The notes under the pieces: generated by a model
The model's database searches: none
Told to the model about the DNA's origin: nothing
Seen by the model: only the letters and a program-made list of their open reading frames with translations
Part shown: positions 1 through 64,000 of the stretch, piece after piece
Layout: every line of letters starts with the position of its first letter
Numbering within the stretch: position 1 is the stretch's first letter
Program-made: the position numbers and the translations under genes
Assembly: GCA_005884575.1 (NCBI GenBank)
Contig: VAWW01000015.1
Coordinates: forward strand, 1-64,000
DNA: 64,000 nt
DNA from: Actinomycetota bacterium
Lineage (GTDB): Bacteria > Actinomycetota > Thermoleophilia > Gaiellales > Gaiellaceae
Direction: 5' to 3'

Positions 1-363
1 CGGCGCGTGCTCGTCCCGCTCTCGCTCGTGGCGATCGGGGTCGACGTCGGCGTCTCGTACCTATTCCGCCAGGCATGGGGGATGACCGGCATCGCGCTCG
101 CGCTCGCGGTGCCGACGGCGCTCGTTGCCGGCGTGCTGCTCTGGGAGATCTCGCACAAGGCGCTGCTCACGGCGGCCGTCGCGCTCGCGAGGCTCTCGCT
201 CGTCGTCGGCGGTGCGGCCGTCGTCGCGTTCTGGGGCGCCTCGTCGGTCTTCGGGGCCGTCGTCGCGGCCGTCGTCGGGTGCCTGATCTACGGCCTGCTG
301 CTCGTGGCTGTCGCGCGCTTCGGCCTCCGCGACGCCTGGGCCTACGTACGGGCCCTCCACTAG
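1..363 (+). CDS. C-terminal end of a polysaccharide flippase-like membrane protein (partial)
   Basis: The open frame runs in from the window edge and stops at 361-363, so only about 120 C-terminal residues are visible. They form hydrophobic Ala/Val/Leu-rich segments separated by short basic turns, consistent with four membrane helices. The composition and the place directly before a nucleotide-sugar gene and a row of glycosyltransferases fit the C-terminal helices of a Wzx/MurJ/MATE-type lipid-linked oligosaccharide flippase. That assignment is inference, because no family signature lies in this fragment. The GTG at 7 is probably an internal codon rather than the start. Confidence 0.5.
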   Translation, partial: RRVLVPLSLVAIGVDVGVSYLFRQAWGMTGIALALAVPTALVAGVLLWEISHKALLTAAVALARLSLVVGGAAVVAFWGASSVFGAVVAAVVGCLIYGLLLVAVARFGLRDAWAYVRALH

Positions 364-374
364 CCTTGGTTCCG

Positions 375-1361
375 ATGCGCCGGCGCGCACTCATCACCGG
401 GATCGGCGGGCAGGACGGCTCGCTGCTCGCAGAGCTGCTGCTCGACCGCGGCTACGAGGTGTACGGGCTCGTCCGCCGCCCGGTGTCGGCGCGCTACGAG
501 AACCTCGACGGGATTCGCGATCGGGTCGAGCTCATCCAGGCCGACCTGCTCGACCAGCTCGCGCTCGTCGAGGTGCTGCGCGGTTGCCGCCCGCACGAGG
601 TCTACAACCTCGCGTCGCCGTCGTTCGTCCCGATGTCGTGGAAGCAGCCCGTCGTGACGGCGGAGTTCGCGGCGGTCGGCGTCACGTCGCTGCTCGAGGC
701 GATCCGCGCGGCCGACGACTCGATCCGCGTCTACCAGGCGTCGTCGAGCGAGATCTTCGGCGAGCCGGCGGAGGTGCCGCAGACCGAGCAGACGCCGCTC
801 GCGCCGGTGACGCCGTACGGCGTCGCGAAGGCGTACGGCCACTTCATCGTCCGCTCTTACCGGCGGCGGTACGGCCTGCATGCGTCCGGCGGAATCCTCT
901 ACAACCACGAGTCGTCGCGTCGGCCGCTCGACTTCCTTCCGAGCAAGGTCGCGAACGCCGCCGCATCGATCTCCCTCGGGCTCTCCGGCGAGCTGTGGCT
1001 CGGCGACCTCGACGCACGCCGCGACTGGGGCTATGCGGGCGACTACGTCCGCGCGATGTGGCTGATGCTGCAGCAGGACGCACCGGACGACTACGTGATC
1101 GCGACCGGCGAGCTGCACAGCGTCCACGAGCTCGTCGAGCTCGCCTTCGAGCACGTCGACCTCGACTGGGAGCGGTACGTGCAGATCGATCAGTCCCTGC
1201 GCCGCGGCGCCGCGGAGCTGTACGACCTGGTCGGCGACGCGTCGAAGGCCCGTCGGAAACTGGGCTGGGAGCCCGAGGTCCGATTCTCGGAGCTCGTCCG
1301 GCTGCTCGTCGAGGCCGAGCTGGAGCGGCTCCGCGGCGCGCCCACGCTCACGAGTTCGTAA
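375..1361 (+). CDS. gmd: GDP-mannose 4,6-dehydratase family SDR
   Basis: Extended short-chain dehydrogenase of 328 residues, predicted to convert GDP-mannose to GDP-4-keto-6-deoxymannose, precursor of rhamnose- or fucose-type sugars. The N-terminus has the family signature TGIGGQDGS at about residues 8-16, which is the NADP-binding loop. The active site shows SSSEIFGEP and TPYGVAK with Tyr near 148. The later NHES segment and LDARRDWGYAGDYV are typical of Gmd. ATG 375 is used because it places the Rossmann loop at the extreme N-terminus; an in-frame TTG lies 9 nt upstream. It starts 12 nt after the flippase-like gene. A related 4,6-dehydratase or reductase acting on another nucleotide sugar cannot be excluded. 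Confidence 0.8.
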   Translation: MRRRALITGIGGQDGSLLAELLLDRGYEVYGLVRRPVSARYENLDGIRDRVELIQADLLDQLALVEVLRGCRPHEVYNLASPSFVPMSWKQPVVTAEFAAVGVTSLLEAIRAADDSIRVYQASSSEIFGEPAEVPQTEQTPLAPVTPYGVAKAYGHFIVRSYRRRYGLHASGGILYNHESSRRPLDFLPSKVANAAASISLGLSGELWLGDLDARRDWGYAGDYVRAMWLMLQQDAPDDYVIATGELHSVHELVELAFEHVDLDWERYVQIDQSLRRGAAELYDLVGDASKARRKLGWEPEVRFSELVRLLVEAELERLRGAPTLTSS

Positions 1362-1385
1362 CAGGCCGTCTTTACAATCGGCCCG

Positions 1386-1706
1386 GTGGAAACGGTCGAC
1401 GACGTCTACGAGCGGCTGCGTGACGCCCTCGACCGGGACAAGCGGGATCCCGCGGCCGTACGGGGGCTCGCCGAGCGCTTCTGGCCGGTCAGCGCGGACA
1501 GGCCGCTCGAGCGGCGGCCGGGGCCGAAGGGGTGGCTCGCGTTCCAGGTCAAGCGCGTCCTGCGGAAGCTGATGCGGTGGTACGTCGAGCCCGCGCTCGC
1601 CGATCAGCGGATCGTCAACGACGCGCTCCTACGGCTCGTGGACGACCTCTCGCGGCGTGTCGACGCGCTCGAGGCGCAGACCAGACGTTCCGAGCAGGAC
1701 TGGTAG
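1386..1706 (+). CDS. Small conserved-type protein of the glycosyltransferase operon
   Basis: A 106-residue protein starting with GTG. It is rich in Arg, Asp and Leu, with a basic amphipathic stretch near residues 55-70 (KRVLRKLMRWYVEP) followed by a helix with heptad spacing (about residues 75-100) that could be a short coiled coil. I do not recognise a catalytic domain. Similar N-terminal segments occur in front of some polysaccharide methyltransferases and glycosyltransferases, so a scaffold or membrane-contact role is possible but unproven. Its TAG stop abuts the ATG of the next glycosyltransferase with no spacer, indicating translational coupling. Confidence 0.65.
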   Translation: METVDDVYERLRDALDRDKRDPAAVRGLAERFWPVSADRPLERRPGPKGWLAFQVKRVLRKLMRWYVEPALADQRIVNDALLRLVDDLSRRVDALEAQTRRSEQDW

Positions 1707-2735
1707 ATGCGGATAGCCGTTTGCGCCCCCCAGGTGCCGTTCGAGCGAGGCGGCGCCGAGATCTTCGCGGACGACCTCGTCGGCGAGCTGCGTCGGCGGG
1801 AGCACGAGGTCGACCTCGTCACGGTGCCGTTCAAGTGGTATCCCGGCGAGCGTGTCCTGACGCAGGCGTTTCTCTGGCGGCTGCTCGACCTCGAGGAGTC
1901 GAACGGGCGGCCGATCGAGCTCGTCGTAGCGACGAAATTTCCGTCGTACGCCGTCCGCCATCCGAACAAGGTCGTCTGGCTGCTGCACCAGTTCCGTCAG
2001 GCGTGGGATCTCGACCGCACCGAGCTCGGCCAGTTCTCGGAGAGCGCCGGCGACCGCGCGCTGCGGCGGAAGGTGCTCGAGCTCGAGCGCACGGCACTCG
2101 GCGAGGCGAAGCGGATCTTCGCGACGTCCCGCAACGTCGCCGCGCGGCTGGACGCGTCGACGGGACTCGCCGCCGAGATCATGCCGCACCCGCCCGCGCC
2201 GCTCGAGTATCGCTGCGAGGGCTACGAGAACTTCATCCTCTCCGTCAACCGGCTCGACCGTGCAAAGCGGATCGACCTGCTGCTCGAGGCCGCCGCCGCG
2301 GATCCTGCGCTGCAGATCGTGATCGCGGGCGAAGGGCCGGACCGGGCGCGGCTCGAGGGGATCGCCGCGCGCCGCGGGCTCGACGGGCGCGCGCGCTTCA
2401 CCGGGCGCGTGTCCGACGAGGAGCTCGCCGCGCTCTACGCGCGCTGCCTCGGCGTCTACTACGCGCCGGTCGACGAGGACTTCGGGATGGTGCCGTTCGA
2501 GGCGTTCCTCTCCGAGAAGCCGGTGCTGACGATGACCGACGCGGGCGGCCCGCTCGACATCGTGCGCGACCGGCAGACCGGCCTCGTCGTCGAGCCGCGC
2601 GTGGACGAGCTCGCGCGTGCCTGCGCGTGGCTGCGCGAGCACGCCGACGAGGCGCGCACGCTCGGCCGCGCGGGCCGTGAGATCGCGCGCACGGTGACCT
2701 GGGACTCCTGCATCGACCGACTCCTGGCCGCGTGA
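1707..2735 (+). CDS. GT4-family glycosyltransferase
   Basis: A GT-B fold glycosyltransferase of 342 residues. The N-terminal acceptor domain begins MRIAVCAPQVPFERGGAE, where GGAE is the usual glycine-rich loop of GT4 enzymes. The donor domain contains LSVNRLDRAKRIDLLLEA, IVIAGEGPDR and a late loop APVDEDFGMVPFEAF, matching the GT4 E-x7-E region. It probably adds one sugar from a nucleotide or polyprenyl donor to the lipid-linked glycan at the cytoplasmic membrane face. Its stop overlaps the GTG of the next gene (GTGA). Donor and acceptor cannot be told from sequence. Confidence 0.85.
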   Translation: MRIAVCAPQVPFERGGAEIFADDLVGELRRREHEVDLVTVPFKWYPGERVLTQAFLWRLLDLEESNGRPIELVVATKFPSYAVRHPNKVVWLLHQFRQAWDLDRTELGQFSESAGDRALRRKVLELERTALGEAKRIFATSRNVAARLDASTGLAAEIMPHPPAPLEYRCEGYENFILSVNRLDRAKRIDLLLEAAAADPALQIVIAGEGPDRARLEGIAARRGLDGRARFTGRVSDEELAALYARCLGVYYAPVDEDFGMVPFEAFLSEKPVLTMTDAGGPLDIVRDRQTGLVVEPRVDELARACAWLREHADEARTLGRAGREIARTVTWDSCIDRLLAA

Positions 2736-5700
2736 GAGTTGCCTATTTCAGCCCGCTGCCGCCGGACACGAGCGGCATCGCGGACTACAGCGCGCTGCTC
2801 TTGCCGGCGCTGTCGCAGCTGCTCGACGTGGCGGTCGTTCGCCCGGGACGCACGCGCCCGCCGGCCGATGCGGACGTTGCCGTCTACCACATCGGCAACA
2901 ACCCCGACGCGCACGGCTGGATCGTCGACGCGTTGCGCCGGCGGCCGGGCGTCGTCGTGCTCCACGACTTCGTCCTCCACCATCTCGTCGCCGGGCTGAC
3001 GATCGGGCGCAAGGACGGCCACGCATATCTCGCCGCGATGGAGCGCGAGGCGGGCGTTCCCGGCCGGCTGCTCGGCTACGGCGTGCTCGAAGGGCGCGTG
3101 CCGCCGCTCTGGGAGGTGCGGCCGGAGGAGTTCCCGCTCGCGGGCGAGGTGCTCGACCGAGCGACCGGGCTGATCGTCCACTCGCAGTACGTCGCCGCAC
3201 GAGCGCGCGAGGGGGGATACGACGGACCCCTGTGGGTGATTCCGCATCCGGCGTGGACGCCGCCGGACGTCGAGCCGGCGCGCGTCGAGGGGTCGCCGCT
3301 CTTCGGCGCGTTCGGGCACGTGAACGAGAGCAAACGGATTCCGGAGCTGCTCGAGGCATTCGCGCGCGTGCGACGCGCACACCCCGGAGCGCGGCTGCTG
3401 CTCGTCGGCGCCGAGTCGCCGGGGTTCGATCTCGACGGGCGGATCGATCGGCTCGGCCTCGACCGCGAGGGCGTGATTCGCGAGGACTACGTCGAGGAGG
3501 AGCGCCTCTGGTCGCTGATGGCCGCGTGCGACGCGGTCGTCGCGCTGCGGGCACCGACGATGGGCGAGACGTCGGGCACGGCGATCCGCGCACTTGCGCT
3601 CGGCAAGCCACTCGTCGTCAGCGACGTCGGCTGGTTCGCGGAGCTCCCGGACGAGGTTGCCGTCAAGGTTTCGCCCGGCGGCGACGACGAGGTCGACCGG
3701 CTCGCTGCCGCGCTCGAGCGCGTCGCCGCATCCCCCGCGATGGGCCGGGCGGCGAAGGACTACATCGAGCGCGAGCACGACCTCGAAACGGTCGCGGAGC
3801 GCTACGCCGCCGCGCTCGAGGAAGCCGCAGGCGGCAGCAAGGTCGACGGCAAGGTGCTGCGCGAGGTCGCGGCCGCAGCGGCCGACACGGGCGTCGACCC
3901 GGAGCTCCTCGCCCCCCGCCTGGCGGAGCTCGGCCTTGGTCCCGACGGGACAGGTCCCGGGACCTTCCCCGGTCCAGGTCCCGGGGCATGGCTGGGAAGG
4001 GCACCGGTCTGGTTCTGGCTCGGCGCGATCGTGCTCGTGTCGTCGGTCGTCCAGTTTCTGCTCGCGCGGCGCGTCGTCGCGCCCTGGATCATGGTCGACG
4101 AGCTCGTCTACTCCGACACCGCGCGCAGCTTCGCGGACACCGGCCACTTCCTGATCCGCGGCGCGCACGCGAATTACGGAATCGTCTATCCGGCGATCCT
4201 CGCGATCCCGTACAAGCTGTTCGACTCGGTTCCGACGGTCTACGGGGCGGCGAAGGCGATCAACGCCGTGCTGATGTCGCTCGCGGCCGTCCCCGCCTAC
4301 TTCCTCGCACGGCGCGTGCTGCGCCGCGGCACGGCGCTGGCGGCGGCCGCGCTCGCGGTCGTACTGCCGTCGCTGGCCTACGCGGGAACGCTGATGACGG
4401 AGAACGCGTTCTATCCGCTCTTCCTCTGCTTCGCGCTCGCACTCGTCTCGATGCTCGAGCGGCCGACCGCGAGAAGGCAGCTGCTCGTGCTCGCGCTCTG
4501 CGTCATCCTGTTCCTGACCCGCGCGCAGGCGGTCGCGCTCGTCATCGCCGCGCTGACCGCGCCGCTCGCGCTCGCGTGGATCGAGCGCGGCCGGCCCCGC
4601 CGGCTGGCGGCGTTCGCGCCGCTGTACGGAGTCACGCTCGCCGGTGGGCTCGCCGTGATCCTCTTCGAGGTCGCCCGGGGACATTCGCCGACCGCCGCGC
4701 TCGGCAACTACAGCGTCACCGGCAGCGGCGGCTACCAGGCGTGGCCGTCCTTCCGCTGGCTGCTCTACCACGTCGCGGAGCTCGATCTCGCGCTGTGGGT
4801 GCTCCCGTTCGCCGCGCTGATCGTCGTCGTCGCGACGGCGCGACACATGGACAGGAGGCTCCGGATCTTCGCCGCTGCGGCGGTGACCGCGTCTTTCTGG
4901 CTCGTCCTCGAGGTGGCCGTGTTCGCGTCGCGCTACTCGGAGCGCGTCGAGGAGCGGAACCTCTTCTACCTGATGCCGTTGTTCGCGATCGCGCTGCTCG
5001 CGTGGATCGAACGCGGTCAGCCCCGGCCGCCGCGCTCAACCGTGGCCGCTGGGATCGCGGCCGCAGTCCTGCCGGCTGCGCTCCCGTTCTCGACGCTGCT
5101 CGGCGGCGTGAGCTCGGAGTCGGACACAGTCGGCCTGCGTCCCTGGTGGTACGTGCGCGACACGCTGGTCGGCGACGCGACGGTGCCGCTGATCGTGGTG
5201 CTCACCTCTCTGACGCTCGCGGCCGCGTTCTTCTGGTTGCCCCGCCGCCACGCGCCGTGGCTGCCCGTGCTCGTCGTTGCGGGATTCCTCTTCACGTGGG
5301 TGCCGCTCGAGCTCTGGCACTACAGCTTCCGCGACGCCTCCTTCGGCGCCCTCTACCAGGGCATCCGCACGGGCGACCGCACGTGGATCGACGACAAGGT
5401 CGGCAGCGACGCGGAGGTCGCGGCCCTCTGGACGAACCGCGGCAACCCGTTCTCGATCTGGGAGAACGAGTTCTTCAACCGCAGCGTGAAGCGCGTCTAC
5501 GATCTCGGCGCGCCGCTGCCCGGCGCCGACGCGATGCCGGAGACGAAGGTCGCGATCGACCGCGAGACGGGCGTCCTTCGCACCACGGGCGGCGCGACGA
5601 TCGACGCGCGCTACGTCCTGATCGACAACTCGACGCAGCTGCTCGGAACGCCGGTCGCACGGGACGTGGAACGAGGGATGGTTCTCTATCGCGTCACCCC

Positions 5701-6043
5701 GCCCGCGCGGACCGCGACGCGGCTCGTGGGACTCTGGCCGAACGACACGTGGTCGAAAGCCGACGTCGAATGGTTCCGAGCGAACTGCCGCGGCGGCCGG
5801 CTCGTCGTCCACGTCCACAGCGACCCGACGCTCTTCCCGCGCGGTCAGCAGATCGTCGCCGTCGCCGGCGGGGCCCCGATGATCTTCACGCTGCGTCCGC
5901 ATCAGTTCCGCACGCTCGTCGTCCCGATCCAAGGCCGCTGCGACGTCCGCTTCACGGTCACGCCGACCAAGGTTCCGGGCAACGGCGACAACCGGGAGCT
6001 CGGCGCGCACTTCGACCGGATCGAGTACCGACCCTCCAGGTGA
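2732..6043 (+). CDS. GT4 glycosyltransferase fused to a GT-C-like multipass membrane domain
   Basis: A 1103-residue two-part protein. Residues 1 to about 370 are a GT-B glycosyltransferase (MRVAYFSPLPPDTSGIADYS; FGHVNESKRIPELLEAF; late loop MGETSGTAIRALALGKPLVVS). A Gly/Pro-rich linker follows at about 405-430. The rest has about ten membrane helices and a periplasmic-type tail, with MVDELVYSDTARS early, like the acidic loop of lipid-linked-sugar GT-C/GT39 transferases. The second part resembles the separate minus-strand gene at 10402-12582, supporting a fusion. The linker is encoded by a REP-like palindrome at 3956-3985 (see findings). The frame is open throughout, so a single polypeptide is expected. 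GTG 2732 overlaps the preceding stop. Confidence 0.8.
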   Translation: MRVAYFSPLPPDTSGIADYSALLLPALSQLLDVAVVRPGRTRPPADADVAVYHIGNNPDAHGWIVDALRRRPGVVVLHDFVLHHLVAGLTIGRKDGHAYLAAMEREAGVPGRLLGYGVLEGRVPPLWEVRPEEFPLAGEVLDRATGLIVHSQYVAARAREGGYDGPLWVIPHPAWTPPDVEPARVEGSPLFGAFGHVNESKRIPELLEAFARVRRAHPGARLLLVGAESPGFDLDGRIDRLGLDREGVIREDYVEEERLWSLMAACDAVVALRAPTMGETSGTAIRALALGKPLVVSDVGWFAELPDEVAVKVSPGGDDEVDRLAAALERVAASPAMGRAAKDYIEREHDLETVAERYAAALEEAAGGSKVDGKVLREVAAAAADTGVDPELLAPRLAELGLGPDGTGPGTFPGPGPGAWLGRAPVWFWLGAIVLVSSVVQFLLARRVVAPWIMVDELVYSDTARSFADTGHFLIRGAHANYGIVYPAILAIPYKLFDSVPTVYGAAKAINAVLMSLAAVPAYFLARRVLRRGTALAAAALAVVLPSLAYAGTLMTENAFYPLFLCFALALVSMLERPTARRQLLVLALCVILFLTRAQAVALVIAALTAPLALAWIERGRPRRLAAFAPLYGVTLAGGLAVILFEVARGHSPTAALGNYSVTGSGGYQAWPSFRWLLYHVAELDLALWVLPFAALIVVVATARHMDRRLRIFAAAAVTASFWLVLEVAVFASRYSERVEERNLFYLMPLFAIALLAWIERGQPRPPRSTVAAGIAAAVLPAALPFSTLLGGVSSESDTVGLRPWWYVRDTLVGDATVPLIVVLTSLTLAAAFFWLPRRHAPWLPVLVVAGFLFTWVPLELWHYSFRDASFGALYQGIRTGDRTWIDDKVGSDAEVAALWTNRGNPFSIWENEFFNRSVKRVYDLGAPLPGADAMPETKVAIDRETGVLRTTGGATIDARYVLIDNSTQLLGTPVARDVERGMVLYRVTPPARTATRLVGLWPNDTWSKADVEWFRANCRGGRLVVHVHSDPTLFPRGQQIVAVAGGAPMIFTLRPHQFRTLVVPIQGRCDVRFTVTPTKVPGNGDNRELGAHFDRIEYRPSR
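3949..3992. repeat. REP-like palindrome, copy 1 (inside a coding sequence)
   Basis: The core at 3956-3985 has arms CCCGGGACCT and AGGTCCCGGG around a 10-nt loop TCCCCGGTCC. It differs at one position from the copy at 18181-18210. On the reverse strand it is preceded by AGCCATG, a flank also present beside the two copies at the RAYT gene. It is translated in frame as a Gly/Pro-rich linker of the GT4/GT-C fusion. Confidence 0.8.
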
Positions 6044-7101
6044 GAGTGGTGGTCGACGTGAGCCCGCTCTCGCATCCGCGGACGGGCGTGGGCAACTACA
6101 TCCGCGGCTCGCTGTTGGCGGCGGAGGGCGCGCACGAGCTCGTCGCGTTCGCGCCCGCGACCGCATCCGGCCGCCGCGAGATCGAGACGGCGCTCGACGG
6201 GATACCGGTCGAGCACTGCGTACCGACGCTGCCGCTCGCGCACGCGGTGCGCACGGCGTGGAGCAAGCTCGGCCGGCCGCCGGTCGAGCGGGTTGTGGGA
6301 CCGCTCGACGCCTTCCACTTCAGCGACTGGATGTATCCGCAGCAGCGGGGCGGCATCCGCTCGACGATGGTGCACGACCTCGTCCCGTTGCGCTTTCCGG
6401 CGTGGGTGCACCCGCGAACCCGACGCATGCACGCCGCGAAGTACCGCCACGCCGCGCGGACGTGCGACCTCGTCTTCACGAACTCCCGGTTCACCGCGGA
6501 CGACGTCGTCGAGCTGCTGGGCGTTCCGGCCGACCGCGTCCGCGTCGCTTACCCCGGCGTCGACGAGCAGTTCACGCGGGACGGGCCGCGCGCCGAACTC
6601 GGCGGCCCATACGTCCTCAGCGTCGCGACGCTCGAGCCGCGGAAGAATCTGCAGACGCTCGTCGACGCGTTCCGCCTCCTCGGCGACGGAATCCAGCTCG
6701 CCGTCGCGGGCAGCGCCGGCTGGGGCGCACAACCGCAGCTGGACGTCCCGGGCGTGCGGCTGCTCGGCTACACGCCGTACGCGGAGCTGTCGAGCCTCTA
6801 CCGCGGCGCGCAGGCCTTCGTCTACCCGTCGCGCTTCGAGGGCTTCGGCATGCCCGTGGTCGAGGCGATGGCGTGCGGGACACCGTGCGTCGTCTCGTCG
6901 CACCCGTCGCTCGACGAGGCGTGCGGGGACGCGGCGGTCCGCATCGACCCGGAGAGCCCCGAGGCGATCGCGGCCGGGATCAAGCGCGCGGTCGCGGAGC
7001 GGGCCGAGCTCTCACGGCGCGGCCGCGAGCATGCCGCGCGGTTCACCTGGCACGAGAACGGGCGCGTCCACCTCGATGCGTTCGCGGCGGCCCTCGCATG
7101 A
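6040..7101 (+). CDS. GT4-family glycosyltransferase
   Basis: A 353-residue GT-B glycosyltransferase. Landmarks are TGVGNYIRG in the N-terminal domain, the HDLVPLRFP loop, SVATLEPRKNLQTLVDAF (a phosphate-binding segment common in mannosyltransferases of this group) and PSRFEGFGMPVVEAMACGT carrying the E-x7-E motif. It most resembles WbaZ/MtfB-type GT4 enzymes; the sugar transferred is not determinable. GTG 6040 overlaps the TGA of the preceding fusion gene, and the gene ends in an ATGA overlap with the next, so five consecutive glycosyltransferase genes here are translationally coupled. Confidence 0.88.
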   Translation: MRVVVDVSPLSHPRTGVGNYIRGSLLAAEGAHELVAFAPATASGRREIETALDGIPVEHCVPTLPLAHAVRTAWSKLGRPPVERVVGPLDAFHFSDWMYPQQRGGIRSTMVHDLVPLRFPAWVHPRTRRMHAAKYRHAARTCDLVFTNSRFTADDVVELLGVPADRVRVAYPGVDEQFTRDGPRAELGGPYVLSVATLEPRKNLQTLVDAFRLLGDGIQLAVAGSAGWGAQPQLDVPGVRLLGYTPYAELSSLYRGAQAFVYPSRFEGFGMPVVEAMACGTPCVVSSHPSLDEACGDAAVRIDPESPEAIAAGIKRAVAERAELSRRGREHAARFTWHENGRVHLDAFAAALA

Positions 7102-8063
7102 GAGTCGGGATCGACACGACTCCGTTGCGCCTGACTCGTGCCGGAACGGCGCGCTACCTGCGCGGCCTGCTCGAGCATCTGGACGTCGACGTGCGCCCGC
7201 TCGCCTTCGGCAGCGCCGGCCGCGCGTGGGTGCTCGCGCGCGAGCTGCTCTGGTACCCGTTCGTGCTCGGCGGGGCGGGCGGTCTCGACGTCCTCCACTG
7301 CCCCACCTACTACGGGCCGCTGCGGTCACGCGCGCCGCTCGTCGTGACTGTCCACGACCTGTCGGTGTTTCGGCATCCCGGGGCCTTCCCCCCGTGGACT
7401 CGAACGTTCGTGCCGCGCTTTGTACCGCACGTCCTGCGCGCTGCCCGCCAGGTGATCGCCGTCTCGGAGTTCACGCGCGACGAGCTCGTCGAGCTGCTCG
7501 GCGTCGACGAGCGGAAGATCCGGGTCGTGCCGAACGCCGTGGAGGACGTCTTCACCGCCGAGGGCCCGGCCGCGGCCGGCGAGTACGTGCTCGCTGTCGG
7601 GACACTCGAGCCGCGCAAGAACCTGCCGCGCCTCGCCGAGGCCGCGCGGCGAGTGGGAGCGGAGCTCCGCGTCGTCGGCGCGCCCGGGTGGGGCGACGTG
7701 CCGCTCGACGGCGTCCACTGGCTCGGCGAGCGGCCCGACGAGGAGCTCGCGCGGCTCTACCGCGGCGCGGCCGCCGTCGCCTACCCGTCGCTCTACGAGG
7801 GCTTCGGGATCCCGATCGTCGAGGCGATGGCGTGCGGGACGCCGGTCGTGACGAGCGCGGGCGGCGCGACGGAGGAGATCGCCGGCGGCGCGGCCGTGCT
7901 CGTCGACCCGCGCGATCCCGCGGCGATCGCCGCCGGGCTCGAAGAGGCCGTAGCGCGGCGCGACGAGCTGCGGGCGCGCGGGCTCGAGCGGGCGCGGGCC
8001 TTCTCCTGGGACGAGGTCGCGCGGCGCACGGTCGACGTCTACCGGGAGGCTGCCGGTGGCTGA
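7098..8063 (+). CDS. GT4-family glycosyltransferase
   Basis: A 321-residue paralogue of the upstream gene. It has LTRAGTARYLRGLLEHL at the N-terminus, VHDLSVFRHP, VGTLEPRKNLPRLAEA, and PSLYEGFGIPIVEAMACGT with the two conserved glutamates. It is slightly shorter than typical members (350-380 residues), mainly in the N-terminal domain. The start ATG overlaps the previous stop (ATGA), and its end overlaps the next gene's GTG by 8 bp. It is probably the next sugar addition in the same glycan, an inference from gene order. Confidence 0.87.
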   Translation: MRVGIDTTPLRLTRAGTARYLRGLLEHLDVDVRPLAFGSAGRAWVLARELLWYPFVLGGAGGLDVLHCPTYYGPLRSRAPLVVTVHDLSVFRHPGAFPPWTRTFVPRFVPHVLRAARQVIAVSEFTRDELVELLGVDERKIRVVPNAVEDVFTAEGPAAAGEYVLAVGTLEPRKNLPRLAEAARRVGAELRVVGAPGWGDVPLDGVHWLGERPDEELARLYRGAAAVAYPSLYEGFGIPIVEAMACGTPVVTSAGGATEEIAGGAAVLVDPRDPAAIAAGLEEAVARRDELRARGLERARAFSWDEVARRTVDVYREAAGG

Positions 8064-9072
8064 TCCGCTCGTCGTGATCGACGCCGACGTGCTCGGGCGC
8101 CGCCGCACCGGCGACGAGACGTACGTCGACCGGCTGCTGCACGCGCTGCCCGCGGCCGGCGAGGGGCTCCGGTTCGCCGCAATCACGCGCCGCCCGGATC
8201 TCGTCCCGCCCGGGATCGAGCCGGTCGAGCTGCGCGGCTCGATCCAGGAGCTCCGGATGGCTGTGCGCCTGCCGCTGCTGCTGCGACGGCTGCGGCCGGC
8301 GCTCGTCCACTTCGTCCACGCGCTGCCGCCGGCGCTCGCGTCGCCGGCCGTCCTGACCGTGCAGGACCTCTCGTTCGAGCGCGACGCATCGTTGATGGGC
8401 CGGCGCGAGACGGCGATCTTCCGGGCGGTCGTGCCGTGGTCGGCGCGCCGCGCCCGCCGCGTCCTCGCGATCTCGCAGCGAACGAAGGACGACCTGGTCG
8501 AGCTCTACGGCCTGCCGCCGGAGAAGGTCGTCGTGACCCCGCTCGCCTACGACCCCGCATTCCAAGTGGCTCAGAGCCACAAAGTTTCGGACGGGTTCTT
8601 GTTGCTCGTCGGGGCGATCGAGGCGCGGAAGGATCCGCTCGCGGCGGTTGCGGCCGCGGAGGCTGTCGGGCTGCCGCTCGTCTCCGTCGGGCCCGAGCGC
8701 GACGCGGCGCTTGCCGCCGAGCTGCGCCGCCGCGGCGTCGACGTCCGCGGCTTCGTGCCGAAGGACGAGCTCGTCGAGCTCTATCGGAACGCTGCCTGCC
8801 TCGTCTTCCCGACGCGCTACGAGGGCTTCGGCCTGCCGGTGGCCGAGGCGATGGCGAGCGGGACGCCGGTCGTCGCGACGCCGGACGCGGCTGTGAGGGA
8901 GGTCGGCGGCGACGCGATCGTCTACGCGCAGCCGGAGGAATTCGCCGGCGCGATCCGCAGCGCCCTCGCCGACCGCGACCGCTGGGTGCGCGCGGGACTC
9001 GAGCGCGCGCGGCTCTTCAGCTGGGAGGAGACCGCGCGCAAGACGGTCGAGGTCTACCGGGAGGCGCTGTGA
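8056..9072 (+). CDS. GT4-family glycosyltransferase
   Basis: A 338-residue third paralogue in the row. It has RRTGDETYVDRLLHAL at the N-terminus, VQDLSFERDASLM, LLVGAIEARKDPLAAVAAA, and PTRYEGFGLPVAEAMASGT with the E-x7-E pair. Codons around 8564-8584 are formed by a palindromic repeat encoding QVAQSH, which also occurs as QVAQSY in cofD; this sits just before the donor-domain VGAIEARK segment. The GTG start overlaps the previous gene's end and the stop overlaps the next GTG. Confidence 0.87.
   Translation: MADPLVVIDADVLGRRRTGDETYVDRLLHALPAAGEGLRFAAITRRPDLVPPGIEPVELRGSIQELRMAVRLPLLLRRLRPALVHFVHALPPALASPAVLTVQDLSFERDASLMGRRETAIFRAVVPWSARRARRVLAISQRTKDDLVELYGLPPEKVVVTPLAYDPAFQVAQSHKVSDGFLLLVGAIEARKDPLAAVAAAEAVGLPLVSVGPERDAALAAELRRRGVDVRGFVPKDELVELYRNAACLVFPTRYEGFGLPVAEAMASGTPVVATPDAAVREVGGDAIVYAQPEEFAGAIRSALADRDRWVRAGLERARLFSWEETARKTVEVYREAL
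8564..8584. repeat. Palindromic repeat GTGGCTC-A-GAGCCAC, copy 1
   Basis: The core palindrome at 8566-8580 has 7-bp arms GTGGCTC and GAGCCAC around one A. It lies inside the GT4 gene and is translated in frame. Nineteen surrounding bases match the cofD copy at 29388-29406 with one mismatch. Confidence 0.7.
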
Positions 9073-9833
9073 CCGTCTCGGCCGTCGTCGTCTCGCACGG
9101 GCACGCGGGCGAGCTCGAGCGCTCGCTGCCCCTGCTGCTGCCGCAGGTCGACGAGCTCGTCGTCGTCGCGAACGTCCCGGGCAGCGCGCCTGTCGCTCTG
9201 CCGGAAGGAGTGCGAGTGGTCGAGAACGAGGGGCCGCTCTCATTCGCGGCGAACGCGAACGTCGGCGCGGCCGCGACCTCCGGCGACTACGTGCTCGTAG
9301 CGAATCCGGACGCCGTTCCCGAGCCGGACGCAGTCCGGATCCTCCGCGAGTTCCTCGACACGCATCCCCGTGCCGGCGTCGCCGGCCCGCAGATGCGCTA
9401 CTTCGACGGGTCGTGGCAGGCCTCGCGCCGCAGCTTCCCCACGATCGGCGCCACGCTCGTCCGCCGCACGCCGCTGCGCCTGCTCTTTCCGCCCCTACGC
9501 CACCAGCGCGGCCACTACCTGCTCGACGACCGGCCGGCCGAGCCGGTCCAGGCGGACACCATGCTCGGCGCATTCCTGCTCCTCCGCCGCGCGATGCTCG
9601 ACGAAATCGGCGGCTGGGACGGCGGCTTCCGCATGTACTGCGAGGACATCGACCTCAACTACCGCGCGGCGAAGGCGGGCTGGGAGCGCTGGTACGTCCC
9701 CGCCGCTGTCGTCCGGCACGACTACGCCGCGGTGATCGACAAGACGTTCCTGTCGCGCCACACGATCTGGCACGCGAAGGCGATGTTCCGCTTCCTGCGC
9801 AAGCATCCCGAGCGGCTGCTCGCCTGGCGATGA
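9069..9833 (+). CDS. GT2-family glycosyltransferase (rhamnosyltransferase-like)
   Basis: A 254-residue GT-A glycosyltransferase. It shows VVVSHGHAGELERSL at the N-terminus, SFAANANVGAAATSGDYVLVANPDA (nucleotide-sugar site with the D-x-D-like element in ANPDA), MLGAFLLLRRAMLDEIGGWDGGF and YCEDIDLNYRAAKAGW, the acid-rich block characteristic of the WcaA/RfbF-type GT2 group. The enzyme should act in the cytoplasm on a lipid-linked acceptor. GTG 9069 overlaps the preceding stop and the end overlaps the methyltransferase ATG, so it belongs to the same coupled operon. Confidence 0.85.
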   Translation: MTVSAVVVSHGHAGELERSLPLLLPQVDELVVVANVPGSAPVALPEGVRVVENEGPLSFAANANVGAAATSGDYVLVANPDAVPEPDAVRILREFLDTHPRAGVAGPQMRYFDGSWQASRRSFPTIGATLVRRTPLRLLFPPLRHQRGHYLLDDRPAEPVQADTMLGAFLLLRRAMLDEIGGWDGGFRMYCEDIDLNYRAAKAGWERWYVPAAVVRHDYAAVIDKTFLSRHTIWHAKAMFRFLRKHPERLLAWR

Positions 9834-10438
9834 CCGACAAGTACGCGCCCCAGGCGGAGCACTGGACGGAGACGGCTTACGCGGATCCCGCCGGCTACCT
9901 CGCGCACCGCGCCGAGCTCGTCGTCTCGCTCGGGCCGCGCCTCGAGCCCGGCGAGCGCGTGCTCGACCTCGCGTGCGGCGACGGCGGCCTCGCCGCCTTC
10001 CTGCCGGCGGACTACGTCGGCGTCGACGCGAGCCCGGAGATGGTCGCCGCCGCGCGCCTCCGCAGCGTCGACGCCGAGCTCGCCGACTTGAACGAGTACG
10101 AGCCGCCGGAGCCGGTCGCGGCGACGCTCTGCTTCCGCGCGATCTACTACGCCCGCGACCGTCGCGCCTTCTTCGAGCACGTCGCCGGCTACACGGAGAA
10201 GAAATTCGTCTTCGACCTGAACCCCCGCCAGTACCGCGTGGGCGACGTCCGCGCCGACCTCGAGGCCGCGGGGTTCGACCGGCTCGAGCTGCGTCCGTTC
10301 CTCGTCCCGCAGACGCTCGCGCTGCCGCGCCCGCTGCGCACTCTTGCGATCGCACTGGAACGAAACGCGCTTGCGCGGGCGCTGCTCCAGGCGCGCTTCA
10401 CCTACGTGTGCGCGGCCTTTCGCGGCACGAAGACGTAG
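9830..10438 (+). CDS. Class I SAM-dependent methyltransferase
   Basis: A 202-residue protein with the Rossmann methyltransferase signature VLDLACGDGGLAAFL at about residues 44-58 (motif I), followed by VGVDASPEMV (motif II, acidic residue binding the SAM ribose). It is the last gene of the coupled plus-strand run and starts ATGA over the GT2 stop. Methylation of a glycan residue or terminus is the likely job from context; substrate unknown. Its 3' end overlaps the convergent membrane-protein gene by 37 bp. Confidence 0.8.
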   Translation: MTDKYAPQAEHWTETAYADPAGYLAHRAELVVSLGPRLEPGERVLDLACGDGGLAAFLPADYVGVDASPEMVAAARLRSVDAELADLNEYEPPEPVAATLCFRAIYYARDRRAFFEHVAGYTEKKFVFDLNPRQYRVGDVRADLEAAGFDRLELRPFLVPQTLALPRPLRTLAIALERNALARALLQARFTYVCAAFRGTKT

Positions 10439-12582
10439 CCGGTGATCGCGCCGAGCTCGCGCCGGTCACCGGTCACACCTGGATAGAGCTTCGCGGGGAC
10501 GAACAGCGGCCCGACCGAGACCTCGACGCGGAAGCGCGGCCCGGGAGTCGCGACTTCGAACTCCTGCGTCTCGTTCGCCTTCACCGTCGAGATCACGACC
10601 TTCGTCACGTGGCCGATGTGCGGCTGCGCGTCCTTGCCGATCGAGAGCGTGCCCATCCGGATTCGGACGCGCCCGTCGACCGGTCGCGAGAGGCTGATGC
10701 GCACGCTGCCTTCGCCGTGCGCGTAGCGCGTGTACGCGCTGCCGCCGACGCTCGACCAGCGATCCGCGAAGAGGCCCGTCGCCGCGCCGAGCAGCCGTAG
10801 CGGCGGCCGGATCTTGTAGAGCCGCCACCACTCCGTGCCGCCGCCGGCCGCGTGGCCGTGCTTCGTGATGAAGGCGCCGTCGGGGTCGATCCCGGTCTCG
10901 ACGACGACGTACTTCGCCTTGCTCGGCGGCTTGCCGAGCAGCTCGCCGTCGGCCGTCACGTCGGGCGTCTGGACGCGGCCGGGGCCCTGCGCTGTGCCGT
11001 CGAGGCTCCAGACCTCCTTCAGCGACGGGTTCCAGAATTCGAGCAGCCACTCGCCGTTCTGGTCGGCCATCTGCTGGCCGAGGTAGAGCGTGTGGGCCCC
11101 GCGCGTGTGCTGCTCCAGCCAGTTCGTCGGCGTGCGGATGTTCGCGATGAACGTGCGGCTGATCGAATTCGACGCGGCGCTGGCGGCGATCTCGCCGGTG
11201 AGGTTCCACGCGACGAGGAAGACGGCTGCGACGCTCGCGATGGCGAGTCCCGCGCGGCGCGGGATCCGGAGCAGCGTGGGAACGAGTAGCGCCGCGGTCG
11301 CAAGCGCCCAGACGACGAGCAGCGCGATCTTCGCGTCGGTGATGTTCCATGCGAACGTCCGGTTCGCCTGGCCGAGGATTGCGACCCCAGGTGTGTCGGA
11401 CGAGAACCGAACGCCGAAGAGGTACGGCGTCCACAGGACGAAGAACAGCGCGAGCGCCGAGCCAGCGGCGGCCGCCCAGACGTGGACGCGGCGCCGGTCG
11501 AGCCAGAGCGCGGTCGCGGCGAAGAGGGGCGGGGCGACGTAGATCATGTTCCGTTCCCACACGCGCGTCGCGAATGTGTACTGGTTGTAGCCGCCTTTGA
11601 CGCCGGCGTAGAGGCCGAAGAGGAGCAGCGACGCCACGAGCACGCACCGCAGCACGCGCAGCTCGCGCAGCGGCTGCTCGCCCGGCGCGCGCAGGAGCAT
11701 CCCGAACGCCGCGATCAGCGGCAGGATCCCGAGGCCGATCACGAGCGCGCCCGTCGCCTTCAGCGCGTGGTCGATCAGATAGCCGTGGCGGTAGCGCGTG
11801 ATCACGAGGTACTCGAACGAGCTCTGGCTCGCGATTCCGCCGGCGATCACGATCGCGATCGCAACGATGAACGCGGCGCCGATCCAGTCGCCCGTCGACC
11901 ACGACATGCGCCACCGCCGACCGCGCTCGCTGGACCACGCCATGAACAATGCGGAGAGGACGAGGATCCCCGGGATCGGGATCAGCGCGCCCTTGATGAA
12001 CGGGGCGATCACCGACGCGACGGTTGCGGCGATCCACCAGCGGCGGCCTCCGCGCAGCAGCGCCTTCGCCATCAGGTAGAGGCAGAGCGTCGCCCACGGG
12101 TACGCGACCGGCTCCTCGATCACAAACGACGAATAGACGACCGCCGGGATCGCTGTCGCTGCGGCCGCCGCCGCGAGCGCGGCGCGCGTCGACGCGACGA
12201 GCCGCGCGAGCAGGTAGGCCGGGAAGATCGTCAGCGAAACTGCGAAGACGCCGATGTACTTGACGGCCGCGTAGCCGTCCGCCGCCGTCGGCAGCCACCA
12301 GCCCGGCGCAGTGATCACCGGGTAGAGCGAATGGAACGAGTACGGCTCCCCGCGCAGCGACGGATGGCCGGTGTGCGCGATCGAGCGGCCGAGCTGCGCG
12401 AGCAGCAGTTCGTCGGTGAAGAGCCACGGCGTCGCGTGGTCCCACGCTTCCCAGGCGTAGACGATCGCGAGCCAGACGAACACGGTCAGCAGCGGCACCG
12501 CTGCGAGGAACCTGTCCGTGAGCGTCCGCGCCGAGGCCGGGCGGGGCAGGTCGCCCGCCCGCGTCGCCGCTTCCGAGCTCAT
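10402..12582 (-). CDS. Multipass GT-C-like membrane protein with extracytoplasmic tail
   Basis: A 726-residue membrane protein. After a short cytoplasmic start it has about eleven hydrophobic segments, and the first external loop carries the acidic LFTDELLLAQLGRS. The last 250 residues are soluble and beta-rich (GPGRVQTPDV to VFVPRK). The architecture parallels the C-terminal two thirds of the 1103-residue fusion at 2732-6043, including similar closing motifs (RRELGAITGYVF here, NRELGAHFDRIEY there). A polyprenyl-linked sugar transferase role fits but the catalytic residues are unproven. The ATG at 12582 overlaps the stop of the upstream WecA-like gene (ATGA). Confidence 0.72.
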   Translation of the reverse strand: MSSEAATRAGDLPRPASARTLTDRFLAAVPLLTVFVWLAIVYAWEAWDHATPWLFTDELLLAQLGRSIAHTGHPSLRGEPYSFHSLYPVITAPGWWLPTAADGYAAVKYIGVFAVSLTIFPAYLLARLVASTRAALAAAAAATAIPAVVYSSFVIEEPVAYPWATLCLYLMAKALLRGGRRWWIAATVASVIAPFIKGALIPIPGILVLSALFMAWSSERGRRWRMSWSTGDWIGAAFIVAIAIVIAGGIASQSSFEYLVITRYRHGYLIDHALKATGALVIGLGILPLIAAFGMLLRAPGEQPLRELRVLRCVLVASLLLFGLYAGVKGGYNQYTFATRVWERNMIYVAPPLFAATALWLDRRRVHVWAAAAGSALALFFVLWTPYLFGVRFSSDTPGVAILGQANRTFAWNITDAKIALLVVWALATAALLVPTLLRIPRRAGLAIASVAAVFLVAWNLTGEIAASAASNSISRTFIANIRTPTNWLEQHTRGAHTLYLGQQMADQNGEWLLEFWNPSLKEVWSLDGTAQGPGRVQTPDVTADGELLGKPPSKAKYVVVETGIDPDGAFITKHGHAAGGGTEWWRLYKIRPPLRLLGAATGLFADRWSSVGGSAYTRYAHGEGSVRISLSRPVDGRVRIRMGTLSIGKDAQPHIGHVTKVVISTVKANETQEFEVATPGPRFRVEVSVGPLFVPAKLYPGVTGDRRELGAITGYVFVPRKAAHT

Positions 12583-14381
12583 TCGGCGGCGGCGCCGAGG
12601 ACGACGCTGGGATCGAGATCGGTCTCGCGGCGCACGAAGCGACAGGCTACCCCGGCGCGTTCGCACGCCTGCAGTACGAAGTCGAGCCGTTCCCGCGGCG
12701 CGTTGGGAATCGTCACGAGCACCAGGTCCGGCTCGGTACGGCCGAGCGCCAGGCCGATCTCCTGCAGCGTCCCGATCACGGGCGCCCCCTGCAGGCGCTT
12801 GTGCCGGAGCGAACGGTCGTCGTCGACCAGGCCGACCACGCGTTCGCCCGGTGTCTCTCGCAGCTCGCGCATCAGGCTCCGTCCGCTCCGCCCTGCGCCG
12901 ACGATCAGCGTCCTTCGCTTCGACGTGCGGTCGCGGAAGCCGCCGATCCCACGGTCCAGCGCGCGCTCGGCGAAGCGGGAGCCGCCGACGAGGACGATCG
13001 CGAGCAGCGCGTCGACGATGAACGCGCCGCGCGGAAAGTCGCCCCACGGCTGCGTCGCGGAGAGAAAGCCGAAGGCGATGAGCTCAGAGACGACGACCGC
13101 GCCGACGACGCTGGCCGCGTCCCGCGCACCGGCGTAACGCCACACGCCGCGGTAGAGGCCGAACGGGATGAAAGTCGCGTAGCGCGCGAAGAGCACGACC
13201 GGGAGCGCGACGGTCGCGACGTGCCGCTGGTAGTTCGTGCCGCTGCCGTGCACGGCGAGGAAGTAGGCGGCCGTGAACGCCGTCGAGATCAGCGCGAAGT
13301 CCACGATGATCTCGACCAGGCGCCGGCGGTGGGCGACGAGCGCGGCGAATGCTCCCTCGGGCGCCTGTGCCTCGCGGTCGATCACCGACAGGAAGCTCCC
13401 GAACTGGACGAGAGCCGCGAACGTCAGCAGGACGCCGAGCACGGTCACGCGCTGGTCGTCGATAGTCGTATACGCGAGGCTCGTCGCGCCGAGACCTGCG
13501 GACACGAGCGCGAGCAGGACGACTGCGCGCTTGTCCGACACGCCGCGGCTGACGAGCCGGTGCGACGTGTGGTCGCGGCCGCCCTGGTAGATCGGGCGTC
13601 CTTCCAGCAGCCTGACGATCGTGACGAGCGTCGTGTCGAGGATCGGCACCGCCAGGATCAGCAACGGCAGCAGCAGCGTCGCGACCGTCGTCCCGGCGAC
13701 CTTCCAGCTCGATGCAAGCCCGAGCGACGCCAGCAGGAACCCGAGCAGCTGGCTGCCGGAGTCGCCCATAAACGTCGCCGCCGGCTTGTTCGGGCGCAGG
13801 TTGAACGGCAGGAAGCCGATCGCCGCGAAGAGCAGTGCGAGTGAGAGGACGAGCGTCAGGTGGTTCTTGTGGATCGTCACCGCGTCGACGGCGAAGCACG
13901 CCGCGGCGATCGCAGCGAGCGTCGCTGCGAGGCCGTCCATGTTGTCCAGCAGGTTGAAGGCGTTCGTCATCCCCACGAGCCAGATCAGCGCGAGCACGAC
14001 CGCGAGGATGTCGTTCGAGACGATCTCGACCTTGAGTCCCCCGAGCAGGACGAGCGCGGCGGCGGCGCCCTGCGCACCGAGCTTCGCGATCGGATTCAGG
14101 CCCCAGAGATCGTCGACGAGGCCGGCGACGACGAGCAGTGCGCAGCCGCCCGCGATCCCGGCCAGCTCGCGCGTCGCCGGGGCGGCGCCGGCCGCGAGGG
14201 CAACTCCGACCCCGACCGCGACGCCCGCGGCGATTCCGATCCCGCCGAGCAGGGGCGTCGCGCGCACGTGCCAGCGATCCCCTCGCGGTGTGGCCACGAG
14301 GCGGCCCGCGAACGGGGAGCGAAGGAGGAGCCAGGTCGTCAGCAGGCTTGCCGGGAGCGCCACAGCGGTGACGGCGGCCAT
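12579..14381 (-). CDS. WecA/TagO-like polyprenyl-phosphate GlcNAc-1-P transferase fused to a CapD-type N-terminal half
   Basis: A 600-residue fusion. Residues 1 to about 330 are a MraY/WecA-family enzyme with the family's conserved blocks: VDDLWGLNP near 90, DNMDGLAAT near 147 and MGDSGSQLLGF near 205. It should start glycan synthesis by moving a sugar-1-phosphate onto undecaprenyl phosphate. Residues about 350-600 have four more helices (FGLYRGVWRYAG) and a Rossmann-like domain with GAGRSGRSLMRE, as in FlaA1/CapD nucleotide-sugar dehydratases. The catalytic dehydratase domain that normally follows is absent, so the C-terminal part is probably a regulatory or nucleotide-sensing module. It diverges from the epimerase at 14447. 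Confidence 0.83.
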   Translation of the reverse strand: MAAVTAVALPASLLTTWLLLRSPFAGRLVATPRGDRWHVRATPLLGGIGIAAGVAVGVGVALAAGAAPATRELAGIAGGCALLVVAGLVDDLWGLNPIAKLGAQGAAAALVLLGGLKVEIVSNDILAVVLALIWLVGMTNAFNLLDNMDGLAATLAAIAAACFAVDAVTIHKNHLTLVLSLALLFAAIGFLPFNLRPNKPAATFMGDSGSQLLGFLLASLGLASSWKVAGTTVATLLLPLLILAVPILDTTLVTIVRLLEGRPIYQGGRDHTSHRLVSRGVSDKRAVVLLALVSAGLGATSLAYTTIDDQRVTVLGVLLTFAALVQFGSFLSVIDREAQAPEGAFAALVAHRRRLVEIIVDFALISTAFTAAYFLAVHGSGTNYQRHVATVALPVVLFARYATFIPFGLYRGVWRYAGARDAASVVGAVVVSELIAFGFLSATQPWGDFPRGAFIVDALLAIVLVGGSRFAERALDRGIGGFRDRTSKRRTLIVGAGRSGRSLMRELRETPGERVVGLVDDDRSLRHKRLQGAPVIGTLQEIGLALGRTEPDLVLVTIPNAPRERLDFVLQACERAGVACRFVRRETDLDPSVVLGAAAE

Positions 14382-14391
14382 CGCGTGGAGG

Positions 14392-14419
14392 GTAACGGAG
14401 GGCTGTAAAGCGGGTGTAA
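14392..14419. promoter_or_regulatory. GTAA direct repeats in the divergent promoter region
   Basis: Three GTAA units start at 14392, 14405 and 14416, in the 65-bp gap between the WecA-like gene and the epimerase. Their 11-13 bp spacing is about one helical turn, as in sites of OmpR/PhoB-type response regulators; the actinobacterial MtrA site is also built from spaced GTAAC units. A similar array precedes the O-antigen ligase-like gene at 57242. Function is inferred. Confidence 0.35.
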
Positions 14420-14446
14420 CGGCGCGGTCGACTACCCTGGGCCGGC

Positions 14447-15502
14447 ATGGCAGCGAAGGTCGCTCTCGTCACCGGCTCGAGCGGGCTCGTCGGCTCCGAG
14501 ACGGCGATCTATCTCGCCAACCACGGCTGGACGGTGCACGGGGTCGACAACAACATGCGGGCCGACTTCTTCGGACCGGACGGGGACACGACGCCGAACC
14601 TCGCGCGGGTTCGCGAGTCCGCGCCCGGCTTCGTCCACCACGACGTGGACATCCGCAACCGCGCGCGGATCGTCGAGCTCGTCGGCGAGACGCGGCCGGC
14701 GCTGATCGTCCACGCGGCGGCTCAGCCGTCACACGATCTCGCCGCTTCGCGCCCCGTCGACGACTTCGAGGTGAACGCGGTCGGGACGCTGACGCTGCTC
14801 GAGGCGGCGCGGCGCGAGTGTCCCGAGTCGCCGTTCGTGTTCCTCTCGACGAACAAGGTGTACGGCGACGCGCCGAACGAGATTCCCCTCGTCGAGCTCG
14901 AGACCCGCTGGGACTACGCGGACGACGAGTTCCGGGACGGCGTCGGTGAGGAGCTGCGGATCGACCGCACGCTGCACAGCCTCTTCGGCGCGTCGAAGGC
15001 CGCCGCCGACCTGCTCGTGCAGGAATACGGTCGCTACTTCGACATGCCGACGGTGTGCTTCCGCGGCGGGTGCCTGACCGGTCCGCACCACGCGGGCGTC
15101 GAGCTGCACGGCTTTCTCGCGTACCTCGCGAAGGCCGTACGGGAAGGGCTGCCGTATCGCGTCTACGGGCACAAAGCCAAGCAGGTCCGCGACAACTTGC
15201 ATTCGCTTGACGTGTGCCGCGCAGTGGTCGCGTTCGCAGACAATCCGCGTCCCGGTGCGGTTTACAACCTCGGCGGCGGCCGGGAGAACAGCGTGTCGAT
15301 GATCGAGGCGATCGAGCGGTTCGAGGATCTCTACGGCAAGAAGCTCGAGTGGGAGTACCTCGAGGAGCCGCGGGTCGGCGATCACGTCTGCTACATCAGC
15401 GACCTGACGCGGCTGCGCGGCGACTATCCCGCGTGGGAAGTGTCGGTCTCGCTCGACGAGATCTTCGAGCAGTTCGGCGCGGCTGCTTTGGCGCGCGCGT
15501 GA
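14447..15502 (+). CDS. NAD-dependent nucleotide-sugar epimerase (CDP-paratose 2-epimerase-like)
   Basis: A 351-residue extended SDR. The Rossmann loop TGSSGLVGSE lies at residues 9-18, the Ser/Thr site in FLSTNKVYGDAPNE, the active-site Tyr is replaced in the usual position by the sequence LFGASKAAADL (F-G-A-S-K in place of Y-x-x-x-K), and RGGCLTGPHHAGVELHGFL follows. The long insert WDYADDEFRDGVGEE and LSTNKVYG match the RfbE/WbuJ-like branch of CDP-tyvelose/paratose epimerases. The apparent Tyr-to-Phe change is worth checking before assuming classical chemistry. The exact sugar is unknown. Confidence 0.72.
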   Translation: MAAKVALVTGSSGLVGSETAIYLANHGWTVHGVDNNMRADFFGPDGDTTPNLARVRESAPGFVHHDVDIRNRARIVELVGETRPALIVHAAAQPSHDLAASRPVDDFEVNAVGTLTLLEAARRECPESPFVFLSTNKVYGDAPNEIPLVELETRWDYADDEFRDGVGEELRIDRTLHSLFGASKAAADLLVQEYGRYFDMPTVCFRGGCLTGPHHAGVELHGFLAYLAKAVREGLPYRVYGHKAKQVRDNLHSLDVCRAVVAFADNPRPGAVYNLGGGRENSVSMIEAIERFEDLYGKKLEWEYLEEPRVGDHVCYISDLTRLRGDYPAWEVSVSLDEIFEQFGAAALARA

Positions 15503-15588
15503 TGAACATGCGGATTCCTCGGGCGCCAGGCGACGGCGGAGGCGACCTCCGGCCGCCGGGAGCCGTCGCCGGCGAGGGATGCGCATGA
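15502..15588 (+). CDS. 28-codon junction ORF between epimerase and wzm
   Basis: The ATG overlaps the epimerase stop (TGATG at 15500-15504), and the TGA at 15586-15588 overlaps the wzm ATG (ATGA). The peptide is rich in Gly, Pro, Ala and Arg and has no recognisable domain. The DNA folds on itself: GGCGACGGC at 15530-15538 pairs with GCCGTCGCC at 15562-15570. An imperfect outer stem (GCGGATTCCTCG with CGAGGGATGCGC) includes the GAGGG ribosome binding site of wzm. Length and architecture equal those of the ORF at 30162-30248. A translational coupler role is inferred. Confidence 0.45.
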   Translation: MNMRIPRAPGDGGGDLRPPGAVAGEGCA

Positions 15589-16385
15589 GCACGTACGCGG
15601 ATCTGATCCGCTACCGCGAGCTCTTCGGCAACCTCTTCCGCCGCGACCTGCAGGCGAAGTACCGCGGCTCGGCGCTCGGCGTGCTCTGGACGATCGCGAA
15701 TCCCGTCCTGCTGATGGGCGTCTACCTGCTCGTCTTCTCGGTCGTCCTCGACAGTCGCTTCGGGAACGTCGACCACTATCCGCTCTTCCTCCTGACAGGG
15801 CTGGCGGCCTGGACGTTCTTCGCCACGTCGCTGCAGTCGTCGGCGCGGTCCATGCTCGACAATGCGAACCTGATCCGGAAGACGCGGTTTCCGCGGCAGC
15901 TCGTGCCGCTCTCGGTCGTCGGCGCGCACCTCGTCAGCTTCGCCGTGATGCTCGTCGGGCTGCTCGTGCTGAACTTTGCTCTGCTGCCGCGCGTGCGCGA
16001 CACCGAGTGGCTGGCGATCCCGTTCGCGGTCTGCTTCGTCGCCCTTGTCGCGGGACTGGGGCTCGCGGTCGCGTCGCTGAACGTGGTCTTCCGCGACGTC
16101 GAGTTCATCGTCGGCGCGTTGCTCCTGCCATGGTTCTTCCTGACGCCGGTGATCTATCCGTTGTCGGGGATCTCGGGTCTCGAGCGACATCACACCGTCG
16201 TCCAGCTGCTCCACTGGCTCAACCCGGTCACGCCGGCGATCGAGGCGCTGCGGAGCGTGCTCTTCGTCGGCTCGCTGCCGGCGTGGGGCGACGTCGTCTA
16301 CCTCGTTGTCGCGGCGGCCGTGTCGCTGGCGCTCGGCGCGTTCGTGTTCAGCCGCGTCGACGACCAGATCGCGATCGAAGTCTGA
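15585..16385 (+). CDS. Polysaccharide ABC exporter permease (Wzm/TagG family)
   Basis: A 266-residue ABC-2-type permease with about six membrane helices. It begins with the amphipathic RYRELFGNLFRRDLQAKYRGSALG segment of Wzm/TagG/KpsM proteins. It should form the channel that exports a lipid-linked polysaccharide with the ATPase at 19859. ATG 15585 is preferred over the in-frame ATG at 15579 because GAGGG (15574-15578) is then 6 nt away. Its 3' end overlaps the convergent gene by 38 bp. The ATPase partner is 3.5 kb away, beyond the heme genes. Confidence 0.85.
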   Translation: MSTYADLIRYRELFGNLFRRDLQAKYRGSALGVLWTIANPVLLMGVYLLVFSVVLDSRFGNVDHYPLFLLTGLAAWTFFATSLQSSARSMLDNANLIRKTRFPRQLVPLSVVGAHLVSFAVMLVGLLVLNFALLPRVRDTEWLAIPFAVCFVALVAGLGLAVASLNVVFRDVEFIVGALLLPWFFLTPVIYPLSGISGLERHHTVVQLLHWLNPVTPAIEALRSVLFVGSLPAWGDVVYLVVAAAVSLALGAFVFSRVDDQIAIEV

Positions 16386-17082
16386 TCGTCGCTCGGGCGT
16401 CGTAGATCCACGGCTCGTCCCCCTCGGGGCGCCAGGCCGGCAGCCCGGCGACCTCCGTGTTCGGCTCGAGCGGCGGCAGGAGCGAGGGACAGACGAGCGG
16501 ATGCGCGAAGGCGGGGTTGCGGCCGCCGCCGGGGACGTACGGCTCGAGCGCCGCGTCCGCGCGGCGCAGGAGCCCGGTCTCCGCGGCGAGCGCGCCGCCG
16601 ACGGCCGCGTAGCCCTCCTCGTGCAGCTGGCGGACGTGCTCCTGCCAGCCGGGCGTGGGTTCGGCCCGGTCGCTGAGGAAGACCCGCGCGCCGTCAGCGT
16701 CGCGCGGAGCGATCTCGAGCTCGCGCTCGAGCGGCTCGTTGCCGAGCTCGGCGAGCCAGAAGCGGTGCTCCTCGACCAGGTCGACGGCGAGCCGGTAGCG
16801 GCCCGGCGGGATCGGCGCCCGCAGGCGCAGCGGAAGGCGGGTGCGCGTCTCCGGCTCGACCGGTGACGCGAGCGGTGTCCGCGGCCCATCCCAGACAATC
16901 GGGTTGCCGCGCTCGTCGAGCCAGTGGTACGAGAGGAAGAGCCCGTCCTCGTCGCCGCGCGTGCGCCAGGTCGCGGAGCCCGTGTTCTCCAGCTCGACCG
17001 TCGCGACCTGCGACGCGCCGGCCTGCGGCGGGTCGAGCTCGAGTGCGTGCCAGCGCACGACGAGCGGGGCTCTGCTCTCCAT
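16348..17082 (-). CDS. Protein with Ig-like carbohydrate-export-type domain, function unknown
   Basis: A 244-residue protein without signal peptide. The first 115 residues form a beta-rich domain (ELENTGSATWRTRG, LFLSYHWLDERGNPIVWDG, PIPPGRYRLAVDLVEEHRFW) resembling the CARDB/Wzt C-terminal style Ig-like fold that binds carbohydrate or mediates protein contacts. The remainder is charged and unrecognised. It sits on the opposite strand between wzm and hemE, overlapping the end of wzm. A partner of the exporter or a glycan-modifying step is plausible from location only. Confidence 0.65.
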   Translation of the reverse strand: MESRAPLVVRWHALELDPPQAGASQVATVELENTGSATWRTRGDEDGLFLSYHWLDERGNPIVWDGPRTPLASPVEPETRTRLPLRLRAPIPPGRYRLAVDLVEEHRFWLAELGNEPLERELEIAPRDADGARVFLSDRAEPTPGWQEHVRQLHEEGYAAVGGALAAETGLLRRADAALEPYVPGGGRNPAFAHPLVCPSLLPPLEPNTEVAGLPAWRPEGDEPWIYDARATIRLRSRSGRRRG

Positions 17083-17104
17083 CGCCGGGCTAGTCTAGGT
17101 TTCC

Positions 17105-18136
17105 GTGAGCGACCCTCTCCTCGTCCGCGCGGCGCGGCGCGAGCCCGTCGAGCACACCCCCGTGTGGTTCATGCGGCAGGCCGGCCGCTCGCTGCCCGAG
17201 TACCGCAAGCTCCGCGAGCGCTACGGGCTCTTCGACATCGTCGCCGAGCCGGAGCTCTGCGCCGAGGTGACGCTGCAGCCGGTGCGCCGGCACAACGTCG
17301 ACGCTGCGGTGATGTTCACGGACATCATGTTTCCGGTCCTCTCGATGGGCGTCGACGTCGAGCTGGTCGAGAACCTCGGTCCGGTGATTCGGCAGCCGGT
17401 CCGGAGCGCCGCGGACGTCGAGCGACTCGCGGTCACCGATCCGGAGGAATCGGTGCCGACAATCCTCGAGGCGGTGCGGCTCGTGCGCGCGGAGCTGCGG
17501 GACGACCAGGCGGTGATCGGCTTCGCCGGCGGTCCGTTCACCGTCGCGGGCTACCTCGTCGAGGGGCGGCCGAGCCGGGAGTTCCTCGCCGTGAAGTCGC
17601 TGATGTACAACGAGCCGCGCGTCTGGCACGCCCTGATGGAGAAGCTCGCCGACCAGTTCGCGCGCTACGTCGTTGCGAAGGCGCGTGCCGGTGCGGACGC
17701 GATCCAGCTCTTCGACTCGTGGGTCGGCGCGCTCTCGCTGGCGGACTACGAGGAGTTCGTGGCGCCGTGGTCGGCGCGGATCCTCGCCGCGGTCGACGTG
17801 CCGACGATCCACTTCGGGACGGGGACGTCGACGCTGCTCGGTTCGATGGCGGCCGCGGGCGGCGACGTGATCGGGCTCGACTGGCGCATACCGCTCGACC
17901 GGGGCTGGGAGGAGGTCGGCGAGGAGCACGGCGTGCAGGGAAACCTCGACCCGGCGCTGCTGCTCGGCCCGTGGGAGCGTGTCGAGGCGGCGACGCTGGA
18001 CATCCTGGAGCGCGCGGCGGGCCGCGCCGGGCACATCTTCAACCTCGGCCACGGCGTCCTCCCGGGGACCGATCCGGCCGCGCTTGGACGATTGACGGCG
18101 CTGGTTCAGGAGCGAACCGTCGAAGCGCGGGTCTGA
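17105..18136 (+). CDS. hemE: Uroporphyrinogen decarboxylase
   Basis: A 343-residue enzyme decarboxylating uroporphyrinogen III to coproporphyrinogen III in the cytoplasm. The family signature PVWFMRQAGRSLPEYRKLR is at about residues 19-37, with MFTDIMFPVLSMG and GFAGGPFTVAGYL further on. Length matches bacterial HemE. The GTG start 17105 follows the minus-strand gene by 22 bp in a divergent gap. hemH follows after an inserted RAYT gene, so the ancestral arrangement was probably hemE-hemH. Confidence 0.92.
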   Translation: MSDPLLVRAARREPVEHTPVWFMRQAGRSLPEYRKLRERYGLFDIVAEPELCAEVTLQPVRRHNVDAAVMFTDIMFPVLSMGVDVELVENLGPVIRQPVRSAADVERLAVTDPEESVPTILEAVRLVRAELRDDQAVIGFAGGPFTVAGYLVEGRPSREFLAVKSLMYNEPRVWHALMEKLADQFARYVVAKARAGADAIQLFDSWVGALSLADYEEFVAPWSARILAAVDVPTIHFGTGTSTLLGSMAAAGGDVIGLDWRIPLDRGWEEVGEEHGVQGNLDPALLLGPWERVEAATLDILERAAGRAGHIFNLGHGVLPGTDPAALGRLTALVQERTVEARV

Positions 18137-18172
18137 GCCTCCGCCGAGCCGGCGGCCACCCATGGCCCGAAC

Positions 18173-18210
18173 AGCCACGACCCGGGACCTCCCCCGGTCC
18201 AGGTCCCGGG
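18173..18210. repeat. REP-like palindrome, copy 2 (left of RAYT)
   Basis: A perfect 10-bp inverted repeat (CCCGGGACCT at 18181-18190, AGGTCCCGGG at 18201-18210) with a 10-nt loop, preceded by the conserved flank AGCCACGA. It lies in the 167-bp gap between hemE and the RAYT gene. The copy on the other side of the RAYT gene is inverted and matches over 38 bp with two mismatches. Confidence 0.85.
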
Positions 18211-18303
18211 GCGTGTCTGTCGGGATCCTGTCACGTGTGCCGAAAGTGTGACTCTCGGTCGTCGCGGGCTTCCGGAGCGCGCCGGCGCGCGTACCGTGGC
18301 CGT

Positions 18304-18981
18304 ATGCCGAAGAAGCCGCGCAGCGAGCTCGCCCCGGGGCTCGTTCACGTCACGAACCGCGGCAATAGGCGCGCGGACATCATCACAGCCGAGCGCGACG
18401 TCCGCCGCTTCGAGGACTTTCTCGAGGATGCCGTGCGTCGCTCGGGTGTCACTTGCCACGCGTTTTGCCTCATGCCGAACCACGTCCATCTCGTCTTCGA
18501 GGTCGAGACGATCGAGGCGCTGTCGAAGACGATGCAACGGCTGAACGGCAGGTACGCGCAGTGGTTCAACCTGACCTATGGCTTCAACGGTCATCTCTTC
18601 CAGGGTCCGTACGGCGCCGTCGCCGCACAGTCTGAGTCGCACGCACTCGAAATGATCCGGTACGTCGTTCTGAACCCGGTTCGCGCAGGTTTATGCGCCC
18701 GTCCCGCGGCGTGGCCGTGGAGCAGCTACCTCGCGACAATCGGCGCGGTCGAGAAGCCGCGGTACCTGACGATCGACTGGGTCCTCGGCCTCTTCGCCGA
18801 CGACGTCACGCTCGCACGCGAACGCTACAAGACCTTCGTCGCCGAAGGGATCGTGGCTCCGACGGCCCTCTCCCGAAAGCCGCTGTCCCGGGACCTGGAC
18901 CGGGGGAGGACCCGGGTCATGGCTCCGCTGGCCGGTGTGCCGCCGGTGTTTCCGGTGCCTCCGGTAGCGTCGCGCGCATGA
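18304..18981 (+). CDS. REP-associated tyrosine transposase (RAYT, Y1/IS200-like)
   Basis: A 225-residue Y1 HUH nuclease. MPNHVHLVFE holds the His-Val-His metal site at residues 60-62, and YVVLNPVRAGL supplies the candidate catalytic Tyr near 120. HVTNRGNRRADII at the N-terminus is typical of RAYTs, which nick single-stranded REP hairpins rather than move a full insertion sequence. Inverted REP-like palindromes lie upstream (18173-18210) and inside the 3' end of the gene (18887-18924), the latter encoding about a dozen C-terminal residues. The stop overlaps the hemH ATG (ATGA), so hemH may be translated from the same message. Confidence 0.88.
   Translation: MPKKPRSELAPGLVHVTNRGNRRADIITAERDVRRFEDFLEDAVRRSGVTCHAFCLMPNHVHLVFEVETIEALSKTMQRLNGRYAQWFNLTYGFNGHLFQGPYGAVAAQSESHALEMIRYVVLNPVRAGLCARPAAWPWSSYLATIGAVEKPRYLTIDWVLGLFADDVTLARERYKTFVAEGIVAPTALSRKPLSRDLDRGRTRVMAPLAGVPPVFPVPPVASRA
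18887..18924. repeat. REP-like palindrome, copy 3 (right of RAYT, inverted)
   Basis: Reverse-orientation copy of the element at 18173-18210. One arm is CCCGGGACCT, the other differs by one base (AGGACCCGGG), and the AGCCATGA flank reads on the complementary strand. It lies within the RAYT coding sequence, about 60 nt before its stop. Confidence 0.85.
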
Positions 18982-19862
18982 CTCGCGCAGCCGTCGTTCT
19001 CATGGCGTACGGTTCGCCCGAGCGGCTCGCCGACGTGCCCGCGTACTACGCCGACATTCGCGGCGGGCGGCCGATTCGGCCCGAGCTGCTCGACGATCTG
19101 ACGGAGCGGTACCGACGGCTCGGGATCGAGGATTCGAATCCGCTCAACGCGATCACCGAGCAGACGCGCGCCGCGCTGGAGGGCGAGCTGCAGCTGCCGG
19201 TCTTCACCGGCATGAAGCACTGGACACCGCGCATCGCCGACGCGGCCGACGCCGCGCTCGCAACCGGCGCCGACACGATCGTCGGCCTCGTCCTCGCGCC
19301 GCACTACTCGCGACTCTCGATCGCCGGCTACCGCGCGCAGCTCGAGGACGTGCTCGCCGGCCGCGCACAGCTGGCCTTCGTCGAGAGCTGGCACGATGAC
19401 CCCGGCTTCGTCGAGATCCTCGCCGACAGGATCCGCGGCACCGACGCCCACGTCGTCTTCACCGCGCACTCGCTGCCGGAGCGGATCCTCGCGGAGGGCG
19501 ACCCGTACAAGGACCAGCTGCTCGAGACGAGCCGACTGGTCGCCGAGGCGGCGGGCGTCGGCGACTGGAGCTTCTCCTTCCAGAGCGAGTCGCCGACCGG
19601 CGAGCCGTGGCTCGGTCCGGACATCCTCGACCACCTCGACGCGCTCCACGCGGCCGGCACGACGCGCGTCCTCGTCTGTCCGGTGGGGTTCGTCAGCGAC
19701 CACCTCGAGATCCGGTGGGACATCGACACCGAGGCTCGGGAGAAGGCGGCCGAGCTCGACCTCGACCTCGAGCGGATCGAGATGCCGAACGCCGACCCGT
19801 CCTTCGTCCGCGTGCTTGCCGGAATCGTCCGACGGGCGCTGCGGGTACCCTCGGCCGCGTGA
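18978..19862 (+). CDS. hemH: Ferrochelatase (probably coproporphyrin ferrochelatase)
   Basis: A 294-residue ferrochelatase inserting Fe2+ into the porphyrin. Key segments are VVLMAYGSPERLADVPAYY at the N-terminus, GMKHWTPRIADA, VLAPHYSRLSI with the catalytic His, FTAHSLPERI and SFQSESPTGEPWLGPD. In Actinobacteria this protein normally acts on coproporphyrin III before ChdC, so the name cpfC may be more accurate; that is family knowledge, not visible here. The start overlaps the RAYT stop and the end overlaps the GTG of the Wzt gene, giving a four-gene coupled string. Confidence 0.9.
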   Translation: MTRAAVVLMAYGSPERLADVPAYYADIRGGRPIRPELLDDLTERYRRLGIEDSNPLNAITEQTRAALEGELQLPVFTGMKHWTPRIADAADAALATGADTIVGLVLAPHYSRLSIAGYRAQLEDVLAGRAQLAFVESWHDDPGFVEILADRIRGTDAHVVFTAHSLPERILAEGDPYKDQLLETSRLVAEAAGVGDWSFSFQSESPTGEPWLGPDILDHLDALHAAGTTRVLVCPVGFVSDHLEIRWDIDTEAREKAAELDLDLERIEMPNADPSFVRVLAGIVRRALRVPSAA

Positions 19863-21061
19863 AGCCGGGCGAGATCGCCGTCGAGCACGCGGCGCGGCGC
19901 TTCCGCGTGTACCCGCGCGAGACGCGGACGCTCAAGGATCTCGTCGTCGCGCGCGGCCGCACGCGCGGCACCGACGTGTGGGCCCTCCGCGACGTCTCGT
20001 TCCACGTCGGCCCCGCGAGCGCCGTCGGCCTCGTCGGCCGCAACGGCTCCGGCAAGACGACGCTTCTGCGGCTGCTCTCGGGGATCATCAAACCGACCTC
20101 CGGCCGCGCAGAGGTCGGCGGCCGCGTCGGCTCGCTGCTCGAGCTCGGCGCCGGATTCCACCCGGAGATGACCGGGCGCGAGAACGTCTTCCTGCAAGGC
20201 TCGATCCACGGCCTGCGCCGTGCACAGATCCGCGAGAAGCTGGACGAGATCGTCGCCTTCGCAGGACTCGAGCAGTTCATCGACCTACCTGTGCGGACGT
20301 ACTCGTCGGGGATGTACATGCGCCTCGGCTTCGCGATCGCCTCGCACATCGAGGCGGACGTGCTCCTGCTCGACGAGGTCTTCGCCGTCGGCGACGAGGC
20401 GTTCCAGCGCAAGTGCTTCGGCAAGATCTTCGAGTTCAAGCAGCGCGGGGGGACGATCGTCTTCGTCTCGCACGACGCTGCCGCCGTCGAGCGCCTCTGC
20501 GACCGCGCTGTCCTGCTCAGACAGGGCGAGGTCGCGTTCGACGGGCCGACGCACGAGGCGATCGTCCAGTACCGGCGCCTGCTCGCCGGCGAGCGCGATC
20601 CCGAGGAGCGCGGCGCGGGCCTGAAGGAGTGGGGCAGCGGCGAGGCGCGTATCGCCGCGCTGCGCCTGCTCGGCCCCGACGGCGACGAGCGGCAGCAGTT
20701 CCTCGCAGGAGAGCCGATTGCCGTCGCGCTGACAGCCGCAGCCGAGCAACCGCTGGACGCGCCGCGACTCACGTGGGAGCTCCGGGACGACTCGTCGCTG
20801 CTGCTCGCATCGGGGTCGCAGCCACTCTCGGAGCTCGGCTGGCGCGCGCCCGGCGAGCTCGCGCTCCGCTTCGAGATCGAGCAGCCGCCCCTCGCCGACG
20901 GGCGCTTCCACCTCCGCTTCGGCCTCGCCGACGCCGACGGCGGGCACATCTACCACTGGCTCGACGACGCGCTGACGTTCGTCGTCTACCCGAGCGAGGG
21001 CGACCGCGGGATGATGCGGATCGACGGCCGCTGGACGGCCGAGGTGACCGTCACCGCATGA
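19859..21061 (+). CDS. Polysaccharide ABC exporter ATPase (Wzt family) with C-terminal carbohydrate-binding domain
   Basis: A 400-residue protein. The nucleotide-binding domain shows Walker A GRNGSGKTT, Q-loop region ELGAGFHPEMTGREN, signature YSSGMYMRLGFA and Walker B VLLLDEVFAVGD, all typical of Wzt/TagH/KpsT. Residues from about 250 form a beta-sandwich Wzt C-terminal domain (LTWELRDDSSLL, LRFEIEQPPLADGRF), which in O9a-type systems recognises the capped glycan terminus. The partner permease is at 15585. GTG 19859 overlaps the hemH stop. Confidence 0.88.
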   Translation: MKPGEIAVEHAARRFRVYPRETRTLKDLVVARGRTRGTDVWALRDVSFHVGPASAVGLVGRNGSGKTTLLRLLSGIIKPTSGRAEVGGRVGSLLELGAGFHPEMTGRENVFLQGSIHGLRRAQIREKLDEIVAFAGLEQFIDLPVRTYSSGMYMRLGFAIASHIEADVLLLDEVFAVGDEAFQRKCFGKIFEFKQRGGTIVFVSHDAAAVERLCDRAVLLRQGEVAFDGPTHEAIVQYRRLLAGERDPEERGAGLKEWGSGEARIAALRLLGPDGDERQQFLAGEPIAVALTAAAEQPLDAPRLTWELRDDSSLLLASGSQPLSELGWRAPGELALRFEIEQPPLADGRFHLRFGLADADGGHIYHWLDDALTFVVYPSEGDRGMMRIDGRWTAEVTVTA

Positions 21062-21330
21062 GTTCCCGGACGTGTCCGGACTGGCCGCGGCTGATGGAGA
21101 TCGCCCCTGACCTGCAGTTCAAGCACTACACCGTGGCCGAGACGCGCCTGCCCGGCGAGGTGCTGATGAAGATTCCGGACGTCGCACTGGCCGAGGTCGC
21201 GATCTGCTGCGACCTCGAGCACCACGTGTTCTACGCCGCGCACACCGATCCGCAAGTCGCCGAGGCGCTCCGCAGCACCCACTGGTTCGAGGTGCACGAG
21301 TGGTCGCAGCGCGGACCCGGGTCAGGCTGA
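21058..21330 (+). CDS. Small protein coupled to wzt, function unknown
   Basis: A 90-residue acidic protein containing VAICCDLEHHVFYAAHTDPQ, with two adjacent Cys and several His that could bind metal, though no known metal motif is complete. It starts ATGA over the wzt stop, so it is probably co-translated with the exporter ATPase. Its end overlaps the convergent dehydrogenase by 9 bp. I do not recognise the family. Confidence 0.65.
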   Translation: MSSRTCPDWPRLMEIAPDLQFKHYTVAETRLPGEVLMKIPDVALAEVAICCDLEHHVFYAAHTDPQVAEALRSTHWFEVHEWSQRGPGSG

Positions 21331-22224
21331 GACCGGCGTCAGCAGCGGCTCGCCGCGCTCGAGCGCCAGGACGTTGTCGACGACGATCCGCGCCATCGCG
21401 GAGCGGGTCTCGATCGTCGCGCTGCCGAGGTGCGGCGCGAGGACGACGTTCGGCAGGGACCACAGCTCCTCCGGAACCTGCGGTTCGTGCGCGTAGACGT
21501 CGAGGCCCGCGCTGATCCGGCCCGACACGAGCTCTGCGACGAGCGCGTCCTCGTCGATGATCGCGCCGCGCGCGGTGTTGACGAGCGTCGCGCCGTCATG
21601 GAGGAGCGCAAGCCGCCGCGCGTCGATCAGGCCTGTCGTCTCCGCGCTGAGCGGCACGTGCAGCGAGACGACGTCGGCCTCTCCGAGCAGCGCGTCGAGC
21701 TCCCGGTACTGAGCGAGATCGGTCTCGACCTCGTGCCGTTGCGTGTAGAGCACGCGCATGTCGAAGCCGCGGGCGCGCCGCGCGACCGCGCTGCCGATCC
21801 GGCCGAGGCCGACGATCCCGAGCGTCGCGCCGCCCACGTCGTGGCCGAGGAACAGGCCCGCGAACCACGGCGTTGTCCATCCTCCGGCGCGCACGTGCCG
21901 GTCGCCTTCGACGAGCCGCCGCCGCGTCGCGAGCATCAGAGCCATCGCGAGATCCGCGGTGGCGGCGTCCACCACGCCCGGGGTGTTCGTGACCGCCACG
22001 CCCCGCGCTGCGCAGGCCGCGACGTCGATGCGGTCGTAGCCGACGCTGAAGTTCGCGACGAGCCGCAGCGACGGGAGGAGGCCGAGCACGTGCTCGTCGA
22101 CGGTCTCGTTCGGGACGATCAGGGCCTCGACGTCCGGCCGCCGCTCGATCGGGCGCCCGATTTCGACGTCGCGCAGTTCGTCCCACGCGGGACCGGGCAG
22201 GCGGGTCGTGGAAAGAACCTTCAT
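21322..22224 (-). CDS. D-2-hydroxyacid dehydrogenase (glyoxylate/hydroxypyruvate reductase-like)
   Basis: A 300-residue NAD(P)-dependent enzyme of the GhrB/SerA superfamily. The NAD loop GIVGLGRIGSAVARRA lies at about residues 142-157, with LVNTARGAIIDEDAL and a catalytic Arg-Glu-His set (NFSVGYDRID, GLDVYAHEPQVPEELW, LAPHLGSAT). The ATG at 22224 gives the usual N-terminus; longer upstream reading would cross the Rrf2 gene start. It lies divergent from the Rrf2-type regulator with 21 bp between the starts. Substrate is not specified by sequence. Confidence 0.85.
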   Translation of the reverse strand: MKVLSTTRLPGPAWDELRDVEIGRPIERRPDVEALIVPNETVDEHVLGLLPSLRLVANFSVGYDRIDVAACAARGVAVTNTPGVVDAATADLAMALMLATRRRLVEGDRHVRAGGWTTPWFAGLFLGHDVGGATLGIVGLGRIGSAVARRARGFDMRVLYTQRHEVETDLAQYRELDALLGEADVVSLHVPLSAETTGLIDARRLALLHDGATLVNTARGAIIDEDALVAELVSGRISAGLDVYAHEPQVPEELWSLPNVVLAPHLGSATIETRSAMARIVVDNVLALERGEPLLTPVSA

Positions 22225-22245
22225 CGGAGCGCCAATAATGGCGAT

Positions 22246-22701
22246 GTGCGAACGACCGCAAAGGCCGACTACGCCATCCGCGCCGCCGCCGAGCTCGCCG
22301 CCGCCGCCGACGCTCCGGTGAAGGCGGAACGGATCGCCCAGGCCCAGGCCATACCGCTCAAGTTCCTCGAGAACATCCTGCTCGACCTCAAGCACGCGGG
22401 GATCGTCCAGAGCCACCGCGGCCCCGACGGCGGCTATCGGCTCGCGGTTCCGGCCGAGGAGGTCGCGCTCGCGGACGTGATCCGCGCCGTCGAGGGCCCG
22501 CTCGCGAACGTGCGCGGCCAGTCGCCCGACCAGCTCGAGTACGAAGGCTCGGCCGAGCGGCTGCGCGAGGTCTGGGTCGCGGTCCGCGCCAGCCTCCGCT
22601 CGGTGCTGGAGCAGGTGACGCTCGCGGATCTCGCCGGCGGCAAGCTGCCGCCGCACGTCGTCGAGCTGACGAAGGACCCCGAAGCGTGGGTCAGGCGCTA
22701 G
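22246..22701 (+). CDS. Rrf2-family transcriptional regulator without Fe-S cysteines
   Basis: A 151-residue winged-helix protein with the Rrf2 pattern KADYAIRAAAELA, KFLENILLDLKHAGIVQSHRGPDGGYRLA and VALADVIRAVEGPLA. There is no Cys in the protein, so it cannot carry the 2Fe-2S cluster of IscR or NsrR and is more like CymR/CysR-type members. The sulfate uptake operon that ends just downstream on the other strand suggests a role in sulfur supply; that link is inferred. The GTG start is preceded by a short gap shared with the divergent dehydrogenase. Confidence 0.83.
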   Translation: MRTTAKADYAIRAAAELAAAADAPVKAERIAQAQAIPLKFLENILLDLKHAGIVQSHRGPDGGYRLAVPAEEVALADVIRAVEGPLANVRGQSPDQLEYEGSAERLREVWVAVRASLRSVLEQVTLADLAGGKLPPHVVELTKDPEAWVRR

Positions 22702-22743
22702 CGTCTTGGCTCCGGCGCTCCGGGTCAGCCGCGCAGAGGGATA

Positions 22744-22789
22744 CGCGGGCAGAGCCCGCGCATCCTGAAACGGCGCCGCAAGCGGCGCC
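22744..22789. terminator. Bidirectional hairpins between rrf2 and cysA
   Basis: Two perfect hairpins lie in the convergent gap: CGCGGGC/GCCCGCG at 22744-22760 with a 3-nt loop, and GGCGCCGC/GCGGCGCC at 22772-22789 with a 2-nt loop, the latter directly after the cysA stop. No T-tract follows, as is common in high-G+C actinobacteria. Confidence 0.6.
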
Positions 22790-23746
22790 TCAGGCGCTGA
22801 ACGTCCGCTGCCGCGTCGCCCGCACGTAGACGATCTGCCCCGGCTCCAGCTCGAGCTCGTCGGCCTCGTCCCGGCTGAGTTGCGCCGACAGCCGCTCGCC
22901 GTCGTCGCGGACGAGCTCGACGCGCGTCTCGAAGCCCAGGCGTACGATCCGCTCGATCTGCGCCTCCTGCGTCGAGCCGTTCGGCTCCAGCCGCAGCTCG
23001 ACGTCGTGCGGCCGCACCCACGCGTCGCCGAGCCGGTTCACCGGGCCGACGAAGCTCATCACGAACGCGTTCTCCGGATGGTCGTACAGCTCCCGCGGCG
23101 GCGCGATCTGCTCGACGCGACCCCGGTTCATGACGACGATCCGGTCGGCGAGCTCGAGCGCTTCCTCCTGGTCGTGCGTGACGAAGACCGTCGTCACGTG
23201 CACCTCGTCGTGGAGCCGCCGCAGCCACTCCCGCAGCTCGGCGCGGACGCGCGCATCGAGAGCGCCGAACGGCTCGTCGAGCAGGAGCACCTCGGGCTCC
23301 GGCGCGAGCGCGCGCGCCAACGCCATGCGCTGCCGCTGTCCGCCGGAGAGCTGCGCCGGATACCGCTTCCCGAGACCCGCCAGCTGCACGAGGTCGAGCA
23401 GCTGGTCGACGCGGGCGCGGATCTCGGCCTTGGGCCGGCGGCGGATCTTCAGCCCGAACGCGACGTTCTCCCAGACCGTCATGTGCTTGAACGGCGCGTA
23501 GTGCTGGAAGACGAAGCCGACGCCGCGCTTCTGCGGCGCGAGCACCGTCGCCTCCTTGCCGGAGATGAAGACGGCGCCGGTGTCCGGTTGCTCGAGCCCG
23601 GCGATCACGCGCAGCAGGGTCGACTTGCCGCTGCCGCTCGGGCCGAGCAGTGCGGTCAGCGAGCCGCTCTCGACCTCGACCGACACGTCGTCGAGTGCGA
23701 CGAAGTCGCCGAAGCGCTTGCTGACGTTACGCGCCTCGATCGCCAC
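22790..23746 (-). CDS. cysA: Sulfate/thiosulfate ABC transporter ATPase
   Basis: A 318-residue importer ATPase. Walker A is GPSGSGKST near residue 36, the signature [16 protein letters not shown], Walker [13 protein letters not shown], and the switch His in [10 protein letters not shown]-terminal TOBE-like regulatory domain follows (about 230-318). It powers the permeases encoded immediately upstream and its start overlaps cysW by 20 bp. Identity as CysA comes mainly from the sbp-cysT-cysW context, because molybdate and sulfate ATPases are similar. Confidence 0.88.
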
Positions 23747-24527
23747 GCGTCTCCTCCTTCGGCCGGAACATGGTCATCAAGAGCAGCGTCGCGATCGCGA
23801 GCAGCGCGAGCAGCACCGACGCCGAGTACGCGCCGGTCTCGTTGAACTGGTTCGCGTATGCGTCCTGGACGTAGAGCGTCAGCGTCTGCGTGTGACCGAC
23901 GACGTTGCCGGAGACGACGCTGACCGCACCGAACTCGCCGAGCGAGCGCGCCATCGTCAGCACGACGCCGTACGCGACCGCCCAGCGGATCGCGGGCAGC
24001 GTGATCCGCCGGAACGTCGCGAACGAGGACGCGCCGAGCGTCGCCGCGGCCTCCTCCTGGTCGGTGCCGATCTCACGCAGGACGGGGACGACCTCGCGGA
24101 CGACGAACGGGAGCGACACGAACATCGTCGCGAGCAGGATCGCCGGGAAGGAGAACAGCACCTTGAACGGCAGCCCGTGCAGCCAGCCGCCCGGCCCGTA
24201 GACGAGGATGAGCGCAAGCCCGACGACGACCGGGGACAGCGCGAGCGGCAGGTCGACGAGCGCGTTGACGAGCCCCATCGCCGGGAGCCGGTGCCGCACG
24301 ATCGCAAGCCCGCAGAGGATCCCGAAGACGGTGTTCAGCGGCACCGCGATCAGCGTCACCTCGAGCGTCAGCTTCAGCGCGTGGACGGCGTCGGGATTCG
24401 AGATCGCCGCCCAGAACGGATGCCAGCCGTGCTCGAACGTCCGCCAGAAGATCAGAGCGACGGGCGCGAGCAGCACGACGCCGAGGTAGCCGAGTGCGCC
24501 GAACCGCAGGAGGTATCTACCGATCAT
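23727..24527 (-). CDS. cysW: Sulfate ABC transporter permease CysW
   Basis: A 266-residue inner-membrane permease with six predicted helices. It carries the binding-protein-dependent EAA-type loop [21 protein letters not shown] that docks on the ATPase, and [16 protein letters not shown], characteristic of the CysT/CysW/ModB group. It overlaps cysT by 11 bp and cysA by 20 bp. Start ATG at 24527 has AGGAGG a few bases upstream on the coding strand. Confidence 0.9.
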
Positions 24528-25338
24528 GGCGCGTCGCCCAGCGGCGGATGCCCCCGATCGAGAGCAGGACAGCGAGGGAGATCACGAGCAGCTCGACCGA
24601 GAGCGCCGCGGCGCCGGCCGGGTCCGTGTTGACCCGGCCGAAGATGTAGAGCGACGCAACCTCAGTCTTGAAAGGCCGGTTGCCCGAGATCAGCACGACG
24701 GCACCGAACTCGCCGATCGCGCGGGCGAACGCGAGCGCGACTCCGGAGAGCACCGCCGGCAGCAGGTTTGGAAAGACGACGCGCCGGAAGATGGCGAGCC
24801 TCCCTGCGCCGAGCGAGGCGGCCGCCTCCTCCATCTCGCGGTCGAGCTCGAGCAGCACCGGCTGCACCGTCCGTACGACGAACGGCAGCGTCACGAAGAG
24901 CAGCGCGAGCAGCAGTCCGATGCGTGTGTATGCGACGTGCTTTCCGATCTCGCTCCGCGGGCTGTAGAGCGCGAGCAGCGTCAGGCTCGCGACGATCGTC
25001 GGCAGCGCGAACGGGAGGTCGATCAGCGCGTTCACGAGTCCCTTGCCGGCAAAGCGGTCGCGAACGAGCACCCACGCGATCGCCGTTCCGCTCAGCGCGT
25101 TGATCGCAACGACGCCCGCCGAGAGCCAGAGCGTGAGCTTCAGCGCCGCAACCGCCTCCGGATTCGACGCGGCATCCCAGAAGTGAGCCCAGCCGCCGCC
25201 CGCGCCCTTCACCGTGAGCGCGGCGAGCGGGATCAGGACGACGACGCTGAGATAACCGAGCGCGACGCCGCCCGTCAGCAGCGGCGGCCCGAGCGCGCGT
25301 CGCCGCGCCCTCGGAAGCGGTGCGGCGAGCTCAGCCAG
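24517..25338 (-). CDS. cysT: Sulfate ABC transporter permease CysT, probable CTG start
   Basis: A second permease with the EEAAASLGAGRLAIFRRVVFP docking loop and ARAIGEFGAVVLISGN. The first GTG in frame (25212) would remove the first membrane helix (LTGGVALGYLSVVVLIPLAAL). In-frame coding extends upstream to a stop at 25372-25374 without any ATG, GTG or TTG. A CTG at 25338 has GGAG 6 nt upstream, overlaps the sbp stop by 8 bp and gives a 273-residue protein of normal CysT length, so I take it as the start. Confidence 0.72.
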   Translation of the reverse strand: MAELAAPLPRARRRALGPPLLTGGVALGYLSVVVLIPLAALTVKGAGGGWAHFWDAASNPEAVAALKLTLWLSAGVVAINALSGTAIAWVLVRDRFAGKGLVNALIDLPFALPTIVASLTLLALYSPRSEIGKHVAYTRIGLLLALLFVTLPFVVRTVQPVLLELDREMEEAAASLGAGRLAIFRRVVFPNLLPAVLSGVALAFARAIGEFGAVVLISGNRPFKTEVASLYIFGRVNTDPAGAAALSVELLVISLAVLLSIGGIRRWATRHDR

Positions 25339-26317
25339 TGGAGACTCCGAGGCCGCGCTCGATCTTCGCCATCACGCCCTTGTCGGGGTCGAAGAACTGC
25401 GTCGAAACCTTGTCCCAGCCGCCGACGTAGCCGATCTTGAAGAGCTGCGGCCGCGCCGGGAACTGCTTCGTGAACTGCTTCGCGACGCTGCGAACGACGG
25501 GGCGGTAGCCGGTCTGCGCGAACAGCGTCTGCGCCGCGGGCGAGTAGAGGTAGTTGTAGAACGCGCGCGCCTCGGCCTTGCTCTTCCCGCTCGTCGTCAG
25601 CGCGAGCGGGTTCTCGATCTGGATCGTCGCCTTCGGGATCAGGTAGTAGACGGGCTTGCTCTGCTGCTGCGCGAGGATCGCCTCGTTCTCGTACGTGAGC
25701 AGCACGTCGCCGCGCCCGGAGAGGAACGTCTGCAGCGCGTTGCGGGCGCTCGTGTCCTGCGAGACGACGTTGTGGAAGAGCTTGTCGAGATAGGCGATCG
25801 CCTGCTTGGGCGTCTTGCCGGCCCGCAACTCCGCGCCGTAAGCGGCCATCACGTTCCAGCGCGCGCCGCCGGACGTGAACGGATTCGGCGTCACGACCTG
25901 GACGCCCGGCTTCGCGAGGTCGTCCCATGTTCTGATGTGCTTGGGGTTCCCGTTACGCAGGACGAAGACGACGACCGACTTCGTGACGAAGCCGCCGTAC
26001 TTGTTCTTGTCCCAGTCCTTCGCGACGAGCTTCGCGTCGACGAGCCGCTGCATGTCCGGCTGGAGCGAGAGGTCGACGACGTCGGCGCCGAGCCCCGAGA
26101 TGACGGCCTTCGCCTGCACCTCGGACGCGCCGTAGGACTGCTGGATCGAGACGTCCTTGCCCGCGGCCGTCGCCTGGAACGCGGGGACGACCTTCCCGAA
26201 GGCGACCGTGGGGGTCGAGTATGCGACGAGCGAAACGGTGGTGCCCTTCCGCGCCGCGGAGGCGGGGAGCGCGACGGCGAGGGCCGCGAGGACGACGAGA
26301 GCGAGCGAACGGCGCAC
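25331..26317 (-). CDS. sbp: Periplasmic sulfate-binding protein
   Basis: A 328-residue secreted solute-binding protein. The N-terminus is a signal peptide (MRRSLALVVLAALAVALPASA). The mature part contains VVDLSLQPDMQRLVDAKLV, TPNPFTSGGARWNVMAAYGA and TYENEAILAQQ, all typical of the Sbp/CysP family that coordinates sulfate through main-chain NH groups. First gene of the operon sbp-cysT-cysW-cysA. The upstream region holds a candidate promoter/operator at 26344-26389. Confidence 0.9.
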   Translation of the reverse strand: MRRSLALVVLAALAVALPASAARKGTTVSLVAYSTPTVAFGKVVPAFQATAAGKDVSIQQSYGASEVQAKAVISGLGADVVDLSLQPDMQRLVDAKLVAKDWDKNKYGGFVTKSVVVFVLRNGNPKHIRTWDDLAKPGVQVVTPNPFTSGGARWNVMAAYGAELRAGKTPKQAIAYLDKLFHNVVSQDTSARNALQTFLSGRGDVLLTYENEAILAQQQSKPVYYLIPKATIQIENPLALTTSGKSKAEARAFYNYLYSPAAQTLFAQTGYRPVVRSVAKQFTKQFPARPQLFKIGYVGGWDKVSTQFFDPDKGVMAKIERGLGVSTG

Positions 26318-26343
26318 AGAGGCCTCCAGACTTTCCCGACAGA

Positions 26344-26389
26344 ATTAGTAGAGTTTGTGAGGCTAATGACAGGCATAAGCGGCTGTCAA
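26344..26389 (-). promoter_or_regulatory. Candidate promoter/operator of the sulfate uptake operon
   Basis: This is an unusually A+T-rich pocket. On the minus strand TTGACA (26389-26384) is a consensus -35, overlapping the polX stop. Downstream lies the inverted repeat ATTAG-N14-CTAAT at 26344-26367, where a repressor could sit. No strong -10 is visible at ideal spacing. Control by the neighbouring Rrf2 protein is an inference. Confidence 0.35.
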
Positions 26390-28017
26390 ATAGGAACCCG
26401 TAGGATCTCGGCGAGCGGCCGCGTGTTCAGGACGTCGGCCGCCGTGGCGGTCGCGCGCCGCGCCGTGGCCACCGTCAGCTGCATGTTGCCGAGGCCGCGC
26501 ACGGAATGGGCGTCGGTCGAGCAGACGAGCGGGATTCCGGCCTCGACCACGAGCCGCGCGTCCTCGGCGGAGAGGTCGAGCCGGTCCGGGAGGCCGTTCA
26601 CCTCGAGGGCGACGCCGGTCTCCCGCGCGACCTCGAGAACACCCTCGAGGTCGAGCGCATTCGGTGGGCGGTGGTTGAGGATGCGGCCCTTCGGATGGCT
26701 GAGGCAGCGGACCGTCGGGTGCCGCATCGCCTCGGTCACCTTCCGCGTCAGCTCGTCGCCGCGCTGCCGCTGCCCGGCGTGGAGCGAGAGCTGCACCCAG
26801 TCGAGCTCGGCGAGCACGTCGTCGGGGAGGTCGAGCGTCCCGTCGGCGCGGATGTCGCACTCGGTGCCGCGCAGGACGCGGAAGGGAGCGAGCAGCTCGT
26901 TCGCCGCCGCGATCTCCTCGCCCTGGCGGCGGAGGTCGTCCGCGGTCAAACCCGGGACGACGCGGACGTTCGGCGTGTGGTCGCAGATCGCGAGGTACTC
27001 ATAGCCGAGCTCCTGCGCGGCGCGGGCCATCTCCTCGACCGAGGCCTTCCCGTCCGACCACGTCGTATGCACGTGCAGATCGCCGCGGATCTGGGCCACC
27101 TCGACGAGCGGCGGAGGCTCGCCCCGGAAGCCGTCCTCGCGCAGCTCCGGCGGTACCCAGGGCAGCCCGAGCTGCGCGTAGACGGACTCCTCGTCGACGC
27201 CTTCGGGAAGCTCGCCGAGCGCGGCGACGTACTCCGCGGCGCCGGTGGCCCGCACGAGCTCGGTGCCGTAGCGCGCGGGTGCCGGAACCGAGAGCTCCAG
27301 CGGAACGCCCTCGACCGTGACGCCGAGCGCGCGGCGCTCGTCCCGCTCCACGACGGCGACGATCGCCGGCAGCGCGGCGAAGCGCTCGAGCACCGGGACC
27401 GGATCAGCCGCAGCGACGACGACGCCGAGCTCGTAGGAGAGGTCCTTCCAGCGGCGCGGGTCGCCGGCTGGCTCGCCGTCGAGCGCGACAGCGGCCGCCT
27501 CGACGAGCGCACGTGCGCGGTTCAGCAGCAGTCCGGGACGCGGCCGGCTGCGGTCGCGCGCGAGACCCGCCAGGATGTCCCGCTCGGTCTTCGGGCCGAT
27601 TCCGGGAACCTCGCGGAGGCGGCCGGCCTCCGCCGCCGCGCGGAACTCGTCCACGGTGCGCACGCCGAGCGCGCGGCCGACCTCGACGAAGCGCTTCGGC
27701 CCGATCCCGAGGAACCGGCCGAGCCCGACCAGCTCCGGCTCGACCTCGCGCTCGAGCTCGTCCAGCTCCGCGATCGTCCCCGTCTCGACGAGCTCCTTCA
27801 GCCGCGCCTCGATGCCCGGCCCGATGCCGCGGAGCTCACGCGCGCGGCCCTCGCGAACGAGCTCCGCGACGGGCGCGGGAGTCGAACGGATCAGCTCCGC
27901 CGCCCGGCGGTACGCACGGGTCGTGTAGTAGCCGCTGCCGGCGAGGTCGAGCAGCCCGGCAAAGGCCTCCAGCCGCTCCGCGATCGCTGCGTTGTCGGGT
28001 CCGGAGGCGCGGGCCAC
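26386..28017 (-). CDS. PolX-like protein: degenerate polymerase palm with intact PHP domain
   Basis: A 543-residue protein. It has N-terminal helix-hairpin-helix repeats (ELRGIGPGIEARLKEL; LGIGPKRFVEVGRAL; VPGIGPKTERDIL), a palm-like middle and a PHP domain from about 315 (DLHVHTTWSDGKAS, ICDHTPN, LSLHAGQ, STDAHSVRGLG). In PolX the palm carries a D-x-D pair after the GSxRR motif. Here the aligned block GDPRRWKDLSYELGVVVAA has Glu and Gly at those two places, and the third Asp is also missing (VPLEL). Polymerase activity is therefore doubtful, while the PHP metal ligands look complete. GTG start at 28017. Confidence 0.82.
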   Translation of the reverse strand: MARASGPDNAAIAERLEAFAGLLDLAGSGYYTTRAYRRAAELIRSTPAPVAELVREGRARELRGIGPGIEARLKELVETGTIAELDELEREVEPELVGLGRFLGIGPKRFVEVGRALGVRTVDEFRAAAEAGRLREVPGIGPKTERDILAGLARDRSRPRPGLLLNRARALVEAAAVALDGEPAGDPRRWKDLSYELGVVVAAADPVPVLERFAALPAIVAVVERDERRALGVTVEGVPLELSVPAPARYGTELVRATGAAEYVAALGELPEGVDEESVYAQLGLPWVPPELREDGFRGEPPPLVEVAQIRGDLHVHTTWSDGKASVEEMARAAQELGYEYLAICDHTPNVRVVPGLTADDLRRQGEEIAAANELLAPFRVLRGTECDIRADGTLDLPDDVLAELDWVQLSLHAGQRQRGDELTRKVTEAMRHPTVRCLSHPKGRILNHRPPNALDLEGVLEVARETGVALEVNGLPDRLDLSAEDARLVVEAGIPLVCSTDAHSVRGLGNMQLTVATARRATATAADVLNTRPLAEILRVPI

Positions 28018-28037
28018 GCGGATAGTCTCTCCGCGAG

Positions 28038-28640
28038 ATGACCGTCGTAGTCGTGCCGTTCCGCGAGGGCAAGTCGCGTCTCAGCCCGGCCCGTCACGTA
28101 CGGCGGAGTCTCGCGCTCGCGATGCTCGGCGACGTCCTCGCCGCGGCCATGACGATCGGCGAGACGGTCGTCGTCACGGACGATGCCGAAGGAGTGGCTC
28201 TCGCCGCGGAGCTGGGCGCCGCGACACTCGACGATCCGGGCGACGGTCACGGCCCCGCCGTGGTCGCCGGCCTCCCGCACCGTGCGGACGGCCCGGTGCT
28301 CGTCGTCAACGCGGACGTGCCGTGCGTCGTGCCGCAGGATCTGCGCTCGCTGCTCGATGCGACGCCGGCCGGCGGTCTCGCGCTCGTCGAGGCGCTCGAC
28401 GGGACGACCAATGCGCTCGGCCTGTCGGCGCCGTCCATGTTCTCGCCGCTGTACGGACCGGGCAGCGCCGACCGCTTCGTCGAGCACGCGCATGCTCTCG
28501 GGCTCGAAGCGGTGCGTGCCGCGATCCCGAATCTCGCCGAGGATGTCGACACGCACGACGATCTCGACCGGCTGCAGCTCCGCGTCGGCCCGCGCACGCA
28601 GGCCGCGCTCGTCGAGCTCGACCGCGAGGTCGCGCTCTGA
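28038..28640 (+). CDS. cofC: 2-phospho-L-lactate (or phosphoenolpyruvate) guanylyltransferase
   Basis: A 200-residue nucleotidyltransferase of the CofC/FbiD family, making the GTP-activated intermediate of coenzyme F420. It begins VVVPFREGKSRLSP, the family's nucleotide-binding loop, and has LVVNADVPCVVPQDL for metal binding and GTTNALGLSAP for the guanine site. It opens the block cofC-cofD-npdG-cofE. Actinobacterial homologues often use phosphoenolpyruvate instead of phospholactate; sequence alone does not decide. Confidence 0.9.
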   Translation: MTVVVVPFREGKSRLSPARHVRRSLALAMLGDVLAAAMTIGETVVVTDDAEGVALAAELGAATLDDPGDGHGPAVVAGLPHRADGPVLVVNADVPCVVPQDLRSLLDATPAGGLALVEALDGTTNALGLSAPSMFSPLYGPGSADRFVEHAHALGLEAVRAAIPNLAEDVDTHDDLDRLQLRVGPRTQAALVELDREVAL

Positions 28641-29557
28641 AGGTCGTCGTCCTCTCAGGCGGCGTCGGCGGGGCACGCTTCGTCTGCGGGCTCGTCGACG
28701 TGCTGCCGCCGCACGACGTGACCGTGATCGGGAACGTCGGCGACGACGTCGAGGTGCTCGGCCTGCACGTCTCGCCGGACCTGGACTCGATCCTCTACGC
28801 GCTGGCGGGCCTGAACGACGAGGAGCGCGGGTGGGGCCGCAGGGACGAGACGTGGAACGCGCTGGCCGCTGCGGCCGAGCTCGGCGGCGAGGACTGGTTC
28901 AGGCTCGGCGACAAGGACATCGGCCTGCACCTCGTGCGCACCCAGGCGCTGCGCCGGGGCGAGACCCTCTCGAAGGCGACGCGCAAGCTCGTCGACGCCC
29001 TCGGGCTGGAGACGATCGTGTTCCCGGCGACGGACGAGCCGCTGCGCACGTGGCTCGACACGCCCGCAGGGAGCTTTCCGTTTCAGGAGTGGTTCGTCGC
29101 GCGCGGGCACCGCGACGACGTCGACGGCGTGCGCTTCGAGGGCGCCGAAGCGGCGCGCGCCGTGCCGGGCGCGATCGGCGCGATCGGCGCGGCCGACCTG
29201 ATCCTGATCGCGCCGAGCAACCCGTACGTCTCGATCTGGCCGATCCTCGCGGTCGCGGAGCTGCACGAGGCCGTTACGTCGCGTCGCGTCCCGTGCGTCG
29301 CAGTCAGCCCGCTGATCGGCGGCCGCGCCGTGAAGGGGCCGGCCGACCGGATGCTGCAGCGGCTGGCCGGCGGAACCGGACCGGCACAAGTGGCTCAGAG
29401 CTACAGAGGGCTGATCGACGCACTTGTCGTCGACGAGGCGGATTCCGCGGATCTGGACGACCTGCCCGTGCGCGCAATCGTGACGAAGACGCTGATGAGC
29501 GACGACGCCTCGCGACGCGCGCTCGCCGAGGCGGCGCTCGGAGCGGTCGCGGCGTGA
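28637..29557 (+). CDS. cofD: 2-phospho-L-lactate transferase CofD, probable CTG start
   Basis: A 306-residue enzyme joining the activated phospholactyl (or enolpyruvyl) group to Fo to give F420-0 or dehydro-F420-0. The N-terminus VVVLSGGVGGARF is the family's glycine loop; IGNVGDDVEVLGLHVSPDLDSILY and LIAPSNPYVSIWPIL follow. No ATG, GTG or TTG lies close upstream in frame, and the first downstream GTG would delete the loop. The CTG at 28637 overlaps the cofC TGA (CTGA) and has GAGG 7 nt upstream. Codons near 29388-29406 derive from a palindromic repeat. Confidence 0.85.
   Translation: MKVVVLSGGVGGARFVCGLVDVLPPHDVTVIGNVGDDVEVLGLHVSPDLDSILYALAGLNDEERGWGRRDETWNALAAAAELGGEDWFRLGDKDIGLHLVRTQALRRGETLSKATRKLVDALGLETIVFPATDEPLRTWLDTPAGSFPFQEWFVARGHRDDVDGVRFEGAEAARAVPGAIGAIGAADLILIAPSNPYVSIWPILAVAELHEAVTSRRVPCVAVSPLIGGRAVKGPADRMLQRLAGGTGPAQVAQSYRGLIDALVVDEADSADLDDLPVRAIVTKTLMSDDASRRALAEAALGAVAA
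29388..29406. repeat. Palindromic repeat GTGGCTC-A-GAGCTAC, copy 2
   Basis: Nineteen bases match the copy in the GT4 gene at 8564-8582 with one mismatch; the palindrome has one arm substitution (GAGCTAC). It is translated within cofD as QVAQSY. Confidence 0.65.
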
Positions 29558-30165
29558 AGGTCGCCGTCGTCGGCGGCACCGGCGACTTCGGGCTCGCGCT
29601 CGCGCATCAGCTTGCGGCCGCCGGCGACGAGGTCGTGATCGGGTCGCGGGACGCCGAGCGCGCGAAGCAGAAGGGCGCCGAAGTCGGAGTCTTGGGCGCC
29701 GCGAACGAGGACGCAGTGCGGGGCGTCGACGTCGTCGTCCTGGCCGTCAAGGCCGAGGCCGCGCTCGAGACCGCCCGCGGGCTGCGCGACGCGATCGGCA
29801 CGACGCCCACGCTCAGCGTCGCGAGCGAGCTGCGCTTCTCGAAGACGGGCGTCCGCCCGCGCGACGGCCGCTCCCTCGCGGAGGAGACGGCCCAGTTGCT
29901 CGACGCTCCCGTCTCCGCAGGCCTCCACTCGCTCGCCGCGTCCAGCCTCGCCGCGGGCGCCGCCGAGGGCGACGCGCTCGTCTGCGGCGACGACGAGGAC
30001 GCGAAGCGACTCGCGCTCGAGCTCGCCGGCAAGGTCGTCACGGGCCGCGCGCTCGACGCGGGCCCGATCGAGAGCGCGCGCGCACTCGAGGGCATGACGG
30101 CGGTGATCGTCAACCTGAACCGCCGTTACAAGGGCCACGCGGGGATCAGCATCACCGGCCTATGA
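29554..30165 (+). CDS. npdG: F420H2:NADP oxidoreductase-like protein
   Basis: A 203-residue Rossmann protein beginning VKVAVVGGTGDFGLALAHQLA, with GSRDAERA after the second strand, the phosphate site that favours NADP(H) in NpdG. VVVLAVKAEAALETARGL and GLHSLAASSL are further family segments. It would exchange hydride between NADPH and F420, supplying reduced cofactor next to the biosynthetic genes. GTG 29554 overlaps the cofD stop. Its own stop overlaps a 28-codon ORF leading to cofE. Confidence 0.85.
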   Translation: MKVAVVGGTGDFGLALAHQLAAAGDEVVIGSRDAERAKQKGAEVGVLGAANEDAVRGVDVVVLAVKAEAALETARGLRDAIGTTPTLSVASELRFSKTGVRPRDGRSLAEETAQLLDAPVSAGLHSLAASSLAAGAAEGDALVCGDDEDAKRLALELAGKVVTGRALDAGPIESARALEGMTAVIVNLNRRYKGHAGISITGL

Positions 30166-30248
30166 ACCTCGCGCTCCTGGGGCGTTCAGGCGGCGGCGGG
30201 GCGGGCCCGGCCCGGCCGGCCGCCGCCGGCCAGGAGCGCGAGGCGTGA
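30162..30248 (+). CDS. 28-codon junction ORF between npdG and cofE
   Basis: ATG 30162 overlaps the npdG stop (ATGA), and the TGA at 30246-30248 overlaps the cofE GTG (GTGA). The peptide is Gly/Ala/Arg-rich with no domain. The DNA holds a perfect 14-bp inverted repeat, CCTCGCGCTCCTGG (30167-30180) with CCAGGAGCGCGAGG (30230-30243), plus inner GC-rich pairing. The AGGAG ribosome binding site of cofE (30232-30236, 8 nt before the start) lies inside the 3' arm, so ribosomes reading this ORF would have to open it. Same length and plan as the ORF at 15502. Confidence 0.5.
   Translation: MNLALLGRSGGGGAGPARPAAAGQEREA
30167..30243 (+). promoter_or_regulatory. Hairpin sequestering the cofE ribosome binding site
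   Basis: A 14-bp perfect stem encloses a second GC-rich helix (GGCGGCGG with CCGCCGCC). The cofE AGGAG is in the 3' arm. Predicted effect: cofE is poorly translated unless the overlapping 28-codon ORF is translated through. This is inference from base pairing. Confidence 0.55.
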
Positions 30249-30967
30249 TCTCGATCGTGGCGGTTGAAGGGATCCAGGAGCTGGAGGAAGGCGACGACCT
30301 CGCCGCGTTCGTCGCCGAGCGCGCGGAGCTCGAGGACGGCGACGTCGTCGTCGTCGCCCAGAAGGCCGTCTCGAAGATCGAGGGCCGCGTCGTCCGTCTC
30401 GACGACGTCGTGCCGTCGGAGCGGGCACGCGAGCTCGCGGGCGGCACGGATCCGCGCCGGCTCGAGGTGATCCTGCAGGAGTCGGTGCGACTCGTCCGCA
30501 CCCGGCCGCCGCTCGTCATCTCCGAGACGCGGCACGGCTTCGTCTGCGCGTCGGCGGGCGTCGACCAGTCGAACGCTCCCGAGGCGGGGATGCTTGTGTT
30601 GTTGCCAGTCGATCCGGACGCGTCGGCGGCGCGGTTGCGCGACGGCTTGCGCGAGCGGACAGGCCGGTTCGTCGGAGTGATCGTCGCCGACTCGTTCGGA
30701 CGTGCGTGGCGGCAGGGGACGACCGACGTCGCGGTCGGCGCCGCGGGCGTTCGCGTTCTGCTCGACCTCCACGGCGAGCGCGACCGCGTGGGCTATGAGC
30801 TGCACGCGACCGTGATCGCGCTCGCGGACGAGATCGCGGGCGCCGCGCAGCTCGTGATGGGCAAGCTCGACGGGGTGCCCGTGGCGGTCGTGCGTGGACT
30901 CGACGTCGCAGGGGAAGAGAGCGCCCGCGACCTCGTGATGCCCGCGGACCGGGACCTCTTCCGTTGA
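30245..30967 (+). CDS. cofE: Coenzyme F420-0:L-glutamate ligase
   Basis: A 240-residue ligase of the CofE/FbiB N-terminal family that adds gamma-linked glutamates to F420-0 using GTP. Typical blocks are VVVVAQKAVSKIEGRVV, ETRHGFVCASAGVDQSNA and VIVADSFGRAWRQGTTDVAVG, the last carrying metal/GTP contacts. It is a stand-alone CofE without the nitroreductase-like half found in mycobacterial FbiB. GTG 30245 is part of a GTGA overlap with the short junction ORF. Confidence 0.92.
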   Translation: MISIVAVEGIQELEEGDDLAAFVAERAELEDGDVVVVAQKAVSKIEGRVVRLDDVVPSERARELAGGTDPRRLEVILQESVRLVRTRPPLVISETRHGFVCASAGVDQSNAPEAGMLVLLPVDPDASAARLRDGLRERTGRFVGVIVADSFGRAWRQGTTDVAVGAAGVRVLLDLHGERDRVGYELHATVIALADEIAGAAQLVMGKLDGVPVAVVRGLDVAGEESARDLVMPADRDLFR

Positions 30968-32397
30968 CGAACGACGATCTGCTCACGCGCGTCGACCGCA
31001 CGCTCGGCGAGTCGATCGACAACGCCGTCGTCAAGCATCACCGGAGGCGCCTGAAACGCATCGGCCGCCTCGACGCCCTCGACGCATCCGGGGGCGACTG
31101 GGCGGCCGGCGATCCGCCGCCACGCGAGGGGAACGAGCTCGAGCTGCTCATCGACGGCGCGGAGGCGCTGCCGCGTATCGCCGAGGCGATCCGCTCGGCG
31201 GAGTCGTCGGTCGAGCTCGCCGGCTGGCATTTCGAGGCGAGCTTCGAGCTCGAGCGACTCGGCGAGTCGCTGCGCGAGCTGCTCGCGGCAGCGGCTGAGC
31301 GCGTAGACGTCCGCGTGCTGGCGTGGGCGGGGTCGCCGCTGCCGCTCTTCCACCCCGACCGCAAGGACGTGCGCGAGGCGCTGCACCGCCTGACGACCGG
31401 CACTCGCATCCGCGCCGCCGGGGACAGCAAGGAGCGGCCGATGCACTGCCACCACGAGAAGCTCGTCGTCGTCGACGGATCGACGGCGTTCGTCGGCGGC
31501 ATCGACCTCACGGGCCTCGGCGGTGACCGCTTCGACCGCAGCGATCATCCCGCCCGCGGCGCGAACGGCTGGCACGACGCCGCCACGCGGATCCGCGGCC
31601 CGGCGGTCGCCGACGTCGCGGAGCACATTCGGCTGCGCTGGGCGGACGTGACCGGCGAGCGGCTGCCGGACCCCGTGCCGCCCGGGCCGGCCGGCCACGT
31701 CGAGCTCCAGGTCGTGCGGACGGTGCCCGAGCACGTGTACGACGCGCTGCCGCGCGGCGACTTCCGGATCCTCGAGTCGTACCTGCGGGCCATTCGCTCT
31801 GCCCGCGAGTTCGTCTATCTCGAGAGCCAGTTCCTCTGGTCGCCGGAGATCGTGGACGTGCTCGCGGAGAAGCTGCGCAACCCACCGAGCGACGAGTTCC
31901 GCCTCCTCGTCCTGCTACCCGCGAAGCCGCACAACGGCGAGGACGACACGCGCGGCCAGCTCGGCCAGCTCGTGGAGGCCGACGGCGGCGACCGTTTCCT
32001 CGCCTGCACGCTCTACCAGCGAGACGCAGGACTGCCCGTCTACGTGCACGCGAAGATCGGGATCGTCGACGACGCGTGGCTGACGCTGGGCTCTGCAAAT
32101 CTCAACGAGCACTCGCTGTTCAACGACACCGAGATGAACGTCGTCTGCCGAGATCCACGGATCGTGCGGGCGGCGCGGCTGCGGCTCTGGGCGGAGCACC
32201 TCGAGTGCACGCCCGAGGAGCTGGAGGCGCCGGTCGTCGAGCTCGTCGACGGTCGCTGGCGGCCCCGCGCCGAGGAGCAGCTCGAGAAGAAGTCGCGCGG
32301 CGAGCAGCTGACGGCGCGGCTGGCCCGGCTGCCGCACGTCTCCCGACGCTCCCGGCGGCTGCTCGGCCCGATCAACGGCGTGCTCGTGGACGGTTAG
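30964..32397 (+). CDS. Phospholipase D-like / cardiolipin synthase-type protein
   Basis: A 477-residue protein with two HKD motifs: HCHHEKLVVVDGSTAFVGG near residue 161 and VHAKIGIVDDAWLTLGSANLNEHS near 361. These form one PLD active site. No signal peptide or membrane helix precedes them, unlike classical cardiolipin synthases, so a soluble or peripheral enzyme acting on phospholipid or another phosphodiester is likely. TTG 30964 overlaps the cofE stop, which places it in the F420 operon although no pathway link is known. Confidence 0.82.
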   Translation: MTNDDLLTRVDRTLGESIDNAVVKHHRRRLKRIGRLDALDASGGDWAAGDPPPREGNELELLIDGAEALPRIAEAIRSAESSVELAGWHFEASFELERLGESLRELLAAAAERVDVRVLAWAGSPLPLFHPDRKDVREALHRLTTGTRIRAAGDSKERPMHCHHEKLVVVDGSTAFVGGIDLTGLGGDRFDRSDHPARGANGWHDAATRIRGPAVADVAEHIRLRWADVTGERLPDPVPPGPAGHVELQVVRTVPEHVYDALPRGDFRILESYLRAIRSAREFVYLESQFLWSPEIVDVLAEKLRNPPSDEFRLLVLLPAKPHNGEDDTRGQLGQLVEADGGDRFLACTLYQRDAGLPVYVHAKIGIVDDAWLTLGSANLNEHSLFNDTEMNVVCRDPRIVRAARLRLWAEHLECTPEELEAPVVELVDGRWRPRAEEQLEKKSRGEQLTARLARLPHVSRRSRRLLGPINGVLVDG

Positions 32398-32408
32398 GGT
32401 CGGTCTCC

Positions 32409-32651
32409 GTGAGCAACGAGACGATCGACGCGGCGAACGACGTCCTGCGCGCGAAGGGCTACGACGAGCGCGACCTCGCGGCCTTTCCGACGCCGATGGG
32501 CCCGGACCGCGCGATCCTCAAGGGCGCGAGGATCCTCAGCCCGTTCTCGGACGACGCGGCGACGGTGCTCCGCGTCGCGACCGAGCTCGTGCCGCCGGCA
32601 GCCGAGCTGAAGGGAACGTTGCGGCCTGCCGACCTACGGGCGAAGCTCTAG
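32409..32651 (+). CDS. Small protein, function unknown
   Basis: An 80-residue acidic protein beginning GTG 32409, containing VLRAKGYDERDLAAFPTPMGPDRAILKGARIL. There are no Cys residues, signal peptide or recognised motif. It starts 11 nt after the PLD-like gene and is probably co-transcribed. Its end overlaps the convergent GerMN lipoprotein gene by 18 bp. Confidence 0.6.
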   Translation: MSNETIDAANDVLRAKGYDERDLAAFPTPMGPDRAILKGARILSPFSDDAATVLRVATELVPPAAELKGTLRPADLRAKL

Positions 32652-33473
32652 CGGGATCTCCACCTGGTGGATGCGCGAGCCGTTGGCCGCGGAGTCCTCG
32701 TAGACGACGAGCTTCCCGGCGCCGCCGCCGGTGTAGGGGAGCGTCTCCTCGAAGGTCCCTCGCTGGCCGGAGCCCGACGTGGCCATCACCATCTTGTGCA
32801 CGAGGACGGCGCCGGAGGCGTCCAGCAGCTCGGCCTGGAACGTCGCCTCGTACGCGTTCGCGGTGCCGGCGATCCGCAGCGGGCTCGCGACCGTCTCGCC
32901 GGGCAGGGGCGACTCGACGAGCAGCGGCGGCGTCAGCTCCTCGTAGTCGCCGCGGCCGGCCGGGTGATCGAGCGTCGGCATGTCGGCGCCGTCCAGCTCG
33001 AACCGGACGCGCGAGACCGTCGGAAACTGCGTCAGCGTGTAGACGACCTGGGCGATCGCCGCATCGGCTCCCTCGGCGAACGACTTCGAGAAGTCGACCG
33101 TCGCGGTTCGGTCGGCAACCGTCACCCCGCGGAGCTCGGCGGCCGCCGGGACGTCGGTGCCGAAGCCGGCGTCGCGTTCGGCCGCGGTCGGGCCTGCGAG
33201 CAGCTGCTCGACCGCTGCCCGCGCCACCGCCTTCGTCCGGGGGACACTCCGGGCGACCGGCGCGACGACGCCCTTGCGGAGCAGGTAGACGCGAAGGACG
33301 ACCGGCTGCTCAGCGGTGGTCGTGCCCGCCGCCGTTTCGGTCGCATGCGTCGACGTCGCTGTCGTCGCCGGGAACGGCGCGCTGCTCTTGTTTCCCCCGC
33401 AACCGGCGGCGAGCAGGGCGAGCAGGACGAGAAGCGGTACGCGGCGCACGCCGACAGGGTACGCCGACGGCAA
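32634..33473 (-). CDS. GerMN-domain lipoprotein with Gmad2 Ig-like domain
   Basis: A 279-residue lipoprotein. The signal peptide ends in a lipobox LLALLAAGC, then a Thr/Ala-rich spacer. A GerMN domain follows (VLRVYLLRKGVVAPVARSV, AAVEQLLAGPTAAERDAGF, TATVDFSKSFAEG). From about residue 180 there is a Gmad2 beta-sandwich (VESPLPGETVASPLRIAGTANAYEATF). Such proteins are exported and membrane-anchored; in sporulating bacteria GerM assists envelope assembly, but elsewhere the role is unknown. Confidence 0.85.
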   Translation of the reverse strand: MPSAYPVGVRRVPLLVLLALLAAGCGGNKSSAPFPATTATSTHATETAAGTTTAEQPVVLRVYLLRKGVVAPVARSVPRTKAVARAAVEQLLAGPTAAERDAGFGTDVPAAAELRGVTVADRTATVDFSKSFAEGADAAIAQVVYTLTQFPTVSRVRFELDGADMPTLDHPAGRGDYEELTPPLLVESPLPGETVASPLRIAGTANAYEATFQAELLDASGAVLVHKMVMATSGSGQRGTFEETLPYTGGGAGKLVVYEDSAANGSRIHQVEIPLELRP

Positions 33474-33508
33474 GATGAGGCCGCGGAGCAGGGCTTAGGC
33501 TCCGCACG

Positions 33509-34120
33509 ATGGAAGCGCACGCAGAGCCGCTCCTCGAGCGCGATGTCGATCCGGATCCGCTCAGGCAGTTCCGGCGCTGGTTCGGCGAGGCGGGGGAGGC
33601 CGTCCGCATGCCGGAGGCGGCGGCGGTCGCGACCGCGACGCGGGACGGTTCGCCGTCTGCGCGGATGGTGCTCGTGAAGCGGTTCGACGAGCGGGGCTTC
33701 GTGTTCCACACGAACTACGGCTCCCGGAAGAGCGACGAGCTCGAGGCGAACCCGCGGGCCGCGCTCCTCTACTACTGGGATCCGCTCGGCCGGCAGGTGC
33801 GGATCGAGGGGCCGGTGGAGCGGATAGCGCGGGCCGAGACGGCGGAGTACTTCCGGACGCGGCCACGTGGCGCCCAGATCGGTGCGCACGCGTCGCGGCA
33901 GAGCCGGCCAATCGGCTCGCGCGAGGAGCTGGAGGCGCGCGAGGCGGAGGTGGCGCGCGTGTTCGCCGACGGCGAGGTGCCCGTGCCGGAGTCGTGGGGC
34001 GGCTACCGGCTCGTCCCGGAGACGTACGAGTTCTGGCAGCACCGCGACGACCGGCTCCACGACCGGCTCCGCTACCGCCGCGACGCCGGCGGCTGGACAA
34101 TTGAGCGGCTGCAGCCCTGA
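33509..34120 (+). CDS. pdxH: Pyridoxamine 5'-phosphate oxidase
   Basis: A 203-residue FMN enzyme making pyridoxal 5'-phosphate. Family blocks: ATRDGSPSARMVLVKRFDERGFVFHTNYGSRKSDEL (FMN and substrate contacts, Arg and Lys conserved), RIEGPVERI, SRQSRPIGSREEL and the C-terminal LVPETYEFWQHRDDRLHDRLRYRR, where the signature W-Q and R-L-H residues lie. Length equals typical PdxH. ATG 33509 follows an A/G-rich stretch and is 36 bp from the divergent lipoprotein gene. Confidence 0.9.
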   Translation: MEAHAEPLLERDVDPDPLRQFRRWFGEAGEAVRMPEAAAVATATRDGSPSARMVLVKRFDERGFVFHTNYGSRKSDELEANPRAALLYYWDPLGRQVRIEGPVERIARAETAEYFRTRPRGAQIGAHASRQSRPIGSREELEAREAEVARVFADGEVPVPESWGGYRLVPETYEFWQHRDDRLHDRLRYRRDAGGWTIERLQP

Positions 34121-34124
34121 AGCG

Positions 34125-34149
34125 AGTTAGTGGCTCTGAGCCACTAACT
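34125..34149. terminator. Perfect 11-bp hairpin (also palindromic repeat copy 3)
   Basis: AGTTAGTGGCT (34125-34135) and AGCCACTAACT (34139-34149) surround a 3-nt loop. It lies between convergent pdxH and the aldo/keto reductase and overlaps the latter's stop. The centre is the same GTGGCTC/GAGCCAC palindrome found inside genes at 8566 and 29390, so it is probably a repeat recruited as a bidirectional terminator. Confidence 0.65.
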
Positions 34150-35088
34150 GAAGATCTCGCCGAGCTCGGCTGTTTCGGCCTCGTCCAGACGCAATTCGAG
34201 CGCCCGGAGCGCCGGTTCGAGGTGCTCGGGGCGCCGCGGGCCGACGATCACGGCCGTGACGGGAGCTTGTGCGAAGAGCCACGCAAGCGCGAGTGTCGCG
34301 CGGTCGACGCCGTGCGCTGCCGCGCGCTCGCCGAGCTCGTCGAGCGCGTCGTAGATCCGGTCGCGCTGCAGGTGCAGGTAGGGCTCGGGGCGCATCGACA
34401 TCCGCGAGCCGGGCTCCGGCGCCGCGTCGCGACGGTACTTGCCCGTCAGCCAGCCGCCCGCGAGCGGGCTGAACGGCGTGAAGCCGAGGCCGTGCGCCGC
34501 ACAGAGCGGCAGCACCTCGTCCTCGTCGCCGCGGTCGAGCAGCGAGTACGAGTTCTGCACCCAGCGGTACGTGCCGAGCCCCTCCGCGAGCGTCGCAGCG
34601 TCGACGTTCGACGCGCCGACGGCGCCGACCTTGCCCGCCGAGACCAGCTCTTCGAGTGCGCCGAGCGTCTCCGCGAGCGGTGTCTCGGGATCCGGCGCGT
34701 GGGTCAGGTACATCTGCACGCGCTCGACGCCGAGCCGCCGCAGGCTGCTCTCGAGCTGGCGCCTGATGCGCTCCGGCGCGAGGCCGGAGTCCTCGCCGCG
34801 GTCCATCGGATTGAAGACCTTCGTCGAGAGGACGAGCTCGTCGCCGACGCCGCGTGCGCGACGCCACTCGCCGATCCACGACTCGCTGCGTCCGCCGCCG
34901 TACGCGTCAGCGGTATCGAACGTGCGGATGCCCGCCGCCCACGCCGCGTCCATGAGCGCGAACGCCTCGGCGCGAGACTCGCCTTGCCCGAAGAAGTCCG
35001 GCGCCGAGCCGATGCCGCCGAAGTTGCCGCAACCGAGGATCACGCGCGTCACGTCGATCCCGGTCGTCGCGAGCGGCCGCGTCTCCAC
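34144..35088 (-). CDS. Aldo/keto reductase
   Basis: A 314-residue NADPH-dependent oxidoreductase with a TIM-barrel pattern. FDTADAYGGGRSESWIGEW carries the catalytic Asp-Tyr, LVLSTKVFN the Lys, and MYLTHAPDPETPL the His position. AVIVGPRRPEHLEPAL near the C-terminus binds NADP. GTG 35088 lies 12 nt after the ArsR stop, so it is likely the third gene of the SRPBCC-ArsR transcript. Substrate is unknown. Confidence 0.87.
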   Translation of the reverse strand: METRPLATTGIDVTRVILGCGNFGGIGSAPDFFGQGESRAEAFALMDAAWAAGIRTFDTADAYGGGRSESWIGEWRRARGVGDELVLSTKVFNPMDRGEDSGLAPERIRRQLESSLRRLGVERVQMYLTHAPDPETPLAETLGALEELVSAGKVGAVGASNVDAATLAEGLGTYRWVQNSYSLLDRGDEDEVLPLCAAHGLGFTPFSPLAGGWLTGKYRRDAAPEPGSRMSMRPEPYLHLQRDRIYDALDELGERAAAHGVDRATLALAWLFAQAPVTAVIVGPRRPEHLEPALRALELRLDEAETAELGEIFS

Positions 35089-35099
35089 GGCTGTGAGTT

Positions 35100-35414
35100 C
35101 TACCCCGCCAGATGCCGGCGGAGCCGCGAGAGCCGGTCGTCCCAGCGGCCGCCGACGTCGACGATCCACTGCATCGCGTCGCCGAGCGGCTCGGGCGTGA
35201 CGACGTAGCGCGTCTCCCGTCCCTCGCGCCGCGCCTCGAGCAGGCCCGCGTCCGCGAGCGTCGCGAGCTGCTTCGCGACCGCCTGCCGCGTCACGCCCCG
35301 CCCGACCGCGAGCTCGGTCGCCGTCGCGCTCCCGCGCTCGGACACCGCCTGGATCAGGTCGCGGCGGCCGGGATCGCCGAGCGCGTCGAAGACGGGCCCT
35401 ACGCCGCTGCCCAC
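35100..35414 (-). CDS. ArsR-family regulator
   Basis: A 104-residue winged-helix regulator: VFDALGDPGRRDLIQAVSERGSATATELAVGRGVTRQAVAKQLATLADAGLLEARREGRETRYVVTPE spans the HTH and wing. No Cys is present, so this is not a metal-sensing ArsR. It belongs to the group paired with SRPBCC (AHSA1) proteins. GTG 35414 overlaps the SRPBCC stop by 16 bp. Two palindromes upstream of the pair are candidate operators. Confidence 0.83.
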   Translation of the reverse strand: MGSGVGPVFDALGDPGRRDLIQAVSERGSATATELAVGRGVTRQAVAKQLATLADAGLLEARREGRETRYVVTPEPLGDAMQWIVDVGGRWDDRLSRLRRHLAG

Positions 35415-35746
35415 TCGAACGCGAAGGCGCGCAGCTCGAGCGCCGTGCTGAACTCCGGCGAGGTCTCGCGGACATGGAGGCGCGTCCCGTCGGGCACCGG
35501 CTCGAGGTCGAACTCGACCGCGCCGTCGTCGTCCCAGTCGAGCACGAGCTTCTCGCCCGGGACGGCCTCGCGCACGGTCGCGCGCCGCTCCTCGCCGTTC
35601 TCCCAGCGGAAGATCCCCTCGCCGCCCTCGTGCGGGTCGAGCTCGACGTCGTTGGCGAACCACTCCTCGAGCCGCTCCGGATCCGTCAGGGCCTCCCAGA
35701 GCTCGTCCGGCTCGACGGGGAAGACGATTTCGCGCTCCACCTGCAC
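35399..35746 (-). CDS. SRPBCC (AHSA1-like) domain protein
   Basis: A 115-residue START-like ligand-binding protein: VEREIVFPVEPDELWEALTDPERLEEWFANDVELDP and GTRLHVRETSPEF are typical of the AHSA1/ARHA family. GTG 35746 is chosen because AGGAGG ends 6 nt upstream; an in-frame ATG at 35797 falls in the operator region and lacks a ribosome site. With the overlapping ArsR gene it forms a common regulator/ligand-binding pair, with physiological ligand unknown. Confidence 0.8.
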   Translation of the reverse strand: MQVEREIVFPVEPDELWEALTDPERLEEWFANDVELDPHEGGEGIFRWENGEERRATVREAVPGEKLVLDWDDDGAVEFDLEPVPDGTRLHVRETSPEFSTALELRAFAFEWAAA

Positions 35747-35766
35747 GGCGGGCCTCCTCTCGACGC

Positions 35767-35810
35767 GCAACCGTACGGTTGCGTATAGTACATGCAACCA
35801 ATCGGTTGCA
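35767..35810. promoter_or_regulatory. Twin operators GCAACC-N4-GGTTGC between srpbcc-arsR and clpP
   Basis: Two inverted repeats share the same half-sites: GCAACCGTACGGTTGC at 35767-35782 and TGCAACCAATCGGTTGCA at 35793-35810. Their centres are 27 bp apart. TATAGT (35784-35789) lies between them and could be a -10 for the plus strand. ArsR/AHSA1 pairs are usually autoregulated from such sites, so binding here would also affect the divergent clpP, which starts 22 bp beyond the second site. Inference from position. Confidence 0.65.
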
Positions 35811-35831
35811 CTTTAGCGGAAGGAGGAGGCC

Positions 35832-36440
35832 GTGAGCCTGATCCCGATGGTCGTCGAGTCCGACGGCCGCTACGAGCGCTCGTTCGACATCTACTCGCGC
35901 CTGCTGCGCGAGCGGATCGTCTTTCTCGGCGCGGAGGTCGACGACGCGATCGCGAACGTCATCACCGCGCAGCTGCTCTTCCTCGAGGCGGAGGATCCCG
36001 ACAAGGACATCAGCCTCTACATCAACTCGCCGGGCGGCGCGTCGTACGCGGGCATGGCGATCTACGACGCGATGCAGTACGTGAAGCCGGACGTGTCGAC
36101 GGTCTGCGTCGGGATGGGGATGTCGGCGGCCGCGATGATCCTCGCCGGCGGCGCCCCCGGCAAGCGGTTCGCCCTGCCGAACGCCAAGGTGATGATCCAC
36201 CAGGGCTCCGGCGGCTTCCGCGGCACGCCCGCGGACATCCAGATCGCGGCGAAGGAGATCCTCCAGCTCACCCGGCGGATGGCCGAGATCATCGCCCGGC
36301 ATTCCGGCCAGCCGGTCGAGCAGGTGATGCACGACATCGACCGCGACCGGTTCATGACGCCGGAAGAGGCGATGGAGTACGGGATCGTCGACGCGGTGAT
36401 GGCGCGCGCGGCGGCGCCGGTGCCGGCGGGGGTGGCGTGA
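35832..36440 (+). CDS. clpP: ATP-dependent Clp protease proteolytic subunit
   Basis: A 202-residue serine peptidase of the ClpP barrel. Catalytic Ser98 is in [11 protein letters not shown] (normally MGQAASM-type), His123 in [10 protein letters not shown], and the Asp is near 172 in [25 protein letters not shown] is the oxyanion/handle region. GTG 35832 follows GGAAGGAGGAGG. There is no clpX or second clpP beside it; instead it lies behind possible ArsR operators. A separate main ClpP set elsewhere in the genome is likely. Confidence 0.92.
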
Positions 36441-36904
36441 TGGAGATCGGCGAGGCGATCGGCTGGCGCGCGTGGCGCGTCGTGGAGGACGGGGAGGAGG
36501 TGCGGCTCGCCTCCGTGCTCTACGAGGACGTGTGGCCGCTCGACGAAGCGCTCGTCGCCACGTGTCCGGCGGGCCACTCGGCGCCCGACTACGACTGCAC
36601 GTGCGGGATCTATGCCGCGCGCCGTCCCGAGCTGGCGCTCCCCTACCGCGTGGGCCGCGACGACGCGCGCACCGTCGGCCGGGTGCTCGGACGCGTTGCC
36701 CTGTGGGGCGACGTCGTCGAGCACCGGGACGGCTGGCGCGCGTCGCACGCCTATCCGATCGAGCTCAGGCTCGAGTCCTACCGGGCCTCGACCGTGACGT
36801 CGCCCGCGTCGGTGCGGGCGCTGATCGAGTGCGGCGCGCTGTCGTCGCGGACGAGGCCACGGACCTTTACGTCGCCGGCGTCCGTGTCGGCGTCGACCGC
36901 GTAG
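36440..36904 (+). CDS. Cys-rich small protein coupled to clpP, function unknown
   Basis: A 154-residue ORF whose ATG overlaps the clpP stop (TGATG). The centre has CPAGHSAPDYDCTCGIYAAR, a Cys/His cluster that could bind zinc, and a Trp-rich start (IGWRAWRVVEDGEE). I do not recognise the family. The last 42 codons run antisense through the 3' end of the DUF4097 gene (127-bp overlap) and are low-complexity Ser/Thr/Ala, so the functional protein probably ends near residue 115. Confidence 0.6.
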   Translation: MEIGEAIGWRAWRVVEDGEEVRLASVLYEDVWPLDEALVATCPAGHSAPDYDCTCGIYAARRPELALPYRVGRDDARTVGRVLGRVALWGDVVEHRDGWRASHAYPIELRLESYRASTVTSPASVRALIECGALSSRTRPRTFTSPASVSASTA

Positions 36905-37347
36905 CGGCCGGCGGGCACCGTGACGTGCACGTCGCCGGCGTCGGTCTTGGCCGTGATGTGGCGCGAGACGGCATCGACCTTGACGTCGCCCGCGTCGGTG
37001 GTCGCCGTGATCGTGACGCCGTTCGGCACCGTCACGCGATAGTTCGTGCCGGAAAGGAGGCCGCCGGCGCGCGTCTCGATCCGCAGGACGCCGTTCACGA
37101 CGTTCGTCCTCAGGTGCGGCTCATGGAAGATCCAGCTCGTCGTCGAGTGGACCAGGACGTCGCGACGGACCTCGCTCGTCACGTGGATGTTGCCGGCGTT
37201 CTCGTCGATCACGACGGCGTGGATGCGGCCGCCGACGTGCCTCGTGTCGTGGTGCTTCCAGCCGATCGAGGCCAGCGCGGCGGCGGTCACGGCGCCCGCC
37301 GCGACGGTTGTCACGCCGAGCGCGATGCCGAGGGTCTTGCGGTTCAT
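36778..37347 (-). CDS. DUF4097-type beta-strand repeat protein
   Basis: A 189-residue protein with an N-terminal hydrophobic segment (GIALGVTTVAAGAVTAAALA) acting as signal or anchor. About ten short beta repeats follow, three of them containing TDAGDVKV or TDAGDVHV, as in DUF4097/adhesin-like beta-helix proteins. It is exported or membrane-anchored; function unknown. The 3' end overlaps the Cys-rich gene on the opposite strand. Confidence 0.82.
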   Translation of the reverse strand: MNRKTLGIALGVTTVAAGAVTAAALASIGWKHHDTRHVGGRIHAVVIDENAGNIHVTSEVRRDVLVHSTTSWIFHEPHLRTNVVNGVLRIETRAGGLLSGTNYRVTVPNGVTITATTDAGDVKVDAVSRHITAKTDAGDVHVTVPAGRYAVDADTDAGDVKVRGLVRDDSAPHSISARTDAGDVTVEAR

Positions 37348-37484
37348 CGGGTCACCTTCCGGGTTCGTTGTCGATGCTTCGACGTTACGACCGGACGGGG
37401 CGGCGGGCCATGGAGCTATCGGGTGGCCGAACGGGCGGCTACCACGACTCGGCAGGGTGCGGGCCGCTATCTAAAGTGGCCGTG

Positions 37485-39302
37485 ATGGAGGGTCAGCAGC
37501 GTCTCGTGCCGCGCGTCGCGCGGCTCTTCAAGCCGTACCGGCCGCAGGTCGGGCTGGTCCTGCTGACGATCCTCGTCACTTCCGGGCTCGGTGTCGCGAA
37601 CCCCCTGCTGACGAAGGTCGTCTTCGACCGCGCGCTCTTCCCGCCGAGCGGCCACCGGAACCTCCACCTCCTCTACATCCTCGTCGGCGTGATGATCGCG
37701 GTGCCGCTCGTCTCCGCCGCGATCGGCGTCTGGCAGACCTACCTGACGACCGTCGTCGGCCAGCATGTGATGCAGGACCTGCGGAACCGCCTCTACGAGC
37801 ACCTGCAGGCGATGTCGCTCCGCTTCTTCACCGACACGCGCACGGGTGACCTCCAGTCGCGGCTGCAGAACGACGTCGGCGGCGTGCAGAGCGTCGTCAC
37901 GAACACCGTCTCGTCGCTCGTCTCGAACGTCGTCCTCGTCCTGAGTACCGTCGTCGCGATGGTGCTGCTCTCCTGGCAGCTCACGGTCCTCTCGCTCGCA
38001 GTCGTGCCGGTCTTCATCTACCTCACGTGGCGCGTCGGCCGCGTGCGCCGCCGCATCTCGGGCGAGACGCAGGAGTCGCTCTCCGAGCTCTCGGCGCTGA
38101 CGGAGGAGACGCTTTCCGTGTCCGGGATCCTGCTCGCGCGCGTGTTCGGCCGGCACCGCGACGCGGTCGAGCGGTACCGCGACGAGAACCGGCGCCTCGC
38201 CGGCCTCCAGGTTCGCCAGCAGATGGTCGGCCGCTCGTTCTTCGCGCTGATCCAGACGTTCTTCTCGGTCGCGCCCGCGCTGATCTACCTGGTCGCCGGG
38301 CAGACGCACCTGACCTCGGGGACGATCGTCGCGTTCACGACGCTGCAGACGCGGCTGCTCTTCCCGATCGGCTCGATGCTGCAGACCTCGGTCGAGGTGC
38401 AGTCGTCGCTCGCGCTCTTCGAGCGGATCTTCCAGTACCTCGATCTCGAGCACGACATCGTCGACGCGCCGGACGCAAAGGCCCTCCCCCCTTCCCAGGT
38501 AACGGGTCGTGTCGGGCTGAGACATGTCTGGTTCCGCTACGAGGACGACGGGCGGTGGGCGCTCGAGGACGTCGACCTCGAGGTTCGCCCCGGGCAGCTC
38601 GCCGCGCTCGTCGGGCCGAGCGGCGCGGGGAAGACGACGATCTCGTACCTGATCCCGCGGCTCTACGACGTCACGCGCGGCCGGGTCGAGCTCGACGGGA
38701 TCGACGTGCGCGAGCTCGAGCAGACGTCGCTGCAGGACGCGATCGGAATGGTCACGCAGGAGACGTACCTCTTCCACGCGTCGGTTCGCGACAACCTGCG
38801 CTACGCGAAGCCCGACGCGACGCAGGCGGAGCTGGAACTGGCCGCGCGCGCTGCGGCGATCCACGAACGGATCACAGAGCTCTCCGACGGGTACGACACG
38901 ATCGTGGGCGAGCGCGGCTACCGAATGTCCGGCGGCGAGAAGCAGCGGCTCGCGATCGCGCGCGTGCTGTTGAAGGATCCGCGTGTGCTGATCCTCGACG
39001 AGGCGACGTCGGCGCTCGACACCGGCAGCGAGCGGCTCGTGCAGTCGGCGCTGGAGCCGCTGATGGAGGCGAGGACGACGATCGCGATCGCGCACCGGCT
39101 CTCGACGATCCTCGCCGCGGACGTCATCTTCGTGCTCGACCACGGCCGGATCGTCGAGCAAGGGACGCACGAGGAGCTCCTCGCCGCCGACGGCTTCTAT
39201 GCGCGCCTCTACCGTCAGCAGTTCCAGGGTGGACTCGTCGAGGCGCGCTGCGAAGACGGCGTCGTCCTCTCGTCAGGGGACGTGCTGACGACGAGCGCGT
39301 GA
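37485..39302 (+). CDS. ABC exporter with fused membrane and ATPase domains
   Basis: A 605-residue half-transporter of the MsbA/MdlB/multidrug type. Six helices occupy about residues 20-310 (with LEHLQAMSLRFFTDTRTGDLQSRLQNDV, the conserved coupling region). The ATPase has Walker A GPSGAGKTT, signature MSGGEKQRLAIARVLL, Walker B VLILDEATSALD and the switch His in IAHRLSTI. It should work as a dimer, exporting a lipid, drug or peptide. ATG 37485 is used; GTG 37482 is equally in frame. The gene overlaps a small membrane protein by 4 bp. Confidence 0.88.
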   Translation: MEGQQRLVPRVARLFKPYRPQVGLVLLTILVTSGLGVANPLLTKVVFDRALFPPSGHRNLHLLYILVGVMIAVPLVSAAIGVWQTYLTTVVGQHVMQDLRNRLYEHLQAMSLRFFTDTRTGDLQSRLQNDVGGVQSVVTNTVSSLVSNVVLVLSTVVAMVLLSWQLTVLSLAVVPVFIYLTWRVGRVRRRISGETQESLSELSALTEETLSVSGILLARVFGRHRDAVERYRDENRRLAGLQVRQQMVGRSFFALIQTFFSVAPALIYLVAGQTHLTSGTIVAFTTLQTRLLFPIGSMLQTSVEVQSSLALFERIFQYLDLEHDIVDAPDAKALPPSQVTGRVGLRHVWFRYEDDGRWALEDVDLEVRPGQLAALVGPSGAGKTTISYLIPRLYDVTRGRVELDGIDVRELEQTSLQDAIGMVTQETYLFHASVRDNLRYAKPDATQAELELAARAAAIHERITELSDGYDTIVGERGYRMSGGEKQRLAIARVLLKDPRVLILDEATSALDTGSERLVQSALEPLMEARTTIAIAHRLSTILAADVIFVLDHGRIVEQGTHEELLAADGFYARLYRQQFQGGLVEARCEDGVVLSSGDVLTTSA

Positions 39303-39622
39303 CGCAGCGGGCGTCGTTCGCGCTGCTCGTCGCGGCTGCGGTTGCGTCCGTCGCCGCTCTGCCGTGGGTCGTCCGCGACTACTACGACGTCGCCTTCTCG
39401 CCGCTCGGCTGGCACGTCGCGCTCGGTGTCGGCGTGCCGAACGCCGCCGTCTTCGGCTGCGCCGCCTGGATCGAGCGCAGCGGCGGCCACCGGCGTGCGC
39501 TTGCGTGGACGGCGTTCGGCGCCGGTCTCTTCGAAGCGTTCATCGAGTTCTGGCCGGGAGCGTTCGCGCTGTGGGTCGTCGCCGTCGTGGAGATGCTCCG
39601 CGTACGCTTGCCGCGACGATGA
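39299..39622 (+). CDS. Small membrane protein, function unknown
   Basis: A 107-residue protein with three predicted helices (ALLVAAAVASVAALPWVV; WHVALGVGVPNAAVFGCAAW; LFEAFIEFWPGAFALWVVAVVEML). GTG 39299 overlaps the ABC exporter stop, and its own stop overlaps the next ATG, so all three genes are coupled. It could be an accessory subunit of the exporter or unrelated; no motif helps. Confidence 0.65.
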   Translation: MTQRASFALLVAAAVASVAALPWVVRDYYDVAFSPLGWHVALGVGVPNAAVFGCAAWIERSGGHRRALAWTAFGAGLFEAFIEFWPGAFALWVVAVVEMLRVRLPRR

Positions 39623-40974
39623 GGGCCGAGCTGCTGCAACTCGTTCCGGACGAGTCCCGGGTGAGCACGAGCGAGTCCGTGCTGCAACAGCACGGCGAGG
39701 ATCTGAGCTACCACCCGCCGCACGAGCCGGACGTCGTCGTCTTCGCGGAGACGACGGAGGAGGTCGCCGACGTGCTCCGCTTCGCGAACGAGCGTGGAAT
39801 CGCCGTGACGCCGTTCGGCGCGGGCACGAGTCTCGAGGGGAACGCGATCCCGCTGCGCGGCGGGATCAGCCTCGACCTGACGCGGATGACCCGGATCCTC
39901 GAAGTGCGGCCCGACGATCTGCAGGCCGACGTGCAGGCGGGCGTGCCGCGCTCGGCGCTGAACGCGGCGGCCGGCTCCCACGGGCTCTTCTTCCCGGTCG
40001 ACCCCGGCGCGGACGCGACGCTCGGCGGGATGGCCGCGACGAACGCGAGCGGCACGACGACCGTCCGTTACGGCGGCATGCGCGCGCAGGTGCTTGCGCT
40101 TCAGGTCGTGCTCGCAGACGGCACCGTCGTCCACACGGGCACGCGCGCGGTCAAGAGCTCGGCCGGCTACAACCTCACCGCGCTCTTCGTCGGCTCGGAG
40201 GGCACGCTCGGCGTCATCACGGAGCTGACGCTGCGCTTGTACGGGATTCCGGACTACGTCGTCGCAGTGCGCGCTGCATTCCCGGACGTCGAGTCGGCGT
40301 GCCGCGCGGCGGCGACGATGATCGGCTCAGGCGTTGCGGTTTCGCGGTGCGAACTCGTCGACAGCGAGACGATCCGCCAGGTCAACGACTTCAAGGGCAC
40401 CGACTACGAGGTGATGCCGCATCTGTTCGTCGAGTTCGGTGGCAGCGAGGCCGGTGTCAGCGGCGACCTCGACGCGACGCGCGAGATCGCTGAGGGCGAG
40501 GGCTGCACGTCGTTCACCGCCGAGCGGGACGCCGCCGCCCGCGCGCGGCTCTGGGACGCGCGGCACAACGCGCTGCACGCGCTGCTGCACGCGGCGCCCG
40601 GAAAGCGCTCGTACGCGACCGACGTCTGCGTCCCCGTCTCGCAGCTCCCGGACGCGATCCGCCTCGGACGGAGCCTGCTCGACGAGACCGGGCAGCTCGG
40701 CCACATCGTCGGCCACGTCGGCGACGGGAACTACCACATCGCGTTGATGCTCGACCCCGGCGACCCGAACGAAGTCGCGCGCGCGAAGGCGCTCAACGCG
40801 CGCATCGTCGACGACGCGCTGGCGCGCGGCGGCACGTCCACGGGCGAGCACGGGGTCGGCATCGGCAAGAAGGAGTTCCTCGCGCGCGAGCACGGCGACC
40901 TGCTGCCGCTGATGCGCGGAATCAAGCAGCTGCTCGACCCGAAGGGAATCCTCAATCCGGGGAAGCTGTTCTAG
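39619..40974 (+). CDS. FAD-linked oxidase (glycolate oxidase GlcD / D-lactate dehydrogenase type)
   Basis: A 451-residue VAO-family flavoprotein. The FAD-binding domain has PFGAGTSLEGNAIPLRGGISLDL, ATLGGMAATNASGTTTVRYG and SSAGYNLTALFVGSEGTLGVITE. The C-terminal substrate domain has HVGDGNYHIALML and TSTGEHGVGIGKKEFL, with His/Glu ligands of the 2-hydroxyacid. It oxidises glycolate, D-lactate or a similar acid. No GlcE/GlcF subunits are adjacent, which favours a D-lactate dehydrogenase-like single-subunit enzyme. Confidence 0.87.
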   Translation: MRAELLQLVPDESRVSTSESVLQQHGEDLSYHPPHEPDVVVFAETTEEVADVLRFANERGIAVTPFGAGTSLEGNAIPLRGGISLDLTRMTRILEVRPDDLQADVQAGVPRSALNAAAGSHGLFFPVDPGADATLGGMAATNASGTTTVRYGGMRAQVLALQVVLADGTVVHTGTRAVKSSAGYNLTALFVGSEGTLGVITELTLRLYGIPDYVVAVRAAFPDVESACRAAATMIGSGVAVSRCELVDSETIRQVNDFKGTDYEVMPHLFVEFGGSEAGVSGDLDATREIAEGEGCTSFTAERDAAARARLWDARHNALHALLHAAPGKRSYATDVCVPVSQLPDAIRLGRSLLDETGQLGHIVGHVGDGNYHIALMLDPGDPNEVARAKALNARIVDDALARGGTSTGEHGVGIGKKEFLAREHGDLLPLMRGIKQLLDPKGILNPGKLF

Positions 40975-40983
40975 GCGTTCGGG

Positions 40984-41547
40984 CTAGGTGAGGTCGCCCG
41001 GAAGCAGCGAGTAGATGAAGGCGTCGGCACGCCGCTCGTTGAAGACCAGATAGGAGCGCAGGTGCCCTTCGCGCTGGAAGCCGACGCTCTCCAGAACGCG
41101 CTGCGACGCGATGTTCTCCGGTTCGACGAGCGCCTCGACACGCGCAAGCGGTGCGTCCGTCAGCGCCCAGCGAGCAACGAGCGCGACTGCACGCGAGGCC
41201 AGGCGGCGGCCGCGAGCGCGTTCGACCAGCCAGTAGCCGATCTCAGCTATGCCCGGCTGCCGCCGGAACATCAGGACGACCGCTCCGAGCGCATTGTCAG
41301 AGCCTGCGTCGGCGATTGCCAGCGACAGTCCCTCGCCGTTGTCGGCCCGTCCCCATTGACGTTCGATCCACGCGAGACCGTCGGCGGTTGTGAAGCGCGC
41401 GGGAACTGTGGTGCCTTCCGGGATGTGGGGATCGCGGCTCGCTTCCTCGACACAGCCGATGTCGCTCTCCGCCCAGCGACGCAGCATGACCGTGCCGTCA
41501 GTCAGCGGCGGATCGGGGTAGGAGAGGAGGGCTGGCTGATCCGGCAT
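40984..41547 (-). CDS. GNAT-family N-acetyltransferase
   Basis: A 187-residue acetyltransferase of the RimJ/RimL type. LLSYPDPPLTDGTVMLRRWAESDI opens the fold, ERARGRRLASRAVALVARWAL is the acetyl-CoA pyrophosphate loop, and ALVEPENIASQRVLESVGFQREGHLRSY completes it. Substrate may be a ribosomal protein N-terminus or a small amine. It is convergent with the GlcD-like gene, 9 bp away. Confidence 0.82.
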   Translation of the reverse strand: MPDQPALLSYPDPPLTDGTVMLRRWAESDIGCVEEASRDPHIPEGTTVPARFTTADGLAWIERQWGRADNGEGLSLAIADAGSDNALGAVVLMFRRQPGIAEIGYWLVERARGRRLASRAVALVARWALTDAPLARVEALVEPENIASQRVLESVGFQREGHLRSYLVFNERRADAFIYSLLPGDLT

Positions 41548-41586
41548 CCCGTCCAGACTACGGATCGTCTAGTGCAGCCAGGTCCT

Positions 41587-41632
41587 GGGGTCAGGTCTTG
41601 CATCGATAGCTGTCACTGCAGGACCTGACCCC
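41587..41632. repeat. REP-like inverted repeat of the GGGGTCAGGTC type
   Basis: GGGGTCAGGTC (41587-41597) and GACCTGACCCC (41622-41632) are perfect arms, with TTGCAT and ACTGCA continuing the pairing imperfectly into the loop. It is alone in the 128-bp gap between the acetyltransferase and patatin genes. It is different from the CCCGGGACCT family. Confidence 0.65.
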
Positions 41633-41675
41633 GAGACGGGTTCCGTTTGGCTACGTGACCGCGAGACAGGTCCGG

Positions 41676-42797
41676 TCAGGCGACGCGGAGCTCGCGGAGC
41701 TCCTCGTCGAGCAGCGAATAGCCGCGCTCGATCAGCTTTCGCTTCGCGTCGTCCGTCCACGGCTGCGGATTGCGTGACGTCGTCTCGAGGCTCGCGTGGC
41801 CTACGGTTCCCTGCACCGCGACGCGCGGGACGAGGCGGTCGTGCCGGAACGGGAACTCCGCCGCGGCGAAGCGCTCGTCGATCGAGCGCGCCAGCCGCTC
41901 GCCGCGCCGGCCGCCTTCGGCCCGGAGGACGCGGCCGACTTCCTCGCGGAGCCGTGCAAGCTCGGCGATCGACTCGTCCTTCTCCTGCGCCCACTTCTCT
42001 TCCTGGATCGTGTTCTGCTGCACCGTGACGCGCATCAGGCGCACGATCAGGTCGCCCCAGTGCGCCGGCTCACCGCGCGCGGCGCGCTCCTCCGCCTCGC
42101 GCACCTCAGCGAGGAGTGCGGCGACCGGGGGCACGCGTCCGAAGCGCTCGAGCCGCCGCCGCAGTCGGCCGAGCCAGAGGGCGCTCGACTCCGGGTACGT
42201 CGGCAGATACCGAAACGAGACGATCAGCTCGACGCCCGGCCGGTGGTACGCGTGGCCGAGGGGGAAGTTCCGAACCCACGCGCCGTCGGTCGCGATCCGG
42301 TCGCCGACGCGCATCGGCAGCACGAGCCCGCTGATCGCCGCCGACGCCAGGATTGCCTCCGCCATCTCCTCCGGCGACGTAGTCCGCGACGAGTAGAGGA
42401 GCTCGTACGCGCCCTGCGCGTCGACGGAGACGTCCGTCGCAGTGACGAAGACCTCGACCGGAGCGGCGGCGAGATCCCGCGCCAGCTGGACGGTGTCGCC
42501 GATCCGGTCGCGTACGGTCTCCGGGAGCCGGTAGTCGTGTGACCCGAGTAGCGGCTGTCGCCAGAGCCGGTTCGGACGGAACGTGTCGTCGGGCTGGAGC
42601 CGCAGCATGAACTCCTCCAGCTCGTCCAGCCGGTCGAGCGCGGCCATCGTCCCGGTGAGCGCCCCGGCGGACGTTCCGTAGATCCAGCCGATGCGCGGCC
42701 AGAGCTCGCTGTCCCGCAGCCGCTTCAAGAAACCGAGCTCCAGCAGGACGCCGTTCACCGCACCGCCGGAGAGGACTACCGCAACGTCCCGATCCAT
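41676..42797 (-). CDS. Patatin-like phospholipase
   Basis: A 373-residue predicted acyl hydrolase. The catalytic dyad is visible as GTSAG (nucleophile Ser, near residue 46) and ATDGAW (Asp), and the oxyanion loop LSGGAVNG is at residues 9-16. No signal peptide, so cytoplasmic or membrane-peripheral. The C-terminal third is charged and helical (EEKWAQEKDESIAELARLREEVGRVL). ATG 42797 places the glycine loop at the usual position. Neighbours give no pathway hint. Confidence 0.83.
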   Translation of the reverse strand: MDRDVAVVLSGGAVNGVLLELGFLKRLRDSELWPRIGWIYGTSAGALTGTMAALDRLDELEEFMLRLQPDDTFRPNRLWRQPLLGSHDYRLPETVRDRIGDTVQLARDLAAAPVEVFVTATDVSVDAQGAYELLYSSRTTSPEEMAEAILASAAISGLVLPMRVGDRIATDGAWVRNFPLGHAYHRPGVELIVSFRYLPTYPESSALWLGRLRRRLERFGRVPPVAALLAEVREAEERAARGEPAHWGDLIVRLMRVTVQQNTIQEEKWAQEKDESIAELARLREEVGRVLRAEGGRRGERLARSIDERFAAAEFPFRHDRLVPRVAVQGTVGHASLETTSRNPQPWTDDAKRKLIERGYSLLDEELRELRVA

Positions 42798-42827
42798 GCT
42801 CTCAGGATAGGTCGAGAACGTGACGAT

Positions 42828-42841
42828 GGGGACTCCTCCCC
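42828..42841. terminator. Short GGGGA/TCCCC hairpin before the patatin and after the dehydrogenase
   Basis: GGGGA (42828-42832) pairs with TCCCC (42837-42841) around a 4-nt loop. It lies in the 47-bp gap downstream of the alcohol dehydrogenase and upstream of the patatin gene, both on the minus strand. It could be a weak terminator or another small palindromic repeat. Confidence 0.35.
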
Positions 42842-42844
42842 GGT

Positions 42845-43957
42845 TCAGGTTTGTGCAAATCCGATCACACTGCGGATGCCGTCCTGCCGCTCCATCAGCT
42901 CGAAGCCCCGGTTGACGTCGTCCAGCGTCAGCCGGTGCGAGAGGAACGGCTCGAGGTCGAGCTCTCCTGCGAGCCACCGATCGACGAGCTGCGGCACCTG
43001 GTCGCGGCCCTTGACGCCGCCGAACGACGAGCCGGCGATCCGGCGGCCGGTGATCAGGAAACGCGGAACGACGTCGAGCGTCTCGCCCTTTCCCGCGACG
43101 CCGCAAACGGTCGCGAGACCCCAGCCCATCCGCGCGGACTCGAGGGCCTGCCGCATCACGTCGACGAGCCCGGTCGCCTCGAACGTGTAGTCCGCGCCGA
43201 AGCCGCCCGTCAGCTCGAGGATCTGCTGGACGGCGTCGGGGCCGCCGCGGATCGTGTCGGTCGCCCCTTGCCCCCGCGCGAGCTCGAGCCGCTCGTCGGA
43301 CAGGTCGACGCCGACGATCCGCTCCGCGCCCTGGAGCCTGCAGCCGGCAACGGCGCCGAGCCCGACCATCCCCGCACCGAAGACGACGCACGTCGAGCCG
43401 GGCTGCACCTTCGCGGTGTTGATCGCCGCACCGAGCCCGGTCGAGAGTCCGCAGGCGAACAGGCACGCACCGTCGAGCGGCGCGTCCGGCGTGATCTTCG
43501 CGAGCGCGATCTCCGGCATCACCGTGTACTCCGCGAACGTCGACGTCCCCATGAAGTGGCGGACCGGCTCGCCGTCGCGTGACAGACGCGTCGTCCCGTC
43601 CGGCAGGAAGCCCCGGTTCTGCTGCTCGCGGATCGCCAGGCAGAGGTTCGTGCGCTCGTCGCGGCAGTGGATGCACTCGCGGCACTGCGGCGAGAAGAGC
43701 GTCACGACGTGGTCGCCCGGCGCGACTGACGCGACGCCGTCGCCGACGCGCTCGACGACGCCGGCTCCCTCGTGCCCGAGCACCGTCGGCGCGTACCCGG
43801 ACGGATCAGCCCCCGAGCCGGTGTAGAGATCCGTATGGCAGACGCCGCACGCCTCCACGCGGACGAGCACCTCGCCGGCCTTCGGCTCCGCCAGGTCGAG
43901 CTCCTGGACCTCGAGCGGCGCACCGAACTCCTCGAGCACCGCGGCACGGATCTTCAT
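42845..43957 (-). CDS. Zinc-dependent class III-type alcohol dehydrogenase
   Basis: A 370-residue medium-chain dehydrogenase. The catalytic zinc site is ACGVCHTD and LGHEGAGVVE, and the structural zinc loop CRECIHCRDERTNLC has four Cys. The NAD fold has VFGAGMVGLGAVAG. The pattern is that of S-(hydroxymethyl)glutathione/mycothiol dehydrogenases and related NAD alcohol dehydrogenases. The natural substrate could be formaldehyde adducts or a primary alcohol; sequence does not decide. It is divergent from the dienelactone hydrolase gene. Confidence 0.87.
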   Translation of the reverse strand: MKIRAAVLEEFGAPLEVQELDLAEPKAGEVLVRVEACGVCHTDLYTGSGADPSGYAPTVLGHEGAGVVERVGDGVASVAPGDHVVTLFSPQCRECIHCRDERTNLCLAIREQQNRGFLPDGTTRLSRDGEPVRHFMGTSTFAEYTVMPEIALAKITPDAPLDGACLFACGLSTGLGAAINTAKVQPGSTCVVFGAGMVGLGAVAGCRLQGAERIVGVDLSDERLELARGQGATDTIRGGPDAVQQILELTGGFGADYTFEATGLVDVMRQALESARMGWGLATVCGVAGKGETLDVVPRFLITGRRIAGSSFGGVKGRDQVPQLVDRWLAGELDLEPFLSHRLTLDDVNRGFELMERQDGIRSVIGFAQT

Positions 43958-43989
43958 CTCGCGATCCTAGACCGGTATCGTCGCCGGTC

Positions 43990-44742
43990 GTGTGCTTCGA
44001 CCTCGATTCCGGCCCGCCGATCCCGGTCGTTTCCGGCGCCGCGGTCTCGCACGACGACGTCGAGTTCGAGGCGCCCGACGGCAACCGGCTCGCCGCGTTC
44101 GTGGCGACGCCCGAGGAGCCGACGGACGTCGGCGTCGTGATCCTGCCGGACGTGCGCGGCCTCTACCGCTTCTACGAGGAGCTCGCGCTCCGCTTCGCCG
44201 AACGGGGCATCGCCGCGGTCGCGATCGACTACTTCGGACGCACTGCGGGCGTGGGGAAGCGCGACGACGAGTTCCCGTACATGGAGCACACCGCGCAGAC
44301 GACGCCCGAGGGGATCCAGGCGGACGTCGCCGCCGGCGTCGAGGAGCTGCGCTCGCACGGCGTGCGGTCGATCTTCACCGTCGGCTTCTGCTTCGGCGGA
44401 CGGAGCTCGTGGCTCGCCGCCGCAAGCGGTCACGGGCTGGCCGGCGCGATCGGCTTCTACGGCCGTCCGGGCGAGCGCGACGGCGTCCCCGGCGCTGCGG
44501 AGCGGGCCGCGGAGCTCGAGGCGCCGATCCTCGCCCTGCAGGCCGGCGCGGACCAGAACATCACCGCCGCCGACAACCGTGCCTTCGAGGACGCGCTGAG
44601 CGCCGCAGACGTCGAGCACGAGATCGTGACGTACGAGGGCGCGCCGCACAGCTTCTTTGACCGCAAGCAGGAGCAGTTCGCCGACGCGTCGGACGATGCG
44701 TGGAAGCGCGTGCTGGCCTTCATCGAGAAGCATCGCGCGTGA
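43990..44742 (+). CDS. Dienelactone hydrolase family protein
   Basis: A 250-residue alpha/beta hydrolase. The nucleophile is a Cys in GFCFGG, with Asp in LQAGADQNI and His in EGAPHSFFDR, the Cys-Asp-His triad of dienelactone hydrolases. ILPDVRGLYRFYEELALRFAERGIAAVAIDYFGRT is the typical N-terminal half. GTG 43990 is 33 bp from the divergent dehydrogenase. Substrate is unlikely to be a true dienelactone outside an aromatic pathway; a general ester or lactone hydrolase is expected. Confidence 0.87.
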   Translation: MCFDLDSGPPIPVVSGAAVSHDDVEFEAPDGNRLAAFVATPEEPTDVGVVILPDVRGLYRFYEELALRFAERGIAAVAIDYFGRTAGVGKRDDEFPYMEHTAQTTPEGIQADVAAGVEELRSHGVRSIFTVGFCFGGRSSWLAAASGHGLAGAIGFYGRPGERDGVPGAAERAAELEAPILALQAGADQNITAADNRAFEDALSAADVEHEIVTYEGAPHSFFDRKQEQFADASDDAWKRVLAFIEKHRA

Positions 44743-45065
44743 GGGTGCTGCTGCTGGCGCTCGGCATCGCGACCGCCCCGCCCGTCGGGCCCCTGCCGAA
44801 GGGGCCGACGATCCACGTCGCCACGAAGGTGGGAAAGACGTTCGTCGTCACGCTGCCGAAGCGCGCCGGGCTCGACTGGCGCATCGCGCAGCGATTCGAC
44901 GCGCGCGTCGTCCGCGAGGTCGCCGAGGGCGACCGAGGCGCGACGGTGTGGGTGCGGTTCCGCGCCGTCGCGCCCGGTACGACGAGGATCGTCTTCGCGC
45001 AGACGCGCGGCGAGACCGCGAAAGCCTACGCCGCGCGCACCTTTCGCGTCACGGTACGACGTTAG
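44739..45065 (+). CDS. Chagasin-like (I42 type) secreted protein
   Basis: A 108-residue protein with a short hydrophobic N-terminus that can act as a signal (VLLLALGIATAPPVG). The rest is a beta-rich domain with VGKTFVVTLPKRAGLDWRIA and RFRAVAPGTTRIVFAQTRG, similar to I42 cysteine-protease inhibitors. The usual NPTTGY loop is replaced by KRAGLDW, so inhibition is not assured. GTG 44739 overlaps the hydrolase stop. Its end overlaps the convergent beta-propeller gene by 17 bp. Confidence 0.6.
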   Translation: MRVLLLALGIATAPPVGPLPKGPTIHVATKVGKTFVVTLPKRAGLDWRIAQRFDARVVREVAEGDRGATVWVRFRAVAPGTTRIVFAQTRGETAKAYAARTFRVTVRR

Positions 45066-46929
45066 GAGCGCCCTTGATCGGCGGCTCGGCCGACGGGAAC
45101 GCGGCCCAGCCGAGCGGGCTCAGCGTTGCGAGGCTGCTCGACTCGACGCCGGCGTCCGAGATCGTCACGACGGCGTCGCGCACGACGAACGAGCGCCGGA
45201 TGCTCCCGCTCTGTGCGACGCGCCCGACCTCGCGGATCCCGTTTGCGCGGCTGACGCGGAAGCCGACCGCCCGCTCCTGGAACGGGACGACGACGAGCCC
45301 GGTCCGCGGCCAGTAGAGGAACGCGTGGTGATCCGACTCCGCCTCCGACCAGCCGAGGCCGAGCGACGCGTGCTGGAGCCGCACCGGCTGCCGGAGATCC
45401 GAGACGTCGAACAGCGAGAGCTGCGTGCCGACCGGCCGGCCCTGCTCGTTCGCGTCCTGCCCGACCCCGAGCAGGAGACCGTCGCCGATCGGATGGAGGT
45501 ACGCGGAGTAGCCGGGAATCTTCAGCGCGCCGAAGACGTGCGGCCGTTCGGGTTGCGCGAGGTCGACCGTGTAGAGGGGATCGATCTGGCGGAAGGTGAC
45601 GACGTAGCCGACGTCGCCGACGAAGCGGACGGCATAGACGCGCTCGCCCTTGCCGAGGTCGCCGACGCGTCCGGCCTGGACGAGTGTGCCGTTCCGCTCG
45701 CGCAGCGTCGTCAGGAACGATTCGCTCTCGTCGCCCGGACCCCACCACGCGGGCGTCTCGGTGCTCACGACGCGCAGCACACCGCGGTACTCGGACAGCG
45801 ACCACTGGCTGAGCAGGTAGCCGGGCACCGAGCCGCTGCCGCGGTACACGGTTCGTACCGGGCTCGAGATGTCGAACTTGTGGATCGCCGTCGCCGCGCC
45901 GCTCTTCTGCAGCGTCGGCCGGCCGGGCTCGGGCCGGACGGCCCACTGCTCGGTCGCGACGTACAGGCTCTGCGGCGACGCGTAGACGATCCGCCCGTCC
46001 GTCATCACCGCCACCGAGTCGACGGGCTCGATTCCCTTGGCGAGATCGAGCGTTAGCACGGTCAGCATCCCGAGACCCGAGAAGGCCGGCGGACGCTGCA
46101 CGTGGCGGCACTGGACGAGCGGCCGGCTCGTCTTTCCGATCCGGTAGGACGGCAGCCAGCTCGCGACGCCCGACGCCGCCACGACTGCGCGGTTCCGGTC
46201 GCGCGCGGCGGCGAGCGCGTCGTCCGTCGTCCCCGCCGGAGCCACGAACGGCAGCTCTCCCGGCACCTGCGACGCCGTCACGATGCGCGCGCTGTGACCG
46301 ACGAGTCGCGCTGCGACGTACGCGCCGTCTAGCGTCAGCGTCCGGACGACGCGCAGGGCCTTCGGGTTCGAGACGTCGATCTCCTCGAGGACGGACTGCG
46401 ACGGGGCCGGCGGGAGGATGCGCGCCGCCAGGGCCGGCAGCGGCTGCACCCAGAAGCCGGCGCGCGAGAGGACGAGCAGGCGGTTCCCGTCGAGGAGCAG
46501 CTCGTGGCTCCAGCGGGGGTCGAGCTTCAGCGAGTCGAGCAGCCGCGGCCGGCGCTCGCCGACGTCGACGGCGTTGAGCGTCCCGTTCGCGACGGCGAAC
46601 AGGGTCGTGCCGTTCGTCTTCGCCGTGTCGGGCTCGTCGACGCCCTGCTCCTGGACGTTCGTGCCGGAGTAGTCGACGCCCTGCTGCGGCGACGCGTCGC
46701 GCGTCGGCGCACCGGCGACCGGCGGCGTCATCCCCACGGCGAGACCGTTGCCGAGTCCCCACGGCCCGACGAAACGCGTCGCCTGCGACTTCGCGTAGGC
46801 AAGGAGCTCTCCGCACGAGCGGAACGCGACGAGCCGGCCCTGCTTCGCCGTGGCGCCCTCGGCCGTCGCGCCGGCAAGGAGCATCGCCAGCGCCGCGAGC
46901 AGAGCGGCGCATCTCGCGAATCTCATCAT
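45049..46929 (-). CDS. Secreted beta-propeller domain protein
   Basis: A 626-residue exported protein with a signal peptide (RFARCAALLAALAMLLAGATAEG). The core has repeated blade-like segments such as GVDEPDTAKTNGTTLFAVANGTLNAVDV, LTVLTLDLAKGIEPVDSVAVMTDGRIVYASPQSLYVATE and GYVVTFRQIDPLYTVDL, characteristic of the PF09826-type beta-propeller family of actinobacteria and archaea. Function is not established; such proteins are envelope-exposed. ATG 46929 or 46926. Confidence 0.82.
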   Translation of the reverse strand: MMRFARCAALLAALAMLLAGATAEGATAKQGRLVAFRSCGELLAYAKSQATRFVGPWGLGNGLAVGMTPPVAGAPTRDASPQQGVDYSGTNVQEQGVDEPDTAKTNGTTLFAVANGTLNAVDVGERRPRLLDSLKLDPRWSHELLLDGNRLLVLSRAGFWVQPLPALAARILPPAPSQSVLEEIDVSNPKALRVVRTLTLDGAYVAARLVGHSARIVTASQVPGELPFVAPAGTTDDALAAARDRNRAVVAASGVASWLPSYRIGKTSRPLVQCRHVQRPPAFSGLGMLTVLTLDLAKGIEPVDSVAVMTDGRIVYASPQSLYVATEQWAVRPEPGRPTLQKSGAATAIHKFDISSPVRTVYRGSGSVPGYLLSQWSLSEYRGVLRVVSTETPAWWGPGDESESFLTTLRERNGTLVQAGRVGDLGKGERVYAVRFVGDVGYVVTFRQIDPLYTVDLAQPERPHVFGALKIPGYSAYLHPIGDGLLLGVGQDANEQGRPVGTQLSLFDVSDLRQPVRLQHASLGLGWSEAESDHHAFLYWPRTGLVVVPFQERAVGFRVSRANGIREVGRVAQSGSIRRSFVVRDAVVTISDAGVESSSLATLSPLGWAAFPSAEPPIKGAPNVVP

Positions 46930-46957
46930 TGAGTTATACGACGGGTTCGCCCCCGGG

Positions 46958-47861
46958 TTAGTTCCCGCGACGCGACCAGAGGAATCTGGCGGCGAGGAGC
47001 GTCCCTACGACCGTGAGCACGAACCGGACGGCTTGGAGCCCTGGAGCTTGGACTCGCCGCTCGCCCGCCCCTCTATCGTCACCGGCACCTCCTCGAGCCG
47101 AAGGCCCGCGTTGCTGACGCGGATCAGCGCCTCGACCTCGGGCGCCTCGCTCCGGAACGGCTCGGCGAGCAGCGGCAGCGCCCTCGCGTTGACGGCGTAG
47201 AGACCGCTCGTCGCGGCGCCGAAGGACCGTCGCAGGACGAGCTTCATCGACCGGCGCAGCAGCGCGGTGCCGAATCTCCGAGCCGGGCTCGGCCGGTACG
47301 GGTAGGCGGCGTAGCCGTCGCCGGAGACGAAGCGAGAGCCGACCGCGACGTCGCACACGTCGTACCGCACGAGCGCGAGCAGGCGTGCGAGCTCGCGCGC
47401 GGGATGCTGCCCGTCGGCGTCGACCCGGCCGCAGATCGCGTAGCCGTGCTCGAGCGCCCAGCGGTAGCCGGCGGCGATGCCGATGCGCAGGCCCGGGGTG
47501 GAGCCCAGCGAGAGCACCTCCGCGCCGTGGCTGCGCGCGACCTGCGCCGTGCGGTCGGTGGAGCGCGGACGCCGCGCGCGAGCAGGATCGGCAGAGTGCG
47601 GGCGGCGTTCTCCGCGGTTGTGGTCGCGGTCTCCTCGGCGACGAGCTCCACCGCGGGCCCGCGCCAGAGCGCACGCATCTGCTCGGCTTCGGACGGGCCG
47701 CCGTCGGGTGCCCACCCGCTGAAGGCGACGAGGCGCGCGGAGCGGCGCCCCGCGAGGCGCTCGGCCTCGGCGACGAGCCGCTTGCAGCTGCGGCTGATGC
47801 GGTAGGCGCCGTCCCGGGCGAGCATGCCGTTGCCAGGGACGACGATCGCCGGTCCGTTCAT
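46958..47861 (-). pseudogene. Chimeric pseudogene: YdcF/DUF218 start joined to a GT2 glycosyltransferase end
   Basis: Residues from ATG 47861 to about 47551 are the N-terminal half of a YdcF/SanA-like DUF218 protein (AIVVPGNGMLARDG; ENAARTLPILLARGVR). The sequence then continues, in another frame, as the back half of a GT2 glycosyltransferase (STDRTAQVARSHGAEVLSLG; CGRVDADGQHPARELARLL; VPVTIEGRASGESKLQGSK). A deletion evidently fused two genes near 47552. A further missing base in the AAG-GCC region near 47030 breaks the GT2 tail (VRFVLTVVGTLLAARFLW). Neither half can work. The start overlaps the nudC stop. Confidence 0.75.
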
Positions 47862-48598
47862 GACGCGTGCCGAGCCACGAAATCGTCAATCAGCCGCCGT
47901 GCGATCGTGAACGGCCCCGGGATCGTCGGCAGCTCGTCCGGGCGGAACCAGCCCGCGTCCTCGAGCTCGGTCTCGTCCACGCGCAGCTCGTCGCTCGTCG
48001 CCCGCGCGACGAAGCCGATCATCAGCTGGCTCGGGAACGGCCACGGCTGGCTGCCGAAGTAGCGCACGTCCTCGACGTCGACGCCCGCCTCCTCGAGGAC
48101 CTCGCGGCACACGGCTTCCTCGAGCGTCTCGCCGGGCTCGACGAAGCCGGCGAGCACGCTGTGGAAAGGCCGGTTCAGCCCGGCCCGCCGCGCGAGCAGC
48201 ACGCGGCCGCCGTGCTCGACGAGCATGATGACCGCGGGCGTGATCCGCGGGTAGTACGACGCGCCACACGACGGACAGAGCCGCGCGAGCTCAGTCCCAG
48301 CGGCTTCGGTCGGCGTGCCGCAGCGCCCGCAGAAGGCGTGCCCGAGCTCCCACTCGACGAGCTGCGCCGCGCGGCCGGCTGCCGACGCAAGCTCCTCATC
48401 GGCGACAGAGAGGAAGTCGCGCAGCCCGACGAGCGACGCGCCTTCGAGCTGCGGCGCCGTGTCGAGCGCGACGGCGACGCCGAGCGGTCCTACGGGTAGC
48501 GGTTCGTCGCCGACGGCCAGGCGATCGGCTGTCGGCACCTCACCGTCGAGGAGGAGCAGCTGTCCGTCGAGAAACGCGAAGACGAGCCCGTCCGCCAT
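47858..48598 (-). CDS. nudC: NAD(+) diphosphatase, NudC-type
   Basis: A 246-residue Nudix hydrolase of NADH/NAD (and NAD-capped RNA in E. coli). A zinc ribbon CGRCGT...CPSCG lies before the Nudix box GFVEPGETLEEAVCREVLEEAGV. The NudC hallmark SQPWPFP is present, followed by SQ instead of the common QS. ATG 48598 fits the length of the family. The upstream region is shared with the divergent LysR gene. Confidence 0.9.
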   Translation of the reverse strand: MADGLVFAFLDGQLLLLDGEVPTADRLAVGDEPLPVGPLGVAVALDTAPQLEGASLVGLRDFLSVADEELASAAGRAAQLVEWELGHAFCGRCGTPTEAAGTELARLCPSCGASYYPRITPAVIMLVEHGGRVLLARRAGLNRPFHSVLAGFVEPGETLEEAVCREVLEEAGVDVEDVRYFGSQPWPFPSQLMIGFVARATSDELRVDETELEDAGWFRPDELPTIPGPFTIARRLIDDFVARHAS

Positions 48599-48741
48599 AG
48601 GCGCGACAGTAGCCGGGCCCGGTGCCGAAGCGTCGGGTCGGCAGCCCTGGAGCCGATCGTCTCGCGGTGGATCAATTGTGGAACGTTCACCGGAATCATG
48701 GCTCCAGTCTTGCCGTACGTCCCTATCAACGCAAATAATGA

Positions 48742-48758
48742 TTCTCGCATTGCGATAA
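48742..48758. promoter_or_regulatory. Candidate LysR-type operator before the lysR gene
   Basis: The site reads TTCTCGCATTGCGATAA, with perfect TCGCA/TGCGA arms extended by TT/AA, fitting the T-N11-A form of LysR-type sites. It ends 9 nt before the LysR ATG, a usual place for autoregulation. The rest of the 169-bp gap has no gene that I can support. Confidence 0.45.
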
Positions 48759-48767
48759 GCTGAGTCT

Positions 48768-49649
48768 ATGCTGGATCCGCGGCGGCTGCTCACCTTCCGC
48801 GAGGTCGCGCACCATCGGTCGTTCTCGCGCGCGGCGGCGGCGCTCTCGCTCACGCAGCCCGCGGTCTCGCAGCAGGTGCGCGCGCTCGAGGTGCAGCTCG
48901 GCGAGCGGCTGATCGAGCGGGGACGTCCGGGATTCGCGCTGACGCCGGCCGGCGAGCTCCTCCTCGGCCATGCGGACGCGCTCTTCACGCGTCTGCAGCT
49001 CGCCGCGCGGCAACTCGACGAGGCGATCGAGGGTGCGCACCGTCTTCTCCGCATCGGTGCATTTCCGAGCATCCTCGCGACACTCGTGCCGAGGGCGATC
49101 GTGGCCGTCAACCGTTCGGGCGGGCCGCTCGAGTTCTGCGCCGTCCAGGGAGCGACGGACGAGCTCGTCGCCGCCGTCCGGGACGGGAGCCTCCACGTCG
49201 CCCTCTGCTTCGAGGACGCCGCGCCGCCGCCGCGCGAGCACGAGGGCACGGCGCGTGTCGAGCTGCTCGAGGAGTCCATGCTCGGCCTCGTCGGCGCGCG
49301 CCACCGCCTCGCGGGCCGGCGGCGGATCCGCCTGACGGAGCTCGCGGGCGAGACGTGGACCGCGGCCACGCGCAACGGGCTGATCGTTCGCGCGTGCATC
49401 GCAGCTGGATTCGAGCCGCCCGTTCCGTATCTCACCGACGACCCGCTCTCGATTCGCGGCATCGTGAGCGCAGGGCTTGCCGTCTCGCTCACGCCGCAGC
49501 TCCTCGCCGGCCAGCTGCGCGGTGTCGCGACGCCGGCGCTCACGGGCGATCCGGTCCGCCGACGGATCTACGCCGTCATCCCGCCGACGGGGCCGCACCC
49601 GCTGGTCGAGCCGTTCCTCGACGCGGTGCGCGCAGCGTCCGGAGCGTGA
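48768..49649 (+). CDS. LysR-family transcriptional regulator
   Basis: A 293-residue regulator. The DNA-binding helix-turn-helix is RLLTFREVAHHRSFSRAAAALSLTQPAVSQQVRALEVQLGERLIERG at about residues 5-51, followed by a periplasmic-binding-protein-like effector domain from about 90. The target is unknown; the divergent nudC and the gene itself are candidates. ATG 48768. Confidence 0.88.
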   Translation: MLDPRRLLTFREVAHHRSFSRAAAALSLTQPAVSQQVRALEVQLGERLIERGRPGFALTPAGELLLGHADALFTRLQLAARQLDEAIEGAHRLLRIGAFPSILATLVPRAIVAVNRSGGPLEFCAVQGATDELVAAVRDGSLHVALCFEDAAPPPREHEGTARVELLEESMLGLVGARHRLAGRRRIRLTELAGETWTAATRNGLIVRACIAAGFEPPVPYLTDDPLSIRGIVSAGLAVSLTPQLLAGQLRGVATPALTGDPVRRRIYAVIPPTGPHPLVEPFLDAVRAASGA

Positions 49650-50166
49650 TCGAGTAGCGCAGGGTCTTCGTCGGCGGAATGTGGTGCTGCCACGCCGTCC
49701 GCGCCGGGCCGGCGAGGACGTAGCCGGAGCGCGGCGCGAGCGCGACCTCGAATGTGCGCCGGTCGTCGCCTGTCGCGCGCCGGAAACGAAGCCGCGACGG
49801 TCCGAGCAGCGACATGCCGACGGCTGTGCCGAAGTTCGGCGCGTCCCGGTGCCAGCCGATCTGCGCCCCTTCCGGGTACCGCTGCACGAGCACCTCGACG
49901 AGCTCGTCCGGCGCCACACCCCGCGAGCGCTGCGGCCCTCGCGCGCACCGGGAGCAGCCAGTCGGGAATCGGCTCCGCATCGTCGACCGGCGTGCGCCGC
50001 TCGTAGTCGTAGTCGAGCCCGAAGTGCTTGGCGGTTCGCCGTGCGGCGACCCCGTGCATGCGGATCTCGTCGAACTCGCGAACTCGTCGAGCAACGCGCG
50101 CTCCTGGTCCTCGGTAAGGACATCCGGCTCGTAGACGAGACCGTCCGGTCGTTCCTCGATCGTCAC
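49576..50166 (-). pseudogene. AlkB-like 2OG-Fe(II) dioxygenase with two frameshifts
   Basis: Starting GTG 50166, the first third (ERPDGLVYEPDVLTEDQERALLDEFA) is in one frame. The middle (FDEIRMHGVAARRTAKHFGLDYDYERRTP...PDWLLPVRARAAALAG) is in a second frame. The last third returns to the first frame with DELVEVLVQRYPEGAQIGWHRDAPNFGTAVG and WQHHIPPTKTLRYSITLRTL, carrying the H-x-D and C-terminal His/Arg of AlkB. A missing base near 50070 and an extra G near 49921 explain both shifts and cancel. Either true decay or two sequence errors. Its 3' end overlaps the convergent lysR by about 74 bp. Confidence 0.68.
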
Positions 50167-50490
50167 GAGCGGTTCCTACGCTGCGGCGCCGGGACCAAAC
50201 CGGCGCCTGCTAGTGGTTGCGGCGGGACGCCTGGCCGCCGCCTCGCGTCGTCGTCGCCCGCCGCGCCGGCTGCAGCCCCCGCGCCGGCGGTCAAGGCGCG
50301 TCCGGCGACGAAGAGCGCCGCTCTCCGCGCCGCAGAGCGCAAGGTCGCCGTAGCCTGCAAGGCGGTGCCCAAGCGGAGTGCCCCGAAGGTCGCCGCCGCG
50401 TGTGCGCGCGCAAAGCTTGCGCTCGTGAAGCACAAGCTCGTGGAGGCGAAGAAGGCGAAGCAGCCCGCGCCGGGCGCGCGGCGCTCCTAG
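50167..50490 (+). other. Region without a supported complete gene; possible remnant of a basic protein
   Basis: Between the alkB-like gene and the protein at 50555 there are 388 bp with no convincing complete gene. From about 50290 to 50490 the plus strand reads a Lys/Ala-rich segment (KSAALRAAERKVAVACKAVP) that looks like real coding, but no plausible start or ribosome site precedes it. It may be the tail of a truncated gene. The last 64 bp, 50491-50554, carry the ribosome site of the next gene. Confidence 0.3.
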
Positions 50491-50554
50491 CGCACGTTGA
50501 CGCAACGCCCTTGGGGGAGGAAGGTAGTCCGTCCGCACCTGGAAGGAGGTTGCG

Positions 50555-51004
50555 ATGGCGGTAGAGGATGCTCCCGAGATCGAGGAGCTGATCCGGAGGC
50601 TCAACGACGCGTACCGCAGCGGCGACATCGATACGGTCGCGCGTTCGTTGTCGTCGGATTCCGCCACGATGGTCGTCGGCAGCGACGCGAGCGAGGTCGC
50701 TCGCGGCCGCGACGAGGCCGCGTCGATGCTTCGCGGCGACGTCGACCAGCGGCCGGCCGATGCGCCGGGGTGGTCGATCGAGGAGATCGACGCGTTCCGC
50801 GAGGGCGACGTCGCCTGGGCGACGGTCCTCGGCCCGTATCCGATCGGCGAGGCGGACGCGATTCCGGCCCGCGGGTCCGTGGTCTTCCGCCGCGAAGACG
50901 GCGACTGGAAGATCGTCAACTGGACGTTCTCGCTCGCAGTCCCGAACGACACGCTCCAGCCCGGCTCGCCGGTCCTCGCCGCGCTGGCGGTCGCGCACGT
51001 CTGA
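50555..51004 (+). CDS. SnoaL/DUF4440-like NTF2-fold protein
   Basis: A 149-residue cone-shaped alpha+beta protein: EELIRRLNDAYRSGDIDTVARSLSSD at the N-terminus and GSVVFRREDGDWKIVNWTFSLAVP at the C-terminus match the nuclear transport factor 2 fold. Such small proteins may be isomerases, hydrolases or ligand binders; no catalytic residue is assigned. ATG 50555 has GGAGG about 6 nt upstream. A strong hairpin follows the stop. Confidence 0.78.
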   Translation: MAVEDAPEIEELIRRLNDAYRSGDIDTVARSLSSDSATMVVGSDASEVARGRDEAASMLRGDVDQRPADAPGWSIEEIDAFREGDVAWATVLGPYPIGEADAIPARGSVVFRREDGDWKIVNWTFSLAVPNDTLQPGSPVLAALAVAHV

Positions 51005-51005
51005 C

Positions 51006-51038
51006 GCGTACGGGGGCGGTACGGCCGCCCCCGTACGC
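51006..51038. terminator. Strong 14-bp terminator-type hairpin
   Basis: GCGTACGGGGGCGG (51006-51019) pairs perfectly with CCGCCCCCGTACGC (51025-51038) around a 5-nt loop. It lies 2 nt after the stop of the NTF2-fold gene and 50 nt before the next start, so it should separate the two transcripts. Confidence 0.75.
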
Positions 51039-51087
51039 TCTGCGGTTGCGAGTTGCGCGGTATCTCCGCCGCTGGCAAGGTCGCGCC

Positions 51088-52347
51088 ATGCGTCCGCTCG
51101 CCGCCGCGCTCGCCGCGCTCGCCCTCGCGCCCGCGGCGTCGGCGTGGACGACGCTCTCGAACGGCGTCCAGAACACCGTCGTGCCGTCGATGCTCGTCAC
51201 GCAGGCCGGCACCGAGCTCGTCTCGTTCGAGTCGCCGATCGCGGGCACGATCTCGGTCTCCCGCGTGCGCTCGGCGCCGAAGGTCGTCGTGAGCAGCGAT
51301 CCGATCGCGGGCCGAACGCAACTCGTGCAGCAGCCGAGCGGCGCGATCCAGCTCTACTTCCCGAACGCGCAGGGGGTCGGGCGCCTGACGTCCACGGACG
51401 ACGGCCAGACCTGGACCGGGCCGATCCAGACACAGTCGCACACGGTCGGCGGGATGATGGCGGCCGCGGTCGCGCCGGACGGAACGCCCTACTTCGCACA
51501 GGACGGCACCGGCTTCGTCAACGTCTTCCGAGGGCTGAACGGCGAGACGGTGAAGAACGTCTTCCCACGTTGCTGCGGCTACGCGGAGTCCCTCGCCGTC
51601 GACTCGAGCGGCCTCGTGCAAGTGGCGTTCTTCTCGAACGCCGACCCGGACGGGTCCTTCGTCTACGAGAGCCTCGGCGCAGATCTCAGCCCGGCCGGCT
51701 CGACCTCGCTCAAGCCCACCGCGCCGCACGACGATCGCGTCCCGCTCGTGGCCGATCGTTCCGGCTCGACGTTCATGGCCTGGCCGCCCGGCTACCCGAC
51801 GGCCACGTCTCTGATCGTCGTCCCGTTCCGGAGCGGGCAACCGGGCGGCGACGGCGTCACCTTCCCCGGCCGCTTCACCGGCGGCGACCCGCATGCGGCG
51901 CTGGCGGTGGACGGCCAGGACCGCCTGTGGGCGGTCTGGACCGTCGGCGGCGGGGTGCGCGTCGCGCGCTCCCGCAGTCACGGCCAGCACTTCGGCGCCG
52001 TCGTCGCGAGCGCCGCGACCGGCGGTAGCGAATACCAGGTGTCCGCGGTCGCGCTTCCGGCCGGCGCGGTCGACGTGATCGTCAACACCGGCTCATCACT
52101 CGTCCAGCAGGAACTGAAGCCTGGTCTCTCGGTCCACGTGTCGATCACCTCGAAGAAGGTTGGGAAGAAGACGGTCGTGACGCACGTGGCGCAGGCCCTC
52201 GACGACGGCTTCGGGGTTCCGACGGCGAGCTTTCGCATCGGCGGGCGCGCGATCCACGTGGACGCGTCGGGGAAGGCGAAGGTCCCGGGGGGCAAGGGCA
52301 CCGCGGCCGCGCCGGGCTACGCCGGCGCGGCGTTCCGAGTGCCCTGA
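51088..52347 (+). CDS. Secreted protein with sialidase-like (BNR) repeats
   Basis: A 419-residue protein with a signal peptide (MRPLAAALAALALAPAASA). The middle shows bacterial neuraminidase-type repeats and propeller blades (LTSTDDGQTWTG; GGVRVARSRSHGQHF), and the end has SFRIGGRAIHVDASGKAKVPGG, an Ig-like or cell-wall-like tail. No sialidase active-site set is evident, so a structural or adhesive propeller is likely. It is convergent with nrdJ, 11 bp away. Confidence 0.75.
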   Translation: MRPLAAALAALALAPAASAWTTLSNGVQNTVVPSMLVTQAGTELVSFESPIAGTISVSRVRSAPKVVVSSDPIAGRTQLVQQPSGAIQLYFPNAQGVGRLTSTDDGQTWTGPIQTQSHTVGGMMAAAVAPDGTPYFAQDGTGFVNVFRGLNGETVKNVFPRCCGYAESLAVDSSGLVQVAFFSNADPDGSFVYESLGADLSPAGSTSLKPTAPHDDRVPLVADRSGSTFMAWPPGYPTATSLIVVPFRSGQPGGDGVTFPGRFTGGDPHAALAVDGQDRLWAVWTVGGGVRVARSRSHGQHFGAVVASAATGGSEYQVSAVALPAGAVDVIVNTGSSLVQQELKPGLSVHVSITSKKVGKKTVVTHVAQALDDGFGVPTASFRIGGRAIHVDASGKAKVPGGKGTAAAPGYAGAAFRVP

Positions 52348-52358
52348 GACCTCGCCTT

Positions 52359-56411
<4,053 letters not shown>

Positions 56412-56501
56412 TCCTGCCTCCAATGGTAGCCGTGGGCACCTCGTCAAAAGCGGACCGATGAGGCTAGTCGTCGCCCCGGACGGAACCCGCGAAGACCCGG
56501 T

Positions 56502-57119
56502 TTAAGGCTGCTTCGGAGGCGTCGGGACAGGGCGCAGGCGGCGCGCCTGGATGCGTCGCGCGACGAAGCTGGCGGCGGCCGCTGCGAGGAGCAGGAGGGC
56601 GATCCCGGCGAGGATCAGCAGCGGCAGTGGAATCGACTCGGCGTTCGACGGGCCGAGCCAGTCGATCGCGTTCTGGATCGGCCCCCTGCGCCTCGGGGGC
56701 GGCGGCGCAACGCTCGTCCCCCTGCCGCCGCCGGTGCTGCTGCTGCTGCTGCTCGAGCCGCCCCCGCTCGAGGTGCTGCCGCCGCCGCCTGAGCTGCTCC
56801 TGGCGCCGCCCCCGCCGCCGCCACCACCGCGGTCCTGACGGATCGCCGCGAGCAGCGCGCGGTGGATGTCGTCGGGCGCGCCGGAGTAGTTGACAGCGTC
56901 CTCGCCGAGGTGCTGCTGCGCCTGCGTGTAGCACGCGATCGGATAGGTGTTGTCGATTCGTCCGTCGACGAACCAGTCGTTCAGCACCTGCTTCCAGCAA
57001 GGAGTCGCCGCCGAGGCGGACGAGGCGCCGAGGGTCAGCCCGGCGACGGCGAGCGCGGCGAGGGCGAGCAGGGCTCTGAGGCCATGGCTGTGCTTCCCGC
57101 TTCGTCTCGTCTTCGTCAT
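56502..57119 (-). CDS. Exported protein with Gly/Ser linker and C-terminal membrane anchor
   Basis: A 205-residue protein. A signal peptide (ALLALAALAVAGLTLGASSASA) is followed by a small extracellular domain with two Cys (ATPCWKQVLNDWFVDGRID; PIACYTQAQQHLGE). About 50 residues of Gly/Ser and Pro linker come next, then one membrane helix (LPLLILAGIALLLLAAAAASFV) and a short basic tail. The layout suggests a surface-displayed domain; function is unknown. Confidence 0.75.
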   Translation of the reverse strand: MTKTRRSGKHSHGLRALLALAALAVAGLTLGASSASAATPCWKQVLNDWFVDGRIDNTYPIACYTQAQQHLGEDAVNYSGAPDDIHRALLAAIRQDRGGGGGGGGARSSSGGGGSTSSGGGSSSSSSSTGGGRGTSVAPPPPRRRGPIQNAIDWLGPSNAESIPLPLLILAGIALLLLAAAAASFVARRIQARRLRPVPTPPKQP

Positions 57120-57189
57120 CGGTTGTCGTCTTCAGCGCGCGCGCTCTGCACCGATCTTGGCCAGTCTCCCGGACGCGGGTGTGTCAACC

Positions 57190-57215
57190 GTAAGACGGCC
57201 GTAAACCGTTTGTAA
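57190..57215. promoter_or_regulatory. GTAA direct repeats (11-bp periodicity) before the O-antigen ligase-like gene
   Basis: GTAA begins at 57190, 57201 and 57212, exactly 11 bp apart, 27 bp upstream of the coding start. This is the spacing of OmpR/PhoB-family direct-repeat sites. A comparable array lies at 14392-14419 before other envelope genes. Confidence 0.4.
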
Positions 57216-57241
57216 GGGCCAGGGCCGCGGCGTAGGGGGCA

Positions 57242-59215
57242 ATGCTAGCGTGCGCGCCGATGCGAGCGGCGGCCCAGCGGGGGACGGTCCCCGCCGTCGC
57301 CGTCGCGATCGTTCTCTGCGCACTCCTCTTCAGCGGCGGCTCGTCCGAGGCCCCGCTCGTGTGGATCGGGGGCGCGGCGCTCGTCCTCGCCGGCGTCGCC
57401 GCAGCCGCAGTGGCCGCGGGGGCGCTGCCGGGCCCGGCGCTCTCCCGTTCGGGCCTCGTCTTCTTCGGCTTTCTCGGCGGCCTCGTCGTCTGGATGGGCG
57501 CGTCGGTGATCTGGTCGGCCGTTCCCGACAGCTCCTGGGGCTACACGAACCGGACGCTCGCGTACTTCGGGTTCGCGTGCCTCGGCGTCCTGACGGCGAC
57601 GCTCGTGCCGCAGGCTCCGCGGCGGGTGGCCGAAGTGTTCGCCGTGCTGCTCGCGGCCGTGCTCGGGTGGGCGCTGCTCGCGAAGGCCGTGCCGGCGCTC
57701 TACTCCGACTACGGTCGCATCGCGCGGCTGCGCTCGCCGGTCGGCTACTGGAACGAGCTCGCGCTGCTCGGAGACGTCGCCGTCGGGCTCGCGCTCTGGA
57801 TCGCGTCGGCGCGCGAGAGCCGGCCGGAGGTGCGCGCCGCGGCGACCGTCCTCGTCTTCGTCGCGTCGGTAGCGATCCTCCTCACCTATTCGCGCGTCGG
57901 GATCGGGCTCGCCGTCCTCGTCGCGGTCGCATGGGTCGTGCTCGAGCGCAACCGCGTCGAGAGCCTCGCCGCGCTGCTGATCGCCGGTGTGCCGGCGGTC
58001 GGAGTCTTCCTCTACGCACTCTCGCTGCACGGCGTCTCGAAGGACCACCAGCCGCACGCCGAGCGCGTGCACGACGGCTGGATTTTTCTGGTGGTGACGC
58101 TCGCCGGCGGAGCCCTCGTCGCGCTCGCCTCGTTGGCGGCGGCACGCGCTCAGGCGCGCCGCCCGGTCGCCGAGTCGGTGCGCGCGCGCATTGAGCGCGT
58201 CGCACTGTGGGCCGGTCTCGCCGCCGCCGCCGCCGCCGCCGTCGTCGCGATCGTCTTCGCCGGACGGATCTGGGACTCGTTCTCGAACCCGGTTACTGCG
58301 CAGGTCGCGAATTCGGCCGGCCGCATCGGCACGCTGAGCTCGAGCAACCGCTGGACGTGGTGGCAGGAGGCCTGGGACGCATTCACGCGGCATCCGCTCG
58401 GCGGCACCGGCGCCGGCACGTTCGAGCTGACGAACCGGCTGCACCGGACGAGTCCGTACGACGTCACCGTCGAGCCGCACAACACGCCGCTGCAATTCCT
58501 GAGCGAGACCGGGATCGTCGGCTTCCTACTCTTCGTCGGCGGCGTAGTCGCGGCCGCGGTCGCCATCGTGCGCACGCGCCGCCGCACCCGCGATCCCGCC
58601 GTGACGGCGATTGGCCTCGGCCTCGCGGCGTGGCTCGTGCACATGGTCGGCGACATCGACTGGAGCTACGTCGCGGTCTGCGGGCCGCTGCTCTTCGCCG
58701 CCGGAGCACTCGTCGCCGGCGCGGCGCGGCGGCCCGTCCCCCGGCGGCGGCCGCTGCTCGCGATCGGCGCCGTCGCCTTCGCGCTCGTCGGCGTCTACTC
58801 GCTCGCGGCGCCGTGGCTCGCGACGCGGCAGCTCGCGAGCTCGGGGGCGGCGATCGACCGAAACGACTTCGCCGCCGCGCTCGCGGACGCGAAGACCGCG
58901 CACTCGTACGATCCGCTCTCCGTCGACGCGCTGATGCAGCAGGCCGCGCTCGAGACCGACCCGGTCCGCGCGCGCCGTCTCTACCGCGACGCGATCACGC
59001 TCGAGCCGCTCAATCCGGAGACCTGGTACCAGCTCGGCGCGTTCGAGTACGGGCAGCGACGCTGGGCCGCCGCGTACCACGCGCTCGACCGCTCCTGGGG
59101 CCTCGACCGGCACGGGCCGGCGGCCGTCAAGTGCGACTACCTCGATCTCGTACGGCCGAAGGTGACCGGCTACGGGGTCAAGTGCCGAGGATTTCGACGA
59201 CCTGTGCGCCCTTGA
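57242..59215 (+). CDS. O-antigen ligase/polymerase-like membrane protein with TPR-like tail
   Basis: A 657-residue protein with about eleven helices and a large external loop in the Wzy_C style (SSNRWTWWQEAWDAFTRHPLGGTGAGTFE, then HNTPLQFLSETGIVGFLLF), the recognisable segment of the Wzy/WaaL family. A C-terminal soluble part (about 550-640) has two or three TPR-like repeats (AALADAKTAHSYDPLSVDALMQQAALE; YQLGAFEYGQRRWAAAYHAL). It could polymerise or ligate the lipid-linked glycan made by the first locus. A GTAA-repeat promoter-like region precedes it. Confidence 0.8.
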   Translation: MLACAPMRAAAQRGTVPAVAVAIVLCALLFSGGSSEAPLVWIGGAALVLAGVAAAAVAAGALPGPALSRSGLVFFGFLGGLVVWMGASVIWSAVPDSSWGYTNRTLAYFGFACLGVLTATLVPQAPRRVAEVFAVLLAAVLGWALLAKAVPALYSDYGRIARLRSPVGYWNELALLGDVAVGLALWIASARESRPEVRAAATVLVFVASVAILLTYSRVGIGLAVLVAVAWVVLERNRVESLAALLIAGVPAVGVFLYALSLHGVSKDHQPHAERVHDGWIFLVVTLAGGALVALASLAAARAQARRPVAESVRARIERVALWAGLAAAAAAAVVAIVFAGRIWDSFSNPVTAQVANSAGRIGTLSSSNRWTWWQEAWDAFTRHPLGGTGAGTFELTNRLHRTSPYDVTVEPHNTPLQFLSETGIVGFLLFVGGVVAAAVAIVRTRRRTRDPAVTAIGLGLAAWLVHMVGDIDWSYVAVCGPLLFAAGALVAGAARRPVPRRRPLLAIGAVAFALVGVYSLAAPWLATRQLASSGAAIDRNDFAAALADAKTAHSYDPLSVDALMQQAALETDPVRARRLYRDAITLEPLNPETWYQLGAFEYGQRRWAAAYHALDRSWGLDRHGPAAVKCDYLDLVRPKVTGYGVKCRGFRRPVRP

Positions 59216-59672
59216 GGTCGGTGACGTGCAGACCGTCGAGCGGGCCGACGAGCCGGATGCCGACGTCGCGCGCGAGTCGAACCGCCTCGGGCCGGTAGCC
59301 GGGCCGGTACATGACGAGCGACGCCGCCCGTCGCGCGCGCGGCGCGTTCCCGGTCGTGATTGCCGGATAGCCGAGTGTCTGGAGCCGCACGGCCTCGGTG
59401 TTCGCCGCCCCCGCGCGTCCGTTGCCGTTCAGCACCAGCACGTGCATGCGCGCACGCGCGAGGCGCGGAACGGCGGGCGGCGCGACGACGCGGGCGGGGC
59501 GCAGGTGCACGGGTGCAGCGGCGGTCTTCGCGGCCGCCTTCTCGTGGACGCGCCGCGCGAGCGGGCCGCTGACGAGCATCAGTCCGGCGACGACGAGTGC
59601 CGCGAGCTCGACGAGCGCGATCGCGGTCGCGACGAGCGTCGCGGTGCGCCAGGGTCGGATTGCGGCGTCCAT
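59178..59672 (-). CDS. LytR C-terminal domain membrane protein
   Basis: A 164-residue protein with a single N-terminal helix (TLVATAIALVELAALVVAGLML) and an external domain matching LytR_C (HVLVLNGNGRAGAANTEAVRLQTLGY). This domain accompanies LytR-CpsA-Psr proteins that attach glycans to the wall, but here it stands alone without the LCP catalytic half. It overlaps the 3' end of the ligase-like gene by 38 bp on the opposite strand. Confidence 0.8.
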   Translation of the reverse strand: MDAAIRPWRTATLVATAIALVELAALVVAGLMLVSGPLARRVHEKAAAKTAAAPVHLRPARVVAPPAVPRLARARMHVLVLNGNGRAGAANTEAVRLQTLGYPAITTGNAPRARRAASLVMYRPGYRPEAVRLARDVGIRLVGPLDGLHVTDLKGAQVVEILGT

Positions 59673-59698
59673 GCGGAGCGCCTATTTCGATTCGGGCG

Positions 59699-60604
59699 TT
59701 AGCGCTCCTTCACCCAGCGCCACGTCGTCTGCAGACCCTGCTCGAGATCGAGCTCCGGGCGCCAGCCGAGGTCCTGCGCTGCGCGGCTCGGATCGAGGAC
59801 GCTGTCCCGCAGCTCGCCCGGCCGCGCGTCGACGAGCTCGGGCTCCGCATCCGACCCCGCGACCCGCGCGCAGAGCCTGTGCAGGTCGAGCACCGAGGTC
59901 GCCACGCCCGTGCCCACGTTATAGACGCCGTCGCCCCTCGCGGACGCGGCGAGCAGGGCGCGTGCGACGTCGCCGACATAGACGAAGTCGCGCGTCTGGC
60001 CGCCGTCGCCGAAGATCTGCGTCGGCTTCCCGTCGCGCAGCCGGTCGAGGAAGATCGCGATCACGCCGCCCTCGAGGCTCGGGAGCTGCCGCGGCCCGTA
60101 GACGTTGCCGAGCCGGCACACGACGTTGCGCGTCCCGTACAGCCGGTTCCACGTCGCGAGATACTCCTCCCCGGCGAGCTTCGACGTCCCGTACGGCGAG
60201 AGCGGACGACGCGGATCGTCCTCCCGCGCGGGCCGCTCGCACTCGCCGTAGATGGCGCCGCCGGTCGACGTGAAGACGACCGGAGCGTCCGCCCGTCGCG
60301 CTGCCTCGAGCACGCGCACCGTCCCGACGACGTTCACGGCCGCGTCGAAGTCGGGCTTCTCGACCGATGTGCCGACGTCCGCCTGCGCGGCGAGGTGGAA
60401 CACCGCCTCGGGCCCGGCCTCGTCGAACAGCGGCGCGAGATCGGCGCGAATGTCCTGCACGTGCAGCGTCGCTCCGTCCGGCACGTTGTCGCGGCTGCCG
60501 GTGGCGAGGTTGTCGATGAGGTGCACCTCGTCGCCGCGTGCGAGCAGCGCATCGACGACGTGCGAGCCGATGAACCCTGCGCCCCCGGTCACGATTGCTC
60601 GCAT
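59699..60604 (-). CDS. UDP-glucose 4-epimerase-like SDR
   Basis: A 301-residue extended SDR. TGGAGFIGSHVVDAL is the NAD loop at residues 6-20, TSTGGAIYGE is the Ser site, PYGTSKLAGEEYL the active Tyr-Lys pair, and RLGNVYGPRQ follows. The pattern is of GalE/UDP-GlcNAc 4-epimerases. ATG 60604 is the only start that keeps the loop terminal. It is divergent from tmk with 22 bp between starts. Activated galactose-type sugar for the glycan locus is the likely product. Confidence 0.85.
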   Translation of the reverse strand: MRAIVTGGAGFIGSHVVDALLARGDEVHLIDNLATGSRDNVPDGATLHVQDIRADLAPLFDEAGPEAVFHLAAQADVGTSVEKPDFDAAVNVVGTVRVLEAARRADAPVVFTSTGGAIYGECERPAREDDPRRPLSPYGTSKLAGEEYLATWNRLYGTRNVVCRLGNVYGPRQLPSLEGGVIAIFLDRLRDGKPTQIFGDGGQTRDFVYVGDVARALLAASARGDGVYNVGTGVATSVLDLHRLCARVAGSDAEPELVDARPGELRDSVLDPSRAAQDLGWRPELDLEQGLQTTWRWVKER

Positions 60605-60626
60605 GCGGCCATATCCTAGGTGGCGC

Positions 60627-61220
60627 ATGTTCGTCACGTTCGAAGGACTCGACGGATCGGGGAAGTCGACGCAGGCGGAGCTCCTGCGCGCGGCGCTCGA
60701 GGCGGAGGGCCGCGAGGTCGTGCTGGCGCGCGACCCCGGCGGAACCGAGCTGGGCGAGAAGATCCGCGGGCTGCTGCTCGGCGGCGGCGAGATCACGCCG
60801 TGGGCGGAAGCCGCGCTCTTCGCAGCGGCGCGCGCCGAGCTCGTCGAGCGCGTGATTGAGCCCGCGCTCCAGCGCGACGCGGACGTCGTCTGCGACCGCT
60901 ACGTCGACTCGTCGCTCGCGTACCAGGGAATCGCGCGCGGGCTCGGCGTCGAGCGCGTGCTCGAGCTCAACCTGCAGGCGATTCGGGCACTGCTCCCCGA
61001 CCGGACGATCCTCCTGCTTCTCGATCCCGACGTGTCGGTGCAGCGTGCCGGCGAGACCGATCGGATCGAGCGTGAGGGCGGAGACTTCCGCCGCCGCGTC
61101 GACGCCGCGTACCGCGACCTCGCCGAGATGTTCCCGCGCCGCATCCTCACCGCCGACGGCACGCAGCCGGCGGAACAGCTCTCGATGTTGATCCGTGGAC
61201 AGCTTCGAGACCTTTCCTGA
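60627..61220 (+). CDS. tmk: Thymidylate kinase
   Basis: A 197-residue dTMP kinase. The P-loop is GLDGSGKST at residues 7-15, the DR motif ARDPGG near 36, and DRYVDSSLAYQGIARGLG the substrate/LID region. ATG 60627. It overlaps holB by 26 bp, and the pair tmk-holB is common in actinobacteria and other bacteria. Confidence 0.93.
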   Translation: MFVTFEGLDGSGKSTQAELLRAALEAEGREVVLARDPGGTELGEKIRGLLLGGGEITPWAEAALFAAARAELVERVIEPALQRDADVVCDRYVDSSLAYQGIARGLGVERVLELNLQAIRALLPDRTILLLLDPDVSVQRAGETDRIEREGGDFRRRVDAAYRDLAEMFPRRILTADGTQPAEQLSMLIRGQLRDLS

Positions 61221-62280
61221 GCAGGCGGAGGCGAAGCGCCTCCTCCGCGCGGCATTGAACGAGGGGCCTGCGCACGCGTACCTGCTGCACGGCCCGCCTG
61301 GCGTCGGCAAGCGCGCGGCCGCGACGGCGTTCGCCGGGGAGCTGCTGGGAGACGCGGACCGCGTCGCGCGCGGCGCGCACCCTGACCTTTACGTGCTCGA
61401 GCCGGTCGGCGACCAGATCCGCATCGACGACATCCGCGAGCTGCGGCGCGACCTGCACATGCGTCCGTTCGAGGCGTCGCGCCGCGTCTACGTGATCGTC
61501 GGCGCGGACACGATGAACGAGGACGCAGCCGACGCGCTGCTGAAGGATCTCGAGGAGCCGCCTTCCTACGCAGTCATCCTCCTCGTTGCGAGCGACCTCG
61601 GACCGCTGCCCGAGACGATCCGGTCGCGCTGCCAGCTCATCCCCTTCCGCCGCCTCTCCGAGAAGGCGGTGCGCGAGGAGATCGCCGCGCGCGCGCCCGG
61701 ACTCTCGCCGGAGGAGCAGACCGCGCTCGCGCGTGTCGCCGCCGGCCGTCTCGACCGCGCGGGCCGACTCCTCGACCCGGCCGCAGCCAAGCGGCGCGAG
61801 ACGCTGATCGTCGTTGCGCGGTCGGTCTACCTCCAGGCCGGATTCGATCCGGCTGCCGCCGCGGACGCGCTGATCGACGGCGCCTCGGAGCGCGGGGCGG
61901 AGGCGAAGGAGCTCGCCGAGACGCAGGTACGGATGCTCGACCTGACCGAGCGCGAGGTCGAGCAGCGCCTGCGCCGCGCCCAGCGGGGCGCCGAGCGCGA
62001 GGAGCTGCTGGCCGCGCTCGAGGAGCTCGCCGCCTGGTACCGCGACCTCGTCGTCGTGGCGGCGGGTGCGGAGCCCGCCGTGATCCACTTCGACCGCCTG
62101 GCCGAGCTCTCGGAGGACGCGACGCGGGAGCGGATGCTCGGCGCGGAGCGGGCCTGCGAGGTTGTCCGCGAGACCTGGCGGGCCTTCGAGGAGTTCCAGC
62201 TCAACGCGTCGCTCGCCCTGGAGGCTCTGTTCGTGCGGCTGCGGGCCGAATTGGCTGGCCCCTCGCTCGTCTCTGCCTAG
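61195..62280 (+). CDS. holB: DNA polymerase III delta' subunit
   Basis: A 361-residue clamp-loader AAA+ protein. GPPGVGKRAAATAFAG is the P-loop region, ADTMNEDAADALLKDLEEPP the Walker B/sensor I block, and DLGPLPETIRSRCQLIPFRRL the SRC motif. Delta' lacks the zinc cysteines often found in this position (GAHPDLY here). The GTG start 61195 lies within tmk. The stop codon TAG at 62278-62280 is part of a CTAG that is repeated at the other end of the MITE-like element that follows. Confidence 0.9.
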   Translation: MDSFETFPEQAEAKRLLRAALNEGPAHAYLLHGPPGVGKRAAATAFAGELLGDADRVARGAHPDLYVLEPVGDQIRIDDIRELRRDLHMRPFEASRRVYVIVGADTMNEDAADALLKDLEEPPSYAVILLVASDLGPLPETIRSRCQLIPFRRLSEKAVREEIAARAPGLSPEEQTALARVAAGRLDRAGRLLDPAAAKRRETLIVVARSVYLQAGFDPAAAADALIDGASERGAEAKELAETQVRMLDLTEREVEQRLRRAQRGAEREELLAALEELAAWYRDLVVVAAGAEPAVIHFDRLAELSEDATRERMLGAERACEVVRETWRAFEEFQLNASLALEALFVRLRAELAGPSLVSA

Positions 62281-62455
62281 GAACTCGTCTCAAAATCAAG
62301 GACGGGCCGCCCGGCCGCGCTGGGCGGCACGCTGCCGCGTCCTCAGTCCCGCCCGTAGCGATGCTACGAGCGCTCTGCCGCGCGAGCGCGGCCCATTGCA
62401 TCGCACTCGCCCATCGCACCCGGTCAGCGCGTCGTCATTCTGAAACGAGTTCTAG
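62277..62455. mobile_element. MITE-like element with CTAG flanks and terminal inverted repeats
   Basis: CTAG lies at 62277-62280 and again at 62452-62455, bounding 171 bp without coding. The ends are inverted repeats: AACTCGTCTCAAAAT (62282-62296) and the complement AACTCGTTTCAGAAT (62437-62451), 13 of 15 matching. Inside are perfect hairpins: GCCGCCC/GGGCGGC near 62307-62329, CGTAGC/GCTACG near 62354-62368 and GCCGCGC/GCGCGGC near 62377-62392. CTAG is a usual target for IS5/IS427-type elements. No transposase is in the window. Confidence 0.6.
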
Positions 62456-62549
62456 GCGCGCTCGGGACCGCAAGTTTTTTCGCCGAAGGGCCTCTTAGCG
62501 AGTGCAACTTCTCCGCCCTTGGGTACGTTTGAAGCTAGGTGAATACTCC

Positions 62550-63230
62550 TTGAGACGCGTCTTCGTTCTCCTGGCCGCCGTCGCCGCACTCGGCGTTGCC
62601 GGGCCTGCGACGGCCGGCACGTTCAAGGGCACGGTCGTCGCCAAGCAGCGCAGCACCCTGCTCGTCGCCGGCGCGAACGGCGCCGTGCGTGCGATCGGCG
62701 GCAGCGCCCGGATCGGCGCCCGCGTCGTCGTCAGCGGCGCCCGCCTGCGCGCGATCGGGCGCGCCCATCGTGCGATCGTCCGCGGCGTCGTCGTGCGCCG
62801 CTCGGCCGGCGTGAGCTTCCTCTCGGCGGCGAACCACGTTCTCGTCGTCCACACGGCTCGCCGGCTCGCGTCGGCCTCCGACACGACGCCGACGACCCCG
62901 CAGCCCGGCGCCGTCGTCCAGACGAACGTCGCGATCGCCGACGAGGGCGACCTGGAGGAGCAGGACGAGCATCAGGTCGGCCAGGCCGGCAACGTCCAGG
63001 TGCAGGCGACCGTCGCGTCTGTCGCAGCCGGCTCCGTCACGCTCACGGTCAACGGCCAGCAGCTGACGATCAACCTGCCGGCCGGGCTGACCCTGCCCGC
63101 GACCGTCGTCGGCACGCAGGTGACGCTGAACGTCTCCTTCGCCGGCGGCGCGGCGACGGCCGCGCAGAACGGGCAGCACGAGGACGACGACGAGGCTGAC
63201 GCCGACGAGGGTGGAGGCGGCGACGACTAG
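62550..63230 (+). CDS. Secreted DUF5666-like beta protein
   Basis: A 226-residue protein, TTG start 62550 chosen because the signal peptide (RRVFVLLAAVAALGVAGPATAG) then begins at once; an in-frame GTG at 62502 would add 16 residues. The mature part has FKGTVVAKQRSTLLVAGANGAVRAIGG and VTLTVNGQQLTINLPAGLTLP, beta repeats of the DUF5666 kind, and an acidic tail DDDEADADEGGGGDD. It overlaps a sigma-factor gene by 20 bp and is probably co-expressed with it. Confidence 0.7.
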   Translation: MRRVFVLLAAVAALGVAGPATAGTFKGTVVAKQRSTLLVAGANGAVRAIGGSARIGARVVVSGARLRAIGRAHRAIVRGVVVRRSAGVSFLSAANHVLVVHTARRLASASDTTPTTPQPGAVVQTNVAIADEGDLEEQDEHQVGQAGNVQVQATVASVAAGSVTLTVNGQQLTINLPAGLTLPATVVGTQVTLNVSFAGGAATAAQNGQHEDDDEADADEGGGGDD

Positions 63231-64000
63231 CGCTCCCGATCCCTTTCCCGCAGCGGGCCGGCTCGAAAACGAGGCGGCCCGCGGGCATACTGCCGACCTC
63301 TTCGCCCGGCACGGTCGGATGGTCGAAGGCCTCTGCCGCGGCCTGCTCCGAAACGCCGGGGAAGCCGAGGACGCCGCACAGCAGACGTTCCTCTCCGCCT
63401 ATCGCGCGCTGATCGGCGGAACCGAGCCGCGCGAGCCGGGCGCATGGCTCGCTGCGATCGCCCGCAACGAATGCCTTGCGCGTATCCGGACGCGGATGCG
63501 CGAACCGCTGCCGGTCGAGGGGCTCGAGAGCGAGGAGGCGCGCGACGATCCCGTCGCCGAGGCTCTTCGTCGCGCCGACCTCGACGCACTCTGGGCGGCG
63601 ATTCGCGAGCTGCCGGAGCAGCAGCGGGAGGCGCTACTGCTGCGCGAGTTCAGCGGCCTGTCATACGAAGAGCTCGCCGTCGCCCTCGGCGTCTCCGGTC
63701 CGGCCGTCGAGTCGCTGCTCTTTCGCGCGCGCACGCGCGTCCGTGCGCAGCTGAAGGAGGCATTCGCGTCCGTGGGCTGGCTCTCGGACGGGCTGGCCCG
63801 CCTGCTCTCCGCGGGGGGCGCCGCCAAGGTCGGCTCGGTCCCCGTCGTCGCGAAGATCGTCACGGCGGGCGTCGGAGTCGCCGTCGTCGCGGGCACCGCT
63901 GTCGTCGGCGAGCGCCGCGTTACGCCGCAGCGCCCGCACCGCACGCATCACGCAACCGTTCAGTCGCCGGTCGCGCCGCAGGCACAGGCGCCGGCGTCGG
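63211..64000 (+). CDS. Sigma-70 family factor with C-terminal membrane extension (partial)
   Basis: Open from GTG 63211 to the window end. Region 2 is DLFARHGRMVEGLCRGLLRNAGEAEDAAQQTFLSAYRAL, and region 4 is ELPEQQREALLLREFSGLSYEELAVALGVSGPAVESLLFRARTRVRAQLKEA, the ECF sigma layout. After region 4 a hydrophobic segment (KIVTAGVGVAVVAGTAVV) and a Pro/Ala-rich stretch continue past 64000, so the sigma factor appears fused to a transmembrane, possibly self-regulating tail. It lies directly behind a secreted protein gene. Confidence 0.8.
   Translation, partial: MEAATTSAPDPFPAAGRLENEAARGHTADLFARHGRMVEGLCRGLLRNAGEAEDAAQQTFLSAYRALIGGTEPREPGAWLAAIARNECLARIRTRMREPLPVEGLESEEARDDPVAEALRRADLDALWAAIRELPEQQREALLLREFSGLSYEELAVALGVSGPAVESLLFRARTRVRAQLKEAFASVGWLSDGLARLLSAGGAAKVGSVPVVAKIVTAGVGVAVVAGTAVVGERRVTPQRPHRTHHATVQSPVAPQAQAPAS

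What the first reader, a model, noticed from the sequence alone, without database searches (positions are those of the whole stretch)
62277..62455. MITE-like element landing exactly on the holB stop codon
CTAG target-type duplications flank 171 bp with terminal inverted repeats and three internal perfect hairpins. The left CTAG contributes the holB TAG. The insert could act as terminator or carry a promoter for the following secreted-protein/sigma pair.
Basis: partly seen in the sequence, partly recalled or inferred. Interest (0 to 1): 0.55.

Follow-up and report, generated by a model that had tools for sequence, protein, structure and literature searches.

The report
Mobile DNA hairpin at a stop codon
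A 172-letter stretch of DNA that folds into one long hairpin has landed on the end of a DNA-replication gene; it belongs to a large family of small mobile hairpins in Actinomycetota, and the family's mutations show that evolution preserves the folded shape of one particular strand.

Summary
A 172-bp element (62281-62452) sits between two TAGs, the left one being the holB stop. It is a lineage-specific mobile insertion: no relative with a readable holB end has it, and it belongs to a multi-copy family (15 model hits in this genome, at least 150 in Thermoleophilia MAG FR_37; 44 of 60 same-family genomes match). Five occupied/empty pairs between two close species fit a 3-bp, not a 4-bp CTAG, target duplication. 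Ends abutting stop codons is a family rule.

It is not a plain MITE. A covarying structured core is shared by copies with unrelated arms. Arm mismatches are almost all A.C on one strand, that is G.U on the other (149 against 17), in every gene context, and the G.U strand folds better in 160 of 160 copies. So selection acts on one folded strand, arms included; in the window this is the minus strand, antisense to holB. I found no carrier enzyme. Best reading: a non-autonomous element whose spread needs a strand-specific fold, probably ssDNA, moved in trans by an unknown DDE-like enzyme. Promoter or terminator roles are unsupported.

The parts
61195..62280 (+). holB (DNA polymerase III delta-prime type); its TAG stop is the left flank of the element
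   Evidence: ORF; PF13177 E 8.8e-36
62278..62280 (.). left copy of the 3-bp target, TAG, also the holB stop codon
   Evidence: sequence; 3-bp rule
62281..62452 (-). the element; the strand given is the one whose fold is selected (-101.1 against -81.4 kcal/mol on +)
   Evidence: strand
62281..62296 (.). left terminal arm, A-type (GAACTCGTCTCAAAAT)
62437..62452 (.). right terminal arm (ATTCTGAAACGAGTTC)
62325..62390 (+). structured core as found by model R1 (given in the orientation of the model; the selected strand is the other one)
   Evidence: 39.8 bits, E 2.9e-8
62339..62348 (+). conserved internal-loop strand GTCCTCAGTC
   Evidence: invariant or nearly invariant columns
62350..62372 (.). 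apical hairpin P2, sequence free but paired across copies
62376..62395 (.). mini-hairpin that replaces the second conserved loop strand in this copy; shared with three other copies of the same genome
62453..62455 (.). right copy of the 3-bp target, TAG

Best explanation
A non-autonomous mobile element of a phylum-wide hairpin family that inserted at the TAG stop of holB in this lineage and duplicated 3 bp. SHOWN: multi-copy family; empty sites; stop-codon adjacency; covarying core; strand-specific selection for pairing along the whole hairpin, arms included; core shared by copies with unrelated arms. INFERRED: the minus strand must fold into one long hairpin at some step of spread. I think the likeliest form is single-stranded DNA exposed in replication or excision, whose paired arms give an enzyme supplied in trans the end structure it needs; the enzyme joins it to a T-R-R-like target by 3-bp staggered cuts (DDE-like). 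Stop-codon adjacency then follows from a TAA/TAG/TGA-like target plus loss of insertions that break genes; the orientation bias follows because the strongly folding strand is harmful inside an mRNA.
For: Family and copy number. Absent at holB in relatives. Five empty sites fitting element plus 3 bp; flank letters alike 61 of 111 against 43.0 shuffled, 0 of 2000. Stops at the ends: 43 of 74 and 29 of 49. Core covariation 0.448 against 0.136 shuffled and at most 0.103 slid. Arms A.C 149 against G.T 17 in 141 copies; same sign in all nine gene contexts; in all six arm classes; A-T consensus columns 63 to 7. Minus strand more stable in 160 of 160. Same variant core with different arms in one genome. 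RT lacking in 11 of 12 copy-bearing genomes.
Against: No mobilising gene was found. The two target copies are imperfect: in the five empty-site cases only one has identical copies and 9 of 15 letters agree (my reading), worse than the flanks. Within the core, pair 13-65 is G.T on the plus strand in 57 of 72, the wrong way round unless it is no pair. RNA and ssDNA cannot be told apart with these data. Target letters of the empty sites (CTG, CGA, CTC, TTA, ATA) are not all T-R-R.
Confidence: 0.5

Rival explanations
1. An ordinary MITE of an IS5-type insertion sequence (IS1031 group, T-N-A target; recalled, no call): ends read as double-stranded DNA, core and fold only passengers.
For: Terminal repeats, 3-bp duplication, empty sites, no coding capacity.
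Against: Arms differ between copies around one core; arm differences keep pairing on one strand only; no parent with the same ends; PF01609 found in only 7 of 12 copy-bearing genomes, other DDE families not searched.
Confidence: 0.25
2. A structured RNA useful to the host at gene ends (3'-end stabiliser, terminator or antiterminator) that was spread by some transposon.
For: Position right after stop codons on both sides; strong fold; right arms of B-type copies carry GGAGG-like stretches before start codons (seen).
Against: The selected strand is antisense to codirectional neighbours more often than sense (37 to 13); no promoter or convincing terminator; sites not shared even between close species or at holB.
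Confidence: 0.1
3. Moved by a Y1 (HUH) transposase of the RAYT/TIRYT kind acting on one folded DNA strand.
For: Strand-specific hairpin substrate; Y1 genes in 15 of 24 genomes, one inside this window.
Against: No Y1 match in FR_37, which has at least 150 copies, nor in G058, G384, G010; 8 of 12 genomes with and 7 of 12 without copies have one; the terminal repeats of the window's Y1 gene are unrelated by eye; a target duplication is not expected for this class (recalled).
Confidence: 0.1
4. Copied through RNA by a reverse transcriptase in trans (SINE-like).
For: G.U tolerance on one strand is classic for RNA helices; FR_37 has 13 RVT_1 matches.
Against: No RVT_1 match in the other 11 copy-bearing genomes (several are drafts of 77 to 93% completeness).
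Confidence: 0.05

Closest known systems
Bacterial MITE-like palindromic repeats: Correia/NEMIS, ERIC/RU-1, YPAL/RU-2 (PMC2229807, passages read)
   Same: 100-200 bp, inverted repeats, long stem-loop transcripts, target duplication, no autonomous coding; YPAL/RU-2 168 bp with empty and filled sites
   Different: Different phylum and sequence; conserved covarying core with exchangeable arms; wobble on one strand only; exact abutment to stop codons on both sides. The review's passages do not report the last three
CGTC- and GTAG-tagged REPs and RAYT/TIRYT systems (PMC3733652, abstract, section 16 and passages read)
   Same: High-copy palindromes, mostly between codirectional or convergent genes, plausibly single-strand folded; CGTC REPs also lack a dedicated transposase; GCGTCC occurs twice in our core
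   Different: Those units are 20-40 bp with 8-9 bp stems; ours is about 165 bp with a 3-bp duplication and no Y1 association. Actinobacteria is not mentioned in that text
IS5/IS1031-type and PIF/Harbinger Tourist-like MITEs (recalled)
   Same: 3-bp T-N-A-like duplication, terminal inverted repeats, short non-coding body
   Different: No parent found; arms vary around a fixed core; strand asymmetry
Integron attC sites (recalled)
   Same: Imperfect hairpin just after stop codons, sequence variable, one strand folded and used
   Different: No attC end boxes by eye; target duplication; not in cassette arrays

Membership tests
MITE (general) | short, non-coding, terminal inverted repeats | tested here: met
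   172 bp, 16-nt arms
MITE (general) | many dispersed copies and empty sites | tested here: met
MITE (general) | target duplication | tested here: met
   3 bp, imperfect
MITE (general) | ends shared with an autonomous element | tested here: not met
   none in 1.16 Mb of loci nor in the listed part of FR_37
IS5/IS427 MITE | 4-bp CTAG target duplication | tested here: not met
   empty sites fit 3 bp
IS5 (IS1031 group) MITE | 3-bp T-N-A duplication and matching IS ends | tested here: inconclusive
   3 bp met; targets only partly T-N-A; no matching IS
REP with RAYT/TIRYT | 20-40 bp palindrome with a GTAG or CGTC tag | tested here: not met
   unit about 165 bp; GCGTCC occurs twice inside the core; definition
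REP with RAYT/TIRYT | association with a Y1 transposase gene | tested here: not met
   none in FR_37; 8 of 12 against 7 of 12 genomes
ERIC / YPAL / NEMIS | sequence homology | not tested
   no search with their sequences was made
Known structured RNA (Rfam 15) | covariance-model match at the element | tested here: not met
   no match at the element in the window nor at gathering score in seven loci
Integron attC | RYYYAAC / GTTRRRY end boxes | tested here: not met
   by eye on the ends printed; motif recalled

The most novel reading that the evidence does not exclude
A new class of mobile element that spreads as a folded single strand: its enzyme recognises a long base-paired hairpin and a conserved internal-loop core by shape, so the terminal arms are free to change sequence as long as one strand pairs. 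It targets stop-codon-like trinucleotides and has filled Actinomycetota genomes with up to at least 150 copies.
Probability: 0.3. Interest if true: 0.85.

Novelty: new variant of a known kind. Interest (0 to 1): 0.6.

Why it matters
Small bacterial repeats are usually filed as decayed insertion sequences. Here 154 distinct arm pairs show that pairing of one particular strand is preserved along the whole length while the sequence is not. That points to a single-stranded state in the life of the element and gives a direct test (which strand, and DNA or RNA) of how such elements move. It also shows why elements appear to land on stop codons, and gives a core model that finds copies across a phylum; the paper searches made here list nothing that names this family.

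Tried and rejected
CTAG 4-bp duplication: rejected; flush ends and empty sites fit 3 bp. Deamination or transcription-coupled mutation as the cause of the strand asymmetry: rejected; same sign in all gene contexts and strongest in A-T consensus columns. Replichore strand bias in FR_37: not significant, 454 of 2000 shuffles as good (only 93 copies printed, of at least 150). Rfam: nothing at the element. IMG/VR with the strict core pattern: 0. Parent search by paired ends: two chance-like pairs only. Association with Y1 or RT genes: none consistent. Hammerhead-like reading of CUGAGGA on the minus strand: by eye only; one base varies and there is no GAAA, so dropped. The family-2 control counted both strands and is invalid; redone with fixed orientation (21 copies: A.C 13, G.T 4; reverse strand more stable in 20). 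The core regex misses the window's own variant core, so absence at holB rests on the model and blastn, not alone. One search crashed on saving after printing; one search failed on a structure string one letter too long and was repeated; one search was a report that did not fit the schema. Alignment A1 held a wrongly cut row for the window copy; A2 left it and 26 other rows out (72 of 98 non-redundant cores used). Gene strands come from open frame plus third-position GC, not from an annotation; 92 of 163 copies had at least one side undecided.

Full report
WHAT IS THERE. The window (G000, contig 29) has holB at 61195-62280 and, right after its TAG stop, a 172-bp inverted-repeat element, 62281-62452, followed by a second TAG. 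Downstream lie an ORF without a Pfam match and a sigma-70 factor. The promoter scan gives nothing and the single terminator-like site is within chance.

IT IS MOBILE AND RECENT HERE. A DNA search of the own genome gives 12 matches, among them a full copy at 84% and a 69-bp arms-only copy flanked by TTA on both sides. In relatives 52 of 101 genomes match, 44 of the 60 of the same family, with only 8 candidates scored per genome. holB itself matches in 57 of 61 genomes; loci were cut for the best 30 places. Of the 29 loci from relatives, 25 have a clear stop and at least 200 bases beyond it, one (L191) was read in a wrong frame, one (L181) has 16 bases beyond, two end before the stop; none shows the element. 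The core model finds it only in the window's own locus among the 30 (39.8 bits; all else 19.1 bits or less), and so does blastn. So the insertion belongs to this lineage. Ten of the 26 readable relatives end holB with TAG anyway (my count), so the stop was probably the target and not brought by the element.

THE FAMILY. From the loci then held I took 163 distinct copies of 165. The core is a stem P1, an internal loop with two nearly invariant strands (GTCCTCRGTC and TCCCTGCGTCCT) and a hairpin P2 whose sequence is free. On 72 sequences, taken from 98 non-redundant ones, 85.8% of cells pair, 16 of 19 pairs change on both sides, and covariation is 0.448 against 0.136 shuffled and at most 0.103 with slid partners. 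A model of this core gives 15 copies in G000, 17 to 35 in four other genomes, and 150 of 150 scored candidates in FR_37. In an even sample of the phylum 24 of 296 genomes match, 13 of them outside the class, some weakly. Rfam has nothing at the element.

STOP CODONS. Of 74 upstream co-oriented genes 43 end within -64 to -60 of the core start, which is the left end of the element; of 49 convergent downstream genes 29 end within +54 to +56 of the core end. Contexts of 163 copies: ++ 37, +- 16, -- 13, -+ 5, at least one side undecided 92. By arm type the codirectional split is 16:4 for type B and 11:5 for type A, so the orientation bias is mostly type B.

EMPTY SITES. In G049 against 1.31 Mb of G058, 22 pattern hits (some spurious) were tested; 11 had both flanks in G058 and five are clean empty sites, flanks 89 to 96% identical. 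Reading the printed sequences by eye, the net insert is element plus 3 bases in four and one base off in the fifth. Empty trinucleotides CTG, CGA, CTC, TTA, ATA stand against left/right copies TTG/CTG, CTA/GGA, TTG/TTC, TTT/CTA, TGA/TGA. The duplication is thus 3 bp but imperfect, which I cannot explain. In 37 A-type copies flush at both ends, 61 of 111 flank letters agree, shuffled mean 43.0, 0 of 2000 as high; 6 of 37 agree fully against 2.3 expected, 38 of 2000 as high. A further case is nested in a second repeat family, TTG on both sides against CTG-like in unoccupied members.

ONE STRAND IS UNDER SELECTION. In the arms of 141 copies the transition mismatches are A.C 149 and G.T 17 on the strand called plus; on the minus strand these A.C are G.U wobbles. 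The sign is the same in all nine gene-context classes (++ 39:2, -- 14:4, -+ 11:0, +- 9:1, and the undecided ones), in all six arm classes (weak in D, 3:2), and in 154 distinct arm pairs, 173:18. In columns with A-T consensus A.C is 63 to 7, in G-C columns 16 to 9, and two arm columns have A.C as their commonest state (48 and 42 of 98); deamination of one strand would not do this. P1 and P2 show the same excess, 69 to 19, largely from two P2 columns. The minus strand folds better in 160 of 160 copies, by 24.7 kcal/mol on average; in 30 sampled copies z is -10.3 for minus and -6.1 for plus, minus lower in 28. In the window it is -101.1 against -81.4. Copies are related, so these counts are not independent; the agreement of separate arm classes is the stronger point. 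Against it: core pair 13-65 is G.T on the plus strand in 57 of 72, and may be no pair.

MODULARITY. Arms fall into several kinds (A GARCTCGT, B AGTGGCCC, C GGAGGGTTTGG, D AGGCTGTTGA, E mixed) around one core. In G000 four copies, the window's among them, share a core in which one loop strand is replaced by a mini-hairpin, though their arms differ. Arms and core therefore exchange or evolve apart.

WHAT MOVES IT. No inward-facing pair of family ends 0.3 to 4.5 kb apart looks like a parent in 1.16 Mb (two chance-like pairs). FR_37 has 156 exact GARCTCGTTTC ends (reversed-pattern control 3); in the listed part, up to about 3.08 Mb, none bracket a listed PF01609 gene. PF01609 is found in 7 of 12 copy-bearing genomes. 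Y1 genes occur in 8 of 12 genomes with and 7 of 12 without copies and not in FR_37; RVT_1 in 1 of 12 with and 1 of 12 without. 'Without' means no hit.

LITERATURE. In the review PMC2229807 (passages) the known bacterial MITE-like repeats have stem-loop transcripts and target duplications; PMC3733652 (abstract, passages and section 16) describes CGTC REPs without a dedicated transposase and TIRYT genes with long terminal repeats. Searches list nothing that names this family; only this library was searched.

CONCLUSION. Mobile: near certain. A strand-specific folded single strand as a functional state: likely. ssDNA rather than RNA, and a DDE-like enzyme in trans: inference from the 3-bp duplication and the lack of RTs.

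Noticed in passing
window 18164-18933: A Y1 (HUH) transposase gene (PF01797, 18343-18666) flanked by 47-nt inverted repeats, 87% complementary, themselves partly palindromic: a TIRYT-type unit by the description in PMC3733652. Its repeats look unrelated to the element.
   Followed up: partly
L260, L258, L288 and others (genus g11): A second hairpin repeat family of about 157 bp with ends AGCCTATTCCG...CGGGATAGGCT and apex CACTACCAGTGCG; the element is nested in it in several loci, and it too folds better on one strand (20 of 21).
   Followed up: partly
FR_37 (G101) 2136044-2136382, 779777-779951, 1206405-1206579: Ends repeated at 164-bp steps on one strand, that is tandem arrays of the element; in L061, L068, L123 and L158 copies sit inside the core of another copy.
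   Followed up: no
L006 1500-1568, L084 6612-6680, L150 5339-5424: Arms-only derivatives of 69 to 85 bp lacking the core; the L006 one has TTA on both sides.
   Followed up: no
L003, L045, L126, L139, L154 (B-type copies): Copies placed exactly between the stop codon of one gene and the start codon of the next, their right arm holding a GGAGG-like stretch at Shine-Dalgarno distance (by eye).
   Followed up: no
L012 1497, L014 1500 (own genome, contigs 36 and 102): Single ends (TTAGAACTCGTTTCA, CTAGAACTCGTCTCA) at apparent gene ends with no second end nearby; remnants or chance.
   Followed up: no
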